A stretch of 64,000 nt of DNA from a virus (IMGVR_UViG_3300037358_000003:37773-101772), one strand, 5' to 3'; shown: positions 1 through 64,000, counted from the stretch's first letter. The notes: generated by a model from the sequence alone, not told the origin. Translations and numbers: made by a program.

Positions 1-6
1 CAGAAG

Positions 7-210
7 ATGACTGAATGCGAGTGGTTCTACAAATGCCACGACGAAAGCGTGGCCGTGGTTGAGCATCCGACTGTTGGTGATGTAGAAATCTGCCATCGCC
101 ACCTTGATTGGATTCAGGCGGATTGGAGTCCTACCAAAATGGTACCACCACTAGCCGCCAAGCATGCTGCTCGCCTGGCTCAGAACTTGGAGAATTTGAC
201 CGATGTCTGA
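7..210 (+). CDS. hypothetical small protein, possibly cut by the window edge
   Basis: A 67-residue protein with one Cys/His cluster (CEWFYKCH near the N-terminus, CHRHLDW in the middle) that could bind a metal. The frame stays open to base 1, so the real start may be further left. Its HLDW-x4-DWSPTK stretch resembles the C-terminus of the protein ending at 2976 (QGDWSPTR), which suggests a shared small domain. No family recognised. Its stop lies inside the ATGTCTGA start of the next gene. Confidence 0.6.
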   Translation: MTECEWFYKCHDESVAVVEHPTVGDVEICHRHLDWIQADWSPTKMVPPLAAKHAARLAQNLENLTDV

Positions 211-643
211 ATACGTGGGCTTTACGACACAGGGTGAAGAAACGTTCCTGCGAGACTGGGCATCCCGAAACAAGTCCATCTATGAAAACGAGGGCAGCTG
301 TGGATTCGGACGTGATTGCGTGGGAATCACCAGCGGTCAGGTGTGGATTGATCTTGGTCCAACGGTCACCAAGCAGTTTGAGGGTGCGTTGGCGTCGGAC
401 ACCTACGAAGACCAAGAGATTGACGGGGACGCTTGGCCACCAGAAGGCGTGGACGACGCGTATCACAAGCACGACTGCTTGGCTGTGCTGGGTCATGGTC
501 CGGCCGCCGTTCATCAACTTTATTTGTGGGTTAAGAATCTGGACTCCCACGGATTTGTGGTGAAGAAGGCAACGCGCTCCACGAAGGACATTTACGACGC
601 CCTGCTGCACGGTGGCGACTACGTTTACTTGGAGAAGGCGTGA
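203..643 (+). CDS. hypothetical protein, 146 aa
   Basis: Starts MSEY at an ATGTCTGA junction that also holds the stop of the gene before, so translation is probably coupled. Acidic and soluble, with a central HKHDCLAVLGHG segment and no membrane segment. No family recognised. It opens a run of tightly overlapping small genes typical of actinophage accessory regions. Confidence 0.7.
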   Translation: MSEYVGFTTQGEETFLRDWASRNKSIYENEGSCGFGRDCVGITSGQVWIDLGPTVTKQFEGALASDTYEDQEIDGDAWPPEGVDDAYHKHDCLAVLGHGPAAVHQLYLWVKNLDSHGFVVKKATRSTKDIYDALLHGGDYVYLEKA

Positions 644-846
644 TGGCCGAAAGTAGCCCTATTCAGACGCCAGCGAAGGACATGCTTGACCTTTGGGATC
701 GCCTGACTACCGCAAGATCAAAACTCAACATGATGGCAGATGATGCTATCTTGGATGGCAGCGAGGATGTTGATCGACTACAGGGTAAGGCCGAGGGTAT
801 TGGACTTGCGTTGTCCTATCTGGATGAGGTGATTCGGGAACGATGA
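643..846 (+). CDS. hypothetical small helical protein
   Basis: A 67-residue, largely helical protein beginning MAESSPIQTPAKD, a copy of the MSE-x-IQ start cassette seen on many genes here. The ATG at 643 overlaps the previous stop (TGATG); a GTG at 640 is a less likely start. No family recognised. Confidence 0.65.
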   Translation: MAESSPIQTPAKDMLDLWDRLTTARSKLNMMADDAILDGSEDVDRLQGKAEGIGLALSYLDEVIRER

Positions 847-1226
847 CGAACTTTTTGGTGGAGACGAAAGAAGCCATTAACCACAGCGGACATAAGCCTA
901 CTGACATTGTGTTTATCGGGTCGGTAGATTCTGGCTATAACTGCAATTGGGACCAGTTCGTGAAATTGGCTGGATTTGAGTATGACTCTGGATTTGGCGG
1001 TCAACAGATCGCTTCGGATCTCATCATTGCATTCTCTGACGGTGCCAGCATGAAGCGTGGCGAGTATGACGGGAGCGAGTGGTGGGAGTACGCGATGCCA
1101 TTTGTGATGCCAGAAAAGCAGATCCCGATTGAAACTTTCATGGACCCTGGCGGTGCATCGTGGACGATGCTAGAAGAGATGCACCAGCCTGGCGGCAAGT
1201 ACGGCTGGGACGACGAAGATGACTGA
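843..1226 (+). CDS. hypothetical protein, 127 aa
   Basis: Overlaps the upstream stop by 4 nt (ATGA). Acidic, rich in Trp and Gly, ends in a very acidic tail (DDEDD). No transmembrane segment or known motif was seen. Its place in the coupled gene string supports coding. Confidence 0.65.
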   Translation: MTNFLVETKEAINHSGHKPTDIVFIGSVDSGYNCNWDQFVKLAGFEYDSGFGGQQIASDLIIAFSDGASMKRGEYDGSEWWEYAMPFVMPEKQIPIETFMDPGGASWTMLEEMHQPGGKYGWDDEDD

Positions 1227-1392
1227 CGCGAAGGAAAGTACAGCTATTCCTCCAGACGTTTCTGTGAAGTGTCGCACCTGCGGCGAACCGTACGAGGAGC
1301 GGATGAGTCTGATCCACAGAAAGATGCTATGGTTTCCCACCTGCAACCACATTGCTGGCAAGGATTCGGCGGAGATAACGCCCAATGTCTGA
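1219..1392 (+). CDS. small zinc-ribbon-like protein
   Basis: A 57-residue protein starting MTDAKESTAIPPD, a variant of the recurring start cassette, then KCRTCGEPYEER and PTCNHIAG. The CxxC plus a later C-x-H pair suggest a small zinc ribbon. Overlaps its neighbours at both ends (8 nt each), as expected of a coupled cistron. Confidence 0.6.
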   Translation: MTDAKESTAIPPDVSVKCRTCGEPYEERMSLIHRKMLWFPTCNHIAGKDSAEITPNV

Positions 1393-1663
1393 GCATCCAT
1401 TCACCAATGACGAATTACGTGGACTGAGAGCATGGTATAAACCCGACCAGACGGGAGCCGCAGCGGTCCGGCAGTCTGACAATGCGGCGCAGGACTTCCC
1501 TATCCTGTTGGATATGGTGGAGTGTTTCCGGTCCCTAGTTGAACAAGCCCTATTCCTGCGGATGTACGGTGAACGCCCACCAGGCGCACCTAAAGATCCA
1601 GCAGGGGAGACATGGCGAGATTGGGACACGCGTGCGGAAGCGGCCCTACGTGGGGACGTTTGA
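1385..1663 (+). CDS. hypothetical protein, 92 aa
   Basis: Starts MSEHPFTNDE at another ATGTCTGA overlap. Helical, with a WRDWDTRAEAAL C-terminal segment of a kind I associate with small phage proteins. No catalytic motif. Directly precedes a DNA methyltransferase gene with a 3-nt gap. Confidence 0.65.
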   Translation: MSEHPFTNDELRGLRAWYKPDQTGAAAVRQSDNAAQDFPILLDMVECFRSLVEQALFLRMYGERPPGAPKDPAGETWRDWDTRAEAALRGDV

Positions 1664-1666
1664 CTT

Positions 1667-2323
1667 GTGAAATTATATTATGATCAAAACGGTATAACGA
1701 TTTATCATGGAGATTGCCGCGACATTTTACACAATCTGGACATGGCCGACCTTCTGCTGACTGACCCTCCGTACGGAATTAATAACGGGACACGTTGGCC
1801 AAAACGACAACCCACGCCTTGGAGTAAGGATTATGATCCGATAGTGGGGGATGATCAACCATTCGACCCTACCCACCTGCTGGGAATCGCCCGCCACCAC
1901 GTTATCTTCGGCGGCAATCTTTTTAGCAATAAATTGCCTGAAGCTAGTTGTTGGATTGTATGGGATCAGAAACGAAATCAACATCCAGACTGGAATACGG
2001 CACACGGAGAGATGGCGTGGACGGATTTCGCGTGTGGAATTCGCATTTTCCCGTATCTGTGGGACGGGTACAAGCGTGATGGAGAGGTGGGGCGGCACGT
2101 CCATCCCAACCAAAAGCCTGTGGCCCTGATGGAATGGATCATAACCAGGTGGACCAAGCCTGGAGAATCAATTTTAGACCCCTACATGGGAAGCGGTCCT
2201 GTAGCAAAAGCATGTCAAACGCTTGGACGACGGTATGTGGGTATTGAAGTTGAGGAAGAATACTGTGAAGCCACCATTGAACGACTTGCTCAACCACCCT
2301 TATTTTCACTTGACATTTTGTAG
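1667..2323 (+). CDS. DNA methyltransferase, beta class (N4/N6)
   Basis: SAM-dependent DNA methylase that would modify phage DNA, perhaps against host restriction. Motif IV (TDPPYGIN, residues about 32-39) comes before motif I (LDPYMGSGPVAKA, about 170-182), the order of the beta class in the N6_N4_Mtase family. 218 aa is short for a complete enzyme, so the target-recognition part is small. Starts with GTG; no ribosome site is evident. The coding sequence looks more A/T-rich than its neighbours, with ATT/AAA-rich codons in the first 100 nt, which hints at recent acquisition. Target base and site cannot be told from sequence. Confidence 0.9.
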   Translation: MKLYYDQNGITIYHGDCRDILHNLDMADLLLTDPPYGINNGTRWPKRQPTPWSKDYDPIVGDDQPFDPTHLLGIARHHVIFGGNLFSNKLPEASCWIVWDQKRNQHPDWNTAHGEMAWTDFACGIRIFPYLWDGYKRDGEVGRHVHPNQKPVALMEWIITRWTKPGESILDPYMGSGPVAKACQTLGRRYVGIEVEEEYCEATIERLAQPPLFSLDIL

Positions 2324-2338
2324 GATCAGGGCCATAAT
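2310..2338 (+). promoter_or_regulatory. promoter for a leaderless gene
   Basis: TTGACA (2310-2315), 17-nt spacer, CATAAT (2333-2338). The ATG of the next gene begins 6 nt after the -10, so the transcript should start at or next to the start codon. Same geometry as at least five other promoters here. The -35 overlaps the 3' end of the methyltransferase gene. Confidence 0.85.
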
Positions 2339-2344
2339 GAATAT

Positions 2345-2521
2345 ATGACCAAGACACACAACACTACAGAGACCACTGACAGCTACAAGGCCATGTGCGA
2401 CAGGGAGCGTGCCCGCAAGGACGCTCTCGACCTCCCTTGCGCCATCCGGGTTCGGATGCCCAAGTTCACCGAGGGCGAAGCCCCCAAGAACGTTGGCCGC
2501 TACGCTCGCCCCGGAATCTAG
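2345..2521 (+). CDS. hypothetical protein from a leaderless mRNA
   Basis: 58 residues, basic and Arg/Lys-rich, beginning MTKTHNTTETT. The start is set by the promoter at 2310-2338: this ATG is 7 nt past the -10 and no ribosome binding site fits. Codon use is strongly biased to C at third positions, unlike the neighbouring genes, perhaps a sign of high expression. Shares the ATGACC opening with the other leaderless genes. Confidence 0.7.
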   Translation: MTKTHNTTETTDSYKAMCDRERARKDALDLPCAIRVRMPKFTEGEAPKNVGRYARPGI

Positions 2522-2535
2522 GGGCGGCTAGCGCC

Positions 2536-2976
2536 ATGAAGCGATGCTCTCAGTGTCTTGCGCCGTCTGATGGTTGGCCAGATGGCGAGGGTGGCGAATT
2601 GTGTCAAGATCATTGGACGCAGCACCGCTGTGGCGAACCTCGTACTGAACATCCTGAATGGTATTGTCTGACATGCGGGTGCTGGAACGATGTGCATCCA
2701 GGCGCCTGCGCTGTGAGTGACTGCGTCTGCACGAATCTCCACCTTCAGGGATACCCAAGCAGAAAAGAATACGAGAAGGAGAGACGCAAGGCTAAGGGGC
2801 ACTACATCGTTCAGGCGCCTCCACCCGCTAGCCACTATTGCGAGAAGCCGTCTACGTTCTATGCGCGTCCAGGAGAAATATGGCAGTGCGACATCTGTCA
2901 TCAAAAATGGAAGTTCCGCAGGTCATTGCTTGATCGGCTCGCGATGGTCCAGGGTGATTGGAGTCCGACACGATGA
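2536..2976 (+). CDS. cysteine-rich zinc-binding protein
   Basis: 146 residues with several metal-binding pairs: CSQCL at the N-terminus, YCLTCGCW and DCVC in the middle, and QCDICHQKW near the end. Probably binds two or more zinc ions. The C-terminus (QGDWSPTR) matches the motif in the first protein of the window. The start at 2536 is chosen because the upstream extension would overlap the leaderless gene before it. Function unknown. Confidence 0.65.
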   Translation: MKRCSQCLAPSDGWPDGEGGELCQDHWTQHRCGEPRTEHPEWYCLTCGCWNDVHPGACAVSDCVCTNLHLQGYPSRKEYEKERRKAKGHYIVQAPPPASHYCEKPSTFYARPGEIWQCDICHQKWKFRRSLLDRLAMVQGDWSPTR

Positions 2977-3281
2977 GCGAAAGTACAGATATTCAGACAC
3001 GTAGTTGCGCTGAGTGCATCCATGCGGTCTTTCAGGAAACCGGCTACTCCAACTACACGGTCGAGGGTAGGGATTTCTGGTGTAGCAAAAATCTCCATCC
3101 TGACGATGGCTTCGACGCTTGGTACGACAGGGATGATCGCTTAAAGTTTGCGGAGGAGTGTCCAGAATACTGGCAAGGTGAACCTATCAGTATCGATGTT
3201 GACCAGGAAGAACTAGTGTCACTTAGTCCAGACCGACGTGCTATTTACGACGAGACAATGAAGCGGGCTTACGGTGACTAG
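2973..3281 (+). CDS. hypothetical protein with start cassette
   Basis: 102 residues opening MSESTDIQTRSCAEC, a clear copy of the MSE-x-IQ cassette followed by a CAEC pair and a later DFWCSKN. The Cys pattern resembles phage proteins with a short zinc-binding N-terminus. Overlaps the gene before by 4 nt. Confidence 0.65.
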   Translation: MSESTDIQTRSCAECIHAVFQETGYSNYTVEGRDFWCSKNLHPDDGFDAWYDRDDRLKFAEECPEYWQGEPISIDVDQEELVSLSPDRRAIYDETMKRAYGD

Positions 3282-3531
3282 CCCGTCTGAAAGCAACGCT
3301 ATTCCTTCAAAGGTTTATCTTGCCGTGCGATCTTGGGATAATTGGGAGAGCGACATTGGTGAAAGATTCCTAGGAGCGTTTACAACGCTTGAAGGGGCTA
3401 AGCGATTTTGTGAGGAAAAATACAGAGGCGATGAACCCGTTTGGCGTGATTACACCTACGGGTCATCTTGGACACTAGATACACGGCGACAGGATTCGAT
3501 AGATATTGAGCTGACGGAGGTCGGCCCATGA
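3274..3531 (+). CDS. hypothetical protein, 85 aa
   Basis: GTG start overlapping the previous stop. Begins MTSPSESNAIPSKVY, another cassette-like N-terminus. A segment about residues 30-45 (FTTLEGAKRFCEEKY) looks like the helix of a small alpha/beta fold. No family recognised. Confidence 0.6.
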   Translation: MTSPSESNAIPSKVYLAVRSWDNWESDIGERFLGAFTTLEGAKRFCEEKYRGDEPVWRDYTYGSSWTLDTRRQDSIDIELTEVGP

Positions 3532-3890
3532 GTCAGTGGATCCACGTAGACGGTCATCTCAACGGAGTAGCCAAAGACCTGTCTGATGAAAAGACGCCGG
3601 AGGGATCAGAGGGCGGTCACCCTCTTAGCAAGTACATGGCGCACAATTGGATGTGGCATGCCGACCTGCGGGATCGTGGCGAAGAGGACGCTTCGTCAAT
3701 TCGCGATTGGTTCGTCTCCCTGTGTCAGCGAACCCAACCGCATGATGCGGAACTCACCATTGACGTGGAGTTCGGTGGTCGCTATGATTTTACTTGGGAT
3801 GCGGGACATCAAGACCTGATTCTGGAAATCCCACCGCTCTACAGGGACGCACTTGATGATGAGCACATGGAGCGTGAAACTAATGTCTGA
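3528..3890 (+). CDS. hypothetical protein, 120 aa
   Basis: ATG overlaps the previous stop by 4 nt. Acidic and soluble, rich in His, Trp and Asp, with no clear motif. Its last codons are fused through ATGTCTGA to the start of the next gene. Confidence 0.6.
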   Translation: MSQWIHVDGHLNGVAKDLSDEKTPEGSEGGHPLSKYMAHNWMWHADLRDRGEEDASSIRDWFVSLCQRTQPHDAELTIDVEFGGRYDFTWDAGHQDLILEIPPLYRDALDDEHMERETNV

Positions 3891-4149
3891 AAAGACAAGT
3901 ATTCAGCCACCCGACGAACTTTGGACCTTTGACAAGGCTGAAATCCATCACGGCGGTCTTGGACTTTGGGAAATCTTCTTTTTTAAAGACGGACGCTCTG
4001 GCTGGTCCCACGTTGAGTGCGTCAACACAAAACGAAAGGCACAGCGGAGGGCGCGAAGGGTTTTGCAAGATGGATATCTGTTTCGCCCACCCAAGGAAAC
4101 AACGGCAGTGGAAACCATTACAAAAACGAGGAATTTGGGCCATGTCTGA
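3883..4149 (+). CDS. hypothetical basic protein with start cassette
   Basis: 88 residues opening MSEKTSIQPPDELW, the most complete copy of the cassette. The middle is basic (TKRKAQRRARRVL), so nucleic-acid binding is possible but unproven. The start at 3883 is chosen because it lies in the ATGTCTGA junction; upstream in-frame ATGs fall inside the previous gene. Confidence 0.6.
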   Translation: MSEKTSIQPPDELWTFDKAEIHHGGLGLWEIFFFKDGRSGWSHVECVNTKRKAQRRARRVLQDGYLFRPPKETTAVETITKTRNLGHV

Positions 4150-4171
4150 AAAGGATAGCTTTCTACCATGA
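4142..4171 (+). CDS. nine-codon mini-ORF, relic of the start cassette
   Basis: Encodes MSEKDSFLP and stops at a TGA that overlaps the ATG of the methyltransferase. The nucleotides match the first 30 nt of the genes at 3883 and 4806, so this looks like a cassette detached from its gene. It may act as a leader peptide that couples translation into the methyltransferase. Confidence 0.5.
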   Translation: MSEKDSFLP

Positions 4172-4806
4172 ATCCTTACTACGAGGATTCGCTTGTGACG
4201 CTTTATTGCGGTGATAGTCGTGAGATCCTGCCGTTACTCAAGGCTGACGCTATTGTGACCGATCCTCCGTATGGCGTGAATCTGGACTACGACACTTTTG
4301 ATGACTCGCCAGAGAACGTAGCAGCACTCGCCGCAGATATTGTGCCAATGATGCGTGACGCTGCACCAGTTTCGGCGCTTTTTACGGGTGTCAAGAATCT
4401 TCACAAGTGGCCAACGCCTGACTGGACGATGTGCTGGTTTATGTCAAATGGCATCGGCGTGGGTCCGTATGGATTCTGTACCTGGCAGCCCATTCTGATT
4501 TATGGAAAAGATCCGTATGGAGGCAAAGGATCGCGTCCAGATGGCGTGTCTCTTCCGACTGCAGCTAGAGATATCGTCGGAGGTCATCCGTGCCCAAAGC
4601 CGGTCACCGTAATGACGTGGCTGATTCAGCGGATGATTTCAGACCCAGACGGTGTAGTCCTGGACCCGTTCACTGGCAGCGGATCAACGCTTGTAGCGGC
4701 CAAGCAACTCGGATATCATGCTATTGGGATTGAACTTTCGGAGGCGTACTGTGATGTTGCGGTCAGACGGCTGGCGCAAGGGTCGTTATTTGAGGCGTTC
4801 GCGTGA
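4168..4806 (+). CDS. DNA methyltransferase, beta class (N4/N6)
   Basis: Second SAM-dependent DNA methylase. TDPPYGVN at about residues 30-37 is motif IV; LDPFTGSGSTLVAA at about 165-178 is motif I, followed by GIELSEAYCDVAVRR. The order is again beta class (N6_N4_Mtase family). It is related to but clearly diverged from the methylase at 1667, and its composition is like the surrounding genes. Start is coupled to the mini-ORF MSEKDSFLP. Confidence 0.9.
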   Translation: MNPYYEDSLVTLYCGDSREILPLLKADAIVTDPPYGVNLDYDTFDDSPENVAALAADIVPMMRDAAPVSALFTGVKNLHKWPTPDWTMCWFMSNGIGVGPYGFCTWQPILIYGKDPYGGKGSRPDGVSLPTAARDIVGGHPCPKPVTVMTWLIQRMISDPDGVVLDPFTGSGSTLVAAKQLGYHAIGIELSEAYCDVAVRRLAQGSLFEAFA

Positions 4807-5237
4807 TGTCTGAAAAGATAAACTTTCAACCATGGCTACCTGGTGGTGACGGTGACTTCTGCCGCGGCTTAGACGCAGAGAAGGACGCCGACCCTGAAAA
4901 GGTGTTGGATGCGTTTTTGTGGGATCTGGAAGGATTGACCGTTGCCAAGCTGACGGAGACCGAACGTGACGCGCTCATGGACTGCTTGACGTTCATGCCC
5001 ATGTTTTCGGTTATCAAGATTGACTGGGATGATCTGGGAGAGGATTGTGAGTGGCACACGGACGGGCACGGCAAGCGATGCCGTCCTACTTGGTGGTTGG
5101 AGTATCGTGCGGGAGACATCATCGAAGACGTGGTGGATCGTCTTCAGTCTGAGTGCTCACATGCGAATATCAACGAATCAGGTCTGTGGTGTAATGATTG
5201 TGGATATTCACAAAACTTCAAGAAGGTGATGGCGTGA
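4806..5237 (+). CDS. hypothetical acidic protein with zinc-ribbon tail
   Basis: 143 residues. Opens with the cassette MSEKINFQPW and is followed by an acidic helical body; the C-terminus has CSHANI and WCNDCGYS, a likely zinc site. Start at 4806 sits on the previous stop (TGATG). Confidence 0.65.
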   Translation: MSEKINFQPWLPGGDGDFCRGLDAEKDADPEKVLDAFLWDLEGLTVAKLTETERDALMDCLTFMPMFSVIKIDWDDLGEDCEWHTDGHGKRCRPTWWLEYRAGDIIEDVVDRLQSECSHANINESGLWCNDCGYSQNFKKVMA

Positions 5238-5413
5238 CTGAGGAGACTTGTTGGGCCATCCTGTCGGCCTATTCAATCGTGCCGCCGCATTGCATTCTTC
5301 CCAAGGGGCACGATGGCAACCATCAGGCCCACCCGCTTGATGATCTGACATGGGCTAATGATGACCTCACTGCTCGCCAGCGGCAAACGGAAGTGCGGGA
5401 GACTGGCAAATGA
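5234..5413 (+). CDS. hypothetical protein, 59 aa
   Basis: GTG start overlapping the previous TGA. Contains CILPKGHDGNHQAHP, a Cys/His segment common in short phage proteins that probably binds zinc. No function assigned. Confidence 0.6.
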   Translation: MTEETCWAILSAYSIVPPHCILPKGHDGNHQAHPLDDLTWANDDLTARQRQTEVRETGK

Positions 5414-5562
5414 AACTGCGCTGTAGATTGAGACATCATGACTGGCTTAGCCCCGAGCCATGGCACGGCAGCCCGTTTTACCTCCGTACGCGCTGTCGAT
5501 ATTATGCCGACTGCGGTGGAGTTCAGTGGTTCCCGAGAAAGCCGGGGGTTGGCGATGTCTGA
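5410..5562 (+). CDS. hypothetical basic miniprotein
   Basis: 50 residues, Arg/His/Trp-rich (MKLRCRLRHHDWL, LRTRCRYYADCGG). Four-nt overlap with the gene before and eight-nt overlap with the gene after support it despite its size. Confidence 0.55.
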   Translation: MKLRCRLRHHDWLSPEPWHGSPFYLRTRCRYYADCGGVQWFPRKPGVGDV

Positions 5563-5770
5563 AAATGATAAGATTCCGACGAGGTGGTGTGATCGCAGCA
5601 GTTGCCAATACATGCTGCGGGCGGCTGGCGGAACGTCAAGGGTCTTGATGATGAGGTACGCGGACGGGGAAGGATTAGACAGTGATGGCCGAGAATCCGT
5701 CTGGCGTGACATCGCCACGTTTCCAAGCTATAACGACGCCGACTCAGTCCTGCGGAAGTTGCGGTCGTGA
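5555..5770 (+). CDS. hypothetical protein with start cassette
   Basis: 71 residues from MSENDKIPTRWCDRSSC. This start is preferred over the longer frame because it falls in an ATGTCTGA junction and matches the cassette. The DADSVLRKL tail looks helical. No family recognised. Confidence 0.6.
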   Translation: MSENDKIPTRWCDRSSCQYMLRAAGGTSRVLMMRYADGEGLDSDGRESVWRDIATFPSYNDADSVLRKLRS

Positions 5771-6147
5771 GTGAATCCGTGTCAAGAAGCGAGAACTTTC
5801 AACCAAGGCGTGTACTGGTCTATGGCGGGCGTGACTTTATGGATCGAGAGTTCATGGGGTCTGTGCTGCGGAAGCACCTTGAACCGGGCGACGTGATTGT
5901 TCACGGCGGCGCACCAGGGGCCGATTCCCTTGCCGGGGACATATCGGGGCGTGTGCTTGGTCACGACGTTGAGGTTCATCCTGCCCAGTGGAGCAAGTAC
6001 GGCAAGGCCGCTGGCCCTATCCGCAATCAGGAAATGCTTGACTCGGGTATTCAGTTCGCCATTGGGTTCGCTGGTGGTCGTGGGACTGATGACATGACCA
6101 ACCGGCTCATCAAGGCGAACGTGCTCCGTATCGGGCCAGCGTTCTGA
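5767..6147 (+). CDS. SLOG-family protein (DUF2493/YspA-like)
   Basis: 126 residues. After a cassette-like N-terminus (SENFQPRR) comes a Rossmann-like core: LVYGGRDFMD, then VIVHGGAPGADSLAG, then GPIRNQEML and FAGGRGTDDM. These are the signatures of the cpYpsA-related SLOG fold, whose members bind nucleotides or nucleotide-derived ligands. Role in the phage unknown; SLOG proteins are often linked to nucleotide sensing or conflict. A paralog lies at 7078-7488. Confidence 0.8.
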   Translation: MSESVSRSENFQPRRVLVYGGRDFMDREFMGSVLRKHLEPGDVIVHGGAPGADSLAGDISGRVLGHDVEVHPAQWSKYGKAAGPIRNQEMLDSGIQFAIGFAGGRGTDDMTNRLIKANVLRIGPAF

Positions 6148-6170
6148 TGTCTGAAAACCTCGACATCTAA
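6147..6170 (+). CDS. seven-codon relic of the start cassette
   Basis: ATGTCTGAAAAC then three codons and a stop (MSENLDI), starting on the stop of the SLOG gene. It is followed by a promoter rather than a gene, so it looks like a leftover cassette. Confidence 0.4.
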   Translation: MSENLDI

Positions 6171-6195
6171 ACAAAAGGCATACAATAGTTAGCAC

Positions 6196-6224
6196 TTGAC
6201 ATTCTGACCATTGAGGCGCATAAT
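6196..6224 (+). promoter_or_regulatory. promoter for a leaderless gene
   Basis: TTGACA (6196-6201), 17-nt spacer ending in GGCG, CATAAT (6219-6224), then six nt and ATG at 6231. Confidence 0.85.
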
Positions 6225-6230
6225 CTATAT

Positions 6231-6428
6231 ATGACCACCACAGAGACAGGGTTTTCCTTCCCAGAGCGGATCATGGTTATCTCCTCTGGACGCGACCACA
6301 ATGCCCGCAAGACGGCGGGTGGTTGGGTGCTGGAATGCACCAATCAGATCATCACGCTTGCTCACGCTCGTCCGGTAAACCCTGACGTGGGTGCGGGTGG
6401 ACGTTGCGCACACTGCGAGGTGTGGTAA
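6231..6428 (+). CDS. hypothetical protein from a leaderless mRNA
   Basis: 65 residues starting MTTTETGFSF. The start is fixed by the promoter six nt upstream. The C-terminal RCAHCEVW suggests a half zinc site. Heads a coupled group running to at least 9.3 kb. Confidence 0.65.
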   Translation: MTTTETGFSFPERIMVISSGRDHNARKTAGGWVLECTNQIITLAHARPVNPDVGAGGRCAHCEVW

Positions 6429-6589
6429 TGATCAAGACAGAAACCCACGAAATGAAGCCCTCGCAGGGAACGCCAGTGGTGTTCACCAAGCAGGGTCGCC
6501 AGATCGTCGGCCACAGCACTTGCCCCACATGCGGAGAGGCTGTCGCCAAGGGTGGTCACGGTCCTAGCGGCTGGTATCACTCAAACTAA
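6428..6589 (+). CDS. small zinc-ribbon protein
   Basis: 53 residues; TAATG overlap with the gene before. CPTCGEAVAKGGHG is a zinc-ribbon-like knuckle. Lys/Thr-rich N-terminus. No specific function. Confidence 0.6.
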   Translation: MIKTETHEMKPSQGTPVVFTKQGRQIVGHSTCPTCGEAVAKGGHGPSGWYHSN

Positions 6590-6753
6590 TGGGTATCTGT
6601 CGATTGTTCCATCAGTGGGGTGTGTGGGCAACGTCTGATGAGATGGAGTACACACTGCGCAACCGGCATAGCTACGAGAAGATCGCCACGCAACCAGCGC
6701 AGGAACGGACGTGTGACCGGTGCGGACGACGCCAAATGAAGAAGGTTCAATGA
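6589..6753 (+). CDS. small Cys-containing protein
   Basis: 54 residues, starts on the stop of the previous gene and its stop overlaps the next start. Contains CDRCGRRQMKK at the C-terminus and an N-terminal CRLFHQW, a plausible zinc-binding pair. No family recognised. Confidence 0.55.
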   Translation: MGICRLFHQWGVWATSDEMEYTLRNRHSYEKIATQPAQERTCDRCGRRQMKKVQ

Positions 6754-6917
6754 CTCTCGTTAAGCGTCCAGACCTTTTTGATCAAGTTCTCGCAGGCCAG
6801 GACATCCACCAAGTGATTCCAGCGGATGGAGATGTCTTTGCCTTATCCACAATCTGCCAAACGTGCGATCAACTCGCCTACTGGCGGATCGGAATAGCGA
6901 AATGGGAACACGCATGA
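6750..6917 (+). CDS. hypothetical protein, 55 aa
   Basis: Starts MTLVKRPDLFDQVL at an ATGA overlap. Contains CQTCDQLAYW, a CxxC pair. Short and otherwise featureless. Confidence 0.5.
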   Translation: MTLVKRPDLFDQVLAGQDIHQVIPADGDVFALSTICQTCDQLAYWRIGIAKWEHA

Positions 6918-7081
6918 TGCACCACTGGTGGGTCTATCGCTGGGGACACGGACGCATATCGTGGAGCTATTGGGGCATCAAAGGTTCAGAGCCGATCTAT
7001 TGGCTATGGATTGGACTCGGATGTCTCGGATTGCTTCTGGCGATTCAGACACTCCGAATCTGGTTGGCGTGGAAACGATGA
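6914..7081 (+). CDS. single-pass membrane miniprotein
   Basis: 55 residues; Trp/His-rich N-terminal half, then one hydrophobic segment (about residues 29-49, WLWIGLGCLGLLLA) and a basic end (LAWKR). Likely a small inner-membrane protein. Overlaps neighbours by 4 nt on each side. Confidence 0.6.
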   Translation: MMHHWWVYRWGHGRISWSYWGIKGSEPIYWLWIGLGCLGLLLAIQTLRIWLAWKR

Positions 7082-7488
7082 CTAATGCGAACGATTCGCA
7101 TTTGAAGAGAATCCGGGAGATTCAGACATACGACCGTGTTTTAGTCTGTGGTGGGCGGGATTTTAGGGACGCACTGTCGATGCAAGATCAGTTACGACGA
7201 GTGATGGAACTAGGCGCTCAGCAATCGTGCCTACCCACTATCATCAATGGCGATGCAGCAGGCGCTGACCAGTTCGCTGATTGCGTGGCCCAACTATTGG
7301 GAATGCCTACTGAACGGTATCCGGCAGACTGGAAAACACACGGCAAGTCAGCTGGACCCATTCGCAACCAAGAGATGCTGTCCACCGGGATTGACTATGC
7401 TGTAGTTATGCCTGGCGGACGTGGAACTGAAGACATGGTGGGCAGACTCATTAAATCCCGAGTCGGAATGCAGGTGGTTGGCAAGTGA
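7078..7488 (+). CDS. SLOG-family protein (DUF2493/YspA-like), paralog
   Basis: 136 residues from MTNANDSHLKR. Core signatures match the gene at 5767: LVCGGRDFRD, TIINGDAAGADQFA, KSAGPIRNQEML and MPGGRGTEDM. GPIRNQEML is identical in the two. Start at 7078 is chosen for the 4-nt overlap; an upstream in-frame ATG lies inside the membrane protein gene. Ligand and role unknown. Confidence 0.8.
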   Translation: MTNANDSHLKRIREIQTYDRVLVCGGRDFRDALSMQDQLRRVMELGAQQSCLPTIINGDAAGADQFADCVAQLLGMPTERYPADWKTHGKSAGPIRNQEMLSTGIDYAVVMPGGRGTEDMVGRLIKSRVGMQVVGK

Positions 7489-7697
7489 CGACCGAAAAGC
7501 CCAATATTCAAACGAGCAAGTGGCAAGCGTTCAAGGATGCGATTGGTGGCGAAACTGGCGGATGGGTCGCTGGCGATAACTGGGAGTGTGCTGATTGCGA
7601 TGCTGGGGGTATCAGTGAAACGGCCAGTATCGCACTGTATGTTCACAGGCAAAAGGCTCGCCATTGGAGCGGGGGTGTGGGTGCTGGTGCGCAATAA
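7485..7697 (+). CDS. hypothetical protein with start cassette
   Basis: 70 residues opening MTTEKPNIQTSKWQ, a cassette variant, then WECADCDAGG, a CxxC pair. The C-terminal third may be disturbed, since the following frame overlaps it by 17 nt. No family recognised. Confidence 0.5.
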   Translation: MTTEKPNIQTSKWQAFKDAIGGETGGWVAGDNWECADCDAGGISETASIALYVHRQKARHWSGGVGAGAQ

Positions 7698-7830
7698 CTC
7701 GGCTAAGTGCGGGACGGGCGGCTCGGGTGAGTCGCCGCGGAGCCTGACAGCCCACACACTTAGGTTTGACCCTGCATTGGGGCCACTGCCGATCGGTTCT
7801 AGGCAAGATCCTAAGTGCAAGGCGTCATGA
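7681..7830 (+). CDS. possible small protein, maybe frameshifted
   Basis: 49 residues from a GTG inside the end of the gene before. The opening LVRNNSAKCG resembles a common phage miniprotein that continues with a second CxG pair, but here the expected pattern is lost after AKC. It may be a broken or diverged copy. Confidence 0.35.
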   Translation: MLVRNNSAKCGTGGSGESPRSLTAHTLRFDPALGPLPIGSRQDPKCKAS

Positions 7831-7991
7831 CCGTGGAAACCCCAGAGTGGATGAAGTACATAACGCCAGACGGCAGAGTGTTTTTGCCTACTGGTAGCGG
7901 ATTCGCTATGGCTCGTATTGAGACAGATCAGTACGGACGTACAGTGTGGTACGATCGTGGCGAAGACGGCGGATTCAGGGTGGTGGAGTAA
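7827..7991 (+). CDS. hypothetical protein, 54 aa
   Basis: Starts MTVETPEWMKYITPDG at an ATGA overlap. Beta-strand-like (GRVFLPTGSGFAMARI), possibly a small barrel. No family recognised. Confidence 0.5.
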   Translation: MTVETPEWMKYITPDGRVFLPTGSGFAMARIETDQYGRTVWYDRGEDGGFRVVE

Positions 7992-8249
7992 TTGGTCCAC
8001 ATTCAGACAGTCAGGCATGGACCCCTGCTGCGGCGTCCTGTCGGTTCTGCCATTGGCTGGCTTGTTGCACAATGCGACTGCGGATGGGAAAGTGGACACA
8101 CCTGTTCTCAACTACAAGCGATTGAGTGGTATGGCGATCACCGAGCGGAGATGGGATTGACTGATGCTCCGACCAATATCTGCGAATGTCCCGAAGGGAT
8201 ATGTGTCGCATGGGAACCATTGAGCAGGTGTCGCGAATGGCGATCTTGA
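7992..8249 (+). CDS. Cys-rich hypothetical protein with TTG start
   Basis: 85 residues. The TTG directly follows the previous stop and opens a cassette-like VHIQTVRHGP. Contains CDCGW and CECPEGIC, plausible zinc ligands. The TTG is inferred from spacing and from the lack of any better start. Confidence 0.5.
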   Translation: MVHIQTVRHGPLLRRPVGSAIGWLVAQCDCGWESGHTCSQLQAIEWYGDHRAEMGLTDAPTNICECPEGICVAWEPLSRCREWRS

Positions 8250-8398
8250 GACGTTGGCACCAATGTTCGGCTAAGTGTACGATGTCTGGTGTTCATTACC
8301 AGTGCGAGCGGTTTCGCGGGCATTCGGGGACGTTGCACTATTCGCTGATGGGTCGCTTGGATATGGTTCAGTGGCCAGACGGGTGGGACAATGGCTGA
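8237..8398 (+). CDS. small Cys/His protein
   Basis: 53 residues from MAILRRWHQCSAKC. C-x3-C and later YQCERFRGH form a plausible zinc site. Overlaps genes on both sides. No known family. Confidence 0.5.
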   Translation: MAILRRWHQCSAKCTMSGVHYQCERFRGHSGTLHYSLMGRLDMVQWPDGWDNG

Positions 8399-9137
8399 AT
8401 GGAATTTTCGATTACGCGCCAAATTGGATGACGGCGGAAATGTGTCCAAAATGGTCACGGAGTCACTAGAAAAAGATTGGGCCGAGTGGGACGCCGAACA
8501 TCCGTACGAGCCACATCCGCGCGACTCCAGTGGTGGGTCGGCACATGATGCACATGGAGATTCGGTTGACTTGCACCATGACGTGCCGTCAACCGTCAGC
8601 GGCGGCGTCAAGTTAGAGGGTCCAGGGTGGACGAAAGAAGCCGCAGACAATACGCAGTCTGGCATTGATCGAGTTCAATCAGCTTTTCCTGATGCGCCCA
8701 AGTTGGACAACGTGCGTGTTGTGCCTGACCAACAGGCGACTGGCAATAAATCTAATACCAACATTACGGTAAGTCCTCAATTTATCGACGGCATGACTGC
8801 TCGTGATAAGGATTTCGCTGGACTAGAAGTACATGGTGGTCAAGAGGGAATCATCGTTCACGAATACGGACACGTGTTGGACAGCAATCTTGGGCGTGAT
8901 CACCCGGACGAAGCGAAACAATTAACTGCCTACCTCAATGAAAAGATGGATGTCCCTGGACTGGGTACGATAACCAGGCTTCAGGATGGACTCGGTGCTC
9001 CTAGTGCGTATGGTGCAGAAAACAGATACGAATACGTGGCTGAAGCACTGTCTGACTCCATATTTAATGGTGACAACGCTAAACCAACGAGTCAGGCTGT
9101 TGCCGCAATCTTCCATCAAGCGTATGGTGGATCGTGA
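8391..9137 (+). CDS. zincin metalloprotease-like protein
   Basis: 248 residues. A VHEYGHVLDS segment (about residues 164-173) gives the HExxH zinc motif with catalytic Glu; YVAEALSD about 50 residues later can provide the third, glutamate ligand, as in gluzincin-type peptidases. The N-terminal 80 residues are hydrophilic and His/Asp-rich, probably a linker or binding region. No signal peptide, so it should act inside the host or be packaged in the particle. Could cleave host proteins or activate a phage protein; the substrate cannot be inferred. A second HExxH protein lies at 17925-18311. Confidence 0.75.
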   Translation: MAEWNFRLRAKLDDGGNVSKMVTESLEKDWAEWDAEHPYEPHPRDSSGGSAHDAHGDSVDLHHDVPSTVSGGVKLEGPGWTKEAADNTQSGIDRVQSAFPDAPKLDNVRVVPDQQATGNKSNTNITVSPQFIDGMTARDKDFAGLEVHGGQEGIIVHEYGHVLDSNLGRDHPDEAKQLTAYLNEKMDVPGLGTITRLQDGLGAPSAYGAENRYEYVAEALSDSIFNGDNAKPTSQAVAAIFHQAYGGS

Positions 9138-9343
9138 CCACGGGTCCAGCGTGGCCGCGCTATTGGGACAATAGCGATCCTCAAATTGTGGAAGCGATGG
9201 CGGAACTGGATCGTATCAAGGCTGGTCGGATGACATTGGACCAGCTGCAAAACGTCGTTAGGCTTTTCACTGGTTCCAGAAGTCAGGCGAACGAAAAGTG
9301 GGCGCTGGCGTGTCAAAAAGAACTAGAAAAGAGGCGTGTATAG
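9134..9343 (+). CDS. hypothetical protein, 69 aa
   Basis: GTG start overlapping the protease stop. Helical (DPQIVEAMAELDRIKAG, MTLDQLQNVVRL), no motif. Coupling to the protease gene suggests co-expression. Confidence 0.55.
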   Translation: MTTGPAWPRYWDNSDPQIVEAMAELDRIKAGRMTLDQLQNVVRLFTGSRSQANEKWALACQKELEKRRV

Positions 9344-9345
9344 AG

Positions 9346-9579
9346 ATGTCGTGTCCTCATTTTCCAAACCTCAGAGCTTTGGCCAGCAGTGCTAGGTTCT
9401 ACGACTTTGAAAGTTCTCAACAGGAACTCAAGGACGTTGTGCAATGGATTGATGCTAGTCAAGACCTACTAGACGCCGTAGGCGATGAGATGATGACACT
9501 GCGAATGGATTCCATGTTCGATGAGGTTGTGGATGCTTACGATCGCATTTCTGCGTTGGCGAAGATAGTCGGCACGTGA
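9346..9579 (+). CDS. hypothetical acidic helical protein
   Basis: 77 residues from MSCPHFPNLRAL. Two long acidic helices are predicted by eye (QQELKDVVQWIDASQDLLDA). Start at 9346 rather than upstream, to avoid a long overlap. Confidence 0.55.
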   Translation: MSCPHFPNLRALASSARFYDFESSQQELKDVVQWIDASQDLLDAVGDEMMTLRMDSMFDEVVDAYDRISALAKIVGT

Positions 9580-9582
9580 CTA

Positions 9583-9978
9583 ATGCCACCATATCGTTTC
9601 GTATCCGTGTATTATGAGAGCGCAATGAGTTCTGACGTGACAAATATCACCTGCGAACCATGTGCTGATAGCTACCACGAACTGTGTAACCGCGACTACT
9701 GCGCCTGCTCCAAGGACGGACATTTGATGAGTGAAAACGATACAGCAATGCTTCGCAGACAGTGTGTTATGTCGCGAGGTGCCTATAAGGCGTTTGGCAC
9801 GCTGGTGTTTACTCCGGATCAGGGGATTGCCCTGTGTGATGAGACTGACCATCTTCGATCACGACTAGCTGTCAATGACATATCCTATTGGCCCCTGGGA
9901 TCTGAAGATCCTCCGGATGATCACGAATGCGACGTGCATGGAATGTTCGTTGGTCAATGCACCTCAGAGTGTGGATGA
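9583..9978 (+). CDS. Cys-rich hypothetical protein
   Basis: 131 residues with CEPCAD, LCNRDYCACSKDGH and C-terminal ECDVHGMFVGQC, suggesting one or two zinc sites. An alternative start at 9625 gives MSSDVTNITCEPC, closer to the cassette style. No family recognised. Confidence 0.55.
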   Translation: MPPYRFVSVYYESAMSSDVTNITCEPCADSYHELCNRDYCACSKDGHLMSENDTAMLRRQCVMSRGAYKAFGTLVFTPDQGIALCDETDHLRSRLAVNDISYWPLGSEDPPDDHECDVHGMFVGQCTSECG

Positions 9979-10301
9979 GACCTACTCTGACCATAGATCC
10001 TGGGTTGCAGTTTGGTGCGGTCTGCCTGACGAACACCAGAGTTCCGGCAGATGCTGTCGCTGGCTGCGTGTTCGCTGGCGATTCGGTTGACTCGACCGCA
10101 GAGAACTACGGCACAGACAGGAATAGCGTCTTACTGGCATGTTGGTACGAAATCGAGCGATCACGGAGGATTCCCAAGTCTTACCGAACATCACGCGAAC
10201 GAGACATGGTGAAGCGGTTCGGAAACTGGGCGACGCAAGTATTCGCCAGCTTGGCTGAGTATGATGGGCATCCTGATCCGTGGGACTTGAAGGAAAGTTG
10301 A
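9975..10301 (+). CDS. hypothetical protein, 108 aa
   Basis: Starts MRPTLTIDPGLQFG at a 4-nt overlap. The N-terminus (LTIDPGLQFGAVCL) resembles the first strand of an RNase-H-like fold in which an Asp opens the active site (as in RuvC-like proteins), but the later acidic residues cannot be placed, so this is only a suggestion. C-terminus helical. Confidence 0.55.
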   Translation: MRPTLTIDPGLQFGAVCLTNTRVPADAVAGCVFAGDSVDSTAENYGTDRNSVLLACWYEIERSRRIPKSYRTSRERDMVKRFGNWATQVFASLAEYDGHPDPWDLKES

Positions 10302-10302
10302 T

Positions 10303-10521
10303 ATGTCTGAAAGTTCAGGTATTACGACAACGCTGCATGACGACTTCAAACCAGACGCATCCCATCCGATAACTGTAGGCGAACTGATCGTGAAACTGAG
10401 TGCGTTGCCGTTTGACGCTAGCGTCCTTGTCTGTCCGTGGGAAGGTCACACCGCGTGTAGCTCCGTGACTGGCGTTGAGTATGACGATCATCACGTATTG
10501 CTGGAATCGGTCAAACCGTGA
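10303..10521 (+). CDS. hypothetical protein with start cassette
   Basis: 72 residues opening MSESSGITTTLHDD. The body PITVGELIVKLSALPFDASV closely resembles short phage proteins with a 'tVgeLi..L..lp.da.V' pattern of unknown role. Confidence 0.6.
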   Translation: MSESSGITTTLHDDFKPDASHPITVGELIVKLSALPFDASVLVCPWEGHTACSSVTGVEYDDHHVLLESVKP

Positions 10522-10694
10522 ATCCACCTACGCTTTGGGCCAGTGAGAAGGATTGGAACCGAGTCCTGCGGAGAATGAATCGCATGGTGCGCCGACAGGA
10601 ACGATGGTTGCGTCGCCGTACTCGTGGTCCTGTCATCACAATGACGTGGGAGCAGTGGGATAGCCTTCTGACCTGCACAAATACAAAAACCTAG
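10518..10694 (+). CDS. basic hypothetical protein
   Basis: 58 residues, Arg/Trp-rich (RVLRRMNRMVRRQERW). GTG start overlapping the previous stop. Last gene before the ncRNA promoter. Confidence 0.5.
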   Translation: MNPPTLWASEKDWNRVLRRMNRMVRRQERWLRRRTRGPVITMTWEQWDSLLTCTNTKT

Positions 10695-10712
10695 AAATCT
10701 TTGGAAAATGTA

Positions 10713-10741
10713 TTGACATCTGCATGCGAGAAGCGCATAAT
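10713..10741 (+). promoter_or_regulatory. promoter for a structured RNA
   Basis: TTGACA (10713-10718), 17-nt spacer ending AAGCG, CATAAT (10736-10741). Same motif as the leaderless-gene promoters, but no ATG follows at +7. The expected RNA start coincides with the base of a long closing helix. Confidence 0.85.
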
Positions 10742-10748
10742 GGGTTTT

Positions 10749-10979
10749 GTAAGGAAGTCGGTACCCAGGAGGTGCCCTCGCAAGTAAGCAGGTGAAGCGC
10801 CCTACGGCACTTAAGCACCGAGAGAAGTTTCTCGGATGAGCAGTGTTTATGAAGGTGGTGGATGCTGAACGGTAAGGGGAGCGAACTTGGAGAACGACCT
10901 GAAGAATCATTAGGGTAAGCTCGGAGTGGCCACGATGAGCCTAGAGTAAATGATTCGGACGGTCGGACCACTTCCTTAC
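10749..10979 (+). ncRNA. structured non-coding RNA, about 231 nt, unknown class
   Basis: The ends form a perfect 10-bp helix: GTAAGGAAGT (10749-10758) with ACTTCCTTAC (10970-10979). Inside are CGACC (10895-10899)/GGTCG (10961-10965), GAATCATT (10904-10911)/AATGATTC (10949-10956), an internal GCTC/GAGC stem, and hairpin CCGAGA-TCTCGG (10818-10835). The region has no good reading frame, has its own strong promoter, and is followed by a gene with a clear GGAGG site. It does not match tmRNA, RNase P or 6S landmarks. It may be a trans-acting phage RNA or a large structured leader. Confidence 0.75.
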
Positions 10980-11001
10980 GCTTTGCGTTACTGGAGGTTT
11001 T

Positions 11002-11169
11002 GTGAAGACTCGCAATCCACGGATCAAGATTGAGAACTACGGCACAGAAAACTGGCGCACAGAGTGTCAAGATGATTGTGGCGACTGGGCGATTACCGGC
11101 CCACCCTACGCAACCAAAACGGAGGCACTGTCAATGGTGTCCGAACTTGAGGAGACGTACTTCCAATGA
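11002..11169 (+). CDS. hypothetical protein, 55 aa
   Basis: GTG start preceded by GGAGG with 5-nt spacing, one of the few clear ribosome sites in this half. MKTRNPRIKIENYG, then C-x3-C (TECQDDCGDW). Could be expressed from the ncRNA promoter by read-through. Confidence 0.65.
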   Translation: MKTRNPRIKIENYGTENWRTECQDDCGDWAITGPPYATKTEALSMVSELEETYFQ

Positions 11170-11378
11170 CGGACCTATCGCCATTTGAGGCTGCTGAGAT
11201 CGCATTTGACAAGGCGCTGGCAAATGACCGAGTGGCGTCAGCGCAACGCTTAGAAACGATTCTAGGCGGCAATGGCGAGTATTCTGCGCACGTAGCGTTT
11301 GAATTGTGGCAACAGGAAATGACCACGCTCGGATTTGCCAAAAACGCGCACGATGCCACTGACGAATCTGGCTGGTAA
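11166..11378 (+). CDS. hypothetical helical protein, 70 aa
   Basis: MTDLSPFEAAEIAFDKAL; almost entirely helical, Ala/Glu-rich. ATGA overlap with the gene before. No motif. Confidence 0.55.
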   Translation: MTDLSPFEAAEIAFDKALANDRVASAQRLETILGGNGEYSAHVAFELWQQEMTTLGFAKNAHDATDESGW

Positions 11379-11539
11379 TGTACTGCCCGAAATGCGGTCA
11401 CCTCATGGGGCACGAAGAGGATTGCGTCCACACTGAGCGGTGGGACGAGTGGCCAGACAGAGAAGTCACGGTTCTACAACGAGACGAATCCGGCACCGTT
11501 GCCATAATCCACGGCAAAGATGCAGGTCAGAGTAGTTGA
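11378..11539 (+). CDS. small zinc-knuckle protein
   Basis: 53 residues opening MYCPKCGHLMGHEEDC, a probable zinc knuckle, then an acidic tail. Starts on the previous stop (TAATG). Confidence 0.6.
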   Translation: MYCPKCGHLMGHEEDCVHTERWDEWPDREVTVLQRDESGTVAIIHGKDAGQSS

Positions 11540-11563
11540 CATATTCGCATAAAAGCGCATAAT
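11536..11563 (+). promoter_or_regulatory. promoter for a leaderless gene
   Basis: TTGACA (11536-11541), 16-nt spacer ending AAGCG, CATAAT (11558-11563), ATG at 11570 after six nt. Confidence 0.85.
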
Positions 11564-11569
11564 AGAGAT

Positions 11570-11827
11570 ATGACCACCACCCAAACCACCGAAGCCCTTC
11601 AAATCCCCACCTACAGCGGCGTCATCACCATTGAGTCGGGTGCTGCCCACCTGACCTCCAACGGTCGCCACGTGGGGTTCATTGACCTCACCACCCCCAT
11701 CACCCACGCCGACCACGGCGACTGGGTTGCCGTTGCCCACAACTCCACCGGCGCCTTCCGCGTCTCAATGACCGAGTTGGCAGCGGTCATTCTTTCTCAG
11801 GCCCTTCACCTGGAGATGGGGGCGTGA
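11570..11827 (+). CDS. hypothetical protein from a leaderless mRNA
   Basis: 85 residues starting MTTTQTTEALQIPTYSG. Start fixed by the promoter. Beta-rich body (VITIESGAAHL, HVGFIDL). Third codon positions are rich in C, as in the other leaderless genes, suggesting strong expression. Confidence 0.7.
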   Translation: MTTTQTTEALQIPTYSGVITIESGAAHLTSNGRHVGFIDLTTPITHADHGDWVAVAHNSTGAFRVSMTELAAVILSQALHLEMGA

Positions 11828-11985
11828 GGTCCGAGGCTGATCAAATAGCGTTTCTAAACGATTGTTTAAACAAGGTGGACGCTACGGTGGAGAGAATCAC
11901 GATGGAGCGAGACAAATGGCGACGACTGCTGGTGGATGCCGTAGGTGAAGACGTGGCCGAGATGAAGTACCGTTCGGATGCTTGA
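11824..11985 (+). CDS. hypothetical coiled-coil-like protein
   Basis: 53 residues, GTG start overlapping the previous stop. Helical heptad-like pattern (IAFLNDCLNKVDATVERI). No family recognised. Confidence 0.5.
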   Translation: MRSEADQIAFLNDCLNKVDATVERITMERDKWRRLLVDAVGEDVAEMKYRSDA

Positions 11986-12286
11986 GATCCCAACCAGTCG
12001 GTGGGATGAACATGATGGGTCCGTAGAGTACGGATGGCGAAGTGACCACGGTATTGCATACATCGGTAGCCGAGAAAACGTGGTTGGGTGGGCTGCTGGA
12101 CTCACTGACCATATCGTGGCCCTTGTGCCGCTGGCCGAGTACGATCAGATGATGAACGAGAGATGGCAGGACGACTGTGAGTGTGGCCATGGACGCTGGC
12201 AACACCGCCCCAAGTGCGGAGCGTGGCCCGTTGATCCAGCGTGTGGATGCGCGGAGTTTCGGGAGGTCATCATTACTGATGACTGA
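11978..12286 (+). CDS. Cys-rich hypothetical protein
   Basis: 102 residues. C-terminal CECGHGRWQHRP, KCGAWPVDPACGCAEF forms a likely zinc site seen in small actinophage proteins. N-terminal half beta-rich. 8-nt overlap at the start. Confidence 0.6.
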   Translation: MLEIPTSRWDEHDGSVEYGWRSDHGIAYIGSRENVVGWAAGLTDHIVALVPLAEYDQMMNERWQDDCECGHGRWQHRPKCGAWPVDPACGCAEFREVIITDD

Positions 12287-12665
12287 GATCCCAGACCGCG
12301 CACTCAACTACATGCCAGATATTCCGATTCCGGTCGATTTTCGACACAAATCCGAAGTGTCTGCATGTAGTCACGATGAAGTGATCCAAGTGAACGTAGG
12401 CATTTGGAAGTGTCAAGATTGTTCTGTTCCGTTTGTCCCGGGCCAGACAGAAGAACTACCGTGGTACCAATGCCCGATCCACCCGGATCTTCTATGTTCA
12501 CTTCATGATAACTACTGTATTCATTTCAACGGAGAGGGCGGACCTGGGTGCGATTGCGCGTTGCCTCGCCGTCTGGCCGAGCATGTCGGGAATCTACGTG
12601 CAGAGCCGTTCGGCACCCCCGACCAACCCGAAGGCGATCCTGATTGGGGTCCACATCGTGTCTGA
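12279..12665 (+). CDS. Cys/His-rich hypothetical protein
   Basis: 128 residues from MTEIPDRALNYMPDIP. Contains ACSHDEV, WKCQDCSVPF (zinc ribbon) and CPIHPDLLCSLHDNYC. Start at 12279 sits on the previous stop and mirrors the next gene's MSEIPD. Confidence 0.6.
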   Translation: MTEIPDRALNYMPDIPIPVDFRHKSEVSACSHDEVIQVNVGIWKCQDCSVPFVPGQTEELPWYQCPIHPDLLCSLHDNYCIHFNGEGGPGCDCALPRRLAEHVGNLRAEPFGTPDQPEGDPDWGPHRV

Positions 12666-12819
12666 AATCCCAGACGGGGCACGGGAGAAAATGGCACGAT
12701 GGCTATGCGACCGCAGTAGCCTCTCATTCGATGATTGCAGTGTTAGTGAGCAGGAGAAGTGGTTGTGGGAGGCAGAGTTCACGATCTGCAAGGTACTAAG
12801 GTTGTGCGATGAATTCTGA
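12658..12819 (+). CDS. hypothetical protein with MSEIPD start
   Basis: 53 residues from a GTG (GTGTCTGA junction), MSEIPDGAREKMARW. The N-terminus copies that of the gene before (MTEIPD), an in-place duplication of the start segment. No function. Confidence 0.5.
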   Translation: MSEIPDGAREKMARWLCDRSSLSFDDCSVSEQEKWLWEAEFTICKVLRLCDEF

Positions 12820-13024
12820 GGTCCAGTTCGTCGGGTTTCATCTGGACTTCTTTGTTGGCGAGCGCGTCACCGTGCGTATAGAATCAAATGGAGATGTCAG
12901 ATATGTAGGGGGTGCCGTGACATCTAAGTCCGTTGACGGGAACTACTGGACGACGAGTGTAGATTGCGACGATGGATCGTCTGTGGATGTTCGTGAGTAC
13001 GTCGTCATGGCACCCCGTGTCTGA
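12809..13024 (+). CDS. hypothetical beta-rich protein, 71 aa
   Basis: MNSEVQFVGFHLDFF; alternating hydrophobic strands ending APRV, probably a small barrel. Overlaps the previous gene by 11 nt. Confidence 0.5.
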   Translation: MNSEVQFVGFHLDFFVGERVTVRIESNGDVRYVGGAVTSKSVDGNYWTTSVDCDDGSSVDVREYVVMAPRV

Positions 13025-13061
13025 AATGTCTACTATTAGTGCAAGTTGTCCACAGGGTTGA
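13017..13061 (+). CDS. 14-codon relic of the start cassette
   Basis: GTGTCTGAAATGTC junction encodes MSEMSTISASCPQG then a stop that overlaps the -35 of the next promoter. It looks like a truncated cassette gene. Confidence 0.35.
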   Translation: MSEMSTISASCPQG

Positions 13062-13086
13062 CAGTTGGGGATTAAAGGCGCATAAT
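13058..13086 (+). promoter_or_regulatory. promoter for a leaderless gene
   Basis: TTGACA (13058-13063), 17-nt spacer ending AGGCG, CATAAT (13081-13086), ATG at 13093 after six nt. Confidence 0.85.
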
Positions 13087-13092
13087 CCATAT

Positions 13093-13470
13093 ATGACCAT
13101 TACAGACATCCCCATCTACCTGCGTAACCCAATTCACCGCCCAGTCCATGAGATCGTTCCGATCCCAGGCCATTCGCGTGACGAGTACGGCTCCGGTCGG
13201 GCCAACTCCATCTGCGGTTGGTGCCACAGAGCGTCCGGCGTCTACAAGGACATTCAGACCTGCATCGACAGACTGGTAGAGCACCACCTGAACGACTGCG
13301 ACGGAGAGCAGGTGCCCAGCGTCATGATCGTGGGTCCGCCCGACTCCCGCAGGTCCGAATTCGCTCCCAACTACGAGATCGTGGACGGTCACGCCTGCCA
13401 CATCAGTTGGTGCAGGGCATTCAACGACTTTTACCCGCACGTCGGGGACGCCTACAACAGCTACGCCTAG
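13093..13470 (+). CDS. hypothetical protein from a leaderless mRNA
   Basis: 125 residues starting MTITDIPIYLRNP. Contains SICGWCHRASG and GHACHISWCRAF, two possible zinc-binding pairs. GC-rich at third positions relative to neighbours, as in the other leaderless genes. Start fixed by the promoter. Confidence 0.7.
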   Translation: MTITDIPIYLRNPIHRPVHEIVPIPGHSRDEYGSGRANSICGWCHRASGVYKDIQTCIDRLVEHHLNDCDGEQVPSVMIVGPPDSRRSEFAPNYEIVDGHACHISWCRAFNDFYPHVGDAYNSYA

Positions 13471-13520
13471 CATTGCCACCACGGTTGGCGTATCGGGGAT
13501 CGTTCCCCCGGCGTGGCACC

Positions 13521-13664
13521 ATGAGTGAAGACAACCCGCCAGTCAGCGACACGCTGGTCAACTTCTGCCAATGCGAACCAGACTCCCACTGGACGACTGG
13601 TTCAGATGGCGGTGATATGCGGACGGATTGTCAATGTCGATGCCTTACCTGTCAGGAATTTTGA
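13521..13664 (+). CDS. small Cys-rich protein
   Basis: 47 residues, MSEDNPPVSDTLVNFCQC, with C-terminal DCQCRCLTCQEF. At least six Cys suggest zinc or a cluster-like site. Confidence 0.5.
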   Translation: MSEDNPPVSDTLVNFCQCEPDSHWTTGSDGGDMRTDCQCRCLTCQEF

Positions 13665-13668
13665 CGAG

Positions 13669-13851
13669 ATGACGAACATTGATCCTGACTACGTGATCCA
13701 ATTGCAACGCGCAGCTTGGGTTGCTCGTGACTGTTTACGTTCGTACCTCAAATATGGGGATTGGGATGAGCACGCAGATTACGGAACGCAGGCCGCATTT
13801 GATGCCCTGTCTGACGCACTGATACCCGATGACGAAAATGTAGAGAGTTGA
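13669..13851 (+). CDS. hypothetical helical protein, 60 aa
   Basis: MTNIDPDYVIQLQRAAW; two helices, acidic end. Start at 13669 avoids overlap with the Cys-rich gene before. The promoter of the next gene overlaps its last codons. Confidence 0.5.
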   Translation: MTNIDPDYVIQLQRAAWVARDCLRSYLKYGDWDEHADYGTQAAFDALSDALIPDDENVES

Positions 13852-13876
13852 CAACCGTGTCGTGTGAGTATTAAAT
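13848..13876 (+). promoter_or_regulatory. promoter for a leaderless gene
   Basis: TTGACA (13848-13853), 17-nt spacer, TTAAAT (13871-13876), ATG at 13883 after six nt. Lacks the GCG before the -10 that most others have. Confidence 0.75.
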
Positions 13877-13882
13877 AGAGAT

Positions 13883-14149
13883 ATGACCAAAACGACCGCC
13901 ACCCCAACATCGCACGACGATGAGTCTCCGTGTCAGCACTGCCAGTTTCCAGTTGAAGCTAACATGGGTCAGGCTGGTGGTCCGTTTCCTTACGTTCACT
14001 CCATGACGGGACAGGCGTTTTGCAAGGACGAGCAGAAGTCCCTGAAAGATGCATTTCCTCCGAAGATTGAAGGCAGATCCCACGGAATGTCCGCCAGCGA
14101 GGTGCGGAAGGCCATTGCGACCAGCGAGCGCGCATACAGGAAAATGTGA
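13883..14149 (+). CDS. zinc-binding protein from a leaderless mRNA
   Basis: 88 residues starting MTKTTATPTSHDD. CQHCQFPVEAN near residue 19 and a later FCKDEQ give a treble-clef-like pattern. Helical, basic C-terminus. Start fixed by the promoter. Confidence 0.65.
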   Translation: MTKTTATPTSHDDESPCQHCQFPVEANMGQAGGPFPYVHSMTGQAFCKDEQKSLKDAFPPKIEGRSHGMSASEVRKAIATSERAYRKM

Positions 14150-14514
14150 TGAGTTGGGACGCGTGGCTGACAAAGGATTGCGGCATTCGTCCATGTGACG
14201 AACAATCTCACGTCTTAGGCGATTGGAACTACACCCACAACACCAGCAAAATGATTTACGGGGTGTTGATGCAGACGAACGACTATGACACGACTCCCGG
14301 CCCGTGGTGGAATCTCCTGAATGGCATGAATGGTGCCGAAGGTGGACGCTATCTCGACACCATTATTCGTGGACTAGAGGCCGATCCGCAGAAGTTTGAG
14401 GCGTGGAATCCCGAGAACAAGTGGGGAAGTTACGATGGTTTGTTGGGCGTACTCAGAGAGATGCACAAGGCGTGCATCATCGAACAACCAACGATCTGGG
14501 GTGCCTGTGGATAA
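14149..14514 (+). CDS. conserved-type phage protein with WNYTHN motif
   Basis: 121 residues. Opens MSWDAWL and has LGDWNYTHNTSKM, the pattern of a widespread but uncharacterised actinophage protein family. Trp-rich, soluble. TGATG overlap with the gene before. Confidence 0.65.
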   Translation: MSWDAWLTKDCGIRPCDEQSHVLGDWNYTHNTSKMIYGVLMQTNDYDTTPGPWWNLLNGMNGAEGGRYLDTIIRGLEADPQKFEAWNPENKWGSYDGLLGVLREMHKACIIEQPTIWGACG

Positions 14515-14767
14515 CCCGCGGGAATATCAACCAATTACGACGCACCATCCAGTAGTGTGTGAATCTGGACTGACGTGGAGGGAACTGGCCTCACAGCCCA
14601 AAGACTTGCTAGTGGAAATGACTGACGAGCAAATCGAACAGATCAGGGAGCGGATGGCCGAGAACGCACCGTGTCGGTACGACCGTGACCACGGAGGCCA
14701 TTGGGTTCGCGACCAGCAGGGAACGAACCGTTGGTGTGACGGGATACGTCCACAGGAGGGCCAGTGA
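14507..14767 (+). CDS. hypothetical protein, 86 aa
   Basis: GTG start within the end of the gene before. Acidic helix (EMTDEQIEQIRERMAEN), then CRYDRDHGGHWV and WCDGIR, a possible zinc site. An alternative GTG lies at 14501. Confidence 0.5.
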   Translation: MDNPREYQPITTHHPVVCESGLTWRELASQPKDLLVEMTDEQIEQIRERMAENAPCRYDRDHGGHWVRDQQGTNRWCDGIRPQEGQ

Positions 14768-14774
14768 GAATCGA

Positions 14775-15128
14775 ATGGTGAATCCCGTGGCCTTACTGCG
14801 TGATATGCGACGACGGGGACTCTCCCTGGTGAGCAAGAACGGACATTTCCGAGGTAAGACCTACATCACATTGGGTGGAGAGAGATGGCAAGGTGTCCAC
14901 TCTCCAGATCGGTGTAGTGGCGACGTTTGTGTTATCCACAATCCGAGCCAGCACCACATGCGTCAGTGGCCCATGCACCTGCGGGATACTGGGTTAATTG
15001 AGCGGATTTGCGAACATGGAGTGGGCCATCCGGACCCCGACAGTTGGCCGTTCTTCGATAGAATGTACGGTCATGAACCCGGCACATGGTCGATTCATGG
15101 ATGTTGCGGTTGCTGTCGTGCCGACTGA
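14775..15128 (+). CDS. hypothetical Cys/His protein, 117 aa
   Basis: Starts MVNPVALLRDMRRRG. C-terminal CEHGVGHPDPDSW and IHGCCGCCRAD resemble the 'GHPDPD...CxGCC' tail of common actinophage proteins; probably zinc-binding. Confidence 0.55.
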   Translation: MVNPVALLRDMRRRGLSLVSKNGHFRGKTYITLGGERWQGVHSPDRCSGDVCVIHNPSQHHMRQWPMHLRDTGLIERICEHGVGHPDPDSWPFFDRMYGHEPGTWSIHGCCGCCRAD

Positions 15129-15264
15129 TGATCCAACCACAGAGGCGATCAACAGAGTTGTGAAGCTGAACGTACTCTGGCACGAGGGTCGTATTCAGGC
15201 GAGCGACTATATCGGCTTGATTGATCTCATCCATACGTGGTGGCGAAAGAGTCTGCGTGACTGA
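15118..15264 (+). CDS. hypothetical miniprotein, 48 aa
   Basis: GTG start inside the previous gene's end. Helical (TTEAINRVVKLNVLW, IDLIHTWWRKS). Small amphipathic protein; no family. Confidence 0.45.
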   Translation: MPTDDPTTEAINRVVKLNVLWHEGRIQASDYIGLIDLIHTWWRKSLRD

Positions 15265-15367
15265 CGAACCTGAGTCGTGTCCGGACTGCGGGCATCCGAT
15301 GCAGGATGACGATGGCTGTTCATGGCCATACTGTCCCGATTGCATCGAGGGTGAGTACCCGTGGTGA
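15257..15367 (+). CDS. 36-aa zinc-ribbon miniprotein
   Basis: MTDEPESCPDCGHPM then YCPDCIEGEY: two CPDC knuckles 18 residues apart, a nearly minimal zinc ribbon. GTG start, 8-nt overlap before and 4-nt overlap after. Confidence 0.55.
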   Translation: MTDEPESCPDCGHPMQDDDGCSWPYCPDCIEGEYPW

Positions 15368-15660
15368 GTGGTGAGGATATCATCAACGAGTGGTTCTTGT
15401 ACGCCATGACTGGCGACAAGGATGCGACCGTGACGATCTTATTGAAACAACTGCGAGGATCTATGCCAACTGACGATTCCAATCTTGCGCGTGTACTGCG
15501 AGCGTTACTGTCTGCTGGTGACGTGACGATTGAAGCTGTCGAAGCTGGCGGATTGGGTAATCGGCGCACAGGCTACAGACTGACCGTGAACTCATCGGTC
15601 GTCGTGGACGCTCAACATATTCAGGCCATCAAGCACTATGGAATAGTGGAGGGTATGTAA
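15364..15660 (+). CDS. hypothetical protein, winged-helix-like
   Basis: 98 residues from MSGEDIINEWF. Helices followed by a GLGNRRTGYRLTVN hairpin look like a winged-helix domain, so it could be a small DNA-binding regulator. This rests only on the pattern. GTG start overlaps the previous stop. Confidence 0.5.
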   Translation: MSGEDIINEWFLYAMTGDKDATVTILLKQLRGSMPTDDSNLARVLRALLSAGDVTIEAVEAGGLGNRRTGYRLTVNSSVVVDAQHIQAIKHYGIVEGM

Positions 15661-15829
15661 CGGATCACCCTTGGGCTTGAAAATCGCCCAGCATCTGACT
15701 GACGCCCCGAGCGTCACGGATCTGTCTAGTCGGGTAGACAGAGACCAGTCAGAGAGCGACGGAGGCGGTTAGTCCACCAAACTAATCAGAGAGACGTTCG
15801 ACCAAGAGCGTCCGTCCGAAAGGGGAGGC
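15661..15829 (+). promoter_or_regulatory. structured leader with a perfect three-way junction
   Basis: No gene. TCTGACT (15694-15700) pairs with AGTCAGA (15747-15753) and encloses two perfect hairpins, GACGC-CCCGA-GCGTC (15701-15715) and TCTGTCTA-TAGACAGA (15721-15742). Further stems: GGGC/GCCC (15672-15688 area), GGTTAGT/ACTAATC, GACGTT/AGCGTC. Ends at the GGGGAGG ribosome site of the muralytic gene, so it may control it or be a separate small RNA. Confidence 0.6.
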
Positions 15830-16306
15830 GTGAATATCCGCGCTCTAATCGTAGCCGCTGCAATGGCTGTTTCCGTTATCTTCGTATCGTCTATATTGTC
15901 TAGTCCACTAGACAAGATCCACAAAGCACCAATGGCACTCGTCAGAGAGGCTGACCTAGCGGATATCGTACCCACTACATTGGCGTCTACGCTCGATCCT
16001 CGCCGTAATGCGGGAATACAACAAAGCAGGAGTACCGTGACGCCTACGACGACCCTGGCGCCCTCTGACGCCACCTCAGTTGATACGTCAGACTGGGCGT
16101 GTATCCGATTCAATGAGTCCAGGGACAACTATGGCGAACAGGGTGGCGGTGCGTATCAGTTTGAAGACGGTACGTGGCAGACCATCACTGGCCTACCTGG
16201 CTCGGCGGAGGACTATTCGCCAGCGATACAGGATGCCGCTGCGCTGAAGCTCTACGCTGAACGTGGGTGGGAGCCGTGGACGACTAGATACGTGTGCGGG
16301 CTGTAA
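15830..16306 (+). CDS. secreted Rpf/transglycosylase-like muralytic protein
   Basis: 158 residues. One hydrophobic segment at about residues 4-24 (signal or anchor), a Thr/Pro-rich linker, then a lysozyme-fold domain: WACIRFNESRDNY with the likely catalytic Glu, GGGAYQFEDGTW, SPAIQDAAALKLYAERGW and a closing Cys. This is the pattern of the Rpf/transglycosylase-like family that cuts peptidoglycan glycan chains in Actinobacteria. GTG start with GGGGAGG at 5-nt spacing. May help release or weaken the wall; preceded by a structured leader. Confidence 0.8.
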   Translation: MNIRALIVAAAMAVSVIFVSSILSSPLDKIHKAPMALVREADLADIVPTTLASTLDPRRNAGIQQSRSTVTPTTTLAPSDATSVDTSDWACIRFNESRDNYGEQGGGAYQFEDGTWQTITGLPGSAEDYSPAIQDAAALKLYAERGWEPWTTRYVCGL

Positions 16307-16309
16307 CTC

Positions 16310-16338
16310 TTGACATTTTCGCCCCATTCCTATTTAAT
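16310..16338 (+). promoter_or_regulatory. promoter for a leaderless gene
   Basis: TTGACA (16310-16315), 17-nt spacer, TTTAAT (16333-16338), ATG at 16345 after six nt. Confidence 0.75.
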
Positions 16339-16344
16339 GGACTG

Positions 16345-16536
16345 ATGATGAATCAGTCCCGCGCAGGGATACTCATGGTGGACCCTGGAAGTGATGATGC
16401 CAGGCGATGCCGTGACGAGATATTGGTGCTGACACTGCGGCTGCAAAACGAAAGGAACCCAGCTACAGCTGTCATTCTTGGTGCGGCGATTGATTCCCTG
16501 TTCGATGATTACTTCGGGGAGATGATGTGTTCGTAA
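16345..16536 (+). CDS. hypothetical protein from a leaderless mRNA
   Basis: 63 residues starting MMNQSRAGILMVDPG. Helical, Arg/Glu-rich. Start placed by promoter geometry; a start further upstream would lie within the promoter. Confidence 0.6.
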   Translation: MMNQSRAGILMVDPGSDDARRCRDEILVLTLRLQNERNPATAVILGAAIDSLFDDYFGEMMCS

Positions 16537-16799
16537 TGCTCGCTACAGCCTACTACTCAGACACGTTCGACAACTACCTTCGTGGCGTCGTTCTTTGTCT
16601 GGCAATCATTGCACTTGGTGTAGCCATTGTTGTGTTCGTGCGACTCAAATACCGCAGGGACAACAGACCGCCGTTTAAGCAGCCGTCACACGTTGCGTCC
16701 GTCAAGATGCCATACGATCAGGACTTCGGCCATAGTGTGCTGGACTGGGATCATGTTCCCGTCGAGTGGTACGCACAACACGCCAAGAGCGAGTCGTGA
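16536..16799 (+). CDS. single-pass membrane protein
   Basis: 87 residues; one strong hydrophobic segment (about residues 18-38, LCLAIIALGVAIVVF) then a basic cytosolic tail. TAATG overlap. A GTG at 16527 is an alternative start. Confidence 0.6.
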   Translation: MLATAYYSDTFDNYLRGVVLCLAIIALGVAIVVFVRLKYRRDNRPPFKQPSHVASVKMPYDQDFGHSVLDWDHVPVEWYAQHAKSES

Positions 16800-17020
16800 G
16801 CGCATTAGAGATTACCGCAAGAGCGCTGTACGCGTGGGATCTGCGACGATACGCAGGAATTGATGTGCCCGACTTTTCCTTACTCAATGACGGCGGTAAG
16901 GAGCAATATCGCGAGCAGGCATCAGCAGTGTTGGACGCCATTCATTTTGAGAACGTGCTGCGTGGAGCGCAGGAGTTGCTGGACTCAATGGACGTACTTG
17001 ATGAAATGGGGATTCTGTGA
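16796..17020 (+). CDS. hypothetical helical protein, 74 aa
   Basis: GTG start overlapping the previous stop. MSALEITARALYAW; mostly helical, acidic C-terminus. No motif. Confidence 0.5.
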   Translation: MSALEITARALYAWDLRRYAGIDVPDFSLLNDGGKEQYREQASAVLDAIHFENVLRGAQELLDSMDVLDEMGIL

Positions 17021-17232
17021 GCTATTACCCAGCCGGATCAGACACGAAAATGGCGCCGTGGAATGAAGAACAATCGGAGTCGCTGCAAGACGTGTACTGC
17101 GATACGTGCGATCTGACGTGGCCCGATATGGAGATAACGTGGTCAAATCAGAGCGACTATGGCTACACTGATTGCCCGGGCTGCGGGACTGAACTTGAGA
17201 TAAAACCGCTGGAAAGGGACGAGGGCTGGTGA
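17017..17232 (+). CDS. zinc-ribbon protein, 71 aa
   Basis: YCDTCDLTWPDME and later DCPGCGTELE are two CxxC knuckles about 30 residues apart, a classical zinc ribbon. GTG start, 4-nt overlaps at both ends. Confidence 0.6.
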   Translation: MSYYPAGSDTKMAPWNEEQSESLQDVYCDTCDLTWPDMEITWSNQSDYGYTDCPGCGTELEIKPLERDEGW

Positions 17233-17510
17233 GCAAGTTGCGGTGGTTGCGACTCAAGATATTCGGCATCCCGCGCGCTGACGTGAGGCGCGTGCGCGAG
17301 ACGTTAAAGAAGCGTGACCCTGTTGCGATCTTGATCGACCTGGAGCCAGTCGTGCAAGATGCCGTCACATTCAGGGTACACGACGTAACTGCGCCCATTG
17401 AGGAGTCGCCGGAGATGGTACGGTGGAACGAGTACGCCATTCGCAAGGAGATACGAGCGGAGATTGTGCGACAGTTGGTGCCCGTGGTGATTGAAGTGTT
17501 GGAATGGTGA
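17229..17510 (+). CDS. hypothetical protein, 93 aa
   Basis: MSKLRWLRLKIFGIP, basic N-terminus, then alternating acidic/hydrophobic segments. GTG start with 4-nt overlap. No family. Confidence 0.5.
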   Translation: MSKLRWLRLKIFGIPRADVRRVRETLKKRDPVAILIDLEPVVQDAVTFRVHDVTAPIEESPEMVRWNEYAIRKEIRAEIVRQLVPVVIEVLEW

Positions 17511-17520
17511 CGTAGTGGTC

Positions 17521-17688
17521 ATGCTTGGTACCAGTGATCAGTGTTGGGCTGCACTTGAGTCCGAGAAGAGTTTGATGTGTGGTGCGCCTGTCGTGAATGA
17601 TCTTGGTTTGTGTCAGCGTCATTTGGATGAGATGGCTGCGGACGCAACAATGCCCGGTCCCCAACAAGAGAGTCAGGGACCGGGCTAA
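17521..17688 (+). CDS. small Cys/His protein, paralog of the 47981 gene
   Basis: 55 residues, MLGTSDQCWAALESEK, then CGAPVVNDLGLCQRHLDEM. The same PV-N-LGLC-RHL pattern occurs in the protein at 47981-48154. Probably a zinc-binding miniprotein. Its last codons lie inside the terminator hairpin. Confidence 0.6.
   Translation: MLGTSDQCWAALESEKSLMCGAPVVNDLGLCQRHLDEMAADATMPGPQQESQGPG
17652..17685. terminator. bidirectional hairpin between convergent operons
   Basis: GCCCGGTCCC (17652-17661) pairs perfectly with GGGACCGGGC (17676-17685), 10 bp with a 14-nt loop. No long U-tract follows on either strand. It sits between the + strand block and the first minus gene, as a transcription stop would. 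Confidence 0.6.
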
Positions 17689-17712
17689 TCGCTTGTCTTT
17701 GATGCGTGTGTG

Positions 17713-17928
17713 TTACTTGGTGAAAACGGCCTTCAGCTTGGCGCTGGCGTAGGGTTGAATTGCCTTAACGATGGCTGTGACAATGGCACTGGCACCGATG
17801 ATCCAACCAATGTAAGGTGCGCCGAGGTGGACCGACGTAGCAACGTTCAGGACAACGGCCAAAACCGCTGACACGGAAACCGCCACGATCAGTACGTCCG
17901 TCAGTAGTGTTTTCAGGTTGATCTTCAT
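17713..17928 (-). CDS. small membrane protein, holin-like
   Basis: 71 residues with two hydrophobic segments (about residues 10-30 and 38-56) and a basic end (KLKAVFTK), the topology of a class II holin. No holin family clearly recognised. Last gene of the leftmost minus-strand group; ATG overlaps the stop of the gene before. Confidence 0.55.
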   Translation of the reverse strand: MKINLKTLLTDVLIVAVSVSAVLAVVLNVATSVHLGAPYIGWIIGASAIVTAIVKAIQPYASAKLKAVFTK

Positions 17929-18311
17929 GCGCTTCCTTTACTTAGTAAATGACTGATGCACCTGGCGACATTCTCCGTAGCCAACTCGTTGAGTTTTGCA
18001 TAGCGGTCCTGCTGCTTGGGTGACATCGACAGCCATATGCTTGCGTTGAGACAGTGTACGAGTTCATGCACTGCTGCCAATTGGAGATCAGCATCAGTCA
18101 TGGTGGCTGCTTGAACAAGGCTCCACTTGAAGGATGCTTGGCGATATTCCCAGTCGCAAACGGTGGTGCATATCACGCGATCTTCGGTGCCAGTGTCGAA
18201 CGCATTCGTGACCTTGAGCCAACCAATGTCCATCTGCTCGACTAGACGATCCATTAGGTCGCGTATGCGCTGCTCGATTTCGTCCTGGTCGCGAATATGT
18301 GACTTGCTCAT
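17925..18311 (-). CDS. HExxH metalloprotease-like protein
   Basis: 128 residues. AAVHELVHCLNA (about residues 80-91) is an HExxH zinc motif and NELATENVARC about 25 residues on may supply the acidic third ligand. No signal peptide. Small for a peptidase, in the range of minimal zincins. Overlaps the metallophosphoesterase gene by 4 nt, so they are probably co-translated. Substrate unknown. Confidence 0.65.
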   Translation of the reverse strand: MSKSHIRDQDEIEQRIRDLMDRLVEQMDIGWLKVTNAFDTGTEDRVICTTVCDWEYRQASFKWSLVQAATMTDADLQLAAVHELVHCLNASIWLSMSPKQQDRYAKLNELATENVARCISHLLSKGSA

Positions 18312-19147
18312 GCGTCTTTCATGAATCTGCTAACTGGTGCGCCAGCGTACCTGCGCGCAAGGAAGTCTAGCGATACTTCCATGAGATCAAAGTTGCCTGC
18401 ACGCACCTCATGGAACACGAGGATGCCACGCCATTCATCCGTCGCCTGTGGACCGCGATAGTCCTCGTTGTGCAAGTAACAACTCCCAGCGATGATCGCA
18501 CGTTGACGACCACCCGCTACGGATCTTTGTGCTGATTGCAAACCCTGCTGATGGCCTTGAACGAAGGTATGGCCCACGGACTTCAAACGAGTCTCAGCCA
18601 TGCCCGAATACGCACGCCCAGTGTTCGGCTGATAGAAGTAGTGACTATATGCTACGCCATCAAGCCACAGAATATTGAGGAAATCGTGAACTTGCCAGCC
18701 GTGTTGCTTGTAGTTCAAATGATCCAAACTCAAGATGCCGTCTAGTTTCGGTTCATCCTCAATGGCGCGGGTGATGCGGTTCTCGTGATTGCCGATCAGT
18801 ATGTGTCGCTCCGGCCACCACTGACGCTCCTTGTTTTTGCGACGCTTTTCGTTGAACTCAATCAGGGGAGCATTCAATTTGTCAAATGCTTTGTTAGCAG
18901 CCTCAAGGTCGGCAAGATAACGCTTGCCCTCCATCGTCTTGCTGCCCTTTTTGTCGTAGCTGCTCAAGCTGGACATGTCAGCGTGATCGCCTAAATGGAT
19001 GATGCGAACGTTGTTGTCGTCGTGCCAACGGTCTACGATATACTGACCGATCCAGTCAAAGTGTTTGGTCGGCGTTCCGACAGCCACCTGAGTGTCTGGG
19101 ATGACAACGTGAGTTACGCTACCCTGATCTGCCAATGGGACTCCCAT
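18308..19147 (-). CDS. calcineurin-like metallophosphoesterase
   Basis: 279 residues. VVIPDTQVAV supplies the first Asp, HLGDHAD the GD-x-x-D motif, ILIGNHENR the GNH-E motif, and the later VAYSHYFYQ and FVQGHQQG the His ligands of a two-metal phosphoesterase. Could act on nucleic acid, cyclic nucleotides or phosphoproteins; phages often carry such enzymes of unknown target. The ATG is 6 nt downstream of a TATTTA -10 on this strand, so this mRNA may also be leaderless. Confidence 0.8.
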   Translation of the reverse strand: MGVPLADQGSVTHVVIPDTQVAVGTPTKHFDWIGQYIVDRWHDDNNVRIIHLGDHADMSSLSSYDKKGSKTMEGKRYLADLEAANKAFDKLNAPLIEFNEKRRKNKERQWWPERHILIGNHENRITRAIEDEPKLDGILSLDHLNYKQHGWQVHDFLNILWLDGVAYSHYFYQPNTGRAYSGMAETRLKSVGHTFVQGHQQGLQSAQRSVAGGRQRAIIAGSCYLHNEDYRGPQATDEWRGILVFHEVRAGNFDLMEVSLDFLARRYAGAPVSRFMKDA

Positions 19148-19153
19148 CGCTCA

Positions 19154-19193
19154 TAAATACACGCTTGTAGTTCACACTAGCAAGTGCTATGAT
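19154..19193. promoter_or_regulatory. divergent promoters
   Basis: + strand: TTGTAG (19165-19170), 17-nt spacer, TATGAT (19188-19193), serving the gene at 19231. Minus strand: TTGCTA (19183-19178), 18-nt spacer, TATTTA (19159-19154), with ATG 6 nt further. The two overlap, so use of one could block the other. Confidence 0.5.
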
Positions 19194-19230
19194 GCAGCGC
19201 AACCTTTGGATTTGACGAGAGGATCATTTA

Positions 19231-20304
19231 ATGCTAGGCGGACATGCTCACCAAGGACAGAAGCGCATTCTGCTTGCAATCGTCATTGCAGGCGCTCTCG
19301 CAATAGCAGGTGTCGTCGCACTCACCATAGGCTACGGAGTACCGCCTAAAATGCCCCGTACCGTCACGACTTCCACGATGGCTACCACAACTCTGCCAAC
19401 GTCTATTTCTGCGCCCACAACGACGACTGGCACGAGCGAAAGCCAGCCTATTACGACGAGCCAATCAGGTCACGTCAACGCGTCAAAAGTGACAGAAACG
19501 ACGGTCCCGAGAACACCAGCCACGGTGACGAAAACCGCAGTGAGCGTGACGCCCGCACCACCGCCCGTTCTCTCGGCACCGACCACGACGACGGTGTCGA
19601 ACGCACCCGTCATCACTTACAGCGCCTACGTCGATCCAAGGTACACGCAAAGTGCGACGAACCCACTTGCGGCAACGTTTAGTTACAGTGCTGGAGCGTC
19701 AACTAGCGACAATGGTGTCAACGTTGAACTCGCATCATTGCCAAGTGGCACGTTGAGTCTGATGAGTGATGGGAGCGTTGAGTGCACCATGAATGTCGGC
19801 GTGCAGGTGAGTGGCAGCAGTTGCCCCGTGACGTACGCTACGTTTGGATCGTATGTCATTACGGCGGAGTACACCGAGGAGTCCAACGTGTATACAAGTG
19901 CGACGGACACTGACGCTATCGCTCCGTACTCGACTACCACTGTTGCGGTCATCAAAGGCGGCGGCTCAGAGGGCGGATTGTTGTTCGACGCCGACGTGAC
20001 CGATAGCAACGGCAACGCTGTCACGACAGGCACGGTATCCATGACTGTTACAGATGTAACGCAAGGATGGTCGTATGTCGTGACTGGCGCTCAGGGAATG
20101 GATGGAGCCGACCAGACTGCGTTCAGTTGCATCTTTATCGAGAACTACCCGAAGGTCGGTGATTATAGTGGCTGCGGCCTACAGGGACAGATTCAAGTCA
20201 CGCCGGGAACGGGCGATGAACTCACGCTTGTTGCGACGTACGTCGGAACTGTGGATTGGACCGGATCAGCGTCGTCAACCACCACGTACACGATGCCATC
20301 ATAG
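19231..20304 (+). CDS. membrane-anchored Thr-rich protein with Ig-like repeats
   Basis: 357 residues. Basic start then a hydrophobic segment (about residues 13-34), a Thr/Ser/Pro-rich stalk (about 40-125) and a beta-rich body with two Ig-like repeats (YVDPRYTQSATNPLAATFSY; VIKGGGSEGGLLFDADVTDS). Likely surface-displayed in the host membrane or wall. On the + strand against the surrounding late genes, with GAGAGG upstream, so it has its own control. Could alter the infected cell surface, for example superinfection exclusion, but that is inference. Confidence 0.7.
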   Translation: MLGGHAHQGQKRILLAIVIAGALAIAGVVALTIGYGVPPKMPRTVTTSTMATTTLPTSISAPTTTTGTSESQPITTSQSGHVNASKVTETTVPRTPATVTKTAVSVTPAPPPVLSAPTTTTVSNAPVITYSAYVDPRYTQSATNPLAATFSYSAGASTSDNGVNVELASLPSGTLSLMSDGSVECTMNVGVQVSGSSCPVTYATFGSYVITAEYTEESNVYTSATDTDAIAPYSTTTVAVIKGGGSEGGLLFDADVTDSNGNAVTTGTVSMTVTDVTQGWSYVVTGAQGMDGADQTAFSCIFIENYPKVGDYSGCGLQGQIQVTPGTGDELTLVATYVGTVDWTGSASSTTTYTMPS

Positions 20305-20306
20305 CA

Positions 20307-20825
20307 TCACTGCGAACCGACGAAGAACACGTGCAGGAACGTGGAGTAAGCATTGTTCTGCGTGGACAGTGTGGCAGACGCTCCCTGGACGGCGACGAGG
20401 CCCAACGTATCGCTCGCGGAACATGCCACCAACCCGCCGCCGGATGAACCGGGAAATGTGGTTGCGGTTGGTACGGTGGACCCCTGGATCACGACACTAC
20501 CGTTGTGATATACGGAGCAGTTCATGTCGTTAGCGCCGGGGCTGCCGGAACCGCCAACTTGGACCGCAAACTGAACAGAGTAGACGCCTGTGAGTGGGAC
20601 GATCACATTGTTGCTGGACACGGAAAAGCCGTAACCGTCAGCGGTGATGCCGCCAAGGGAGATTTGTGTTGGCGTGCCGTCTGTGAGTGAGGTACTGACT
20701 GAGTTGTATGCGAGAATATACGGCACTTGATAGAGAAAGGTCTCATTGTTGGCTACGCCATTCCAGTCCGTTACCGAGAGCACGTCTCCCGAAACATGAG
20801 TTACCGGGGATGTCCATGATGCCAT
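20307..20825 (-). CDS. C1q/TNF-like tail or receptor-binding protein
   Basis: 172 residues with the beta-sandwich pattern of C1q-like domains: Gly-rich turns, GVYSVQFAVQVGGSG, CSVYHNGSVVIQG, CSASDTLGLVAVQ and the closing STFLHVFFVG. Such domains trimerise at tips of phage fibres. Last gene of the tail operon, 3 nt from the convergent + gene. Start MASW preceded by AGGAG. Confidence 0.7.
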   Translation of the reverse strand: MASWTSPVTHVSGDVLSVTDWNGVANNETFLYQVPYILAYNSVSTSLTDGTPTQISLGGITADGYGFSVSSNNVIVPLTGVYSVQFAVQVGGSGSPGANDMNCSVYHNGSVVIQGSTVPTATTFPGSSGGGLVACSASDTLGLVAVQGASATLSTQNNAYSTFLHVFFVGSQ

Positions 20826-20834
20826 TTTTTTCTC

Positions 20835-23800
20835 CTAAAGTGTAAGTACCGCTTCAGACGCTGATTCGCCAAAGCGCCAAGTTCCTAATATCGTCGGCTC
20901 CAGCAATATCTCATACGGCGATAATGAAAAAACGGTTGTCCATGTAGGACCACTCATGTCCACAGTGTGTTGAATCTGTTCCACTAGGGCATCTTGCGCG
21001 AACACGCTCCCTGGCGTTTGCCCCTGATACTGCACCGTGAGCCGATCATACAATCCCCGCTGTAACATCTGCGAAATGTTATTGCCACTGTTACCCTGAG
21101 AATTCAGAGTCAGTTGTGTGACGCGCTGGATCGGAACGCCATACCAGTTGAAGTAATTTTGCGCAATAGAGAGCGCATCAGAATTATATGCCATCTGCAA
21201 ACTCGTAAGTCCCTGAAGTGTCCTACCCCCATAGACCGAGGCCGACTGCGCCGCAGCCGCAGACTGCGCTGGTCCCCATTCTTGTAACACACCAATCTCA
21301 ACTTGCCCAGTTGTCGCAGTCGCCGGAATCCCGCTTTGTACCTCTATGTCGTTCCACGTGTCCAAGTCATCACTCGTAATCTGCAATGACGGCCCATCAA
21401 AACGATACGCCGCAGCACTCGTATCACCAAAGATGCCCTGACTCACGATGCTCGTCGGATTGAGGTACTGATACTGGCGACTGTACGCGTTGATCATCCC
21501 GTTTGGCGCCTGAAAGATCAGCCCCGGCTCACTCTCTGTTTGCGTTTGTAGATAGTTCAACGCTGACGTTGTAGTGACCGCATCTTGTTCGGCGTACAGG
21601 AGCGTCCTGAATTGATAGGGCACATTCAAAATGGTGGACGGATTAAGTTTGGCAACTTGCAGCACCTTGTTGAAACGGCCAGCCAACGGACCGCCAACAG
21701 ACGCACCGAACTCCTGAGTCTGGAACCATGTGAAAGTGTGATAGTCGCTTATGATCTGCGTCCCAGTCATCAGCGTGTCGTACAGTGCCACCTCGTCTAT
21801 GACGCCAGGAAATCCATTGGTCTCCTCTGCTTGCAGCAGCGACTCAACCGCACCACCCGTCAACACGCCATCGGCCGCTGGCTGACCAAACTTCCACGTT
21901 CCCAATATCGTCGGCACAAGAGATTCCGCTGACGTGGTAGCCGACTCAATGCCGATTTGAATACCGTACGGACTGGACCCAGTGAGCGTAACGAACGCGC
22001 CAAGGTTCAGCTCCACGCCATCGACCACCGGCACCACCGCATTGAGGCTATCGTCGTACACAACTACGAGATGGTGCCACCCTCCGTCCATGAGAACAGT
22101 GTTGGGGACGATGGCGCTGAAGTTGGAGAAACAGAGCCATTGGATTGCACCATCGGTCGTAATCGCTCCAATGGTGGTATTCCACACTGGTTGTGAGCTT
22201 CCCGACGATCCTGTCGTCACGTCCATATAGAACAAGAAGCCACTGGCACCAGAGGGGCAAATAAGGGTGCCTGTCGAGTACGACGTGCTGGCTTCCCATC
22301 CATTTCCACACCATCCAGGCGAAAGAATGAACGCATCGTTGAATGTGTTGACAGCCGAAACACTGGCACCAGATGGATTGGCTACAGAGACGAGTCCCTG
22401 ACCAACCTGAATGGCGATCTGTTCACCGCTGGCAGCGGTGGCATAAAAGACGGTGCCCACGCCACCATCGGTCACCGCGGCAGTTTGTGTCCATTTCAGC
22501 AGACACTCAAAGCTCCAGTTGGTGGCCGACTGTAGTGGGTTATGAATCGTGGGCGGTTGCGTCGTGTTGTCAATTGTGCAAAACCCACCGTTAGGGCCGT
22601 TCGTGCCATTCGTGCAGTCGAGTGCGGTGTTCGGATCGTACAACATCGCACCCGCGCTACCGTAAGCTGGCGTGCCCGAGATGCCCGATATCAGACTCCC
22701 GGTATACCCGTTACCAGACGAATCCAATGTCGTGTAAGTAGCGGGCTGATCGCCAAGACGATAGTACGCTACTGGACCATTCGATAGCACCGACTGCGCG
22801 TAGTTATTGTTCGCTAGATATTGCAGCGACAACATTTGGAAGATGTCCACGCAGGTGATCTCGGCGTCAACGTTCAACGCGTCCGTGATCTGTGGCACAA
22901 CTGCTTGAATGTACCCGTAGTATTGCGGCGACGTAACGCCATCCCACGCAGCCGTGACTTTTACTGGATTCATCGGCTTGAGTCCGAGTCCGTTATTGTA
23001 AAGATAACTAGACGTGTTCCATGTATTAAATGAGCCGTCACGGTTGTTGGCAATAATCTGAGCGCTGGCAGCTTGCACGCGGTCAAGTTCGTGCTGGCGA
23101 CCGAGCGGGCCGAGCGTCATGCTGCGCATGTAGCTAGACGCGTTCGTCCACACGCCAGTGCCCTCTAGTGGCGCAAGGAAGTTGTTGGTCGTGCTGATCT
23201 CAACGAGCGTTTCGGGGAACTGAAACTCTGGGTTGAGTCCAGCAACGCCCGCAACGAAACATGCCTCAACCGCCGCCCACGCTTGCGATGACCCCATTCC
23301 CCAATCCATCGCAGAGGCAACAGAACCGCTAAGAACAGAATACGCTGCGACGGTATTAGCCCCAGGCATTGGCAGCGCAGTAAAGCCGCCTGTTGGTAAA
23401 CCAATGGTCACTGAGTCCGTAGTGCCAACGGATATGACCAAATCACGGTCCGCTCGTGGCTGTACGGTTTGCGGAATAATCGACTCGGACGTTCCGAAGT
23501 TTTGACTCCACTGATCTAGCGGATCGACGTACCATAAGCCAGACCACTCGGTCACATTGATTGCAGCGTATGCAGCGGTGGCGCATGTGATCGTGACCGA
23601 CGCGCTGCCTCCGCTAATTCCGCGTGCGGCCCATAGTTCACAGCCGACAATCATGTTAGACGGATACGAATATCCGATCTGAATCCAACGTGATCCGATG
23701 GAGTCGGTAATGGACTCTACCGGTACGGTTGTTGCGATAGCGACTGTGAGGAGATCACCCGCAGCGGTGGAAGATGATAGAGGAACAGTTACGGATGTGG

Positions 23801-24641
23801 TATCTCCCAACGCCCCATCTGTGGTCTGCACCAGATTCGGATAGCCGGGTCGATAACTTGAACCAGTAGCAGTACCAGTGAAGGTGTATGACCCTACACC
23901 AGTCCCGTATGTGGTGAGAATACCGGCAGCGACTCCGGTGAAAGTGTACGAACCCGTTCCAGTTGCAACACCCGCAGAAATGGTGACCGTAGTTGCGATC
24001 CACTCCGCCGAAGTTCCAAGCGTAGACGATGCTGCCTGCGCTGTTGTGGTCGCACTGAGCGTTTTATAGCCAACACGCGTCGCAACTGTGTGCGATGCGA
24101 TTGTGTCGCTAACCTGAGTGAGCGACGTATAGCCTGTTGAAATTGTGCCAATGACACCATCGCCAATTTCAGAAATGACGCCAATAACGAAATCATTGGG
24201 CTGACTAAGTGTAGCGGTATTGCCAGAGTTTGCGGCGGTGGATGACCCCGTTGCGACAACAAACTTGTCGAGTGCGCCCGCCACCGCGCCGGTAATCTCC
24301 ATTCCCTGAATGGCAAAGTTCAAGTTGGTTGGACTGCTTGACAGCGTAATTTGGATGGTCGTTACTGACAACGCGGCAGGACAGAACCACACGTCTTGTC
24401 GGCCAGCGGTTGCACCAGCGAACGCACCCGTGGAGAGTTGCGTCCAGCCAGCGTTACTCGCGGAGTCTGTGATGCCAGTAACGGTAGGCGCTCCGGTGCC
24501 AATCCTGGTGATGCACAGGATCAGTCCGTTGCCAGACACCGTTGTGGTGAGACTACTGTTGGCGTTAGTTAGCGTTAGCGGCGACGAGTCGGGATTTGAC
24601 GTTGTGGCGTAGCTGAATGACTGCTTGAGTGACCAGGCCAC
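20835..24641 (-). CDS. large minor tail protein with LamG-like domain
   Basis: 1268 residues. The N-terminal 450 residues are Thr/Ser/Gly-rich beta repeats; a LamG/concanavalin-like domain starts near GPVAYYRLGDQPATY, with LDSSGNGYTG and later HLVVVYDDSLNAVVPVVDG typical of that fold. The last 250 residues are a phage-baseplate-like region. TILGTW[KR]FG occurs twice, once in the middle and once near the C-terminus, an internal repeat. Probably a sugar-binding adsorption protein at the tail tip. Confidence 0.75.
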   Translation of the reverse strand: MAWSLKQSFSYATTSNPDSSPLTLTNANSSLTTTVSGNGLILCITRIGTGAPTVTGITDSASNAGWTQLSTGAFAGATAGRQDVWFCPAALSVTTIQITLSSSPTNLNFAIQGMEITGAVAGALDKFVVATGSSTAANSGNTATLSQPNDFVIGVISEIGDGVIGTISTGYTSLTQVSDTIASHTVATRVGYKTLSATTTAQAASSTLGTSAEWIATTVTISAGVATGTGSYTFTGVAAGILTTYGTGVGSYTFTGTATGSSYRPGYPNLVQTTDGALGDTTSVTVPLSSSTAAGDLLTVAIATTVPVESITDSIGSRWIQIGYSYPSNMIVGCELWAARGISGGSASVTITCATAAYAAINVTEWSGLWYVDPLDQWSQNFGTSESIIPQTVQPRADRDLVISVGTTDSVTIGLPTGGFTALPMPGANTVAAYSVLSGSVASAMDWGMGSSQAWAAVEACFVAGVAGLNPEFQFPETLVEISTTNNFLAPLEGTGVWTNASSYMRSMTLGPLGRQHELDRVQAASAQIIANNRDGSFNTWNTSSYLYNNGLGLKPMNPVKVTAAWDGVTSPQYYGYIQAVVPQITDALNVDAEITCVDIFQMLSLQYLANNNYAQSVLSNGPVAYYRLGDQPATYTTLDSSGNGYTGSLISGISGTPAYGSAGAMLYDPNTALDCTNGTNGPNGGFCTIDNTTQPPTIHNPLQSATNWSFECLLKWTQTAAVTDGGVGTVFYATAASGEQIAIQVGQGLVSVANPSGASVSAVNTFNDAFILSPGWCGNGWEASTSYSTGTLICPSGASGFLFYMDVTTGSSGSSQPVWNTTIGAITTDGAIQWLCFSNFSAIVPNTVLMDGGWHHLVVVYDDSLNAVVPVVDGVELNLGAFVTLTGSSPYGIQIGIESATTSAESLVPTILGTWKFGQPAADGVLTGGAVESLLQAEETNGFPGVIDEVALYDTLMTGTQIISDYHTFTWFQTQEFGASVGGPLAGRFNKVLQVAKLNPSTILNVPYQFRTLLYAEQDAVTTTSALNYLQTQTESEPGLIFQAPNGMINAYSRQYQYLNPTSIVSQGIFGDTSAAAYRFDGPSLQITSDDLDTWNDIEVQSGIPATATTGQVEIGVLQEWGPAQSAAAAQSASVYGGRTLQGLTSLQMAYNSDALSIAQNYFNWYGVPIQRVTQLTLNSQGNSGNNISQMLQRGLYDRLTVQYQGQTPGSVFAQDALVEQIQHTVDMSGPTWTTVFSLSPYEILLEPTILGTWRFGESASEAVLTL

Positions 24642-24648
24642 GAGTTAG

Positions 24649-25029
24649 TTACGTAACCGTTTGGTTAACGGCACCGCTGTTGAACACCACGGACGAGCCG
24701 AGAGAGATGGCGCCAGACAGTCCGGTCGTTGTACCGCCGCCAAGATAAGTGCCCCCGGTTAAGACTATCCACAGGCCGTAATATGGAGTGCCCCCAGATT
24801 CAGCGGGCATGTTTGAGAACGTCTGGGCATTGTTTGATGCCTGTGAGCCAGCGGACGGATTGGCAAAGGTGATCGCCTGGCGGCCATAGGCACTGCCGCC
24901 AGAGTTCGTTACCTCACTGGCGCCACCGCCGCCTGGGTTGGATGTGTGTAGGCTGAGATAGTACGTAGTTGAAGGCACGAATGCTGCGGTGAGCATCGTA
25001 TTCGCTTGTGTTGCGGGGAGGTCTGCCAT
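24649..25029 (-). CDS. small tail-associated structural protein
   Basis: 126 residues, Gly/Ala/Thr-rich (LHTSNPGGGGASE, YYGLWIVLTGGTYLGG). The pattern closely matches small phage proteins near tail fibre genes, in which TYYLSLHTSNPG-type segments recur. Function in tail assembly likely but unproven. Confidence 0.65.
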   Translation of the reverse strand: MADLPATQANTMLTAAFVPSTTYYLSLHTSNPGGGGASEVTNSGGSAYGRQAITFANPSAGSQASNNAQTFSNMPAESGGTPYYGLWIVLTGGTYLGGGTTTGLSGAISLGSSVVFNSGAVNQTVT

Positions 25030-25044
25030 TGCGATCCTTTGTTC

Positions 25045-25073
25045 TTGACAATTGGAGTGATCGGGCGTAAGAT
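25045..25073 (+). promoter_or_regulatory. promoter for a leaderless + strand gene
   Basis: TTGACA (25045-25050), 17-nt spacer ending GGGCG, TAAGAT (25068-25073), ATG at 25081 after seven nt. Lies in the gap between two minus-strand tail genes and points against them. Confidence 0.7.
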
Positions 25074-25080
25074 GGTGCCC

Positions 25081-25230
25081 ATGACCAAGTGGTTTGTGCT
25101 AGCGATAGTGGCGTACAACGTTTGTGCGCAGATGATTCTGGACTGGTGGCCCCTTGTGGCGCTACTGACCATTGGAATCTTCAATGGTGCATGGATGTTG
25201 CAGAACGTGCGGCGTTATCGCCTGTCTTAA
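25081..25230 (+). CDS. 49-aa membrane protein from a leaderless mRNA
   Basis: MTKWFVLAIVAYNVC, two hydrophobic segments (about residues 4-17 and 22-38) and a basic tail (NVRRYRLS). Own promoter, on the opposite strand to the tail genes, fits between 25029 and 25248 without overlap. Behaves like a moron gene. Role unknown. Confidence 0.65.
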   Translation: MTKWFVLAIVAYNVCAQMILDWWPLVALLTIGIFNGAWMLQNVRRYRLS

Positions 25231-25247
25231 TATTGCAGTTTACGACG

Positions 25248-25502
25248 TTAGCGAGGCACGGCATTCGTGTTGATGCCTGTTGACGTGGCCTGTTGCGTGC
25301 CCCCAGCGTACTGGCCGAACGCGTTTCCCGTCGCCCGAGCACTCTTCAACACTTTGGATGTCACAGCAGTAGTCAGTTGTGACAAGAGAGTTGGATTGTT
25401 GACCAACGCACTGACCATGCGCGGCAAGAGTGCCGCAACCAACTGATCCCCGCTAACCGTCATCTCTATGCCTGATACATCCATATCCCCATCGTTAGCC
25501 AT
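25248..25502 (-). CDS. hypothetical small tail-region protein
   Basis: 84 residues; acidic N-terminus (MANDGDMDVSGIE), helix MVSALVNNPTLLSQL, Gln/Gly-rich end. Between tape measure and fibre genes. No family. Confidence 0.6.
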   Translation of the reverse strand: MANDGDMDVSGIEMTVSGDQLVAALLPRMVSALVNNPTLLSQLTTAVTSKVLKSARATGNAFGQYAGGTQQATSTGINTNAVPR

Positions 25503-25509
25503 GTTCGTC

Positions 25510-28503
25510 CTATCCGATTACGAGTTTGATGCCGCCACTTGCCTTGATGCTGGTGTGCGGTAGCTGCGTGACCTTGATGCCCGTATTCAACTGACCCTTC
25601 AGCGCCGTCGTGTCTGTATTGATTTTTTGCATGGCCTCTTTCAAGTCTTCCAACTGACTCAACTTGGCCGTGTCTGTTTTGATTGACGCCTGAATGGACT
25701 TTTGGTCGGCGGCAGCGGTCTGAAGTGATTGCAGCTTCTGATTAGCGTTGTCAACGGACTGCTTATCCTGTTGAATGGCTGCTGTGGACGCGTGCACGTC
25801 CTCAGCCTTGGCGAGCACGGACTTGGCCTCATCCACGGCAGCCTTGGCAGCGTCAATGTGTGCTGTGCCATACACTGAGTCGGCGTGTGCAGCGGCTTGC
25901 AGAACGTCGATTTTGTCCTTCAGACTGCTGATATTGGTGTCAACGGAGGTCAGTTTGTCCAACCCGCCGAGCTTGGGAAACCACTTTTGTTCCGTGGTGA
26001 TCAGTGCGTTATCTGCGGCTTTTGCTTCTGCCGAATTCTTGCCGTACTCTGTGGCCTGTTGTGTCGCAGTTGCCTTCAATTGACTTAGAACTGCCATTTG
26101 CTTTTGTAGAGTGGAGTCCTTGGCGCGATCCGTATCGAGCTTACTCTGTGAGCCAGGTGCCGCTGTTGGAGAACTGGGGGCTAGTGCATGAAAAAGACCC
26201 CCAAAGGCATGATTGATGTCATTATTGATGTCACCAGTCCAGTTCTCTGCGTTGCGTAGAACTCCTGCGCTCCCCTTTGGGTGAGGTTGGGCTGCCTGGT
26301 TAAAAAACCCTTCAATTGGACCCCTTTGTGCAAACGCAGTTCCAGCAGCAGCCCCAATTCCGGCTCCAATGGGTGCAGCAAAGGGCAGGATAGCCACACC
26401 GATGGCAGCTCCCGTGGCCGCATCTCCAAGCGTGCTGGCAGCATCAGTACCGATCTTCTTACCGAGAGGCTTTTCAATAAAAGCGTTGTAAAGTTGGACT
26501 GCGATTAGTCCACCGATTCCCTTACCGATAGCACCCTTGATGAATGACCCTGCGACCGCTTCCCCGACAACTTCTTCTTCGCTTCCCGCTTCTGCGGCAC
26601 CGGCCTCACCCTCCGCCGCTCCTCCGCCAGCAACGGCGCCATCTGCATTTTGACTATCAACGGCTTGATCTTCGGTGACAGTTGCGGCAGCACCAGCAGC
26701 CTCTTTGAGTGCGGCGGCGGCTTCGTCCAGCGACGAACCTGCGGCTTGTAGGGCATCAGCCGCGGTATCTAGTTTTACGGCAGCAGCGTCAGTCTGGGTG
26801 GCGGCTTCGGTAGTTGTACTATTGTTGGCGACAGTCGATCCAGATGCCCCAGCAGCACCTACGGCCCCAGCGGCCCCAGCGGTTGAAGTGACAGTATCCA
26901 GATCGGTGGCTGTCGTTGTAGCTGTTTCGCTGGTTTCGTTGAGATCAGCATTCATGGCAGCTGTATTTGTGGCAACATCAGCAGCGGCTTCACCACTAGC
27001 CGTTCTGATTCCAAGAATTTTGCCAGCGAAGGTTTCTACAGAGTCGATTGCTTGACCGATATTCTTAACGAATCCGCTGATAGTGTTGACTGCAAAAGCA
27101 CCTAGTGCGGCAACGACGAGGGGAATAGCAACTGCGCCCAGCAGGTAGAGAACAATTCTGTTCTTGTCCAGCCACGCTGCGGACTCTCCCAAGAAATGGA
27201 TCAGGTCTTGTATCTTGGGAAGCAGGTAGTCGCCAATCTTGACGCCGTAGTCTTCTACGGTTGCTTCAACCACTTCAAACTCGTGCTTGAGCGTACTCAT
27301 TTGAGCGGCCAAAGCCTGTTGCTCGGAGCGATGGCGTTCGGCGGCGGCGGTAGCGGCGTCAAAGGCTTTAGGACCAGCAAGAATCGTGGTCAGCAGCGTC
27401 TTATTAGCTGACGATCCAAAGACTGTCGCCAAGGTGGCAAGTTGCTGAGCTTGGGTCATCCCTTGCAATTTTGGCTGCAACTGAGCGATGACGGATGCCA
27501 TGCCCACGAACTGACCCTTGGAATTGGTAACAGTGATGCCTAGTTCACTTGTTGCAACGCTCGCTTTGTGGATGGCATCGGCGGCGTCTGTGAATGTACC
27601 CCACGCTTGCGCCTGCGTGGTGGACATGCTTTCAGTAGCTGTCTCTAGTGACTCCGAACTGATCGTGCCAGCTTGGTACTCATTGGCGAGTGACCGCAAA
27701 CTGGGTGGCAGCTGGTCAATCGCTACCTTCAAATTGGCCTGCGCCTGAGCGGTCCCTGTGGCACTCTTCAGCAACGTTGTCATGGCTGTGTTGAGAGCAG
27801 ACAGAGCCTTGCGGCCAGTCTCGCCATGTTCGGTCATGTCAATAAGCAAGCCGCCGACCTGATTCAGTGGCGGCGTTAGGACGCCCAACGTCGAGTGGAG
27901 CTTGGTAACCGCAGTCGATACCTGCGACAACGATGTGCCAGTTTCACGGGCGACATTGAATAGGACGGTGCCGACAGCAGCAGCACCAGATGCCTTGACT
28001 TGGTAAGCCTGCATGACATTACCGAGCGCGGTTGTGGCAGTCGTGAGGCTTTGACCGGAGGCTTCAGCAAGGTCTGTTGCAGACTTCATTACCAGGATCG
28101 CCTGTCCCGTGGACAGTGCGTGACCTTGGACGGTTGCCAATTCAGCGGCGACACTAGAGTACGCCTGCGTCATGGCGGTTCCGCTGAAGATGGACTTGCC
28201 CGCGGTGTCTAGGAACGCACTAGATATCTGCTGCGCCTTGGCAACGGTGATGTCGGCGTTGGCTGAGAGGGTGGCCGTGGCTTCTTGATTCTTCATTGCC
28301 ATGTCGATAGAGAACGCTCCGACAGCGGCACCGACAGCGGCTAGGCCAAGAAAGACGCCCTTACCCATAGTGGCAAGTTTGTCGTTAGTCTCGTCGGCCT
28401 TGCCGGAAACCTCGTCCATCTCACCCTGTGCCTCAGCCATCTTGGCCTGAAAGTCAGAGATGGATGCGCGCAATTCAGCAATTACTGGGGGTAAGATGTC
28501 CAT
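25510..28503 (-). CDS. tape measure protein
   Basis: 997 residues from MDILPPVIAELRAS. N-terminal coiled coils (SDFQAKMAEAQGEMDEV), a Phage_MinorTail/TP901-type core of Ala/Thr/Gln-rich helices (about residues 70-420), hydrophobic segments near 440-470 and 700-740, a low-complexity Ala/Glu zone near 620-680, and coiled coils to the end. It should set tail length; 997 residues suggests a tail of about 150 nm at 1.5 angstrom per residue. Start overlaps the stop of the gene before by 1 nt. Confidence 0.9.
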   Translation of the reverse strand: MDILPPVIAELRASISDFQAKMAEAQGEMDEVSGKADETNDKLATMGKGVFLGLAAVGAAVGAFSIDMAMKNQEATATLSANADITVAKAQQISSAFLDTAGKSIFSGTAMTQAYSSVAAELATVQGHALSTGQAILVMKSATDLAEASGQSLTTATTALGNVMQAYQVKASGAAAVGTVLFNVARETGTSLSQVSTAVTKLHSTLGVLTPPLNQVGGLLIDMTEHGETGRKALSALNTAMTTLLKSATGTAQAQANLKVAIDQLPPSLRSLANEYQAGTISSESLETATESMSTTQAQAWGTFTDAADAIHKASVATSELGITVTNSKGQFVGMASVIAQLQPKLQGMTQAQQLATLATVFGSSANKTLLTTILAGPKAFDAATAAAERHRSEQQALAAQMSTLKHEFEVVEATVEDYGVKIGDYLLPKIQDLIHFLGESAAWLDKNRIVLYLLGAVAIPLVVAALGAFAVNTISGFVKNIGQAIDSVETFAGKILGIRTASGEAAADVATNTAAMNADLNETSETATTTATDLDTVTSTAGAAGAVGAAGASGSTVANNSTTTEAATQTDAAAVKLDTAADALQAAGSSLDEAAAALKEAAGAAATVTEDQAVDSQNADGAVAGGGAAEGEAGAAEAGSEEEVVGEAVAGSFIKGAIGKGIGGLIAVQLYNAFIEKPLGKKIGTDAASTLGDAATGAAIGVAILPFAAPIGAGIGAAAGTAFAQRGPIEGFFNQAAQPHPKGSAGVLRNAENWTGDINNDINHAFGGLFHALAPSSPTAAPGSQSKLDTDRAKDSTLQKQMAVLSQLKATATQQATEYGKNSAEAKAADNALITTEQKWFPKLGGLDKLTSVDTNISSLKDKIDVLQAAAHADSVYGTAHIDAAKAAVDEAKSVLAKAEDVHASTAAIQQDKQSVDNANQKLQSLQTAAADQKSIQASIKTDTAKLSQLEDLKEAMQKINTDTTALKGQLNTGIKVTQLPHTSIKASGGIKLVIG

Positions 28504-28919
28504 TAGACCGTTGCCGCCTTTGCCCAAACTGCACTAGCTAATGCTCTAAGTTCATCACCACTGTCCTGTATAGCGGGAGCCATGTACGGCTTGCCGGGGT
28601 CGTGGAGAACGTGTTGCGGATGCTGGCCCTGTGTCCAGCCGTGGAAACCGAGTTCACGGCGACGACCGTAAATAACGCTGGGTGCGGTGCGTGAGAGGTA
28701 TGAACCAAAACCAAGTGAGGTTACGTCAACGAGTCGGATGGAACGACGCAATGTGCCACGCTTGACGGGCGCGCGCTTCTTGGCGTTCTTCTCAATGATG
28801 AGAGCGCCCTTGGTGGCGATTTCGCGAGCACCTGCGTCGGCTTGTGCGACCATTTGCTCAAGTGCCTTCTTGAACTCTTCGACGCCTGTGAGGATCATCT
28901 CAATTCCGTCACCGGCCAT
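28503..28919 (-). CDS. HK97 gp10-like tail completion protein
   Basis: 138 residues from MAGDGIEMILTG. VEEFKKALEQMVAQADAGAREIATKG then KKRAPVKRGTLRRSI is the signature of the HK97 gp10 (head-tail joining/tail completion) family. It usually sits before the tail tube gene; here it lies after the chaperones, an unusual order. Start chosen for the AGGTG site. Confidence 0.75.
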   Translation of the reverse strand: MAGDGIEMILTGVEEFKKALEQMVAQADAGAREIATKGALIIEKNAKKRAPVKRGTLRRSIRLVDVTSLGFGSYLSRTAPSVIYGRRRELGFHGWTQGQHPQHVLHDPGKPYMAPAIQDSGDELRALASAVWAKAATV

Positions 28920-28925
28920 GGTCAC

Positions 28926-29440
28926 CTACTTGTCAGAGTTGCTGATTTCTTCAAACTTGTTGAACCAATCCACCATGACAGCGGGTTCGTTTAGGTAGTC
29001 CTCGTGGGACATGCCGTTCATCGACTTGCGGTAGCGGAACTCATTCCAGATTTCAACGATGTTGGGATCTAGGTCCTGTGGACGCAGTAACGTCTTGCCT
29101 TTGGCTACGGCTTTGAGGGCGCGCGCTTGGCGGTACGGACTTTTGGGTCATCCACACCACCGTCAGGGGAAAAGTCGGGACTGAGTTCGCGGACAAACTG
29201 GACGGTCTCCTTCATTAGCGCATTGACGACGGGAACTGGGAGATTGTCGATGGATTCCGTGGTGATGGCATCGGGGAAGGACCAAGAGAGAATCATGAGT
29301 TGGAGTGCGGCTGCGTCGGAGTCCACCTCGTCGTCGGATTGGAACGTCTTGAAGAGGTCGCGGCGTTCGCGGCGGGTTACGTCCCATGAGGTCTTGATTT
29401 CGGCAGAGTTGTCGCCGGGAAGGTCGATTCGTTTTGGCAT
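28926..29440 (-). CDS. tail assembly chaperone G-T fusion by -1 frameshift
   Basis: The upstream frame (29105-29440) encodes 111 residues, MPKRIDLPGDNSAE..., the G-like chaperone. At 29147-29141 lies C-CCA-AAA, a classical -1 slippery heptamer. After slipping, the other frame continues RQARALKAVAKGKTLL...NKFEEISNSDK to the TAG at 28926. The two-frame chaperone just before the tape measure gene is a standard feature of long-tailed phages. The T part has no start of its own, which supports expression by frameshift. Confidence 0.85.
29141..29147 (-). other. -1 ribosomal frameshift slippery site
   Basis: CCCAAAA on the minus strand, in frame as C CCA AAA near the end of the G frame, 12 codons before its stop. 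Followed by the downstream T frame. Confidence 0.8.
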
Positions 29441-29488
29441 TGTGCTATCCTTTATTTGTTAGCGGGGGTTCTTGCGGGACTGAAATGC

Positions 29489-30259
29489 TTACGATGTGTA
29501 GCCGCACTGTTTTCTGGTTTGATGACTGCGAAGATATCGCATTCCCTTAAACGGACCATCTCCGCACTCGCACATGATTAGCGTTTTGTCATCGTTGGCA
29601 GATGGATCTGTTCCTTTTCTAATGTTGCTTTGATGTTGACGTTGTTCTGGGGTTACTATACGTAGAGTATTGGCCAGTCCAATCTTGGCTCGATGTTCAA
29701 GCGAAAGCGGGCGACCTTTACGTTTATCTGACAAGAGTTGACGCGTTTCAGGAGACGCCTTCTTGCCTGTTTGCGCCAGAGACTGACGACGCTTCCATTC
29801 ATCAGACCTCGGCGGAACTTTGCGTCCCTTGCGATCCTCGCTCATTTTACGACGCGCCTCTTCTGTGTGATGCCGACCAACGGAGCCATCCCCGCCCCAC
29901 GTCTGATTAAAAAGTTGTCCAGTGTAACGTGGGGATTTGGTGGGACCGCCAAGCATTGTTACCCACCTGCGCTCAGCATTACCCAGGTCGCCTCGAATCG
30001 TAATTCCAAGATCCGATAAAATTTCAATGAGGATTTCCCCGCCTGCGGCATGAACCGCATTCATCCATTGAACCTTATCCATGTTGTAAGTAGTTGCTAG
30101 TGTCTCGGACCTGTGTCCATTGAGTCGATATCGTGCGAGTTGTTCTGCTGTCTTATCAAAGCTATTTTCATCGCCGGTGCTGCTAATCCCAACGTAACGA
30201 ATATTGTCAAGAAGAAATTCTTCTAATGAACTACGTAGTCCATAGACGCATCCCCTCAC
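29489..30259 (-). CDS. GIY-YIG homing endonuclease with NUMOD3 repeats
   Basis: 256 residues from a GTG at 30259 (VRGCVYGL). GIY-YIG nuclease core: CVYGL, then IRYVGISSTG, with a conserved Arg in RYRLNGH. Residues about 130-215 hold repeats of the NUMOD3 DNA-binding type (EEARRKMSEDRKGRK, ETRQLLSDKRKGRPLS, EHRAKIGLAN). A C-terminal CECGDGPFKG finger ends it. Free-standing, between a small tail gene and the chaperones. Start uncertain: longer frames overlap the gene upstream and no strong ribosome site is seen. Confidence 0.8.
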   Translation of the reverse strand: MRGCVYGLRSSLEEFLLDNIRYVGISSTGDENSFDKTAEQLARYRLNGHRSETLATTYNMDKVQWMNAVHAAGGEILIEILSDLGITIRGDLGNAERRWVTMLGGPTKSPRYTGQLFNQTWGGDGSVGRHHTEEARRKMSEDRKGRKVPPRSDEWKRRQSLAQTGKKASPETRQLLSDKRKGRPLSLEHRAKIGLANTLRIVTPEQRQHQSNIRKGTDPSANDDKTLIMCECGDGPFKGMRYLRSHQTRKQCGYTS

Positions 30260-30299
30260 TATCGTTGTATAATCATCTCGTCGTTTCAAAATGTATGTC

Positions 30300-30620
30300 C
30301 TAGCGATTTCGGGCCTTGTGTGCCTCTGCCTCAATGTGATGAACTGCCAGCAACCAATCGACGGCGGCTGAATCAGATTCATCTATCTCAACGAATTGTT
30401 CATGTGTGGTGCCGGTGAATACTTTGCGATATGTGTACTCTCTGAGGTAGTCGAGCGCCGGTCCACAATCAGTGATCGGTGCATCGCCAATTAATTTGCC
30501 TTTGAGATACGCAGAAAGCCGCAAAAGCTGCGCGTGCGGAGAGTTGCCAGCCGGATCGTCCGGTCGGAAATCTACGCTGGCGTCGCTTCTGCGGCTGAAT
30601 AGTGCGGTGTGTCGTGACAT
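30300..30620 (-). CDS. hypothetical tail-region protein, 106 aa
   Basis: MSRHTALFSRRSDAS; contains LRLSAYLKGKLIGD and a YLREYTYRKVF helix. Between two endonuclease genes and before the chaperones, where a tail-tube-associated protein is often found. GGAGGGC precedes the ATG. Confidence 0.55.
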   Translation of the reverse strand: MSRHTALFSRRSDASVDFRPDDPAGNSPHAQLLRLSAYLKGKLIGDAPITDCGPALDYLREYTYRKVFTGTTHEQFVEIDESDSAAVDWLLAVHHIEAEAHKARNR

Positions 30621-30672
30621 GGCGGTGCCCTCCTTTGTTTCAGGGGCGGTGATGTTGTTGAGGTGTTACTGA

Positions 30673-31602
30673 CTAATCAGTGAGTGACCCAAGCGTCGTT
30701 TTACCGGTGTGGCCGAACGATGTTTGGTGGTGACCGATGCCTTGTGCTGTGGATATGAAGTCACACTCATCGCACTGCGTGTTTTGATTGATTGTCCGTT
30801 TTTGATCGGCACGCTTGTGCTTTCGTACGTCTCGTTCACGGAGACAACTAGCCAAGTTCATACAGATTCTGCAAATCCGACTACCCCTGGGATTGACATA
30901 GGTAGTCTCTTCTGTGAACTCATGACCGTTCTTGCAATGTGTTACATCCGTATTCTGATTACGTGTGCGACCCTTGGCCGCTGCGTCTTTCATATTTCCA
31001 TGAAGGGTATCTAGGAACATGTGATTTGGGTTGACACATGGCGGATTGTCGCAAGTGTGGCAAACAAATAGGCGATTGGGAATTGGTCCGTTCGTCACTT
31101 CCCAGGCAAAGCGATGAGCGTAAACGCGACGCCTACTGTCATCGGTTCTTGATCCGACACCAAACATGCCATATCCGCTGGCGTTTGTGTATGCAGTCCA
31201 CTTCCAACACTCATCATCACTACGAATATCGACCTTGGCCCAAAATGCCGCAATCTTATCAGGCGTTAAATGTTGAATCCACGTATCGGAACGCAATGGA
31301 GCACGACCTGTGCCCTCGTTGGTGAGATCCCATCCTTCGGCAAACCCACGCTTAATCCAATCCCACTCAACCTCATGGGTCAGGTCGTTCGCTATCTCTT
31401 CAATGGCAGCGATAGTGGGTATCACACCATCTGCCAGAAGTGCGCGAATCCATCTATCTCGGCCAGCATTCTTGAGAGTTTTTGCCGAACTCAAATGATC
31501 GACTAAGTGCTCTGATAGAGGACTAACCGTTTGTCCAATGTAACGACAGTTCTCAAGTTCAATTGGTTTGCGTGGATCGTACAGTCCGTAAATGATGGCC
31601 AT
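30673..31602 (-). CDS. GIY-YIG / HNH fused homing endonuclease
   Basis: 309 residues. N-terminal GIY-YIG domain (IIYGLYDP, CRYIGQT). Then, from about residue 115, a complete HNH_3-type domain: CWKWTAYTNASGYG, HRFAWEVTNGPIP, VCHTCDNPPCVNPNHMF, HGNMKDAAAKGR. It ends with zinc pairs THCKNGHEF...CRICMN and CDECDF-x-HHQTSFGH. Two nuclease types in one chain is rare. AGGAGG at 6-nt spacing marks the start. Lies just after the tail tube gene. Confidence 0.85.
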   Translation of the reverse strand: MAIIYGLYDPRKPIELENCRYIGQTVSPLSEHLVDHLSSAKTLKNAGRDRWIRALLADGVIPTIAAIEEIANDLTHEVEWDWIKRGFAEGWDLTNEGTGRAPLRSDTWIQHLTPDKIAAFWAKVDIRSDDECWKWTAYTNASGYGMFGVGSRTDDSRRRVYAHRFAWEVTNGPIPNRLFVCHTCDNPPCVNPNHMFLDTLHGNMKDAAAKGRTRNQNTDVTHCKNGHEFTEETTYVNPRGSRICRICMNLASCLRERDVRKHKRADQKRTINQNTQCDECDFISTAQGIGHHQTSFGHTGKTTLGSLTD

Positions 31603-31642
31603 GGCTTCCCTCCTGAGAGAAAGGGTCGGTTCGGATAGATCG

Positions 31643-31680
31643 GTCAGTACCAACGCGCTCTCAGACGCGTCAGTACCAAC
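31643..31680 (+). repeat. direct repeat beside the fused endonuclease gene
   Basis: GTCAGTACCAAC occurs at 31643-31654 and 31669-31680, exactly 26 nt apart, with an ACGCG/CGCGT inverted pair between. In the gap between the tail tube stop and the endonuclease start. Confidence 0.65.
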
Positions 31681-31701
31681 CGAAATCTTTGTGATTGCAG
31701 T

Positions 31702-32682
31702 TTAGTATGCTGTACTTATGTTGTTGGTGACAGTGCAAACGATGGGACTATATCCAAAAGTCACGCTGTTCGACGTGTTGGCCACGGCGGTGAATCCGAG
31801 GTCAAGCTCAACGTAGTTCTTGCCCTGATTGATGACAGGATCAGTAAGTTGTACCGTGTTCATGGTGTATTGAATGCTGTAACCAGTGAATGGGTCTGTC
31901 AGCGTAAACGCCACAACCTGTTGATCGCGTGTTAGCGCATTGGCCCAGTAGGTCTCGCCTTGCTGAACAATAAATGTGCACTTTCCATCCACGGAAATAG
32001 GTCCACAAAAATTACTCACGGCGCTTTCGGAGCCGAGCGCATAGATTTGGCTCGTACCTCTTTTGATATCGAGTGACCAGTTTTCGACGACGTAGACGGC
32101 TGCGCCACCGATGGACGCAGAACAGTTCCATGCCGGAATCAAGTGCTGCGTAGACGATGGAGTGCTGGACACACTAGCCACAACCGTGGGTTGATTGCAC
32201 TTAAACGAAAAAGTGTTTTCGACAGCAGCATCTGCCGCAAAAGAAACGTTCAATGAATCAAGGCGCGATGCGACCATCTGGTAAGTTGCATCTACGCTAT
32301 CTGAAATGAGCGTATAACTTGGCGGCTGACTGCCAGTATTCGGCTGATTCTGCAAGCCGATCGTGTGCGTGTAAAGTCCACCTCCAACAGATGCTACTGA
32401 GTCATTGGAACCAAGTGCTGCACGAAGGAGATTGGGATACACGTCCGTGTAGGTATATGTCTTGCCGTCGAATTGCGCCATGTAGACGCCAGCAACCTTG
32501 TCGTAGATTGCTACCGGCGATCCGCGGAAGTCCGCGTCATCCAGCCACTTGACGCCTGGCGTCACCTTCGGGCTGTTGATCGGCGTCATGGTGCTGATGC
32601 TCGCAGCTGTCCCATAGGTCGATTCGACGGCCATTCCCCAATATGAGTTGGCCGTCATCAGCGGAAGGACTGTACCTGCCAT
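31702..32682 (-). CDS. major tail tube protein
   Basis: 326 residues. MTANSYWGMAVESTYGTAAS and TPINSPKVTPGVKWLDD are the N-terminal signature of the Phage_tube_2 family; later strands (FTAVANTSNSVTFGY) fit a tube beta-barrel with an added domain. It forms the stacked tail tube. AGGAG before the ATG. Flanked on both sides by GIY-YIG endonuclease genes. Confidence 0.85.
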   Translation of the reverse strand: MAGTVLPLMTANSYWGMAVESTYGTAASISTMTPINSPKVTPGVKWLDDADFRGSPVAIYDKVAGVYMAQFDGKTYTYTDVYPNLLRAALGSNDSVASVGGGLYTHTIGLQNQPNTGSQPPSYTLISDSVDATYQMVASRLDSLNVSFAADAAVENTFSFKCNQPTVVASVSSTPSSTQHLIPAWNCSASIGGAAVYVVENWSLDIKRGTSQIYALGSESAVSNFCGPISVDGKCTFIVQQGETYWANALTRDQQVVAFTLTDPFTGYSIQYTMNTVQLTDPVINQGKNYVELDLGFTAVANTSNSVTFGYSPIVCTVTNNISTAY

Positions 32683-32751
32683 GATTTCTCCTTAGTTCGT
32701 CAACCGATTCCGGCGACTCAATTTGCCCGGTCGAGCCGGTTCGTTAACGGT

Positions 32752-33399
32752 TTACTTGGGTGATGCTAGGTTTGGATTGCATGTACGACAGACTCGATAG
32801 CCTGTGGACGGACTAATCCATGTGTTCTCTGGCGTGTATTCGTGACCATGAATGCAGTGTGTTTTGGGTGGACGTGCACGTCGAGTCGCCGTTTGTTTAG
32901 CGTGGTATTCTGGATCTTGCCAAACTCTTTTTTGGACTTCTGATCGCAATTCGCTGAATCCTGCTGACATTTCATGTGTCGATGGCTGGTTGTCCATACG
33001 CCGAGCACGAATCTCTGGATCTTGCCAGGACAACCGGATCGACTCACTTCTTTGTGCGAGCATTTCTTCCGTCAAAATGCCGCAACCATCTCCACCTTCA
33101 GTTAGGTTGAGCATGGTTGGTCCACCACATAACCTCATGTTGGCGATCCATTCAATCTCCAGGTATCCTTCTATGCTTTGAGTGCATTCCTCCAACAGTC
33201 GGATCTCTGGGCGTACTCCCTCATTCAAGAGTTTTGCTATCCAGCAATATACAGCCGTCGTGGTGGTGCTTCTACCGTCCAACACTCTACGACCTTCGCT
33301 TAGATGTGCGGCCATACGCTGTTTCAATGTTTGTCGGGTTTTCCCAACGTATCGAATACTGTTGACTCGTGGGTCATACAATCCATATATGCAACTCAC
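32752..33399 (-). CDS. GIY-YIG homing endonuclease
   Basis: 215 residues. CIYGLYDPRVNSIRYVGKT is a full GIY-YIG motif, followed by LKQRMAAHL with a conserved Arg. Helical middle, then HCIHGHEYTPENTW and CRTCN, a C-terminal zinc tail also present in the fused endonuclease. The N-terminus is nearly the same as in that protein (IYGLYDPR), so they share a recent ancestor. GTG start overlaps the stop of the tail terminator-like gene. Confidence 0.85.
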   Translation of the reverse strand: MSCIYGLYDPRVNSIRYVGKTRQTLKQRMAAHLSEGRRVLDGRSTTTTAVYCWIAKLLNEGVRPEIRLLEECTQSIEGYLEIEWIANMRLCGGPTMLNLTEGGDGCGILTEEMLAQRSESIRLSWQDPEIRARRMDNQPSTHEMSAGFSELRSEVQKRVWQDPEYHAKQTATRRARPPKTHCIHGHEYTPENTWISPSTGYRVCRTCNPNLASPK

Positions 33400-33950
33400 G
33401 TAAACAAATCCTCTACGACGTTCAGATGATAAAGTGACTGAAACAGTGTCACTCCACCATCCAGCGTTTTCGGCACATAGTGTTGCGCCTGAATGTCGAT
33501 GCCCCCGTCAATGCCACCCTCTCCCCATTGAAAGATTGTGCCAGTTCCATTCCCGCCATATTCAGCGTTGTCAGTTCCAGCCGTACGGTTCGCTCGTACG
33601 CGAGCAGTGAACGCGTCGCGAAACTCGTTGTATGCTATCTGCCCGCTGATGGTGTCTGGCAAATCACTCTTGAACACGAACAGAAACGCCCACGTGTACT
33701 GAACAAACTTGTGTCCACCACCCCCGTATGGTGGAGGTGGACCACCTAGTGCGATGCGCTCCTCTTTGTTGTCTGTGCAGAACATGTAGATTGTTCCGCC
33801 GAGACCGCAGCCAGGATAGCTGTTTGTGAATAACTCCGCCTCATCGCTAACCTTGGGTAACGACTGGTACAAGACGCCGAGGTTGGGGATGTTGCTTGCG
33901 TTCGGCTCTAGGTAATCGTAGATCGCTTGACTGACTGTTGCGAGCGGCAT
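33396..33950 (-). CDS. tail terminator-like / head-tail joining protein
   Basis: 184 residues. MPLATVSQAIYDYLEPN, Gly/Pro-rich loop GGPPPPYGGGGHKF, then strands FVQYTWAFLFVFKSD. Position directly before tail tube and after the connector fits a tail terminator. The family is not certain. Confidence 0.6.
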   Translation of the reverse strand: MPLATVSQAIYDYLEPNASNIPNLGVLYQSLPKVSDEAELFTNSYPGCGLGGTIYMFCTDNKEERIALGGPPPPYGGGGHKFVQYTWAFLFVFKSDLPDTISGQIAYNEFRDAFTARVRANRTAGTDNAEYGGNGTGTIFQWGEGGIDGGIDIQAQHYVPKTLDGGVTLFQSLYHLNVVEDLFT

Positions 33951-33953
33951 GAT

Positions 33954-34883
33954 CTAATATCCGACGTACTGTTGTTTGAACGGCATCAACAAATACTCAG
34001 CCTCAGCCCAATCGCTCCCACTGCCCTGAGAGAATCCAGTCTGTTGCTTCGTTGCAGCACCCATGTCGTCCACCAAGAGTGCGCCACTTCCACGCTGCTT
34101 AATCAGTGCAGTGGTGGCGAGAATCGCCGCTTGCTTAACCGCAGGCGGAAGATTTGTGACCATCACACCCGACGCGTGTGCGTATGCAGTCGTACCTACG
34201 AGCGGCACAGTCGTCGCACCTGGAGTGTAACTGGACGCCACTTGGATTAACTCATCGTTTGGCAAGTCGTAGAGCGTTAGCGTGGTGCCTGGATAGATAC
34301 CCACAACACTGTAGGGGGTGATAGATGTAGCACCTGCCGCAACAGATGCTGTCAACGTCGATACGGGATAGCCATTGACGTATGACCACGTGCACGCGTA
34401 TTGAGTGCACGGTATAACGCCAGCCGAACCAAACCCTCCGAAGCCGCCACTTGACCCAAAGCTGGTCGATCCGCCAAAACTTACGATGAACTCTTGCGGC
34501 TCGATCCATATGTTGCCAGCGGGGGTTACTGATGCCGAGTTAGCAAATCCACCACCTGGTGTGATATATGAGAATGCGTCAATTTCCAATATGGGCCAGT
34601 AGCGAGGATGGACACGCAGAGTGCCATCACGACTTGACCATATGCGTGCGTTCTCAATGTTCTGAGTCGCAGCAAGCGTACCGTACGATCCCATGACGAA
34701 CTGGTCAATCCACGATGATGCTCGACCGATCGTTTCTATGAGTGCCGTAGCGTTTGCTTGTGCACCACCTGGGACAAGATTTGCGGTGTCCATGCTCGTT
34801 GGTGACACAGAGTATTCCGTGGCAGTAATGTAGGGAACGCGATTCGTGTACGAAACGTCGTAGCTGGAGTATGCGATTGTCAT
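33954..34883 (-). CDS. head-tail connector (gp6-like) protein
   Basis: 309 residues from MTIAYSSYDVSYTNR. Helical adaptor features: ATALIETIGRASSWIDQF, LPPAVKQAAILATTALIKQRG, FSQGSGSDWAEAEYLL. The same C-terminal order is found in connector proteins of HK97 type. A Gly/Ser-rich beta insert lies in the middle (SFGGSTSFGSSGG). Start at 34883 overlaps the stop of the gene before; the longer frame would overlap it fully. Confidence 0.7.
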   Translation of the reverse strand: MTIAYSSYDVSYTNRVPYITATEYSVSPTSMDTANLVPGGAQANATALIETIGRASSWIDQFVMGSYGTLAATQNIENARIWSSRDGTLRVHPRYWPILEIDAFSYITPGGGFANSASVTPAGNIWIEPQEFIVSFGGSTSFGSSGGFGGFGSAGVIPCTQYACTWSYVNGYPVSTLTASVAAGATSITPYSVVGIYPGTTLTLYDLPNDELIQVASSYTPGATTVPLVGTTAYAHASGVMVTNLPPAVKQAAILATTALIKQRGSGALLVDDMGAATKQQTGFSQGSGSDWAEAEYLLMPFKQQYVGY

Positions 34884-35212
34884 CAGTTCACCGCCACTAC
34901 ACCGGAGTACAAAACAGGCACCTCTGGATTGTCCGTAATCTTGACGACTATCAGATACACACCAGCGGTCAACGCCACGACGCCACCAGTGGGACCAACA
35001 AGTACCGCAGCCAAATATGGCGACGTATCCGACTGCCATTCGCCAGTGTAATATGTCGTAGTCGTAGTGGGTATCGCACTATTGGCTTGACTCGTATTGG
35101 AGTATGGTCCAAGAAACGCAAACCGCACGGCATCATTCGTCGGATTTATACCTTGCGAATTAGTAACGGGCACTTCGATGTACTGTGTGCTCGTTGCGTA
35201 GATCGAAAGCAT
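34883..35212 (-). CDS. small Ig-like structural protein
   Basis: 109 residues, beta-rich (IYATSTQYIEVPVTNSQG, GVYLIVVKITDNPEVPV). Typical of small virion proteins before the connector gene. Overlaps the next start by 4 nt. Confidence 0.55.
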   Translation of the reverse strand: MLSIYATSTQYIEVPVTNSQGINPTNDAVRFAFLGPYSNTSQANSAIPTTTTTYYTGEWQSDTSPYLAAVLVGPTGGVVALTAGVYLIVVKITDNPEVPVLYSGVVAVN

Positions 35213-35222
35213 TCATCCACCT

Positions 35223-36848
35223 TTATTGCGGGCTATCACTTGACCAAACCGATCTTGCGCGCTCCACTGTCCACGTCGTCATCGCTGTTGCCGCATTCCA
35301 CGCCGTTCGTGGCAATCCAATCATCAACCGCACAAATCGACCAGGAATAAGCGTCGATGTCAACGCACCAACAAACGACACCACAGCATTGAAAATGAAC
35401 TCACGCTGACGACTGATCGCACCAATGAAACTTAACGTACTCGCTACGAGCGTTCTACTCACCACACGCGTGGTGCGCCCAGTAAATGTAAGCACCGACG
35501 CAACCGTTCGCGCCGCGCTACGTGTTACCGACCCAGCAAATGTAACGCCACCGACAAACATTCGCTGAATGCGCCTACTGAGCGTGCCAACAAACAGCAA
35601 CGCTCCAGTAAATGCAGCCTTCGTTATTGCTCTAGTAGTCGCCCCGCTAAACGAAATCACGCCACTCAGCGCAACAGACGACGTGCGATTCAACGCACCA
35701 ACGAAACTCACGCTACTTGCAGTCAGTCGTCTCGTCATTGACCGCGCACTTGCACTCACGAACGCAACCGAAGCACTCACGTTGCGAGTAACGCTACGTT
35801 GAGTTGTGCCAATCAATGAGAGTGTGCTCGTCAGCGCCCGCGATGTCTGTCGTGTGCACGATTCAGCGAAACTCAACACTCCGCTGAATGCCGCCTTCGT
35901 GACTTGTCGAGTCGTCGCTCCAGCGAACGTTAGAACGCTTGCCAGTGCAATAACGAATGACCGCGAAATCGAACCCGTCAAGTTGACCGCACCGACGAAT
36001 GTTCTGCTCGTTTGCCTACTCACCGATCCGGCAACGCTCAGGGTGGCATTGAATATCTGCACCATCACAGACGATTCAGTGAGTGTGCCAACGAAACTCA
36101 GTACCGCATTGACCGTGTACACCATGACCGAGTTTTCGGTTAATGCGCCGATAAATGGCAACGTGCCGAACAGTGTCAGCGTGGTCGCCTTGGTCAGTGT
36201 TCCAGCAAACATGAGTGTACTAGTCAGGAGTTGCGTGGTGCCTCGGCCAACGCTACCAATAAACGATAGCGTGCCGTAAAACGTCCTAGTCGTAGCCCTT
36301 GTGAGCGTGCCTGCGAATGTCAACGCACCAGTAAGTGCTCGCCGCGACTGCTTGGAGATCATTCCCTGAAATGACAGCAGATCAACGAGCACTCGATAGG
36401 TCGCTCGCGTCAACGTGTCTGAAGAGGTGACCTTTCCTGTAAACGTTCTGCTCGCAGCCCTGGCGCACGTTCCGACAAAGCTCAAAGCGCCAACAAGTGA
36501 ACGCATGATCGAGCGTGTCACCGCACTAGCGAAACTCACGGTACTAGCCAACTGGCGACCAACCGCACGTGTCGTAACGCCGACGAAACTCAGCACACTG
36601 AATAGCACCACGAACATTGATCGCGAAAGCGACTCCGCAAACGTCACGGCGCCACTCAATGTGCGACTCGTTTGCCTGCCCACTGATCCTACGAACGACA
36701 TTGTTCCAGCGAAGTGTCGAGTCGGACTCTTGACAGCGTTGCCACTAAACGAAAGCGTGTCGCTCAACGTCACATTTTGCGTGGTACCAGCGCCACCGCC
36801 ATACGGAACCGTACCGTAGGTAAATGTCCCGTACGCCCCTGTTGCCAT
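35223..36848 (-). CDS. repeat protein with LSFxGxxTR units
   Basis: 541 residues made of about 20 copies of a unit of about 20 residues, consensus TLSFVG-x-x-TR-x-x-x-R-x-x-x-G-x (for example LSFVGTLTESS, LTFAGTLTRATTR, LSFIGAISR). One hydrophobic strand, a Gly turn and a basic residue alternate, which suits a beta-solenoid or a filament. The C-terminus differs (WNAATAMTTWTVERARSVW), perhaps an attachment module. Probably a long fibre or adhesin; no catalytic residue. Confidence 0.7.
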   Translation of the reverse strand: MATGAYGTFTYGTVPYGGGAGTTQNVTLSDTLSFSGNAVKSPTRHFAGTMSFVGSVGRQTSRTLSGAVTFAESLSRSMFVVLFSVLSFVGVTTRAVGRQLASTVSFASAVTRSIMRSLVGALSFVGTCARAASRTFTGKVTSSDTLTRATYRVLVDLLSFQGMISKQSRRALTGALTFAGTLTRATTRTFYGTLSFIGSVGRGTTQLLTSTLMFAGTLTKATTLTLFGTLPFIGALTENSVMVYTVNAVLSFVGTLTESSVMVQIFNATLSVAGSVSRQTSRTFVGAVNLTGSISRSFVIALASVLTFAGATTRQVTKAAFSGVLSFAESCTRQTSRALTSTLSLIGTTQRSVTRNVSASVAFVSASARSMTRRLTASSVSFVGALNRTSSVALSGVISFSGATTRAITKAAFTGALLFVGTLSRRIQRMFVGGVTFAGSVTRSAARTVASVLTFTGRTTRVVSRTLVASTLSFIGAISRQREFIFNAVVSFVGALTSTLIPGRFVRLMIGLPRTAWNAATAMTTWTVERARSVWSSDSPQ

Positions 36849-36877
36849 CTCGTTACCTCATTATCGGTGGTACCAGA

Positions 36878-38503
36878 TCAGGCTGGGGTGATTTGTACGA
36901 CCGGCGTTCCTGCTGTGATGGTTCCTGACGTTGTGACGGATAAATAGTAGTCAGCGGGGACATATTGGCTGAACGTGATGACGGTAGCCGCGCTGAGTGC
37001 TGGTGATATGGGGTCCGTGGTTGGCGTGGATGTTGGACCAACGCCAGCGGCGACGGAACCACCAACTGCTGCGGAAATGGGGACTGAGATCGTGGCGATA
37101 ACGTCGTACTCAAGCGGACTTTGTTTTGGTGTGCCAAGTGCTAGTGAACCGAACGCTGTTGTGGCTGTGTGGGAGTCCGTGGGTGCGGTGGTTACTGCGC
37201 CGGTGGAGATGCCCGTTGTAGATAGTGTGTACCAGTGTCCAATTCCATCCGCGTATAGTTGAACCGCTTGATTTTGTAAGAGTTCAAGAGATGAGAATCC
37301 GTCAATGGTATCCCCACTCTGAGTGAGTAGGGTGACTGAAGTGCTAGTGGTATTCTTAATCCAGAGCATCAAGTTGGGATCTACAAAAACCTCTGAGAGA
37401 GGAAGTGCCACGCTTGCGGCGCCACCTTGGCACAAATACACTGGACCCTCACTGCCCGTGAGCGTGACTGGGGTGCTCGAAATACCGTCGTATTGAAGAA
37501 GAGTTTGACCAGTAAGTTGAATACCCTGGTGAAATGTCGTTAATGCGCCAACTGTCAGCGTATCACTTATGTCTGCGGTGCCCGTGACCACTATATCAGG
37601 GAGTGCTGCTCCACCAGATTGTGAGCCTGGGGTCCCCAATACTACGGCTCCATCAATCGCCACGCCGGTACCAGAAAACACTAATGAAGTTCCTAGTGCT
37701 ACTGACGCCTCGTCCGCCAAGTTAGTGTAGATCGGGGTTGCGCCCACCACGGGACTAGATGCAAAACTGGAAACGTTCACGCGGCTACCAAATCCAAATT
37801 GAGTGCCTGTAACATTTTCAGCAACCAGAACATTCCAGTACGTAAATATTTCATCAGCGGTATCGTTGTCTGTGGATCGGGTCATGACCCACGGAATTGA
37901 CGAGCCGTTGCCCAGTGCGGTGACAACGTAGATGCCATCATATATATCGGATGCTAGCAAACTTCCGGAGCCGTCGCTATCACACAGAAAAACACGATCA
38001 CCAATCGCCGGATAGCCACCGTCGATAGATAGTACGTGTACGGGCGAATTCTGTGTGATGTAATCACCTACGCCACCAGCGCCAAGCGATGTGTAAGTGT
38101 ACGCATCTACCCCAAATCCCAAGACTTGACTATAGAGCAACACCCACAACACGGGCGCCAGATACAACGGCCCGTTCGTAGCGTAATCAGTAGCGGACGG
38201 ATTATTGCCCCACGTGCTCGTGAGTGCAGTGTGCGATGTTGGGGGCCAGTTCGTTGCGTCTTCGGCGCCACGTTTGATCGTGCCATCTTTGGAACCAGAT
38301 GTGTAGGCGGTGAGATAGACGATCTCAAAATTGCCGGTGCCGGAGTCGAACGAGAGTTTGATGTAGTCGTCGTCGCCAACGATGGTGGCAAAGTTTGGGG
38401 CCACGTCGAATAGGTCGGTAATGGTTTGGGATTGGCCGACTGAGGCTGAGGTGAGGGAGCTGCCGAGGATGCCGGATTGGTTGTTGTATCGCAACTCTGC
38501 CAA
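36878..38503 (-). CDS. tail fibre-like protein
   Basis: 541 residues. MAELRYNNQSGILGSSLT, then beta-rich segments with Gly/Asp turns (GDRVFLCDSDGSGSLL, ENVTGTQFGFGSRVNVSS), a fibre stem (ISDTLTVGALTTFHQGIQL) and a C-terminal YYLSVTTSGTITAGT-type strand set also seen at 49605-50129. Likely part of the adsorption apparatus. Confidence 0.65.
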   Translation of the reverse strand: MAELRYNNQSGILGSSLTSASVGQSQTITDLFDVAPNFATIVGDDDYIKLSFDSGTGNFEIVYLTAYTSGSKDGTIKRGAEDATNWPPTSHTALTSTWGNNPSATDYATNGPLYLAPVLWVLLYSQVLGFGVDAYTYTSLGAGGVGDYITQNSPVHVLSIDGGYPAIGDRVFLCDSDGSGSLLASDIYDGIYVVTALGNGSSIPWVMTRSTDNDTADEIFTYWNVLVAENVTGTQFGFGSRVNVSSFASSPVVGATPIYTNLADEASVALGTSLVFSGTGVAIDGAVVLGTPGSQSGGAALPDIVVTGTADISDTLTVGALTTFHQGIQLTGQTLLQYDGISSTPVTLTGSEGPVYLCQGGAASVALPLSEVFVDPNLMLWIKNTTSTSVTLLTQSGDTIDGFSSLELLQNQAVQLYADGIGHWYTLSTTGISTGAVTTAPTDSHTATTAFGSLALGTPKQSPLEYDVIATISVPISAAVGGSVAAGVGPTSTPTTDPISPALSAATVITFSQYVPADYYLSVTTSGTITAGTPVVQITPA

Positions 38504-38506
38504 CGT

Positions 38507-39394
38507 TCAGCCTCCGGCGACTATTTGCAATTTGAAGACCCAAAGAATTGAATCACCGTTCTCAACATTCAGGGCAGCGAAAACCTGGCGGTCAAACATC
38601 ACCGGCAAAATCTGATATGTGTCGGCATTTACAGGATCGACACCACTCAATGCGCCCGTAGCGGTTGTATACCATCCAGGCACAGAAATGTCGCCAGTAG
38701 TGTTGCTAGTACAGAGTCCCCAGAATGGAGTAGCGGCGGTCAAGTCCTCGAACACTGTTTGCTGTTGCCCAAGAACGGTCGAACTCGACGCCGTAAACGG
38801 CGCCCCAGTGACACTTGCACTCGTTGCAGCGCCGCTGGTGAAGGGTGATCCGAGGGTTGACGATAGGGTCGCCTGCGAGAACAATCCCCATTCTGTTATG
38901 GCCTCACTGCCACTGAATGAAGTTGTTGCCTGCGTGACGTAGGTGGAGACCGACGCCGTGGAGACAAGTGACTGTGTGCCAGTAACTGCGGTCGTTGTGG
39001 TTGGACTCGCAAGAGTCTCTAGAGCGATGTTATTCTGTGATGCTGCTGCTGTACCAGTTCCAACCGCGTGATAATTCGCTTGAGCAATCGTGTTGGTCAG
39101 GGTTCCGCTGGGGGCTGCCCAATTCCAATCGTTCGCTAGTGACAAAACCGCCACCTGGGTGACGACTCCGCTGCCGATGTCTCTAACATCCTTCAGCTTG
39201 CCATCACCGTCACGATGTACGGCCGTCAGATTGGTTAGCAGGTACTCATTCGCCATGTGCGTACTCACACCACGATCCTTCGTGAACATCACGCGCCCCT
39301 TACCGAAGGGAAGGTTGTACGACTTGACGTTGTGTGGCCTGGGCAGTTTCACCGCATCCAGTGTGCCGCGCATACCCATACTTGACTCTTGCAT
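38507..39394 (-). CDS. minor structural protein, fibre-like
   Basis: 295 residues from MQESSMGMRG, chosen because AAGGAGCAACAA sits upstream. Contains NEYLLTNLTAVHRDGDGKL and GSGVVTQVAV..., Thr/Ala-rich strands, and EAITEWGLFS, a common segment in phage tail or decoration proteins. Lies just upstream of the fibre gene, 3 nt away. Confidence 0.6.
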   Translation of the reverse strand: MQESSMGMRGTLDAVKLPRPHNVKSYNLPFGKGRVMFTKDRGVSTHMANEYLLTNLTAVHRDGDGKLKDVRDIGSGVVTQVAVLSLANDWNWAAPSGTLTNTIAQANYHAVGTGTAAASQNNIALETLASPTTTTAVTGTQSLVSTASVSTYVTQATTSFSGSEAITEWGLFSQATLSSTLGSPFTSGAATSASVTGAPFTASSSTVLGQQQTVFEDLTAATPFWGLCTSNTTGDISVPGWYTTATGALSGVDPVNADTYQILPVMFDRQVFAALNVENGDSILWVFKLQIVAGG

Positions 39395-39404
39395 TTGTTG
39401 CTCC

Positions 39405-40037
39405 TTAGTTGGTGCTCCATAGGTGGGCACGGCTCAAAAATATGTCTCGTCCTTGTTGCATACTGCGTTCGCCCATTGCGTACACTTCATCCATTGGCGC
39501 CATGCCGCGACCAACGTGTAGGTGTTCAATGCGCGCGTCATGGCAAAACGACCAGCGTTCGTGAAACTTTGCGGTTGATCGAATTTCGTCGTCAACGTGG
39601 GAGTGGACGTAGGATTCGCAGGCAAGTTTGCCGGGTTCGTCAATGACACCGAACTTCTCAATATAGGATCGGTTCACAACGAAATGAACGCCAGCCATGT
39701 TGTAGCCGTCATTTAGAGCGATCACCCCACTACCATCTGGCAACTGATGCATGGCAATCATTGCAGATTCAAACCAACCGGGCATGAATGCGATGTCATC
39801 GGCACCCGTCATCACGAATTGTTCTGTGCTCTCGTCTACGCCCCTGTTAATCCTGACAGGCCACGTACCCCCACCATCATCAATGATCGTCACAGGGAGG
39901 GTTCTAGCTACCTCTGCGCACTCGCCAGTAGCGACGATGATGATGCGGTAGTCCGACGTTGATTTCTGTATGCTCTGGACGACTGGTGCTAGACGGTGCG
40001 GGCGCATTGCGGGAATAATCACGGCCACAGTTGCCAC
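39405..40037 (-). CDS. glycosyltransferase-like protein, GT-A fold
   Basis: 210 residues. AVIIPAMRPHRL at the start, then DYRIIIVATGE, FVMTGADDIAFMPGWF with a DD metal-binding motif, as in GT-A family enzymes. Later HVDDEIRSTA and HEARI-like segments fit family 2. Isolated from the main sugar island, between an HNH gene and fibre genes, so it may modify a virion protein. GTG start. Confidence 0.7.
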   Translation of the reverse strand: MATVAVIIPAMRPHRLAPVVQSIQKSTSDYRIIIVATGECAEVARTLPVTIIDDGGGTWPVRINRGVDESTEQFVMTGADDIAFMPGWFESAMIAMHQLPDGSGVIALNDGYNMAGVHFVVNRSYIEKFGVIDEPGKLACESYVHSHVDDEIRSTAKFHERWSFCHDARIEHLHVGRGMAPMDEVYAMGERSMQQGRDIFLSRAHLWSTN

Positions 40038-40039
40038 AT

Positions 40040-40504
40040 CTACCCCGCTTTGTACGTACCGTCGTCCTGCTCAAGTGCTTCGGCCTTCTTACGATCCCTG
40101 CGCCGTTTTTCTTTATCACACTTACATTGTTTGCAATACCGCCAACCGTTTGCATACTGTCCATCGTATGGTCCGTGTCCGTGTGGGCACTCCGTCTTGT
40201 CTACGTTGGGATTTGACCTTCGTATATTGCATGGGGCGCAAGATGGTACGAGATTGTCTGGGTGGTTATTGATCTTGTCAAAGTCAAGATGATCTGCTAC
40301 TAAATCAGTACCCCAAGTAACTGAAGTCTCACAGTGATAACACGGGTGTGTTCCTGGTCCTATCGCATCATACAAAATAACGCGATGCTGATAGGCAAAT
40401 CCTCGCAGCGTGGCTACAGGGTGGCCGTGCGCCTTGACCTGAACATATCCAGAATCCTTCTTGATTGTTCCTTCGCCACGTTTGCGTGTGTGCTTGGTTC
40501 CCAT
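40040..40504 (-). CDS. HNH homing endonuclease
   Basis: 154 residues. HRVILYDAIGPGTHPCYHCE, then LVADHLDFDKINNHPDNLV and CAPCNIRR form a treble-clef HNH core with the His pair and Asn. The C-terminus adds CPHGHGPYDG and CKQCKCDK, then EQDDGTYKAG. That last segment copies the C-terminus of the ferredoxin gene directly upstream (EQDDGTYRAE). Free-standing. Confidence 0.8.
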   Translation of the reverse strand: MGTKHTRKRGEGTIKKDSGYVQVKAHGHPVATLRGFAYQHRVILYDAIGPGTHPCYHCETSVTWGTDLVADHLDFDKINNHPDNLVPSCAPCNIRRSNPNVDKTECPHGHGPYDGQYANGWRYCKQCKCDKEKRRRDRKKAEALEQDDGTYKAG

Positions 40505-40521
40505 GTGCCCTATTCTACAAC

Positions 40522-40812
40522 CTATTCAGCACGGTAAGTGCCGTCATCTTGCTCAATATAGATGCAAGCGCCTGGGCAATTTTCAGCAGCTTCCGCTACA
40601 GCATCCGCAAGATCGTCAGTGAAGTATGCGAGTCCTGATGCACCCTTGAGTTTCGGAGCACCGTTGGCATCTCTACCGTCATCAGAGTCATCCCAATTCT
40701 TGACGTAATATAATCCGTCGTCATGCGACATGAACACGGCGGGTGCGATTTCCTCGCACAATCCATCACCCGTACACAAATCTTGATCAATATAGACTCT
40801 GGTTCGCGTCAC
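40522..40812 (-). CDS. ferredoxin, single cluster
   Basis: 96 residues. VYIDQDLCTGDGLCEEIAP and later AAENCPGACIYIE give the C-x5-C...CP pattern of actinobacterial 3Fe-4S or 4Fe-4S ferredoxins that feed electrons to P450s and other oxidoreductases; DDGLYYVKNWDD is the usual middle. Complete and probably functional. No partner reductase or P450 is seen in the window. GTG start overlaps the stop of the HNH gene upstream, and a second HNH gene follows. Confidence 0.85.
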   Translation of the reverse strand: MTRTRVYIDQDLCTGDGLCEEIAPAVFMSHDDGLYYVKNWDDSDDGRDANGAPKLKGASGLAYFTDDLADAVAEAAENCPGACIYIEQDDGTYRAE

Positions 40813-41339
40813 TGGTCACCCTTGAACCACCCAAATTGCACGGCAGTTCTCCGCCGATGATCATTAGCACAACGAACATCGCACTTTTCGATCTCAGTCA
40901 TAATAGCGTCCCATCGCCAACTACCTAAAATGCCAGAAATCTTCGCACGTTTGTTAGACGGATCTCTGTGGTCAAATTCTAAAACGATTATGTCGGATTC
41001 TCCACAATCCACACATGGGTGATCATTTAGATAGTCGATGAGATGTTGACGATTTTTCGTGTACCGTCGCGCTGCGCATTTGCGATTGTCTTCGTTGCAT
41101 TTTTCACCATTGGCAACACACCAGCAATGGTGATTACAAAACCTAGTGTCATTTCTTCTGTCCGATAAGTCTGCACCGCAGGCGATACATGCATGATCAT
41201 CCGGCGGTGTGTTTCTCTTATGTTTTGACAGATACAAATTGCATTCAGCACACCTCGTGGTAACCGTGTCTATAGTACCGTCTGATTCAATGACGATACT
41301 AACGCGCGTAGAGCCACACCGCTTGCACGGTTTTCTCAT
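40809..41339 (-). CDS. HNH homing endonuclease with zinc-binding head
   Basis: 176 residues from MRKPCKRCGSTRV, set by CTGGAGCAACAA upstream. Two N-terminal CxxC pairs, then ACIACGADLSDRRN; the nuclease part is CVDCGESDIIVLEFDHRD with KCDVRCANDHRR at the end. Related to phage HNH enzymes with several zinc pairs. Overlaps the ferredoxin start. Confidence 0.75.
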   Translation of the reverse strand: MRKPCKRCGSTRVSIVIESDGTIDTVTTRCAECNLYLSKHKRNTPPDDHACIACGADLSDRRNDTRFCNHHCWCVANGEKCNEDNRKCAARRYTKNRQHLIDYLNDHPCVDCGESDIIVLEFDHRDPSNKRAKISGILGSWRWDAIMTEIEKCDVRCANDHRRRTAVQFGWFKGDQ

Positions 41340-41427
41340 TTGTTGCTCCAGTCTTGTTCCCTGGAGAGGGTGGGACCGCGGAGGAACAAGCTCCGCAGCC
41401 CCAGATTTCATAGACGCCTTGTTCGCG

Positions 41428-41550
41428 TCAGACTTTGAACCCGTTATCCCTCAGCCAATCACGCCACGCATGCCATGCGACGATCCCGCCCGCAAGGGCG
41501 AGAAGGCCGACGATGGCAAACGGGGCGAGCATAACGTCAAAGATGCTCAT
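41428..41550 (-). CDS. 40-aa membrane miniprotein
   Basis: MSIFDVMLAPFAIVG, one hydrophobic segment (residues about 7-27) and a charged end (HAWRDWLRDNG). Part of a group of small membrane proteins (41.4-43.1 kb) that could include holins. Confidence 0.6.
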   Translation of the reverse strand: MSIFDVMLAPFAIVGLLALAGGIVAWHAWRDWLRDNGFKV

Positions 41551-41556
41551 CGAGCA

Positions 41557-42102
41557 CTACGGCGTAACAGTGAAAACGTCAGCCGCAGCGGCGCCGGGAG
41601 TAACCGTGATGTTGACGGCAGCCGGTGAGAATGGCGTAACGCCATCAGGCTCCAGGGTCGGAGTACCGTCAGCATTGGTCACGGTAGCGGACGCATTGAA
41701 CGTACCAGCCAGAACTTCAGTGATCTTGCCAGTAGTAGCGTCAACTGTAGCGACGGCAGCGTTGTCCGATGCGTAAGCAACGGTCGCCCCATCGGGGGCA
41801 ACAGCAACATCGCCCTTGTCGTCAACGAATGAAAGTGAAAGTGTGGCCGTAGTGCTATCTACGGAAATGGATGATGCCATATTGGCTCCTTGTAAAGTTA
41901 GAAGTGCGTGTGTCGCGATGGTGTGGGGTGGGTGCGGGATATGATGTTCTGTCCACCATTTACAGAATCTGGTTATCTCCCTGTCAAGTTCATCTACAAC
42001 CCCTTGTTGAACTGACTCGTCTAGGTGTTCGATGCGGTCCGTAATCTCGTCAACGCGGTTATGAACCCAGTTGACAATTGAATCACGATGTCGATCGTCC
42101 AC
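41557..42102 (-). CDS. BIG2-like protein with internal second start
   Basis: 181 residues in the long form. Residues 1-74 are a helical, His/Trp-rich domain (RFCKWWTEHHIPHPPH); residues 75-181, from MASSISVDSTTA, form a Big_2-type Ig domain (VAYASDNAAVATVDATTG). An AGGAGCCAAT ribosome site lies right before Met75 (41880), so a 107-residue short form is probably made too. No stop separates the two parts. May be a virion decoration protein with two forms, or a fusion of two genes. Long form starts with GTG on the previous stop (TAGTG). Confidence 0.6.
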   Translation of the reverse strand: MDDRHRDSIVNWVHNRVDEITDRIEHLDESVQQGVVDELDREITRFCKWWTEHHIPHPPHTIATHALLTLQGANMASSISVDSTTATLSLSFVDDKGDVAVAPDGATVAYASDNAAVATVDATTGKITEVLAGTFNASATVTNADGTPTLEPDGVTPFSPAAVNITVTPGAAAADVFTVTP

Positions 42103-42170
42103 TACACACGCTTAACAAGAAACACGATCAGCAGAACGATGACCACGAGAACTAGAATTCCCCACAGCAT
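42102..42170 (-). CDS. 22-aa single-span membrane peptide
   Basis: MLWGILVLVVIVLLIVFLVKRV is nearly one transmembrane helix with a basic end. It starts on the stop of the gene before and its stop overlaps the next start, so it is translationally coupled on both sides. Resembles phage pinholin-like or regulatory peptides; no direct proof. Confidence 0.5.
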   Translation of the reverse strand: MLWGILVLVVIVLLIVFLVKRV

Positions 42171-42334
42171 CAGTGCGCCACCACTTGATGAGCGACCCAA
42201 ACAAACTGGAAAATCAGTCCGCTAGTAAGTAGCGCAAGTCCGAGCGGCAAGAGCCATGCCTTAGCTGCACCGAGTGCGATTGAAAGGAAACTAATCGCTG
42301 CCATGATGCAGAGAATGAGTGCGAGTATGTTCAC
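42170..42334 (-). CDS. 54-aa two-span membrane protein, holin-like
   Basis: MNILALILCIMAAIS, a short loop, then WLLPLGLALLTSGLIF and a VAHQVVAH end. GTG start with AGGAG. Two hydrophobic segments and small size fit a holin, and the endolysin is about 6 kb upstream in the operon. Confidence 0.6.
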   Translation of the reverse strand: MNILALILCIMAAISFLSIALGAAKAWLLPLGLALLTSGLIFQFVWVAHQVVAH

Positions 42335-42341
42335 GTTGCTC

Positions 42342-42689
42342 CTAAAGTTGAGGCGGGCTGGAACAATTGCCTTTGCTCAGACAACCTTCAATCCAAACTG
42401 CGAATTCTGCAAGTGTTGCGTCTGCTGCGGACAGTCCATCAATCACTTTGGCCACCTGTTGTTCTAGCGCGACCTCGTTGTTCAGTGCGGTTGAATGCTG
42501 ATGGAGTAGGGGGACAATTTCGTCATCCTTAGCAATGATTGTGTGCTGTAGTTGCGTACTAGTGTGGTGATAAATCGTCGTTTGCGCTACGTTGCCGATG
42601 AGACTAAAGAGCGCAATGATGGCCGCTATGCCGACGTAGAATTGCCTGCGTCGGTCCTTCCGAGACTCGCCTTCTGGACGCGGACTCAT
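42342..42689 (-). CDS. membrane-anchored coiled-coil protein
   Basis: 115 residues. Basic N-terminus (KDRRRQF), one transmembrane segment (residues about 18-38), then a helical periplasmic part (STQLQHTIIAKDDEIV). Could be a spanin or a holin partner. Overlaps the gene before by 4 nt. Confidence 0.6.
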   Translation of the reverse strand: MSPRPEGESRKDRRRQFYVGIAAIIALFSLIGNVAQTTIYHHTSTQLQHTIIAKDDEIVPLLHQHSTALNNEVALEQQVAKVIDGLSAADATLAEFAVWIEGCLSKGNCSSPPQL

Positions 42690-43129
42690 GAGTGCTCCAT
42701 GCGTTCGTCGCGTTCTTGTACGCGTTTACGTTCCTCAACTTGCTTATCAACTTCAATTCCCACAGCCTCGGCCTGTCGTTCCATGATACCGCGAAGATTG
42801 TGACCGCCATTTCCGTCTGGCTTGATTTCCCGAAGCACCTCATTCAACATTCGTGTTGTCTGGTTTTGACCTTTGGTTAAGATATCAAGTGTTTTATCGA
42901 CTTTCGTGGTCCAGCCCTGCCTAGCCGGAGTACCCGTACGTGGATCACGATCAATATCAAAGAAAAACTCAGTTAATGTACGCTGATCAAATTCCGTGTT
43001 ACGGGCTTTGAGTTGACGCGTGCGGACCAACCCCATCACGGCTTTGCCGATTCCGAGAATGGCTGCGCCAATGACGGCTGCTGCGACATAGATGAGTAGG
43101 GTTTCAGTCCCTGCTGAAATAGCGAACAC
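42686..43129 (-). CDS. membrane protein, DUF2746/holin-like
   Basis: 147 residues, N-terminal hydrophobic segment (about residues 8-32), then a long charged helix (QGWTTKVDKTLDILTK, VEERKRVQERDERMEHS). Architecture and GW-x-V-x-K-x-LD segment recall the DUF2746 family of actinophage lysis-cassette proteins. Confidence 0.6.
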   Translation of the reverse strand: MFAISAGTETLLIYVAAAVIGAAILGIGKAVMGLVRTRQLKARNTEFDQRTLTEFFFDIDRDPRTGTPARQGWTTKVDKTLDILTKGQNQTTRMLNEVLREIKPDGNGGHNLRGIMERQAEAVGIEVDKQVEERKRVQERDERMEHS

Positions 43130-43185
43130 ATCTACCTATCCTGATTCATTTCGGTGCCGCCCTGTTGGAGTAATTTGATATTCAG

Positions 43186-43812
43186 TCAGATGGTGACAAG
43201 TTCCCCGACGCGCAATTCGTCACGCCAGGGGGTTGGTACGACCTGCTCAACTATTTCAGTCAAGCCTTTTTTCCTGATTAAAATGCAAGCACCGGAAACA
43301 TACTCATCGTTGATACACTTCTTGACCGTTTCCCATACGCGGTACGGACTCAATCGCGACCCAGGTGTATCGTCTGGATAATCTTTGATCCTCATGGGAG
43401 TTTCGACTCGACCTGGAGCAATTGCAAACGCTTCGATTTGTCCCTCGTGTGCCAGTGATTGCGTCAATGATATGACGCCAGCTTTGCTTGCCGAGTATGC
43501 AGCATGATTTGGCTTGCCATGTAGACCAGCAACACTGGCGATAAAGATCAGTTTCTCCACGCCCGCCCAAATGGACGCCTGCGCCACATTGAACGCTCCC
43601 AGGAGATTAGTGGTTATCTCCTCCTCAAACGACGCACGCTCAACTGGGCCAGGATGAGAAACACCCGCGGTCAGTATGACCGTTGTAGGGTTATACACGT
43701 CCAGTGTTTCGGCTACGGCGGTAAGACTACGAACGTCGCATTCTTCATGCGTGACCTTGATCCCTGCAAAGGGCTTGCTCATGCCACCAGCGCCGAGTGT
43801 CAGTATCGTCAC
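43186..43812 (-). CDS. short-chain dehydrogenase/reductase
   Basis: 208 residues. LTLGAGGM is a short nucleotide-binding turn; LIFIASVAG gives the catalytic Ser and YSASKAG the catalytic Tyr-x3-Lys. Probably an NAD(P)-dependent step in nucleotide-sugar synthesis, such as a ketoreductase or epimerase. First Rossmann strands are shortened against typical SDRs (about 240-260). End of the sugar island; its ATG overlaps the nucleotidyltransferase stop. Confidence 0.75.
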   Translation of the reverse strand: MTILTLGAGGMSKPFAGIKVTHEECDVRSLTAVAETLDVYNPTTVILTAGVSHPGPVERASFEEEITTNLLGAFNVAQASIWAGVEKLIFIASVAGLHGKPNHAAYSASKAGVISLTQSLAHEGQIEAFAIAPGRVETPMRIKDYPDDTPGSRLSPYRVWETVKKCINDEYVSGACILIRKKGLTEIVEQVVPTPWRDELRVGELVTI

Positions 43813-44510
43813 AGTTCTCTCGCCACCTCGACCGCCATCTCAAACAGCTGGAGTTCAGAAGGGGTACCGAGCATGGCGCTCGGAGCGTCGTAAGTGATGA
43901 ACTCGCTACCGGACTCAATCATTTTCGCAATGACCGACGAGACGTAGTATTCACCATTGCAGCGAATATCGTTCACAAGAACTTTGACAGCGTGCTCAAC
44001 GAAGTCAGTGCCGCTGCGAAAAAAGTAGATACCCGTCATCGCTTCTGACGAGATCACAGATTTTTCGGCTATCTCTTGCACGATGCGATTGTCCGTCACC
44101 ACGTAGCTGTGATGATCCTTGGACGAACGGAAGGTTACAAACACTCCATCAAATCCATCGGCAGCGTCGATGAAATCATTCACGTCAAGCGCTGCTAGTT
44201 GATCCGCATTTCCGATGAGTAAAGGTTCATCTGTGATCAACGACTCCACGCGCAGGATCGTGTCAACTGCACCTTGAGTCGGTTCGTCCAGGTGATATGC
44301 AATGTCATTGCTTGTGAGGAGCGGCCACACGTCTTCATTGGCTAGTCGTGACACAACAATCACTCTGTGTTCTTGCGCCGGACGCAAGTTGTTGATGACC
44401 CTAGACAGCATGGGCTGACCGCACACGTCTACGAGCGGTTTGGGAAGTTCGTAGCCTGCTTCAGCGAAGCGCGTTCCTAGTCCTGCGGCGGGCACAACAA
44501 CGTTTAGCAC
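43809..44510 (-). CDS. sugar nucleotidyltransferase
   Basis: 233 residues. VVPAAGLGTRF-x6-PKPLVDVCGQPML is the NTP-transferase signature; IGNADQLAALD carries the metal-binding Asp. It should activate a sugar phosphate to an NDP-sugar or CDP-type donor. Works with the SDR and the acyltransferase of this island to make a special sugar for the transferases. 1-nt gap to the gene before. Confidence 0.8.
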   Translation of the reverse strand: MLNVVVPAAGLGTRFAEAGYELPKPLVDVCGQPMLSRVINNLRPAQEHRVIVVSRLANEDVWPLLTSNDIAYHLDEPTQGAVDTILRVESLITDEPLLIGNADQLAALDVNDFIDAADGFDGVFVTFRSSKDHHSYVVTDNRIVQEIAEKSVISSEAMTGIYFFRSGTDFVEHAVKVLVNDIRCNGEYYVSSVIAKMIESGSEFITYDAPSAMLGTPSELQLFEMAVEVAREL

Positions 44511-45182
44511 TTACACCCTCGCCATGTTTATTTTGCGAATGTATTCTTCTGAATAATGCGAGTCGTGCGAATAGTGTGTACCTTGCAGACTGTCCGTAAC
44601 GGAGTAGTCAAGCGCCTCTAGACAGATTCCTGCGACCCGTTCCAATCCGCAATGCTCAAACGCATCGTAAATCTGCGTGTCGTAATAACCAATCGCTAGC
44701 AGGCGGTCTATGACCGAGCGTTGCGCAAACATCGCTGGGCCAAGAATGCCATGATACGAAGTTGGGAACGGTATGCCCATGCGGTGTAGTTGTTGATTGC
44801 CCCACACGCTGAGGTGAACCGAGTTTCGATCCCAGCCCCAATCGTGTTCGCTATTGCTCCAGTGACGAATGGTGGTGAGTGGTTGCGATTCTAGGTGGTC
44901 AAGATTCGCAGTAACGATCAGGCTGTCAAAGATGAGTGCGTAGTGTTCGGCGTTCGGGAACCCACGAACAGCGAACGCAAATGCTCCGTGTGCATATCCA
45001 TGATTGCCAATGTCAGCAACGATGCAACCGCGGTCACGGCACCATTTCAGGTAGCTCTTGTCGTCACTATCGCTATCGACTACGACAATCGGTGGATTGT
45101 CATGATGATGCTGAATGGCGGTTACTGCCTCGTAAATGACTGGGCGGGACTTGTCAAACTTGCAGGGGATCACGAACAACAT
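44511..45182 (-). CDS. glycosyltransferase-like protein
   Basis: 223 residues from MLFVIPCKFDKS. GT-A-type start (IVVVDSDSDDKSYLKW), then HGILGPAMFAQR and a closing HYSHDSHYSEEY. A DxD-like YALIFDSL. Family assignment is not firm. An upstream Met at 45188 is an alternative start. Confidence 0.6.
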   Translation of the reverse strand: MLFVIPCKFDKSRPVIYEAVTAIQHHHDNPPIVVVDSDSDDKSYLKWCRDRGCIVADIGNHGYAHGAFAFAVRGFPNAEHYALIFDSLIVTANLDHLESQPLTTIRHWSNSEHDWGWDRNSVHLSVWGNQQLHRMGIPFPTSYHGILGPAMFAQRSVIDRLLAIGYYDTQIYDAFEHCGLERVAGICLEALDYSVTDSLQGTHYSHDSHYSEEYIRKINMARV

Positions 45183-45405
45183 ATTCACCGCCGCAACTGA
45201 GGCAAACGTGTATTTCCTTGCAAAACCATCGACCGTCAGTTATCTGAACATTGGCCCAAACGTGATACATCTCCACCATCGGTTCAGCACACTTAATGCA
45301 GGTTGCTTGGCGATAGGTAATGGGTGAGTGCGATGCTTCAGGTTCCCATTTCTCGATAAGACGCACGATCTCAGAATACGGAATGCTTATGGTTTCGCTG
45401 GCCAC
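45154..45405 (-). CDS. zinc-binding protein, 83 aa
   Basis: ATCIKCAEPMVE and VCLSCGGEYVV form two CxxC pairs about 32 residues apart, a zinc ribbon. Overlaps the glycosyltransferase start by about 29 nt and the acyltransferase end by 19 nt; the two CxxC pairs argue it is real. Confidence 0.55.
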   Translation of the reverse strand: MASETISIPYSEIVRLIEKWEPEASHSPITYRQATCIKCAEPMVEMYHVWANVQITDGRWFCKEIHVCLSCGGEYVVRDPLQV

Positions 45406-45956
45406 AATCCCACCACTCTAGCGTTGTCCGGCACAAACGATTGCGGCAAGACGATTGCGCCAGCGCCAATGGTGACGCCGTTGCCGATCTTGACTCGATC
45501 GCAAATCGTCGCGTTCGCACCGATCAAACAATCGCTACCGATCTCAACATCGCCAGCAATGACAGCACCTGGACACACGGTAGTGAAGTCACTAATCGTG
45601 CAGCGCGTCATGCTCACGGCGTAATTGATATGAACGTCTCGACCGAGCGTTACGGAATGCAACAACACGGTGCCGGGTGCGATGACGCAGCCGGGTCCAG
45701 CAGTAACCGACGCGCCACAAATGGCCGATGGGTCGATCAGTGCCGACGCTCCCTCTAGTATGCACATCTCAGCGATTCGTCTGCGTTCAGATGGCTTGTT
45801 GATACCGATGATGACAGTACCAGTCCACGGCATCGCTTGACTGATATTGGCATCATAGAGTGCAAGTTCTTCGTCGGGATGAACGCGCTGCCAAATTGAT
45901 AAAATATCTTTTCCGTGAGATCCTGCGGCGCAAAGTAAGTTTGTCACGTATGCCAA
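45387..45956 (-). CDS. NeuD-like sugar O/N-acyltransferase
   Basis: 189 residues. N-terminal nucleotide-binding-like part (LLCAAGSHGKDILSIW), then left-handed beta-helix hexapeptide repeats (PGCVIAPGTVLLHSVTLG, VEIGSDCLIGANATI, IGNGVTIGAGAIV). The architecture matches sialic acid and bacillosamine-type acetyltransferases. Probably acetylates the sugar made by the island. Confidence 0.8.
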   Translation of the reverse strand: MAYVTNLLCAAGSHGKDILSIWQRVHPDEELALYDANISQAMPWTGTVIIGINKPSERRRIAEMCILEGASALIDPSAICGASVTAGPGCVIAPGTVLLHSVTLGRDVHINYAVSMTRCTISDFTTVCPGAVIAGDVEIGSDCLIGANATICDRVKIGNGVTIGAGAIVLPQSFVPDNARVVGLWPAKP

Positions 45957-46600
45957 CCTTGTGCGCGATTATTGCCGATGTGAAGCACTCTCGGATCGTC
46001 GTTAATGTTGCCAAATATTCCGAAGTGGAAATTGTAGAAGTTCAGCGTGTCGGTGATGCCACGCTCTAGTCCGTCACCGGGTTCGGCCAGACACAACTGT
46101 GTTACGTCAATTGGCACAAGCATCGGGTTAAACGTGAACAAGCGATGCGTGCTGACATAACCATCACGCTGTGTGTACTCATCGGCATACTGCTGCATGT
46201 AACCACCGACCGCAGATTCCTCAGCGTTAACCGGCTGACGGTAAAGTGCGATCTGCGCGAGCAGTGGGTCGTTGTCGAGAATACCAACCATGTCGTGCAG
46301 TGGAATCTCGCATTGAGCGACCATATCGCCCTCCCAGTGCAGCACGTAGTCTGCGTTCATGTCCCACGCGGTTTCCCACGCCGACCTGACTGCGCCAGCT
46401 AGACCTCTGCGGGTTTCGTGGTGAACTTGCTTGTCAAACTGCGGGTACTGCACGCGCATTTGTTCCGCGTAATGGGGATCGCCGGAATCGTTTATTAGCA
46501 CCATTTCGTCAATGAGAAAAACGTGTTTCTCTAGTGAGGCGACAGCGTGGCGGAGGTAGTCTGGTCTGCCGTCATCCAGTACAACGCACACAATGCTCAT
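45944..46600 (-). CDS. glycosyltransferase, GT-A fold
   Basis: 218 residues from MSIVCVVLDDGRPDYL. EMVLINDSGD, then YVLHWEGDMVAQCE with the ED metal motif, and HDMVGILDND. Family 2-like. Start overlaps the stop of the gene before (ATGA). Ends HIGNNRAQGWH. Confidence 0.7.
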   Translation of the reverse strand: MSIVCVVLDDGRPDYLRHAVASLEKHVFLIDEMVLINDSGDPHYAEQMRVQYPQFDKQVHHETRRGLAGAVRSAWETAWDMNADYVLHWEGDMVAQCEIPLHDMVGILDNDPLLAQIALYRQPVNAEESAVGGYMQQYADEYTQRDGYVSTHRLFTFNPMLVPIDVTQLCLAEPGDGLERGITDTLNFYNFHFGIFGNINDDPRVLHIGNNRAQGWHT

Positions 46601-47271
46601 CTGTTGCCCCAGATCGCGTTCATGGTCGCCACGTTTTGTCCAGCATACATCCAACGCTCAGGGCCGCTTACCGACTCATAGTGAACGATGGTTGATTCGG
46701 CCACATATTTGCAAACGTAGCCAGCCTCATTGACGGACATGCACAACGCACAATCTTCGTAACCATTGCGAAAGGATAAATCAAATCCACCAACAGCGTT
46801 GAACACACTCCGACGAATCACAAGGCAAGCCCCAGTAACGCCGTCAACAATACGTGTCGGCAACTCCTGCTTGATTTCCTCACCGCCAGCGGAACCGTTG
46901 CCGTGCCACAATCGCACCCCGCTAGTTTGCAAATCTCCCGCTGGGTGAACGATGCGAGGCCCGGCGATTGCAACTTGTGGATCATCAAATGCGGCGATCA
47001 GTGGTGGTAGCCAATTAGGTTGTGGAATCGTGTCTTGATTAAGGAAACAGATCAGGTCTGCGTGAGATAAAGACGCACCTTCGTTGGACGCAGCACCGAA
47101 GCCGAGATTAGTGGTGTTACGAACAACTGCATCAGCAGCCACATCCCAGTCTTCGCCATTGAGCACTAGGATTATTTCTATGCCCTCTGTGTTTGCGTGT
47201 AGGGCGCCCAAACACTCATCTAGGTACTTCCTGTCACCGTAACAGGGGATGACCACAGATGCATGCATCAC
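46597..47271 (-). CDS. family 2 glycosyltransferase, rhamnosyltransferase-like
   Basis: 225 residues. SVVIPCYGDRKYLDECL, VRNTTNLGFGAASNEG and ICFLNQDTIPQPNWL are typical of the WbbL-like branch; VDGVTGACLVIRR and GFDLSFRNGYEDCAL close the active site. Start is GTG at 47271 or ATG at 47268. Confidence 0.85.
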   Translation of the reverse strand: MMHASVVIPCYGDRKYLDECLGALHANTEGIEIILVLNGEDWDVAADAVVRNTTNLGFGAASNEGASLSHADLICFLNQDTIPQPNWLPPLIAAFDDPQVAIAGPRIVHPAGDLQTSGVRLWHGNGSAGGEEIKQELPTRIVDGVTGACLVIRRSVFNAVGGFDLSFRNGYEDCALCMSVNEAGYVCKYVAESTIVHYESVSGPERWMYAGQNVATMNAIWGNR

Positions 47272-47984
47272 GGATGCAACACTAGCCGACTCGGAATCGG
47301 ATCGTGCACGGTCGGCACGTTAATGAGTTCGCCCCATTCTTTGCGTAATTGCTCATCTTCAAAATCTCTAAGCCGCTGGTAATGTGCAACATCACCACGC
47401 GCACGATCAGCGTCAGACAGCGCACCGAGCCACAAATCGCGCTTGGCGACATAATGCGAAAAGTCCCGGTACTGCCACTCCCGAATCGCCAGCACGCCAC
47501 CAACACCACCTGAAATACTCACGTCGTGTTGACCCATAGTCAGTAGCGCAGTGGGATTCCATCTGTAGCAAGTTTTGTGCCAAAATTTTGGAGCGATAAC
47601 GCGCGTGTTCCAGTTGTGATGCACGAATGCCTGAAGATACAATTTGTTGTGCGGACAGTCTGCCAACGCTTCAACAACAGTGCGACCGTCTAGTGAGTAC
47701 AGAAACTCGTCGGCGTCGAAGGGTGCGATCCACTCCGCGCCATCAATGCCTGCGTGAGTAGCGAGTCCATTCATCACTGCCGCTTGATGGAATATGGGAT
47801 TGGCGTCGTGCCGCACGTCCAACTGCCCAGTCTCCGCAGCCAGCGTTTCAACGATCTGTGCGGTGCCATCAGTAGACGGCCCAACGCTCACGTAGATGCG
47901 ATCTAGTCCCTCGCAAAGGTGGTGGCGCAACACGGTTTCAATTATTTGCGCCTCATCCCTACACGCAATAATGCCCGCAATCAC
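47268..47984 (-). CDS. glycosyltransferase family 2/92-like
   Basis: 238 residues. IIACRDEAQIIETVLRHH at the start, IYVSVGPSTDGT and WIAPFDADEFL with the DAD metal site. The later HHNWNTRVIAPKFW and HDVSISGG are typical of the Glyco_tranf_2_4 group. GTG start overlapping the previous stop. Confidence 0.8.
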   Translation of the reverse strand: MIAGIIACRDEAQIIETVLRHHLCEGLDRIYVSVGPSTDGTAQIVETLAAETGQLDVRHDANPIFHQAAVMNGLATHAGIDGAEWIAPFDADEFLYSLDGRTVVEALADCPHNKLYLQAFVHHNWNTRVIAPKFWHKTCYRWNPTALLTMGQHDVSISGGVGGVLAIREWQYRDFSHYVAKRDLWLGALSDADRARGDVAHYQRLRDFEDEQLRKEWGELINVPTVHDPIPSRLVLHP

Positions 47985-48154
47985 GCACGCAACTCCCGCA
48001 AGTGACGCTCACACAATCCGAGTTCGTTGGCAACGGGCGAGTAGCAGCGGGTCGGCTCACCATACCAACATTGAGTGCTCGGCATGACCCACGCGTTATT
48101 GCAAGCGGGTGCGGCGATAGGAAGACCGTAGGGGCGGTCAATGATTGCAACCAT
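47981..48154 (-). CDS. small Cys/His protein, paralog of the 17521 gene
   Basis: 57 residues, MVAIIDRPYGLPIAAP, then CNNAW, QCWYGEPTRC and ANELGLCERHLREL. Same PV-N-LGLC-RHL core as the protein at 17521-17688. ATG overlaps the Pup-like gene stop (TAATG) and its own stop overlaps the glycosyltransferase GTG. Confidence 0.65.
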   Translation of the reverse strand: MVAIIDRPYGLPIAAPACNNAWVMPSTQCWYGEPTRCYSPVANELGLCERHLRELRA

Positions 48155-48300
48155 TACTCTCCACCCCTTTCATCATCCAACACTGCGTCGATCTCGTCAA
48201 TGAGTGAATCGAACTTGGCTCGGAGCTTGGCGGCGTCTACGTGGTTCGGTTTCTTCGCAGCGGCATCATCACGCTGTTGCTTGCGGGTTTGATGTTCCAT
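48154..48300 (-). CDS. Pup-like protein, 48 aa, ending GGE
   Basis: Charged and probably disordered N-terminal half (TRKQQRDDAAAKKPNH), one helix KFDSLIDEIDAVLDD, then ERGGE as the C-terminus. The helix matches the conserved helix of actinobacterial Pup (D-x-L-x-DEID-x-VL-x-x) and the end GG-E is the form that PafA can ligate to lysine. The 11 residues that separate the helix from the GG in cellular Pup are missing. Could be a Pup mimic, a decoy for the proteasome system or a tag on virion proteins. The match is short, so a chance helix is possible. ATG at 48300; the coding context is the late operon. Confidence 0.6.
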   Translation of the reverse strand: MEHQTRKQQRDDAAAKKPNHVDAAKLRAKFDSLIDEIDAVLDDERGGE

Positions 48301-48465
48301 ATCGTCCCCCCGAATGTGGACGCCTTCTCCACAAAACCAACGCTCAGCATTTGGAAATGCGGAGCGAGGATGGCACCGACATCAGCGGAACTGCCCCTCG
48401 TGTGTCCCAAATGCGGACCACAAGGAGAAATGAACGTGACGCTTAACTCGATACCTGGAGGTTGA
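48292..48465 (+). CDS. possible + strand zinc-ribbon protein
   Basis: 57 residues from MFHIVPPNVDAFS. LSIWKCGARMAPTSAELP then VCPKCGPQGEMNV looks like a genuine zinc ribbon with a good length between pairs. It overlaps the start of the Pup-like gene on the other strand, and no promoter or ribosome site is evident. Real or accidental cannot be settled from sequence. Confidence 0.3.
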   Translation: MFHIVPPNVDAFSTKPTLSIWKCGARMAPTSAELPLVCPKCGPQGEMNVTLNSIPGG

Positions 48466-48613
48466 ATCCAGGCACGTCGATCACGCTGCCCATCGGTGGG
48501 GTCTGAATGGTGAGCACTAGATCATCGCTGGTCCATTCCTGAATTCCCCGGCCACAAGATGTGGGGGTGGGTGCGTTAGGTGAAGAGTCCCTAAATCTTT
48601 TGAACAGGTTCAT
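48443..48613 (-). CDS. hypothetical protein, 56 aa
   Basis: MNLFKRFRDSSPNAP, preceded by AGAGG at 5-nt spacing. Basic start, then neutral strands (SDDLVLTIQTPPMGSVIDV). Between endolysin and Pup-like genes. No family. Confidence 0.6.
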   Translation of the reverse strand: MNLFKRFRDSSPNAPTPTSCGRGIQEWTSDDLVLTIQTPPMGSVIDVPGFNLQVSS

Positions 48614-48630
48614 TTTTTACCTCTATTCAC

Positions 48631-48657
48631 TTGACACGCTCGGAATGAGCGCATAAT
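48631..48657 (+). promoter_or_regulatory. promoter-like sequence facing against the late genes
   Basis: TTGACA (48631-48636), 15-nt spacer, CATAAT (48652-48657). The spacer is a perfect palindrome, CGCTC-GGAAT-GAGCG. It points to the right, antisense to endolysin and capsid genes. A TTG frame of 26 codons begins 6 nt after the -10, so a tiny leaderless gene is possible. 48614-48740 holds no other gene. Confidence 0.55.
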
Positions 48658-48740
48658 GGATACTTGGATTATATCGTACTTGACAATTTGCTAAAGCGGG
48701 TGTGCTCTACTTATGGTGGAGAAGATACGTTCTCATGCGG

Positions 48741-49604
48741 CTAGGCTTTCGCAACCCATCCAGACCACGCACCGTTTGCTGGCTGCGTATTGACCATGAG
48801 CGATTCGTTGGATGCGCCCTGCTCGCACTCGACCACAAGCTCGCTAGCTTCGTTGACGTAGAGGATCGGGTTGCCAACGAAACCGCCAGCAAGCGGCAAT
48901 CCTTCGCTGCCCCACGGAGCGCCAGGAGTCTGGGCTTGGTAGAAGTGCCAGATCAGCCCACTTGCGTTGCGCTGGATTTGGTGGTTGGTAGCGTTGAAGC
49001 TCACCAGTTCGGTGATCATAGTGTCCTCCTGGGAGCATGGGCGTGGGTATTGGCCGAAGTCGGATTTCAGTAATAGGTCAAGGTCTGTGTCGGGTAGCGG
49101 TGGCGTGTGCGTGGACTGCTGGATATGTGAGCCAGACCACGTGGTTGCGTTGCCGGGGAAGCTGGTGGACTCGGATTGCCAGTGGAATGCGGTCAGTCCC
49201 TCGCTCGCTAGCAACTCACTCAGTGCGCCTTCGCCGTAGTCGCCATTTGTTGCGGCGGGGCGCACTGATGCGATGCCCTGGAAGTAGGGGACTGCTGTGG
49301 ATGGTGTGGGTAGGTCTTCGTCTGCGGCGAAATAAACGGGCTGTGATATAGGGAGTGAGAGTGCGGTAAGTGCTGCGTTTGCCTGTTGTGCGTGGGATGC
49401 GCCACCGCTGTAACCGCTGGACGTGTCGGTGGCTACGTCTTCAAAGACGAACCATACGTTGATGCCGCGCGATGTGAGATCAGCAAGCTCTGACGCGCTG
49501 ATCGCTTTGCCAGCGCCGGTTAAGTAGCGACCGACTGCGGTAACGCCAGCTGTGTTGAGTTGGGTGCCCGTATAGCGGGCGTCGGAGTAGTCGATTGCGG
49601 TCAC
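48741..49604 (-). CDS. endolysin with DUF1906-type glycoside hydrolase domain
   Basis: 287 residues. Residues 1-190 are a DUF1906/Rv2525c-like TIM-barrel: AIDYSDARYTG, TAVGRYLTGAGKAIS, VWFVFEDVATD, PVYFAADEDLP, GDYGEGAL, AFHWQSES and DLDLLLKSDFG. The acidic residues at strand ends could catalyse glycan cleavage. The C-terminal 80 residues (ILYVNEASELVVECE...) resemble a binding domain. Such lysins are typical of phages of Actinobacteria. The stop at 48741 leaves a promoter-bearing gap behind it. Confidence 0.85.
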   Translation of the reverse strand: MTAIDYSDARYTGTQLNTAGVTAVGRYLTGAGKAISASELADLTSRGINVWFVFEDVATDTSSGYSGGASHAQQANAALTALSLPISQPVYFAADEDLPTPSTAVPYFQGIASVRPAATNGDYGEGALSELLASEGLTAFHWQSESTSFPGNATTWSGSHIQQSTHTPPLPDTDLDLLLKSDFGQYPRPCSQEDTMITELVSFNATNHQIQRNASGLIWHFYQAQTPGAPWGSEGLPLAGGFVGNPILYVNEASELVVECEQGASNESLMVNTQPANGAWSGWVAKA

Positions 49605-50129
49605 TTAGACTGGACACCACATTCCCGTTGCGGATTCGGTGATCGTGCCCTGCGTGCTCACCAGTGCGTAATAGTTGCTCGGCACGTACAGTGGGATTGC
49701 GGTAACGCCAGTGAGCGAGTCAGACTGCACGTAGGGATTGACTGGCGGCGTGGAGACCGAACTGACACCTGCGAGGATCGTGGCGCTAGTAGCTGCGGTG
49801 ACCTTGACGAACACGACGAGTTGTGCGTCATAACCAAGCGTGTTCTGTAGTGGAGTCCCGAGCGTGACTGCGACAGATGCAGATGCGGGTGGTGCTGTGA
49901 TGAGTGTCGCTGATGTGGCTGCACCAGTGACAGTGACAGATGATCCGACAAGTGCGGTGGAGGTGTTGTCGGGCGCGCCACACTCTAGGAACGCGGTACC
50001 GGGCTGGTTGGCTGAGCCGCGAGATGTGCAAAGCCATTCGACACCATTGCTGTCGATACAGGACTGGCCGACTTCCCATACTTCAAATCCGTCAGGAGGA
50101 CCAGGGTGCTTTAGGTAGTGTGTTGGCAT
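49605..50129 (-). CDS. small virion protein with beta-sandwich repeats
   Basis: 174 residues. MPTHYLKHPGPPDGFEV, a C-pair CIDSNGVEWLC, then repeats of ASVAVTLGTPLQNTLGYD and YYALVSTQGTITES. The last segment copies the C-terminal style of the fibre-like protein at 36878-38503. Probably a decoration protein or fibre head. Confidence 0.6.
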   Translation of the reverse strand: MPTHYLKHPGPPDGFEVWEVGQSCIDSNGVEWLCTSRGSANQPGTAFLECGAPDNTSTALVGSSVTVTGAATSATLITAPPASASVAVTLGTPLQNTLGYDAQLVVFVKVTAATSATILAGVSSVSTPPVNPYVQSDSLTGVTAIPLYVPSNYYALVSTQGTITESATGMWCPV

Positions 50130-50138
50130 TATGATCCT

Positions 50139-50480
50139 TTAGGAAGTAGAATGGACGCCTTGGATTTCGACCATGTAGGACGGAGATCCGGTCGAGACAA
50201 CCTGAACAATGGCACCGAATTGGAGCGCAGCGCGTGCATTCGTAGAGCTACCGGCTGCGGCTGCGGTGACGTAACATTCGCCACCAGTGCTAGTGGTGCC
50301 GTTTGTAGTTGGAACCGGGCACGATCCGCCTTGATGGCTGACGGTCCAGAATAGTGGAGCGCTTCCTGAGATGTTCGTGACCTTGACCGCGAAACCAGCG
50401 GCAGAGAGGACCACAAGGTCAGCACCAACGGATGCTGACGATGCAACGTATGCGACGTGACCGCCGTTGTATGATGCCAT
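50139..50480 (-). CDS. hypothetical Gly/Ser-rich structural protein
   Basis: 113 residues, MASYNGGHVAYVASS, with SCPVPTTNGTTSTGGECY in the middle. Beta-rich, likely a virion component. Preceded by AGGAG. Confidence 0.55.
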   Translation of the reverse strand: MASYNGGHVAYVASSASVGADLVVLSAAGFAVKVTNISGSAPLFWTVSHQGGSCPVPTTNGTTSTGGECYVTAAAAGSSTNARAALQFGAIVQVVSTGSPSYMVEIQGVHSTS

Positions 50481-50487
50481 GTGGCTC

Positions 50488-51003
50488 CTAAGTGACTGTG
50501 AGCGATACCGCAGGCGTTAGGCCGGAGCACGCGTTCTGATTGATGGACGTATTGGCGGGCATGACGATGAATATCTCGCCATAAGTGAGGGCTGAGCCTG
50601 GCGCCATTGAACGTGGTAGCGGAACCCCGCCATCTCCCCAGGTTGTGGAAAACCAAATGGCGAGACAGGAGTCGACGTACTGACCGCTCGTTGTATCTAG
50701 CACTCCGCCTGCCTGGTCTGTTGTGATCGCTGCCGTTTCAGTGTTGAGCGTGATCGCTGAGTTCGTATTGTTGGTGACGGTAAAGTCGATCGTTTGCGTA
50801 GCGTTGTTGCCGGGTGCGAGTGATGGGCCGGTGGCGGGTTGTAGCACGACGCTGAAGCCTGCGTTGCCGACAGTGAATGATCCGGTGCCCGTGTTGGCTA
50901 TGAAGTATGCGGCGGCGACACCTGCGAAAAGTAGAGGCGCTGCAATGAGTGGGAATAGCCAGCGGCGGACGTGGTGGGTGCGTGCTGGTGCTGCGTGCTT
51001 CAT
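50488..51003 (-). CDS. membrane-anchored TasA-like protein
   Basis: 171 residues. Basic start (THHVRRW) then a hydrophobic segment (residues about 15-35), followed by an Ig-like region with GSFTVGNAGFSV, DFTVTNNTNSAITL and two Cys about 50 residues apart. The pattern is like secreted TasA/CalY or SipW-class proteins. Could display on the host surface or be packaged. AGGAACC before the start. Confidence 0.6.
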   Translation of the reverse strand: MKHAAPARTHHVRRWLFPLIAAPLLFAGVAAAYFIANTGTGSFTVGNAGFSVVLQPATGPSLAPGNNATQTIDFTVTNNTNSAITLNTETAAITTDQAGGVLDTTSGQYVDSCLAIWFSTTWGDGGVPLPRSMAPGSALTYGEIFIVMPANTSINQNACSGLTPAVSLTVT

Positions 51004-51035
51004 GTTGGCCGGTTCCTTTGTTTGGGCTGTATGTG

Positions 51036-51623
51036 TTACATGTTGCGTAGCTGATTTGCTGGTGGGTTGCGAATGTATTCAAGAACCCGCACGTCTTCAT
51101 CTGTTGGTGGGAGTCCTTCAATCTCGCGCAAGTAAGCATGACCGACTTTACGTTCTAGGTTCGGATTGCATATTTGACAGAGCAACCCACGCCAACATTC
51201 TGAACACGAGATTTTACGGCCAGGATGCTCGCATCCATGGCGATGGTCAATGTGGAATGCTTCGCTAACGTCTTCCGGACGTACACCACAAATAGGACAA
51301 GCACCACTCTCTATGGCAAGAAGTGCGTCGTAGGTTTCGGGAGGCATGCCGTGCGGCAAAAGAGTGCGATGTCTACGAGATGCCAACACGCACAGATCGC
51401 ATCGACACCCATTACGGTATTTCTGTGGTGACCCGTGAGGCGACCTGCTAGTCTCGTAGCTAGAAGCTCGCACTAGATCCTGTTTATGTGCTGCCGAGCG
51501 ACACTCTTCACAACGACATCCAGCTGAGTACTTTCGTTCTTCGCCATGTGGTGCTGGATTGCACTCAAAACAGAGCTTGTGCGTTCCGCTCGTTTCTCTG
51601 ATTCCACACTCCATACATGTCAT
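51036..51623 (-). CDS. recombination endonuclease VII-like homing endonuclease
   Basis: 195 residues. Four N-terminal zinc pairs (CMECGIRET, LCFECNPAPHG, CRCEECRSAAHK, CRCDLCVLASRR), then the Endo VII core CPICGVRPEDV, HIDHRHGCEHPG, LLCQICNPNLERKVG. Free-standing Endo VII-type genes are common mobile elements in phages. Downstream of the capsid gene after a gap with hairpins; not inside an intron as far as can be seen. Confidence 0.8.
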   Translation of the reverse strand: MTCMECGIRETSGTHKLCFECNPAPHGEERKYSAGCRCEECRSAAHKQDLVRASSYETSRSPHGSPQKYRNGCRCDLCVLASRRHRTLLPHGMPPETYDALLAIESGACPICGVRPEDVSEAFHIDHRHGCEHPGRKISCSECWRGLLCQICNPNLERKVGHAYLREIEGLPPTDEDVRVLEYIRNPPANQLRNM

Positions 51624-51655
51624 CTTCTAATCCCTCCACTAGAGGTCTATGCGAA

Positions 51656-51749
51656 ATGGTCAACGAATGACGGGCTAGTGGTTCCATCGCCCATTGACCA
51701 AGTTCCCGCCGCAGAAGACGATTCTGCGCAATGAACCATTGCGGGAGCC
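51656..51749. other. cluster of perfect hairpins after the capsid gene
   Basis: GGTCAA/TTGACC closing stem (about 51658-51699), with GGGC/GCCC inside; CGCAGAA-GACGA-TTCTGCG (51710-51728); CGCAATG-AAC-CATTGCG (51727-51743). No gene. It may be an RNA-end signal or the target of the endonuclease next door. Confidence 0.5.
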
Positions 51750-51778
51750 AGTGCTACAGTATAGCACTTAGTTTTTTT
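51750..51778 (+). terminator. rho-independent terminator for + strand transcripts
   Basis: AGTGCTA-CAGTA-TAGCACT (51750-51768), perfect 7-bp stem, then TAG and seven T (51772-51778). Works on the strand opposite to the late genes, so it would stop antisense RNA entering the capsid gene. Confidence 0.7.
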
Positions 51779-51785
51779 CTACTGC

Positions 51786-54700
51786 CTAGCTATCGCTCAA
51801 CGAGGGAGGCGTAGTGCCTATTCCGACCCCCTGAATTCCGGAAATCATTCCGTTCCAGGCCGGGGCGTAGTGGCAAACGAGTTGTTACAGTTGTGTTACA
51901 ACTGGTCACGTCATTTCTGCGTGACTCTTACACTCTCGTGCAAGACCAGACTATATCTTCATCCACTTTCGTGGAGCACCGTACTTAGTCGTTGAACCTT
52001 CCGCAGTGAAGCGGCTCGGCTGCTGATTGTCCATAGCAACTACTTCTTAGAACCGTCACGCACACTTTTTCAAGTCACGTTGTGGTGTAGTTGATTGACT
52101 GGAGTTTCCAGCAATTCTCGGTGTTTGCTTCCGCTCATTGCTGAACGGTGACTCTATTTCTAAAGTGCCAATCTCGAAAGTCGAAGCGTCGTACGTAAAC
52201 TGAACCACGGGCCACTGAACGGCCACGTAATCCTGCGGCAAAACCATGACGCTTGTTTCCGAGACATTGCTGTCAGGAATCGGAAGCGTCTTCTGCCGAA
52301 TCAGCGAGTTTCCCTGGGGAAACCAGGGGTGAACCGTCAACGGAACCTCGCTACCAGTGACCTCATTGAGGATCGAGGTAACAACCGTACCCGTCTTCAC
52401 GCCACCCATCTCGTTCTGACCAATATAAACACGGTAAGCAGAGTTGGCAGCGTTGTTCACGATGGCATTGGAAAGCTGAAGACGGTCGAAACCGTTGATC
52501 CAGACTTCCTCTGGATCGCCCTTCACTGCCTCGTACAGTGAACCAAAAGCCGTCTGGTACTCGGTACCAGGGTTCGTGGTGCTGAACGCAGCGTTGAGGC
52601 GAGTAACGTAACCACCAGAAGCGGCAGTGTTCGTCAGGAGGCCATCGTAGTTATTTGCAACCGCAGACTGATCAGCGCCGCTAGAAGCGACCTCAGGACC
52701 AGAAGCAGGCTGCGACTTGATGTAGCCAACGTTGTACCCGGTACGACCTGAGTACACGAAAGGACCGGTCGAAACCGATCCGACGTACAGGTTGTAACCA
52801 AGGGCGCCGACAACATCGGAACCAACGGTGACCTGAATGGCCTGACCAGTCGCAACAGACACAGAGGCAGCGGCGGTGGCCGGTCCCTGGTGCATGCTGT
52901 AACCGTTCGTGCCCAAAAGGTCACCAGCGTCAGCAGCCACAACAACCCAAGAGGTTGTAGCAAGTGCTGGCGTAGCAACACCAGACGGTGCGACCGATGC
53001 AGAAACGGCAGCAAGAGTGACGGATGCGGGAGTGCCAAGGGCACCGGCATAGCCAGTCTGTGAGCCGCGACCGTAGATCATCAGGCGCTCGTCTAGAAGC
53101 ATGGTCGAATACAAAAGGGCGGTGTTGCTCAGGGATCGAATGTCTTCGACAAGATTGTTACGCGTCCCTGAAACGCGGACCGAGCATTTCTGTCAGTCTC
53201 TGCATGTCTCCATGCAGTTCGGACTATATCTTAATCTGTTTTGTTGTGCTTCGACATATTGCAATACGCATGTGTCGCCTGCACGTTGCTGTACGCATGG
53301 ATACCGCCCCTACTAAGAGGAACGATGTGATCGACATGCAGATAGCCTGGATCGTAGCGGTTTGTGATGGTATCGTCAATTTCCCAGCCACATAGCTGGC
53401 AAATCCAATCATCTAAATCGGCCACAACTTCACGGTCGACTGGACCATCTACCGTCACACCACGTCTACGCAATAAATAAGCCTGAGAATTTGCGTAACT
53501 CTCGCCCGGATGATCTATCCGATATTGGCGAACTCGCTCTCGTTCCTTATCTCTATTGTTGACGTAGTGTTTCCTAGATCGTCGTCTGCTCGCATCTGGA
53601 TCTTTAATCCGTTCCGCAGCAGCGCGGTCTCGTTTCTTTTGACGATTTGTCTCAAGATCGGAGTGGTAGTTGTTTCGACCGCTTTCTAGGTGATCCTCGC
53701 GATTTTCGGCATACCATTTTTTGTTGTATTCTCTGTGGTACGCGAGTCGCTTTTCTCTATCTTTGTACGGCATTGTCAAATCTCTCCTGTCCGAGAGTGT
53801 AGATGGTTGGAGTCAATACGGGGACAGCCGCACCGACCCCAACCAAACCTTTTGTTAAACAGATTCCACGGTGATAGTCTCTGAACCTTCCCCTGTTACC
53901 GGGGCTCGGCTGCTGATTTTCTCTATCATAGCACTTTTCAAACCATCACGCTCGCCATTTGGGGCCACGTTGTGGTGTCTATGCCTACCGAGACGTTCCA
54001 GCAATTCTCGTGGTTATTGCCTGCCTGATCACTCAGACAGCGGACCTCGTTAAAAAGCCCTGGCCTTGGTACTCCAGATTGTTACCCGTTCGACCAACGG
54101 GGCTACGTCATTTCTGCGTAGCTCTGCATGTCGCCATGCAGTTCGGACTATATCTTCACCCGCTATTTGCGGGGCTTCGCGTGTAGTCTCTACGGACTCT
54201 CTGCTTGCGCAGGTTGCCTCGGTATCGTCTCAGGGAGAGTTTCACCGATACAGCGAAGTTTGCAGTCACCTATTGCTAGGCTACAGACCGAATACCAGCC
54301 TGCCATGAAACACTGTCCGACAACGATGTGGTCACGTAATTAAGCGTGACATCGTAACCGGCGTAGCTAATGTACATATTGTTACTCGCTACTATATGTA
54401 TGACCCTTAGTAGCGGCCCGCATCATTTCTGTGCGAGTCTGCATGTCGCCATGCAGATCGGACTATCTCTTAATCTGTAATTTACGTAACGTATTTGTAG
54501 GTATCGCCATCACGAATTTTGCGAATGGAGCTTGTCGGAACGTTATACTTACGTCCGATGGATGCCATTGTCACGCCATCAGGTGCGAATCTGCGGTACG
54601 GTCCATACATCTTGCCGATACCTGCTAGTTCAAAAAACCTCTGAACGGTGTCCTCGTCGGTCATGCCGAGCCGCATTTCTAAGTGCGGTCCACCATCAGT

Positions 54701-55674
54701 ACCCGGTTTTTTCCAACCGATCCAACCTTCACCTTCAAACAATCCGGCCATCCATGCCAGATTTTCTCGTGTCCAATTTTGCGATACCACTGAATTCCCT
54801 CCTGTCAAAGGTGTTAAATAAATGGTTGACGTTAGCGCAGTGACAGCTACGTCAACGCCAACCAAACCGTTATTACAGACTCCGCGTACTTAGTCTCTGA
54901 ACCTTCCTCATAGTGTATCACACCTCAGAGGCTCGGCTGCTGATTTTCTCTATCAATCGCTTTTCAAACATTCACGCACGCCGTTTCCAGCCACGTTGTA
55001 GTGCGATTGCTTAACGAGATGTTCCAGCAATTCTCGCGGTTATTGCCCGTCTATCGCTAGACGGCGACCCCACATAACTGAGGTCCACGAATGTAGCTAA
55101 GCCCACCTGGGCCAGCGTTCGTGGTGGACTCATTGATACCAGGCTGCGTGGTCGTCTGACCACCAGTGCCGGTTCCAGTAAATCCTGATATCACCTTGAA
55201 TCTGCGACTTCCACCCTGTCCCTTTACACGCGGAATGCTGTTACGCAACGGCGTGGGGCGGGGAGTCAGGAGCTTGGCCGGAGCCTCAAGATCGAAGGGA
55301 ATAAGCCCAGTAGCCACAGGGCTAGTAAGCGTCCACTCCTTTGAAAGCACTTCGGAGCGAGCACCGCTCCAAGTGGACTCGGAAACGCTCTTTGCCATTT
55401 CCACATCGTCAAGAGCCTTGCGGACATCACCCGAACGGGTAGTGTTTACGCGAGTTCTCGCAATAGGGAAGGCATTGGCGCGCTCCGTGTCGATTGGGTC
55501 GCCCCACGTCACCTCTCCAGTAATACCAGATACGGTGGATTTGGTCATTTCCTCCACGAACAATTCGTGGCGATCAACCATTTCCGCACGCTCGGTGCTG
55601 GTCAGAGGACGCTTCGGCTCACCCAATCCAGGACCGATGTCATAAAGGGCATCAGCCTTTGGGATTGCATACAT
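51786..55674 (-). CDS. major capsid protein, five exons split by four group I introns
   Basis: Join of 55674-55081, 54374-54297, 54074-54056, 53149-52163 and 51877-51786 gives 1770 nt, 589 aa. Start MYAIPKADAL is set by AGAGG 7 nt upstream. All 5' exons end in U and all introns end in G. Across the joints the protein reads SYIRGP-YISYAG, SVSWQA-EYQGQG, F-EDIRSLSN and EIGT-F-CHYAPAWNG. This matches the order in HK97-fold capsids of actinophages (YLRG, YAGxD, SD-VxW, QGxxDIR, LDERLM). An inserted Ig/FN3-like domain lies after LMIYGRG, near residues 265-350. The frame is read through only after splicing. Splice positions are inferred. Confidence 0.85.
51878..52162 (-). ncRNA. group I intron 4 of the capsid gene, no ORF
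   Basis: 285 nt. P1: exon ACUU with intron AGAGU (U-G at the splice site). P4 region AGAATTGCTGGAAAC, P6 CAGCAGCCGAGCC, P7 AACGACTA ... ATATAGTC, P8 CTCCAC/GTGGA, P9.2 CAGTTG-TAACA-CAACTG. It ends TAACAACTCG. Confidence 0.85.
53150..54055 (-). ncRNA. group I intron 3 of the capsid gene, with HNH ORF
   Basis: 906 nt. P1 exon GGGCU with intron GAGGUCC; P4 AGAATTGCTGGAAC; P7 CAGAGACTA ... ATATAGTCC. The ORF sits in P8, whose stem is TCTGTTT/AAACAGA. P9 is CTGCATG-GAGA-CATGCAG. It ends TAACAATCTTG. Confidence 0.85.
53231..53773 (-). CDS. intron-encoded HNH homing endonuclease
   Basis: 180 residues, inside intron 3. Long basic helical N-terminus (DREKRLAYHREYNKKWY, RRRSRKHYVNNRD) for DNA contact, then CQLCGWEIDD, LHVDHIVPLSRGG and NVQATHAYCN, a compact HNH core. 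Start at 53773 with AGGAGA upstream; a TTG two codons earlier is possible. It likely cuts intronless capsid genes near the exon 3/exon 4 joint. Confidence 0.85.
   Translation of the reverse strand: MPYKDREKRLAYHREYNKKWYAENREDHLESGRNNYHSDLETNRQKKRDRAAAERIKDPDASRRRSRKHYVNNRDKERERVRQYRIDHPGESYANSQAYLLRRRGVTVDGPVDREVVADLDDWICQLCGWEIDDTITNRYDPGYLHVDHIVPLSRGGIHAYSNVQATHAYCNMSKHNKTD
54056..54074 (-). other. 19-nt exon 3 of the capsid gene
   Basis: Encodes EYQGQG plus the first base of the next Phe codon. Seven bases at its 5' end (GAGTACC) pair with GGTATTC at the start of intron 2 as P10, which supports the joint. Confidence 0.8.
54075..54296 (-). ncRNA. group I intron 2 of the capsid gene, no ORF
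   Basis: 222 nt, compact. P1 exon CAGGCU with intron GGUCUG; P5 GTATCG/CGATAC; P7 AGAGACTA ... ATATAGTCC; P8 CCCGC-AAATA-GCGGG; P9 CTGCATG-GCGA-CATGCAG; P9.2 CCCGTT/AACGGG; ends TAACAATCTG. P10 with the 19-nt exon is 7 bp. Confidence 0.85.
54375..55080 (-). ncRNA. group I intron 1 of the capsid gene, with LAGLIDADG ORF
   Basis: 706 nt. P1 exon ACCU with GGGGU; P2 CCGTCTAGCGATAGACGG; P4 AGAATTGCTGGAAC; P6 CAGCAGCCGAGCC; P7 CAGAGACTA ... GATAGTCC. The ORF lies in P8 (TCTGTAAT/ATTACAGA). P9 CTGCATG-GCGA-CATGCAG, P9.2 CGCTACT/AGTAGCG, ends TAACAATATG. P10 ACAU/AUGU. Confidence 0.85.
54482..54790 (-). CDS. intron-encoded LAGLIDADG-type endonuclease
   Basis: 102 residues from GTG at 54790, with GGAGGGAATTCA upstream. 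LAWMAGLFEGEGWIGW is the LAGLIDADG-like helix with the acidic residue; PHLEMRLGMTDEDTVQRF follows as in single-motif enzymes. The C-terminal ASIGRKYNVPTSSIRKI looks like a NUMOD1-type helix-turn-helix. Shorter than usual for this family (about 120-170), so it may work as a dimer or be partly degenerate. Confidence 0.75.
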   Translation of the reverse strand: MVSQNWTRENLAWMAGLFEGEGWIGWKKPGTDGGPHLEMRLGMTDEDTVQRFFELAGIGKMYGPYRRFAPDGVTMASIGRKYNVPTSSIRKIRDGDTYKYVT

Positions 55675-55690
55675 AGAAACCTCTTTTGGT

Positions 55691-57694
55691 TTACGAACCA
55701 ATCCCCGCAATCTTCACTCGCAACGCCTTGGCGCGCTCGTTACATTCGCGACGATAGTTCATGTCTTCATGGGATTTCGCAAGACGCTCATACTTGGCAA
55801 GTTCCAAGTCAAGCGCATCACGCTCAGCACTCTTGTTGATCGCATCCTGTGGACGCGTGCGAACAATCGCACTCGGTGCCGCCATCTTCTCTACGGTAGC
55901 GAGACGTGCGTCACGATCTTCCGCAGACTTCTCCGCAGCCGCAAGTTGCTCTTTCAGACTATCGACCGCAGTAGTTGCCTTTGCGACAGCCTCTTCAATT
56001 GCCTTTGCGACCGCTGCGTTTTCGGCAGCTTCCTTCTTGGCATTCTTCGCAGCCTTGAGTGCCTTCTTGGCAGTCTTGGCGGCTTCGTTTGCTTCGATCT
56101 CTTCGGGCGTCAGTTCAGCCTTGGCAGCGTCGTCAGCGGGTTCCGCAACGGCGTCGTCATCGGCAGCTTCAGCCTCGTCAGCGTCCTCGTCCTCAGCTTT
56201 TACAGCTTCAGCGGACGCCTTGTCCTTCTTCGCCTTCTTAGCGGGCTCCGCAGTGGGAGCGTTGGCCTTGAAAGCCTCAGCGAGAATGCCGACGAGCTTT
56301 TCATCGCGCGCGTCGAGCACCTTCGTAAGCTCGTCAGTTGACATATTCTCAATCTCCTTGGACAGTGCGTCCATGTCTATTTCGTCAGCACTCTTGCTGG
56401 CGTTTTTCTTGGGGTCATCGTCACCGAGTACCCCACCAATGTGATCAGCCAAATCCTTGGCCTTGTCACGTGCCGCAGCGAGTGCTGCAACGGTCTTACC
56501 GGCCAAACGTCGGCCAGCCTTGATTACGACTTCATCATCTTCGTCAGCCAAAGACTTCGCAGCCTCAAGTCCCTCATGGAACGCAAGCTGCGACATCACG
56601 CCGAGCGCATCCGAAACTCCGCACAAAGCCTGAGTGGCTGCGTACGCGTCAAACACGTCGTTGCCTTCGCCCATGGCTACTTCAGTTTGTTCACGGGCGG
56701 CGAACGTGCGGATCAGTTCCGCTGCCGCCATGAGTGCCATGCACGCGTCGGTTGCTGTCTGAGCGTCTACAGCTTCCCACTCTGGGGAGCCAGGGGCGCC
56801 TGGCGCAAGTGTTGGCGTGTCAGCGTCATCGTCGCCAGAAGCGTCGTCAGTAACTTGCGAAGCGGCTGCGGCAAGCGCCGGGTTTGGAGCACTAAACACG
56901 CTTCCATCAGCCTTCGCTGCGTCATCGCTCACCTCAATGTCGAACTTCTTCGCAGCGGCCTTAATGGCGGGCATGGCCTGGTCGCCAAACGGTGACTGCG
57001 ATGCACGCGCTAGTGCGTTGCGAACGTGGGCAGCGTCTTGGATCGGGAAGTGGCGCAGCGAACGTGGCGTGGTCTTTCCGTCAGCGTCGAGCTTGCCGCC
57101 CTTTTCGATATAGGCAAATGCGCTGTCTGGGAGATCGTTCTGGTCGGCGGTGGACTGTGCAGCCTTGTCAACCGTTTCGCGATTCTTGCTGTCGCCCACA
57201 CTGACATTGCCAGCGTCGGCGTCAACAGTGTTGAGATCGTTACCGCCATCGGACTTGCCAGTACCGCCGCAACTATCACATTGCCCCGTGGAATCGGTGC
57301 CCGATCCACCACACGCTGCGCACTTGTCAGCAACGGGGACATCGGCGCCACTTGCGGCCACGCCGGATTCCTTGATTGCAGCGAGTTCAGCAAGTGACTT
57401 TTCAGTGTCGCCGGGCTGTGGCTGTACGCCAGATCCTTGGCACTTCGGACACTTGCGGTGACCGTCCATGATCTTGCCGCTACCCTTGCATGTGGTGCAG
57501 TCGGGGCGCTTGTCGTCGGAAGATTCAGCATCCGTCTTGGCGATCTCTGCGAGCACACCCTCTGTGTCTGTGACGGTTTCACTGCCATCTAGCGACTTGA
57601 GAATAAGCCACTCAGTGCCATTAGCTGGACTTGTCACGGCGTCTACGCGATCAGGGTCGATTTCAAGTAGCTCGGTAATTGCAACATCGGGCAT
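55691..57694 (-). CDS. scaffold-like capsid assembly protein with CxxCxGxG motifs
   Basis: 667 residues. N-terminal PDRVDAVTSPANGTEWLILK. Four DnaJ-type knuckles (CTTCKGSG, CPKCQGSG, CAACGGSG, CDSCGGTG) between residues 65 and 150 likely bind two zincs. Then DSAFAYIEKGGKLDADGKTT and SLRHFPIQDAAHVRNAL, a DUF6582-like segment. The last 250 residues are Ala/Glu/Lys coiled coil, as in scaffolds. Lies between protease and capsid genes. A chaperone or scaffold role in capsid assembly is likely. Confidence 0.75.
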   Translation of the reverse strand: MPDVAITELLEIDPDRVDAVTSPANGTEWLILKSLDGSETVTDTEGVLAEIAKTDAESSDDKRPDCTTCKGSGKIMDGHRKCPKCQGSGVQPQPGDTEKSLAELAAIKESGVAASGADVPVADKCAACGGSGTDSTGQCDSCGGTGKSDGGNDLNTVDADAGNVSVGDSKNRETVDKAAQSTADQNDLPDSAFAYIEKGGKLDADGKTTPRSLRHFPIQDAAHVRNALARASQSPFGDQAMPAIKAAAKKFDIEVSDDAAKADGSVFSAPNPALAAAASQVTDDASGDDDADTPTLAPGAPGSPEWEAVDAQTATDACMALMAAAELIRTFAAREQTEVAMGEGNDVFDAYAATQALCGVSDALGVMSQLAFHEGLEAAKSLADEDDEVVIKAGRRLAGKTVAALAAARDKAKDLADHIGGVLGDDDPKKNASKSADEIDMDALSKEIENMSTDELTKVLDARDEKLVGILAEAFKANAPTAEPAKKAKKDKASAEAVKAEDEDADEAEAADDDAVAEPADDAAKAELTPEEIEANEAAKTAKKALKAAKNAKKEAAENAAVAKAIEEAVAKATTAVDSLKEQLAAAEKSAEDRDARLATVEKMAAPSAIVRTRPQDAINKSAERDALDLELAKYERLAKSHEDMNYRRECNERAKALRVKIAGIGS

Positions 57695-58221
57695 TAGTTA
57701 CTCCTAAGTGCAGCCAGGGCTTCTGGCGTAGGCGTCCCGCGCTTAGCGCGGCCTTGGGGACTTAGCCCGTTCAGACGCTTGGACTTGATTAGATCCCAGG
57801 TTGGCGAATCCCACTGAACAGCCATAACCCAGTCTCCGTCTTGTATGGTCTTTGCGATCCCGTCGTCACCTTCGATGACCCAATCAGGACCGCGATGTAT
57901 GCCGCTCTCAACGACGGTGCCGTGTCCCTCAGTGCCGTCCTGATGTTGCAGGCCGATGGAACGCGATTTAGACGTGAACGCCCAGCACGCTTTCTCGACA
58001 GCTGTCCGACCAGCGAAGTCGATATGTCCGTCAGCAGCAACACCCTTGTCGGACTTAGAGTGTGGGTATGCCAAACCAACCGTGACCATCGACTCTTCGA
58101 CGGACTTGAAGATGGCACACGCAGCAACATCATCTGAATCCGCTGGCAATTCCTTGGTAACCGATTCGTCGTCAGGCTCGACCGTAATCTTCAGTCGAAA
58201 GTTCGCACTGGGCATCTTCAC
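57694..58221 (-). CDS. prohead protease, XkdF-like
   Basis: 175 residues. ACWAFTSKSRSIGLQHQDG and GTVVESGIHRGPDWVIEGD, then DGDWVMAVQWDSPTWDLIKSKRLNGLSPQG are the XkdF/Peptidase_U35-like blocks of head maturation serine proteases. It should trim the scaffold or capsid during maturation. Start overlaps the next gene's stop; it lies two genes after MuF-region genes. Confidence 0.8.
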   Translation of the reverse strand: MKMPSANFRLKITVEPDDESVTKELPADSDDVAACAIFKSVEESMVTVGLAYPHSKSDKGVAADGHIDFAGRTAVEKACWAFTSKSRSIGLQHQDGTEGHGTVVESGIHRGPDWVIEGDDGIAKTIQDGDWVMAVQWDSPTWDLIKSKRLNGLSPQGRAKRGTPTPEALAALRSN

Positions 58222-58478
58222 TCCGGGTCTACTGAAATATGGACGTGATACGCGCCGTCGTGTGAATGCACGCGCAATGACTTGGTGGAGACTTCGCCAG
58301 TGGCGCCATCGTTGCCAGCAAGAATGTCGTCTAGGCCGTCTTTGATGTTTTGCACGACTTCGGCCAGTGTGAGGTCGCCGTCGTTGGCGTCAACTGCGCC
58401 AGTTATATTTACTAGTGAGACGTGACGAATGTCTCCGTGGCAGTTGGGGTAGTCGCCGCAGCCGCAATCGAGACACAC
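58218..58478 (-). CDS. small zinc-binding protein, 86 aa
   Basis: From the GTG at 58478 (VCLDCGCGDYPNCHGD), which starts on the previous gene's stop. C-x2-C-x-C-x6-CH is a zinc site widely seen in phage miniproteins. Acidic body and C-terminal HSHDGAYHVHISV. A longer frame would overlap the previous gene by 95 nt. Confidence 0.65.
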   Translation of the reverse strand: MCLDCGCGDYPNCHGDIRHVSLVNITGAVDANDGDLTLAEVVQNIKDGLDDILAGNDGATGEVSTKSLRVHSHDGAYHVHISVDPE

Positions 58479-58482
58479 GGTG

Positions 58483-58869
58483 TCACGCAATCCGCAACGG
58501 CACGACGCCGAATGGGTCAAGGTTATACACCAAGCTGACGCGGTGATACCCGTCTGCGATATCACTATCAACGCCATGATTGACCACGAGCACAGGACTC
58601 ATCGGCTCGCCTTTAGCGACCTTCAACAAGTTATGCAACACACCAGGATCGTCAATCGGCAATGCATTCAGACCACACGCACGCAGAATGTCGTTGGCAC
58701 GACGCTCGGTAACCTTCGCCTTGCGCAAGTTCGCTACGAGGTGTTGTGTCACGTCAGGGTCGTGCTTCATGGACAGATAGGCAGCTGCGGCGTCGAAGTC
58801 GTGGTCGGCCACGTCCTTGAGCCAGTTGAACACTGGGCGGATTTCAGGCGCACGCTTTTTCTTGCTCAT
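58483..58869 (-). CDS. ParB-like or helical head-region protein
   Basis: 128 residues, MSKKKRAPEIRPVF. DVADHDFDAAAAYLSM and LRKAKVTERRANDIL are helices; VLVVNHGVDSDIADGYHRVS resembles the ParB/Srx nucleotide-binding loop (DGYHR). A ParB-like role fits but is not shown. Overlaps the HAD gene by 4 nt. Confidence 0.55.
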   Translation of the reverse strand: MSKKKRAPEIRPVFNWLKDVADHDFDAAAAYLSMKHDPDVTQHLVANLRKAKVTERRANDILRACGLNALPIDDPGVLHNLLKVAKGEPMSPVLVVNHGVDSDIADGYHRVSLVYNLDPFGVVPLRIA

Positions 58870-59240
58870 GAGTTGTCCTTGATCTTGCTACCTTGCGGTA
58901 CGAGGACCAGGGGGATGCCAGCTAAATTTGCACTCTTGGCGTTAACCATTGTGGAGTCAATGAAGCAATGTACGTCATTCGCTACCATCCACGCTGACTT
59001 GTCGTCAGCGATGTCTCCACCAGGATGCGCCATGATGACGAGTTCATCCCAACACTGACCGCAACCAAGCGATGTCAGATAGTCGCACTTCTCTTGCCAG
59101 CGTTGCTGCGTAGCCGTGTCGTCGCCAGTCCCAGTCACGACAATCACTGTATGTCCGCAACTTTTTAAGGCGCTCATAATGGTTTGAAACTGAGCGGGGT
59201 TTGCGTCAATCGTGTTATCTAGGTCCAGTACTGTTTTCAC
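58866..59240 (-). CDS. HAD-like phosphatase
   Basis: 124 residues. TVLDLDNTID (nucleophile DxD), VIVVTGTGDD (motif II Thr), a Lys region and IADDKSAW (motif IV) make a minimal HAD fold. Possible substrates are nucleotides or RNA ends; phage PNKP-like and HAD proteins occur, but the kinase part is missing. Starts after the Vsr-like endonuclease gene. Confidence 0.7.
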   Translation of the reverse strand: MKTVLDLDNTIDANPAQFQTIMSALKSCGHTVIVVTGTGDDTATQQRWQEKCDYLTSLGCGQCWDELVIMAHPGGDIADDKSAWMVANDVHCFIDSTMVNAKSANLAGIPLVLVPQGSKIKDNS

Positions 59241-59251
59241 TGCGACCTCAC

Positions 59252-60295
59252 TTATGCAACCAGTACGTCCAATTTAGAGAAGTCACCAGCGTTGACTTCG
59301 TGTTCCCATATGTGAATCACATCGAAGCCGTTATCTCGGTAAAACGCGTCCTTGCGTGCGTCTTTTTCGGGAATGCCTGGCAGCGTGTGCCAGTAATCTC
59401 CGTCAACCTCAATGATTGTCTGACCAACTAATAGATCGGGCGTGAACCTTCCGAACTGCAAATACTCGTCATACAACAAATGGCGCTGGCGGAGTTCTTT
59501 CGCAACAATTCGTTCGATGCTAGATGTTTTGCGACCCATGTAGCATCTGCGAGAACAGTAAATCCTGTAGTCGTTAGATGGCACGACTTCAAATACCGCG
59601 CCGCAGTGGGCGCACGTTTTGACAATCCGCTCAACTCTCGTACCAAAGAACGTGCCGTTCTTGGCTTCCCAATAACATTCTGGACTGCAATATTTGCGAG
59701 GATCTGTTTCGCGAGTTTCGACTTCTAGGCCACACTGTTCGCATGTGACGATTTTGCGCGGCAGTGTATTATTGCCAGGTTTACCTGTTACGCCTTGCGT
59801 GTGTGGCCGTGGCTGTGATCGCTTCTCCGCTAAACACCCATCACAGAACCGACGCTTTGTTGGAAGAACGACATCACACGCTTCGCAGCGTCTCTCAACC
59901 CGCAACGCCTGCGATGCGCATTCTCTGTTGCAATAGGCTCGTCCGTTTGAGTTCTTGCTGAGTTCGCTGATCTTTCGGATCAATGGCGCATCGCAGGTCG
60001 AGCATCGCACCTCTACTGGTGGGTGCAGCGTCCGCAGCGGCTTATCCGCATGCACATCTCCGGTTCGTTGCTTGCGTCTGTAGTGACTATTACACAATCC
60101 ATCGCCATAGCACGGAAGCGGGCAATCATCAACGCTGCAATAATTGCGAACGATCAGTGACCCAATCGGACTATTGTCCCTAACATCACCCGTCAATCGC
60201 CAGCGCTCATAGTGGGTATGGCACCACCCACGGGCGTCAACTGGATTGGGGCAGTCTTCCACGCTACAGACTTTGTCTCTTGACTTTGTTGCCAT
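59252..60295 (-). CDS. Vsr-like homing endonuclease with multiple zinc fingers
   Basis: 347 residues from MATKSRDKVCSVEDC, with AGGAGG at 5-nt spacing. Residues 10-230 hold at least six Cys pairs (CSVEDCPNPVDARGWCHTHYERW, CEQCGLEVETRE, CAHCGAVFEVV). The C-terminal 100 residues have RQRHLLYDEYLQFGRF, PDLLVGQTIIEVDGDYWH and GFDVIHIWEHEV, the Vsr/DUF559-like nuclease pattern with D, E and H residues. Long free-standing endonuclease in the head region. Confidence 0.75.
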   Translation of the reverse strand: MATKSRDKVCSVEDCPNPVDARGWCHTHYERWRLTGDVRDNSPIGSLIVRNYCSVDDCPLPCYGDGLCNSHYRRKQRTGDVHADKPLRTLHPPVEVRCSTCDAPLIRKISELSKNSNGRAYCNRECASQALRVERRCEACDVVLPTKRRFCDGCLAEKRSQPRPHTQGVTGKPGNNTLPRKIVTCEQCGLEVETRETDPRKYCSPECYWEAKNGTFFGTRVERIVKTCAHCGAVFEVVPSNDYRIYCSRRCYMGRKTSSIERIVAKELRQRHLLYDEYLQFGRFTPDLLVGQTIIEVDGDYWHTLPGIPEKDARKDAFYRDNGFDVIHIWEHEVNAGDFSKLDVLVA

Positions 60296-60332
60296 AATTC
60301 CTCCTGCGAAGAGGTTCCATTGTATCAAACCC

Positions 60333-60458
60333 TGACTCGCACGAACGCAGTTCGCAGCAACGAACATGCGAGTCAAGAAAATGCCCAGCGGGGGCGATGT
60401 GGTCGTCAGTGCGGGAGGTCACGGCACGACACTGCATCGTGAACCGCAACCGCTGGGC
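60333..60458. ncRNA. two large hairpins between MuF and endonuclease genes
   Basis: Hairpin 1: TGACTCGCA (60333-60341) with TGCGAGTCA (60367-60375), 9 bp. Hairpin 2: GCCCAGCGG (60383-60391) with CCGCTGGGC (60450-60458), 9 bp, enclosing CGATG/CATCG and GTCGT/ACGAC to form a rod. No gene in 60296-60462. Could stop transcription after MuF or mark an endonuclease target. Confidence 0.55.
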
Positions 60459-60462
60459 AAAC

Positions 60463-61455
60463 CTATGATGCGTCAGAGTCTGCGTCTACGCTGTCACCAG
60501 ACGTGTCTGTAGTGTCGTCTGAGCCGCTAGAAGTAGTGACGACGGGCAGCATGGCGCACCGACAATTTGGATGAATAGGTGGCATCGCCTCATCGTCGTC
60601 TATGTCGTACTGCGTGTTGCCATCGTCAGACAGATCAAGGCACTCCTGACAGGCGTCGTCCTCGGTCAAGAGGGTATATTTGCCAATGTCAGCAGCCTGG
60701 TACGAATCCTGCGTAGCCATGCTCATCATGCGAGCAGTTTCTGTATTGGCAATCAAATCAGCACGTGAATCACTGCCAACCATGTCAGCAATGTTCGCAC
60801 TCAACGTGTCTACCGAGTCGCCAGACGCAAGCGATTGAGCTATCTGTGACTCAATGCGATCCATGTTCGTTTGCGTGATGCCATCGAACGTGTACTGAAG
60901 TGCAGACATGATGTCTGTCCAGCCACCAAGCTTTGTCAGGTCAGCGGCTTCGGCCCATCCTGGCTCCCATGAGTCCCAATCAACTCCAGCGGTCAAATTC
61001 TCTAGCGTCTTATCAATGCCAGCAGTCGGGATCTGTCCCATGGCGGCATGTACGCCAGCAACGTAACTATCGCCAGCCAATCCACGCAACAAGTTCTGCA
61101 AGTCTTTTGACGTTGCGATGGGTTGATTAGGCATCGCACCTTGAGCCGCTTGCTGCGCTGGCGTCAAGTTTGTACTGTCGCCAGCAGCCTTCTTGGCGGC
61201 ATCGTACTTCTTCTTGGCACGCGCAACGATGGCGGGTAGCTCGGACTTGAGCTGATCCTTGAGTGCGGCTGCAATCTTGTCGCTATAGTACGCGACGATT
61301 TTGTCATGCAAAACGTGGTTCGGGTGTTTGCTCCACGCCGAACCAGACGACGCTTTCGCAGCTTTGACCAATCGCATGATCTCATCTTCGACCATGGCGA
61401 TCTCTTTGTTGATCTCGCTCCGTGCAGCCTCGGTCAACGCATCAACAATCGTCAT
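60463..61455 (-). CDS. MuF-like head morphogenesis protein
   Basis: 330 residues. Helical N-terminus (EINKEIAMVEDEIMRLV). The MuF core follows: ADLIANTETARMMSMATQDS, LTEDDACQECLDLSDDG and PPIHPNCRCAMLPV with the conserved HPxCRC. It joins portal and capsid assembly. Thr/Asp/Ser-rich C-terminal tail. The portal gene is expected just upstream (beyond or near the right edge). Confidence 0.85.
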   Translation of the reverse strand: MTIVDALTEAARSEINKEIAMVEDEIMRLVKAAKASSGSAWSKHPNHVLHDKIVAYYSDKIAAALKDQLKSELPAIVARAKKKYDAAKKAAGDSTNLTPAQQAAQGAMPNQPIATSKDLQNLLRGLAGDSYVAGVHAAMGQIPTAGIDKTLENLTAGVDWDSWEPGWAEAADLTKLGGWTDIMSALQYTFDGITQTNMDRIESQIAQSLASGDSVDTLSANIADMVGSDSRADLIANTETARMMSMATQDSYQAADIGKYTLLTEDDACQECLDLSDDGNTQYDIDDDEAMPPIHPNCRCAMLPVVTTSSGSDDTTDTSGDSVDADSDAS

Positions 61456-61895
61456 GCCATCACCGGCTCAACTCCGTATAATGCTTGGATTGCGTACCAC
61501 TCGTCAAACGAGATAGCGCCGTCACTGAGCATGGCGTCATACGCATCCACTAGTCCAACGGGCTGCAACTTCGGTTCGTAGTCGTCCAGTTGTCGCTGCG
61601 GTTGCGGCTTGCGAATGAATGTGGGAATCGCTCCACCGTGACGCTTGCGACCAGTAACAATCGGCGTAGGAACTGTCGAGTTCGTACCACTCGCAACACA
61701 CGTGAAGTTGACGAAACATTCAGCGTTGCCAGCGAGTACCAGCGTACCAGTAGCGGCGCAAGTGAACGTAACGCTTGCGGATGCATTGCCGGTGAGTGCG
61801 CTAGAGCCTTGTGCGTTGGGGAAACGATTGCGACCCTGGAAGAAGTCGAAGGCGTCAGGTCCGCCGAAGAAGAATGACGGATCAACTCCTGGCAT
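61452..61895 (-). CDS. hypothetical virion-type protein, 147 aa
   Basis: MPGVDPSFFFGGPDAFD, then two near-repeat strands (NASASVTFTCAATGTLVLAG, NAECFVNFTCVASGT), a basic linker and a helical end (AYDAMLSDGAISFDEWYAI). Overlaps the MuF start. No family. Confidence 0.6.
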   Translation of the reverse strand: MPGVDPSFFFGGPDAFDFFQGRNRFPNAQGSSALTGNASASVTFTCAATGTLVLAGNAECFVNFTCVASGTNSTVPTPIVTGRKRHGGAIPTFIRKPQPQRQLDDYEPKLQPVGLVDAYDAMLSDGAISFDEWYAIQALYGVEPVMA

Positions 61896-61905
61896 GGATA
61901 CCTAC

Positions 61906-62112
61906 TTAGCTAGGCGATACGGATGCAGTAGACGTGCCACCAATCGGGAAAAACGCATCAAGCGCCGCGTCGCTAGTATTAATCATCAGAGTGCCAGAGG
62001 TGCCATCAGTGACAGCGCCCACAGACGTGATGAATTGCGTAGACCCATCGGGATTAGATGATTGAGATTTTGCTACAGCTTCAAAGTCAATTTCATAGTT
62101 GGTTACAGACAC
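61906..62112 (-). CDS. hypothetical small beta-rich protein, 68 aa
   Basis: MSVTNYEIDFEAVAKSQ, strands STQFITSVGAVTDGTSG. Possibly a small virion or scaffold-associated protein. No family recognised. Confidence 0.55.
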   Translation of the reverse strand: MSVTNYEIDFEAVAKSQSSNPDGSTQFITSVGAVTDGTSGTLMINTSDAALDAFFPIGGTSTASVSPS

Positions 62113-62124
62113 GACACACTGCTT

Positions 62125-63366
62125 TCATGTAGATGCAATGGCCTTTAGTTCAAAACCACCCATTCGCTTCACTTCAATATTCTGAAATCCAGCATCTTCA
62201 AGAACCGATCGGAGCTTGTGGTCCGTGAACATCATCTTGTGGCGATAGTAGATATTGCCAGCGTTAATCGCTTCCTCGTAGCCGTACATCATGTCCTTGA
62301 AGCGAATCGGGCCTGACGGAGATTCATACGCCACATCGTCCAGATTGGCACCAGCGCCGATCTTCTCGGCAACTTCACCGATATCTGGCACACGAATGTC
62401 AATCGTGCCGCCATCCTTCAGCGCCTCTCGCATACATGCCAGCACGGTCGGAACTTCTGTAGCGTCGTAGTGCTCAAGGTTGTGGCTGCAAAAGATCAGG
62501 TCAAAGTCTGCCAAGTCATCCCACGTAGCGGGATCGGTCGCATCGCCAACCACGTCCACGGTGCCATCATCCACGATGTCAAGCAGCGTGTGCTCCCAGT
62601 TGCCGTACTCTGACGGCAGTGGCATCAGCTTTGATCCGCCACCCACGTTGAGCAACCGTCCGCCAGTGTGGCGAGCGCGGGCAACAGAGATGTCCTCCAT
62701 GTCCTTTGGATGCAGCGTCTTAGCCTTCGTGTGGCCGAGCAGCACGCCGCCATGACCCCAGATTGTTGCACCGCACTTACGTGCACGCGTACAAAACGTC
62801 AGGTCTTCGCCTACTCGCGAATCGTTGATGTTGTCGTGACCAAACCACGGCCACGGATCATCAGAGTACACATCACGCATGTGTTCAAGTAGTTCGCGAT
62901 GCATGAGCGTAAAGCCCATACCGCACACCGTTAGTTCCATGATCTCGTTCTGTCGGAACGAATCGACCGGCACGTACTCTTGGTCCTCTCTTTGCGAGAA
63001 CCAGCATGGACGAAGCAGATCGTTGTCACCAAAGTACGTGACGTATGCGCCGCACATGACTTTCGTTGGATCGCAGTCGTCAATCATCTTGTACACGTCT
63101 GGCGGCATGAACGTGATATCCCAGTCGAGCATCAACAGCCAATCGGCATCAGTCTTGTCAAGAAATGCCTGAACCAGCATGCAGCGGCCAGCTGGAATAT
63201 ATCCACCTGCGGCGGTTGTGTAGCCGCCAAATATCTGTCTACCCTGTGCCGGATTAGAGTCGTAGCTAAGAAACGCTATGACTGAATCCACGAAGCCCTG
63301 TTGCAACAATTGCATGCCGCCAAGCGGACTGGGTAACCAACCAAGTGCAACCTTAGATTCGCTCAT
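62125..63366 (-). CDS. glycosyltransferase-methyltransferase fusion
   Basis: 413 residues from MSESKVALGWLPSP. Residues 1-235: GT-A-type transferase with DWLLMLDWDITFMPPDVY (DWD metal site) and GEDLTFCTRARKCGATIW. Residues 236-413: class I SAM methyltransferase with RLLNVGGGSKLMPL and ILDIVDD-like strand, DFDLIFCSHNLEHYDATEV, MREALKDGGTIDIRVPDIG. Both active sites look complete. Two activities in one chain suggest a sugar is added and then O-methylated on a virion or wall target. Start overlaps the previous stop. Confidence 0.85.
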   Translation of the reverse strand: MSESKVALGWLPSPLGGMQLLQQGFVDSVIAFLSYDSNPAQGRQIFGGYTTAAGGYIPAGRCMLVQAFLDKTDADWLLMLDWDITFMPPDVYKMIDDCDPTKVMCGAYVTYFGDNDLLRPCWFSQREDQEYVPVDSFRQNEIMELTVCGMGFTLMHRELLEHMRDVYSDDPWPWFGHDNINDSRVGEDLTFCTRARKCGATIWGHGGVLLGHTKAKTLHPKDMEDISVARARHTGGRLLNVGGGSKLMPLPSEYGNWEHTLLDIVDDGTVDVVGDATDPATWDDLADFDLIFCSHNLEHYDATEVPTVLACMREALKDGGTIDIRVPDIGEVAEKIGAGANLDDVAYESPSGPIRFKDMMYGYEEAINAGNIYYRHKMMFTDHKLRSVLEDAGFQNIEVKRMGGFELKAIAST

Positions 63367-64000
63367 GCCACCTTGTCCGCATTGAACCAGCACCCCGTGA
63401 GAACAGTCAATGATCCGGCCACGCTAGAGATGCTGCCAGTCTGACCGTTGACCATAATGGATACACCGCCCGTTTGCGATGTTGCGGTACCTCCCTGAAT
63501 CACACCAGCCAATCGAACCTGTCCAGTGAATGGTGTGGTGCCAAGAAACCCGTTGACCTGTGCGGACGTAGTGGCTGTTGCTGTCACGTACGCGTTCTTA
63601 AACACCGTAGCGCCAGTCGTATTACCAAATGCACTGTACTCAATAGTTGCACCAGCGGGCACGGCTATGGCCACTCCTGCCGCACTAGAACCTGACGATG
63701 CAAATGCCATATTCAGGACCGCCTCAAACGCGTAGTTGAGGTTTGGCTGCACAATGGGGAACGTCAACCCAGGAATCGCTGTCATCGTCACCGTGTCAAT
63801 CACGGTACTGGCGGTGTTGCGAACGAAGTAAACGTCCTTGCCCGTACCAAGATTGTTGATGATCGACTTCTCTGCTGGCAGCGTGACCGAAGACGAATCA
63901 ACAATCATTGTTTTGTTGCCGGTCATGTCATTGCCAGTAACGAAGACCGAACCGTATGTGCCAGCATTGAGTGTCAGTGCGACGGTGTTGACGGAGGCTC
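63363..64000 (-). CDS. structural protein with TVTLNAG-type repeats, cut by the right edge
   Basis: At least 212 residues; the frame is open through base 64000, so the start lies outside the window. LTLNAGTYGSVFVTGND, then DSSSVTLPAEKSII and GKDVYFVRNTASTVIDTVTM, beta-rich and Ala/Thr-rich to the end, GQVRLAGVIQGGTATSQT. Likely a virion or fibre protein. An ATG at 63926 is internal. Confidence 0.6.
   Translation of the reverse strand, partial: ASVNTVALTLNAGTYGSVFVTGNDMTGNKTMIVDSSSVTLPAEKSIINNLGTGKDVYFVRNTASTVIDTVTMTAIPGLTFPIVQPNLNYAFEAVLNMAFASSGSSAAGVAIAVPAGATIEYSAFGNTTGATVFKNAYVTATATTSAQVNGFLGTTPFTGQVRLAGVIQGGTATSQTGGVSIMVNGQTGSISSVAGSLTVLTGCWFNADKVA

Follow-up and report, generated by a model that had tools for sequence, protein, structure and literature searches.

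Four group I introns and a 19-nt exon in a predicted phage major capsid gene, with recurrent intron insertion in related capsid genes

Group I introns of phages have been described mainly in nucleotide and DNA-metabolism genes, with up to three in a single gene (PMC11878797), and single capsid-gene introns are known from phages LittleE and Tuc2009 (PMC3706429). In mycobacteriophage LittleE (Cluster J), an actinobacterial phage, a group I-type intron with a LAGLIDADG ORF lies in the major capsid gene, and its splicing has been shown by RT-PCR (PMC3706429). Several group I introns per gene, with demonstrated splicing and exon skipping, occur in orf142 of Twort (Landthaler and Shub 1999 as cited in PMC11878797) and in DNA polymerase and terminase genes of Bastillevirinae (PMC11878797); in these accounts, they number at most three per gene and interrupt tail, polymerase or terminase genes rather than capsid genes. 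In phage SIOphi, exon skipping was found at 47% (PMC11878797). Among eukaryotic viruses, the major capsid gene of the giant virus Faustovirus E12 comprises 13 exons, five group I introns with homing endonuclease ORFs and one very short exon of 13 nt (PMC6247863), but it also contains spliceosome-like introns and is unrelated to the gene described here. Mirusviruses, which have an HK97-type capsid protein, likewise show a strong enrichment of introns with homing endonucleases in their virion-morphogenesis genes, although these introns are spliceosomal and the viruses eukaryotic (PMC12768974).

Here we analyse a viral capsid gene predicted to be split by four group I introns, in contrast to the one of LittleE. 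A preliminary description of this DNA called such splitting very unusual, which slightly overstates its rarity in view of the three introns per phage gene (PMC11878797) and the five in the faustovirus capsid gene (PMC6247863). In the openly licensed literature, we found neither a phage gene described as carrying four introns nor capsid genes described as the hotspot of a phage intron lineage.

Exons, joints and capsid identity

The window, which is the whole 64,000-nt stretch of DNA analysed, comprises bases 37773-101772 of a 101,772-base IMG/VR virus record. Its capsid frame spans 55674-51786 on the minus strand and is cut by four group I introns, with exon borders set by the U-G rule, the terminal G of the intron and comparison with intronless homologs:

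55081..55674 (-): exon 1 of the major capsid gene, 594 nt, aa 1-198; ATG at 55674, with AAAAGAGG before the ATG
54297..54374 (-): exon 2, 78 nt
54056..54074 (-): exon 3, 19 nt, GAGTACCAAGGCCAGGGCT; the same 19-nt exon occurs in the relative L037
52163..53149 (-): exon 4, 987 nt
51786..51877 (-): exon 5, 92 nt including the stop

Joined, the exons (594+78+19+987+92 nt) encode 589 aa plus a stop with no internal stops, and unspliced read-through hits a stop after 7, 6, 7 and 35 aa of introns 1, 2, 3 and 4, respectively. Intronless single-ORF capsid homologs from IMG/VR (L006-L018 and others) are 62-78% identical to the joined protein, and all four joints are gapless in the alignment, as in the stretches RGP/YISYAGYDV, WQA/EYQGQG/FED and EIGT/FCHYAPAWNG (slashes mark joints); predicted joint-spanning peptides of the joined protein are SVSWQAEYQGQGFEDIR and IGTFCHYAPAWNG. 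The preliminary description had proposed a five-exon gene with a 19-nt exon, phase-1 joints and a continuous 589-aa frame, and had named intronless homologs mismatching the joined exons as grounds for abandoning it; the homologs match at all four joints, so that each of these points is borne out and the 589-aa version is correct. A fourth 5' splice site at TCGACTT, 15 nt upstream (exon 4 of 972 nt, product of 584 aa), was considered and rejected, since the EIGT segment is present in homologs; the relative L020 has a different intron exactly at this position.

The capsid protein has no match in a Pfam search, and it matches phrog_13692 (E 1.4e-93), a PHROG without assigned function. An AlphaFold model of the intronless homolog L009 reached pLDDT 80 with a 74-sequence alignment, which was used in place of a 9-sequence one (pLDDT 34), and its best Foldseek matches in the PDB are the HK97-fold phage capsids of SU10 (E 6e-11), SPO1 and HK97 (1ohg, E 2.4e-7). 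Judged by this model, the split gene is that of an HK97-fold major capsid protein of a tailed phage. A head-gene context is supported by the gene's position in the head module, after a minor head protein and a prohead protease encoded upstream:

57694..58221 (-): prohead protease-like gene (S78_2/XkdF), Pfam 3.6e-14
60463..61455 (-): Mu F-like minor head protein, Pfam 1.2e-13, PHROG 2.5e-24

Two other proteins are encoded in this region. One of 667 aa (55691-57694), adjoining the capsid gene upstream, combines a CXXCXGXG zinc motif resembling that of DnaJ with a charged C-terminal part and is perhaps a scaffold fusion; the other, of 374 aa (59252-60376) and situated among the head genes, has zinc-ribbon repeats and a DUF559/VSR-like endonuclease domain and is possibly another free-standing homing endonuclease. 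In phage GenBank records a close DNA match was absent, and protein matches showed only 26-28% identity. Capsid relatives in bacterial genomes (about 37-46% identity) come mainly from Streptomyces, Actinomadura, Amycolatopsis, Frankia and other actinobacteria, which makes actinobacterial hosts likely for this clade.

Ribozyme features and endonucleases of the introns

The four group I introns claimed in the preliminary description are recovered by the Rfam model RF00028 (Intron_gpI; gathering threshold 50 bits), a covariance model that recognises the conserved P3-P8 core and gives four matches above the gathering score, all on the minus strand (50.8-70.4 bits; E 7.6e-16 to 5.9e-10), at 54439-55090, 54124-54306, 53200-54064 and 51927-52173. 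With the exon borders above, the introns are:

54375..55080 (-): intron 1, 706 nt; site RGP/YIS, phase 0; P10 of 5 bp; Rfam 70.4 bits
54075..54296 (-): intron 2, 222 nt, without ORF; site WQA/EYQ, phase 0; P10 7/7; Rfam 50.9 bits
53150..54055 (-): intron 3, 906 nt; site GQG/FED, phase 1; Rfam 50.8 bits
51878..52162 (-): intron 4, 285 nt, without ORF; site IGT/FCHY, phase 1; Rfam 66.9 bits

All four have the U of the 5' exon end paired with a guide G (P1) and a terminal intron G. Consecutive P10 pairs number 5, 7, 3 and 1 for introns 1-4, the recomputed value for intron 2 and the 19-nt exon agreeing with the 7 of 7 given originally; in intron 4, P1 is short (4 bp) and P10 almost absent. Across the introns of the clade taken as a set, P10 pairing with the own 3' exon exceeds that with swapped exons (permutation p ~ 5e-4, in a run in which one relative's splice site was off by one base and the window introns were unaffected). 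A clade consensus from 15 introns contains 73 pairs, 41 of them with compensatory changes, and 94.9% of consensus cells are paired, compared with 29-38% in controls with partners slid by 1-3 columns. P7, which lies outside the 73-pair consensus, covaries in four versions (GACU/AGUC, GAUC/GAUC, GAAC/GUUC and GACC/GGUC).

The P4 string AGAATTGCTGG, attributed at first to the cores in general, is absent from intron 2, whose 5' half is of another type. Intron 2 is a chimera: identity to all other introns is 40-47% over this 5' half, whereas the 3' half reaches 73-76% with introns 1 and 3, a difference that suggests recombination between introns of the capsid gene.

Introns 1 and 3 have ORFs in their P8 loops, introns 2 and 4 lack any homing-endonuclease ORF, and a free-standing endonuclease gene lies 162 bases past the capsid stop:

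54482..54790 (-): P8-loop ORF of intron 1, LAGLIDADG-type, 102 aa; phrog_5046 1.2e-8, weak Pfam LAGLIDADG_3 match (E 0.059)
53231..53773 (-): P8-loop ORF of intron 3, HNH homing endonuclease, Pfam HNH 6.8e-12
51036..51623 (-): free-standing endonuclease VII-like (HNH) gene, Pfam Endonuclease_7 1.1e-9

By tblastn comparison with L020, the ORF of intron 1 is apparently a shortened LAGLIDADG remnant that lacks an internal part of its 183-aa counterpart in L020 intron a; the HNH ORF of intron 3 looks intact. The free-standing endonuclease VII gene is a possible homing partner that could mobilise an ORF-less intron. Within the clade, four kinds of endonuclease occupy the same P8 loop of introns with similar cores: HNH in window intron 3, GIY-YIG in L037 a and L021 143, endonuclease VII in L021 246B, and LAGLIDADG-like ORFs (weak by Pfam) in window intron 1 and L020 a. 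The GIY-YIG type ORF of the first L019 intron (L019:5205-5919) is frameshifted in appearance.

The shortened look of the intron 1 ORF, together with a rearrangement in the relative L021, might indicate that the introns have degenerated or retain only part of their activity, that a working capsid comes from another gene or a co-infecting phage, and that this copy is dying. We regard such decay as quite improbable, because an open frame runs through each of the five exons, the 19-nt one is exact, neither the U and G at the splice sites nor the P7/P9 elements are damaged, and covariation is strong.

Introns in relatives and across IMG/VR

Among relatives, which are metagenome contigs, the same capsid gene contains four introns in L019, three each in L020 and L037, and at least two in L021. 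With the window, this gives 16 introns (17 if an odd partial copy in L021 is counted) at 12 distinct sites, of which WQA/EYQ is shared by the window and L037, GQG/FED by the window, L019 and L037, and YST/MLL by L020 and L021. The insertion sites lie mostly in the more conserved stretches of the capsid (mean information 3.27 versus 2.57 bits, p 2e-5), which is expected of homing targets. Many close relatives have intact capsid genes at the same sites. In the record that contains the window, the capsid gene accounts for every RF00028 match with E up to 0.01, and in the records of L019, L020, L021 and L037 all RF00028 matches likewise map to the capsid region. Two long relatives without introns, of 86 and 82 kb, gave no RF00028 match. 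On these sequence comparisons, introns have repeatedly targeted the capsid gene among the relatives, an aspect absent from the preliminary description.

L037 carries the same 19-nt capsid exon (GAATACCAGGGTCAAGGCT; approximately L037:7459-7477), with introns at the same two sites. Its first flanking intron differs in type from window intron 2, and for this reason the micro-exon probably arose twice, independently in the window and in L037. Inheritance of introns site by site was ruled out, since introns at the same site are not those most alike: at WQA/EYQ, L037 b and window intron 2 are 47% identical in the 5' half. Sites have thus undergone invasion or conversion on more than one occasion.

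Two irregularities were seen in L021. At L021:3490-4480 a capsid exon and the 5' half of an intron are partly duplicated in tandem, the second copy following an intron end that fits no joint; this may be a real rearrangement or an assembly chimera. At L021:3412-3430, a GIY-YIG intron at PTP/LRN would end in A instead of G if joined as in homologs.

This suspicious duplication and the metagenomic origin of the records raise the question of whether the interruptions are assembly or binning artefacts in chimeric contigs. Such an origin is extremely improbable, given that each of the four joints in the window follows the splice rules to the exact base, that joining there recovers a conserved protein, and that the same kind of structure occurs in five independent records.

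The lineage extends beyond this clade. A scan of IMG/VR for the intron core string AATCAGCAGCCGAGYC gave at least 120 stretches, and 71 non-redundant upstream exons were classed. Capsid families are the largest identified host-gene class among the 71 upstream exons listed, with host-gene counts being approximate and some exons having no recognisable domain; ribonucleotide reductase, tape measure, DNA polymerase and DnaB are few among them. Matches among the stretches listed include at least 14 in all to Pfam capsid models, at least six to PHROG 13692, and others to further PHROG major-head families. Several distant members of the capsid family found in the core scan are interrupted near residues 246-250 and 528-543, and the best 80 capsid relatives beyond the close clade appeared intronless, in a list biased toward uninterrupted genes. 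BLAST of a clade intron against phage GenBank records gave no match, and the matches obtained with intron 2, to T4-like and other phages, were all short.

Further loci from the scan are of interest in their own right. T7-like major capsid genes are split by introns of the same lineage at L105, L117, L155 and similar loci, and PHROG 27239 ('major head protein', 163 positions) seems to cover only the first, N-terminal exon of such genes. In the phage contigs L170, L218, L194 and L201, two or three cores of this lineage lie in or near one head gene region.

Proposed origin, splicing and exon skipping

The best explanation, and in our judgement a very likely one, is serial homing of a mobile group I lineage into conserved capsid sites, with removal of the introns by self-splicing. 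A phage intron lineage would home again and again into conserved capsid stretches, four of its members would have entered the present gene successively, and the 19-nt exon would be what remains between two neighbouring hot sites. Each intron is predicted to fold its own ribozyme, cutting after the U of the P1 U-G pair and after the terminal G, and the five exons would then ligate to give the 589-aa capsid protein. The sequence itself shows that the exons are continuous, how the introns are built and covary, what the capsid protein is, and that such introns recur in relatives; homing as the route of gain, splicing in infected cells and exclusion of competitors by the endonucleases are what we infer. 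Weak points of the explanation are the weak P1 and P10 of intron 4, the truncated look of the intron 1 endonuclease, the metagenomic origin of the relatives and the possibly chimeric L021.

The preliminary description also held that splicing must proceed in the right order and could act as a control point. A forced order through overlap of P10 and P1 in exon 3 was ruled out: within this exon, the P10 of intron 2 takes up nt 1-7 and the P1 of intron 3 uses nt 15-19. The two helices can therefore coexist without imposing an order, and each intron has its own core and guide. The control-point role is speculation that finds no support in the sequence. In its fuller form, this proposal would have the introns tolerated because splicing gates capsid output, for instance in response to the GTP level, through translation or by timing, so that the four introns work as an ordered switch or a regulatory brake. 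It accords with the need for capsid late and in high amount, with a 'molecular switch' published for other phage genes (PMC11878797), and with the confinement of all introns of these phages to one gene. We nevertheless consider such gating unlikely, since many close relatives have intact capsid genes, the sites and number of introns vary among phages as expected for parasites, and the disjoint pairings in exon 3 force no order.

Under serial homing with self-splicing, a more concrete expectation concerns exon 3 itself. At the micro-exon, the two guides are cross-compatible: the intron 3 guide can form 4 bp with the 3' end of exon 2, compared with 5 bp with its own exon, and the intron 2 guide can form 5 bp with the 3' end of exon 3, compared with 7 bp with its own. 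Because the intron 3 guide can thus also pair with exon 2, some transcripts are predicted to skip exon 3 and yield a dead, truncated product of 230 aa, a concrete prediction given the skipping documented in Twort orf142 and SIOphi. More tentatively, and with doubt prevailing, conserved capsid segments might be the preferred long-term niche of the whole lineage across several HK97-type families, where serial homing would repeatedly make micro-exons, endonucleases would strike competitors' capsid genes during mixed infections, and alternative splicing of micro-exons may set capsid output.

For annotation, gene callers give only fragments of such split capsids. For the biology of these phages, a major structural protein would rely on four ribozymes and a 19-nt exon, with a dozen insertion sites known among relatives. 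The clade offers a natural series of 0, 2, 3 and 4 introns, suited to asking what load of self-splicing introns a very highly expressed gene can bear, how a 19-nt exon escapes being skipped, and whether introns serve as weapons in phage competition.
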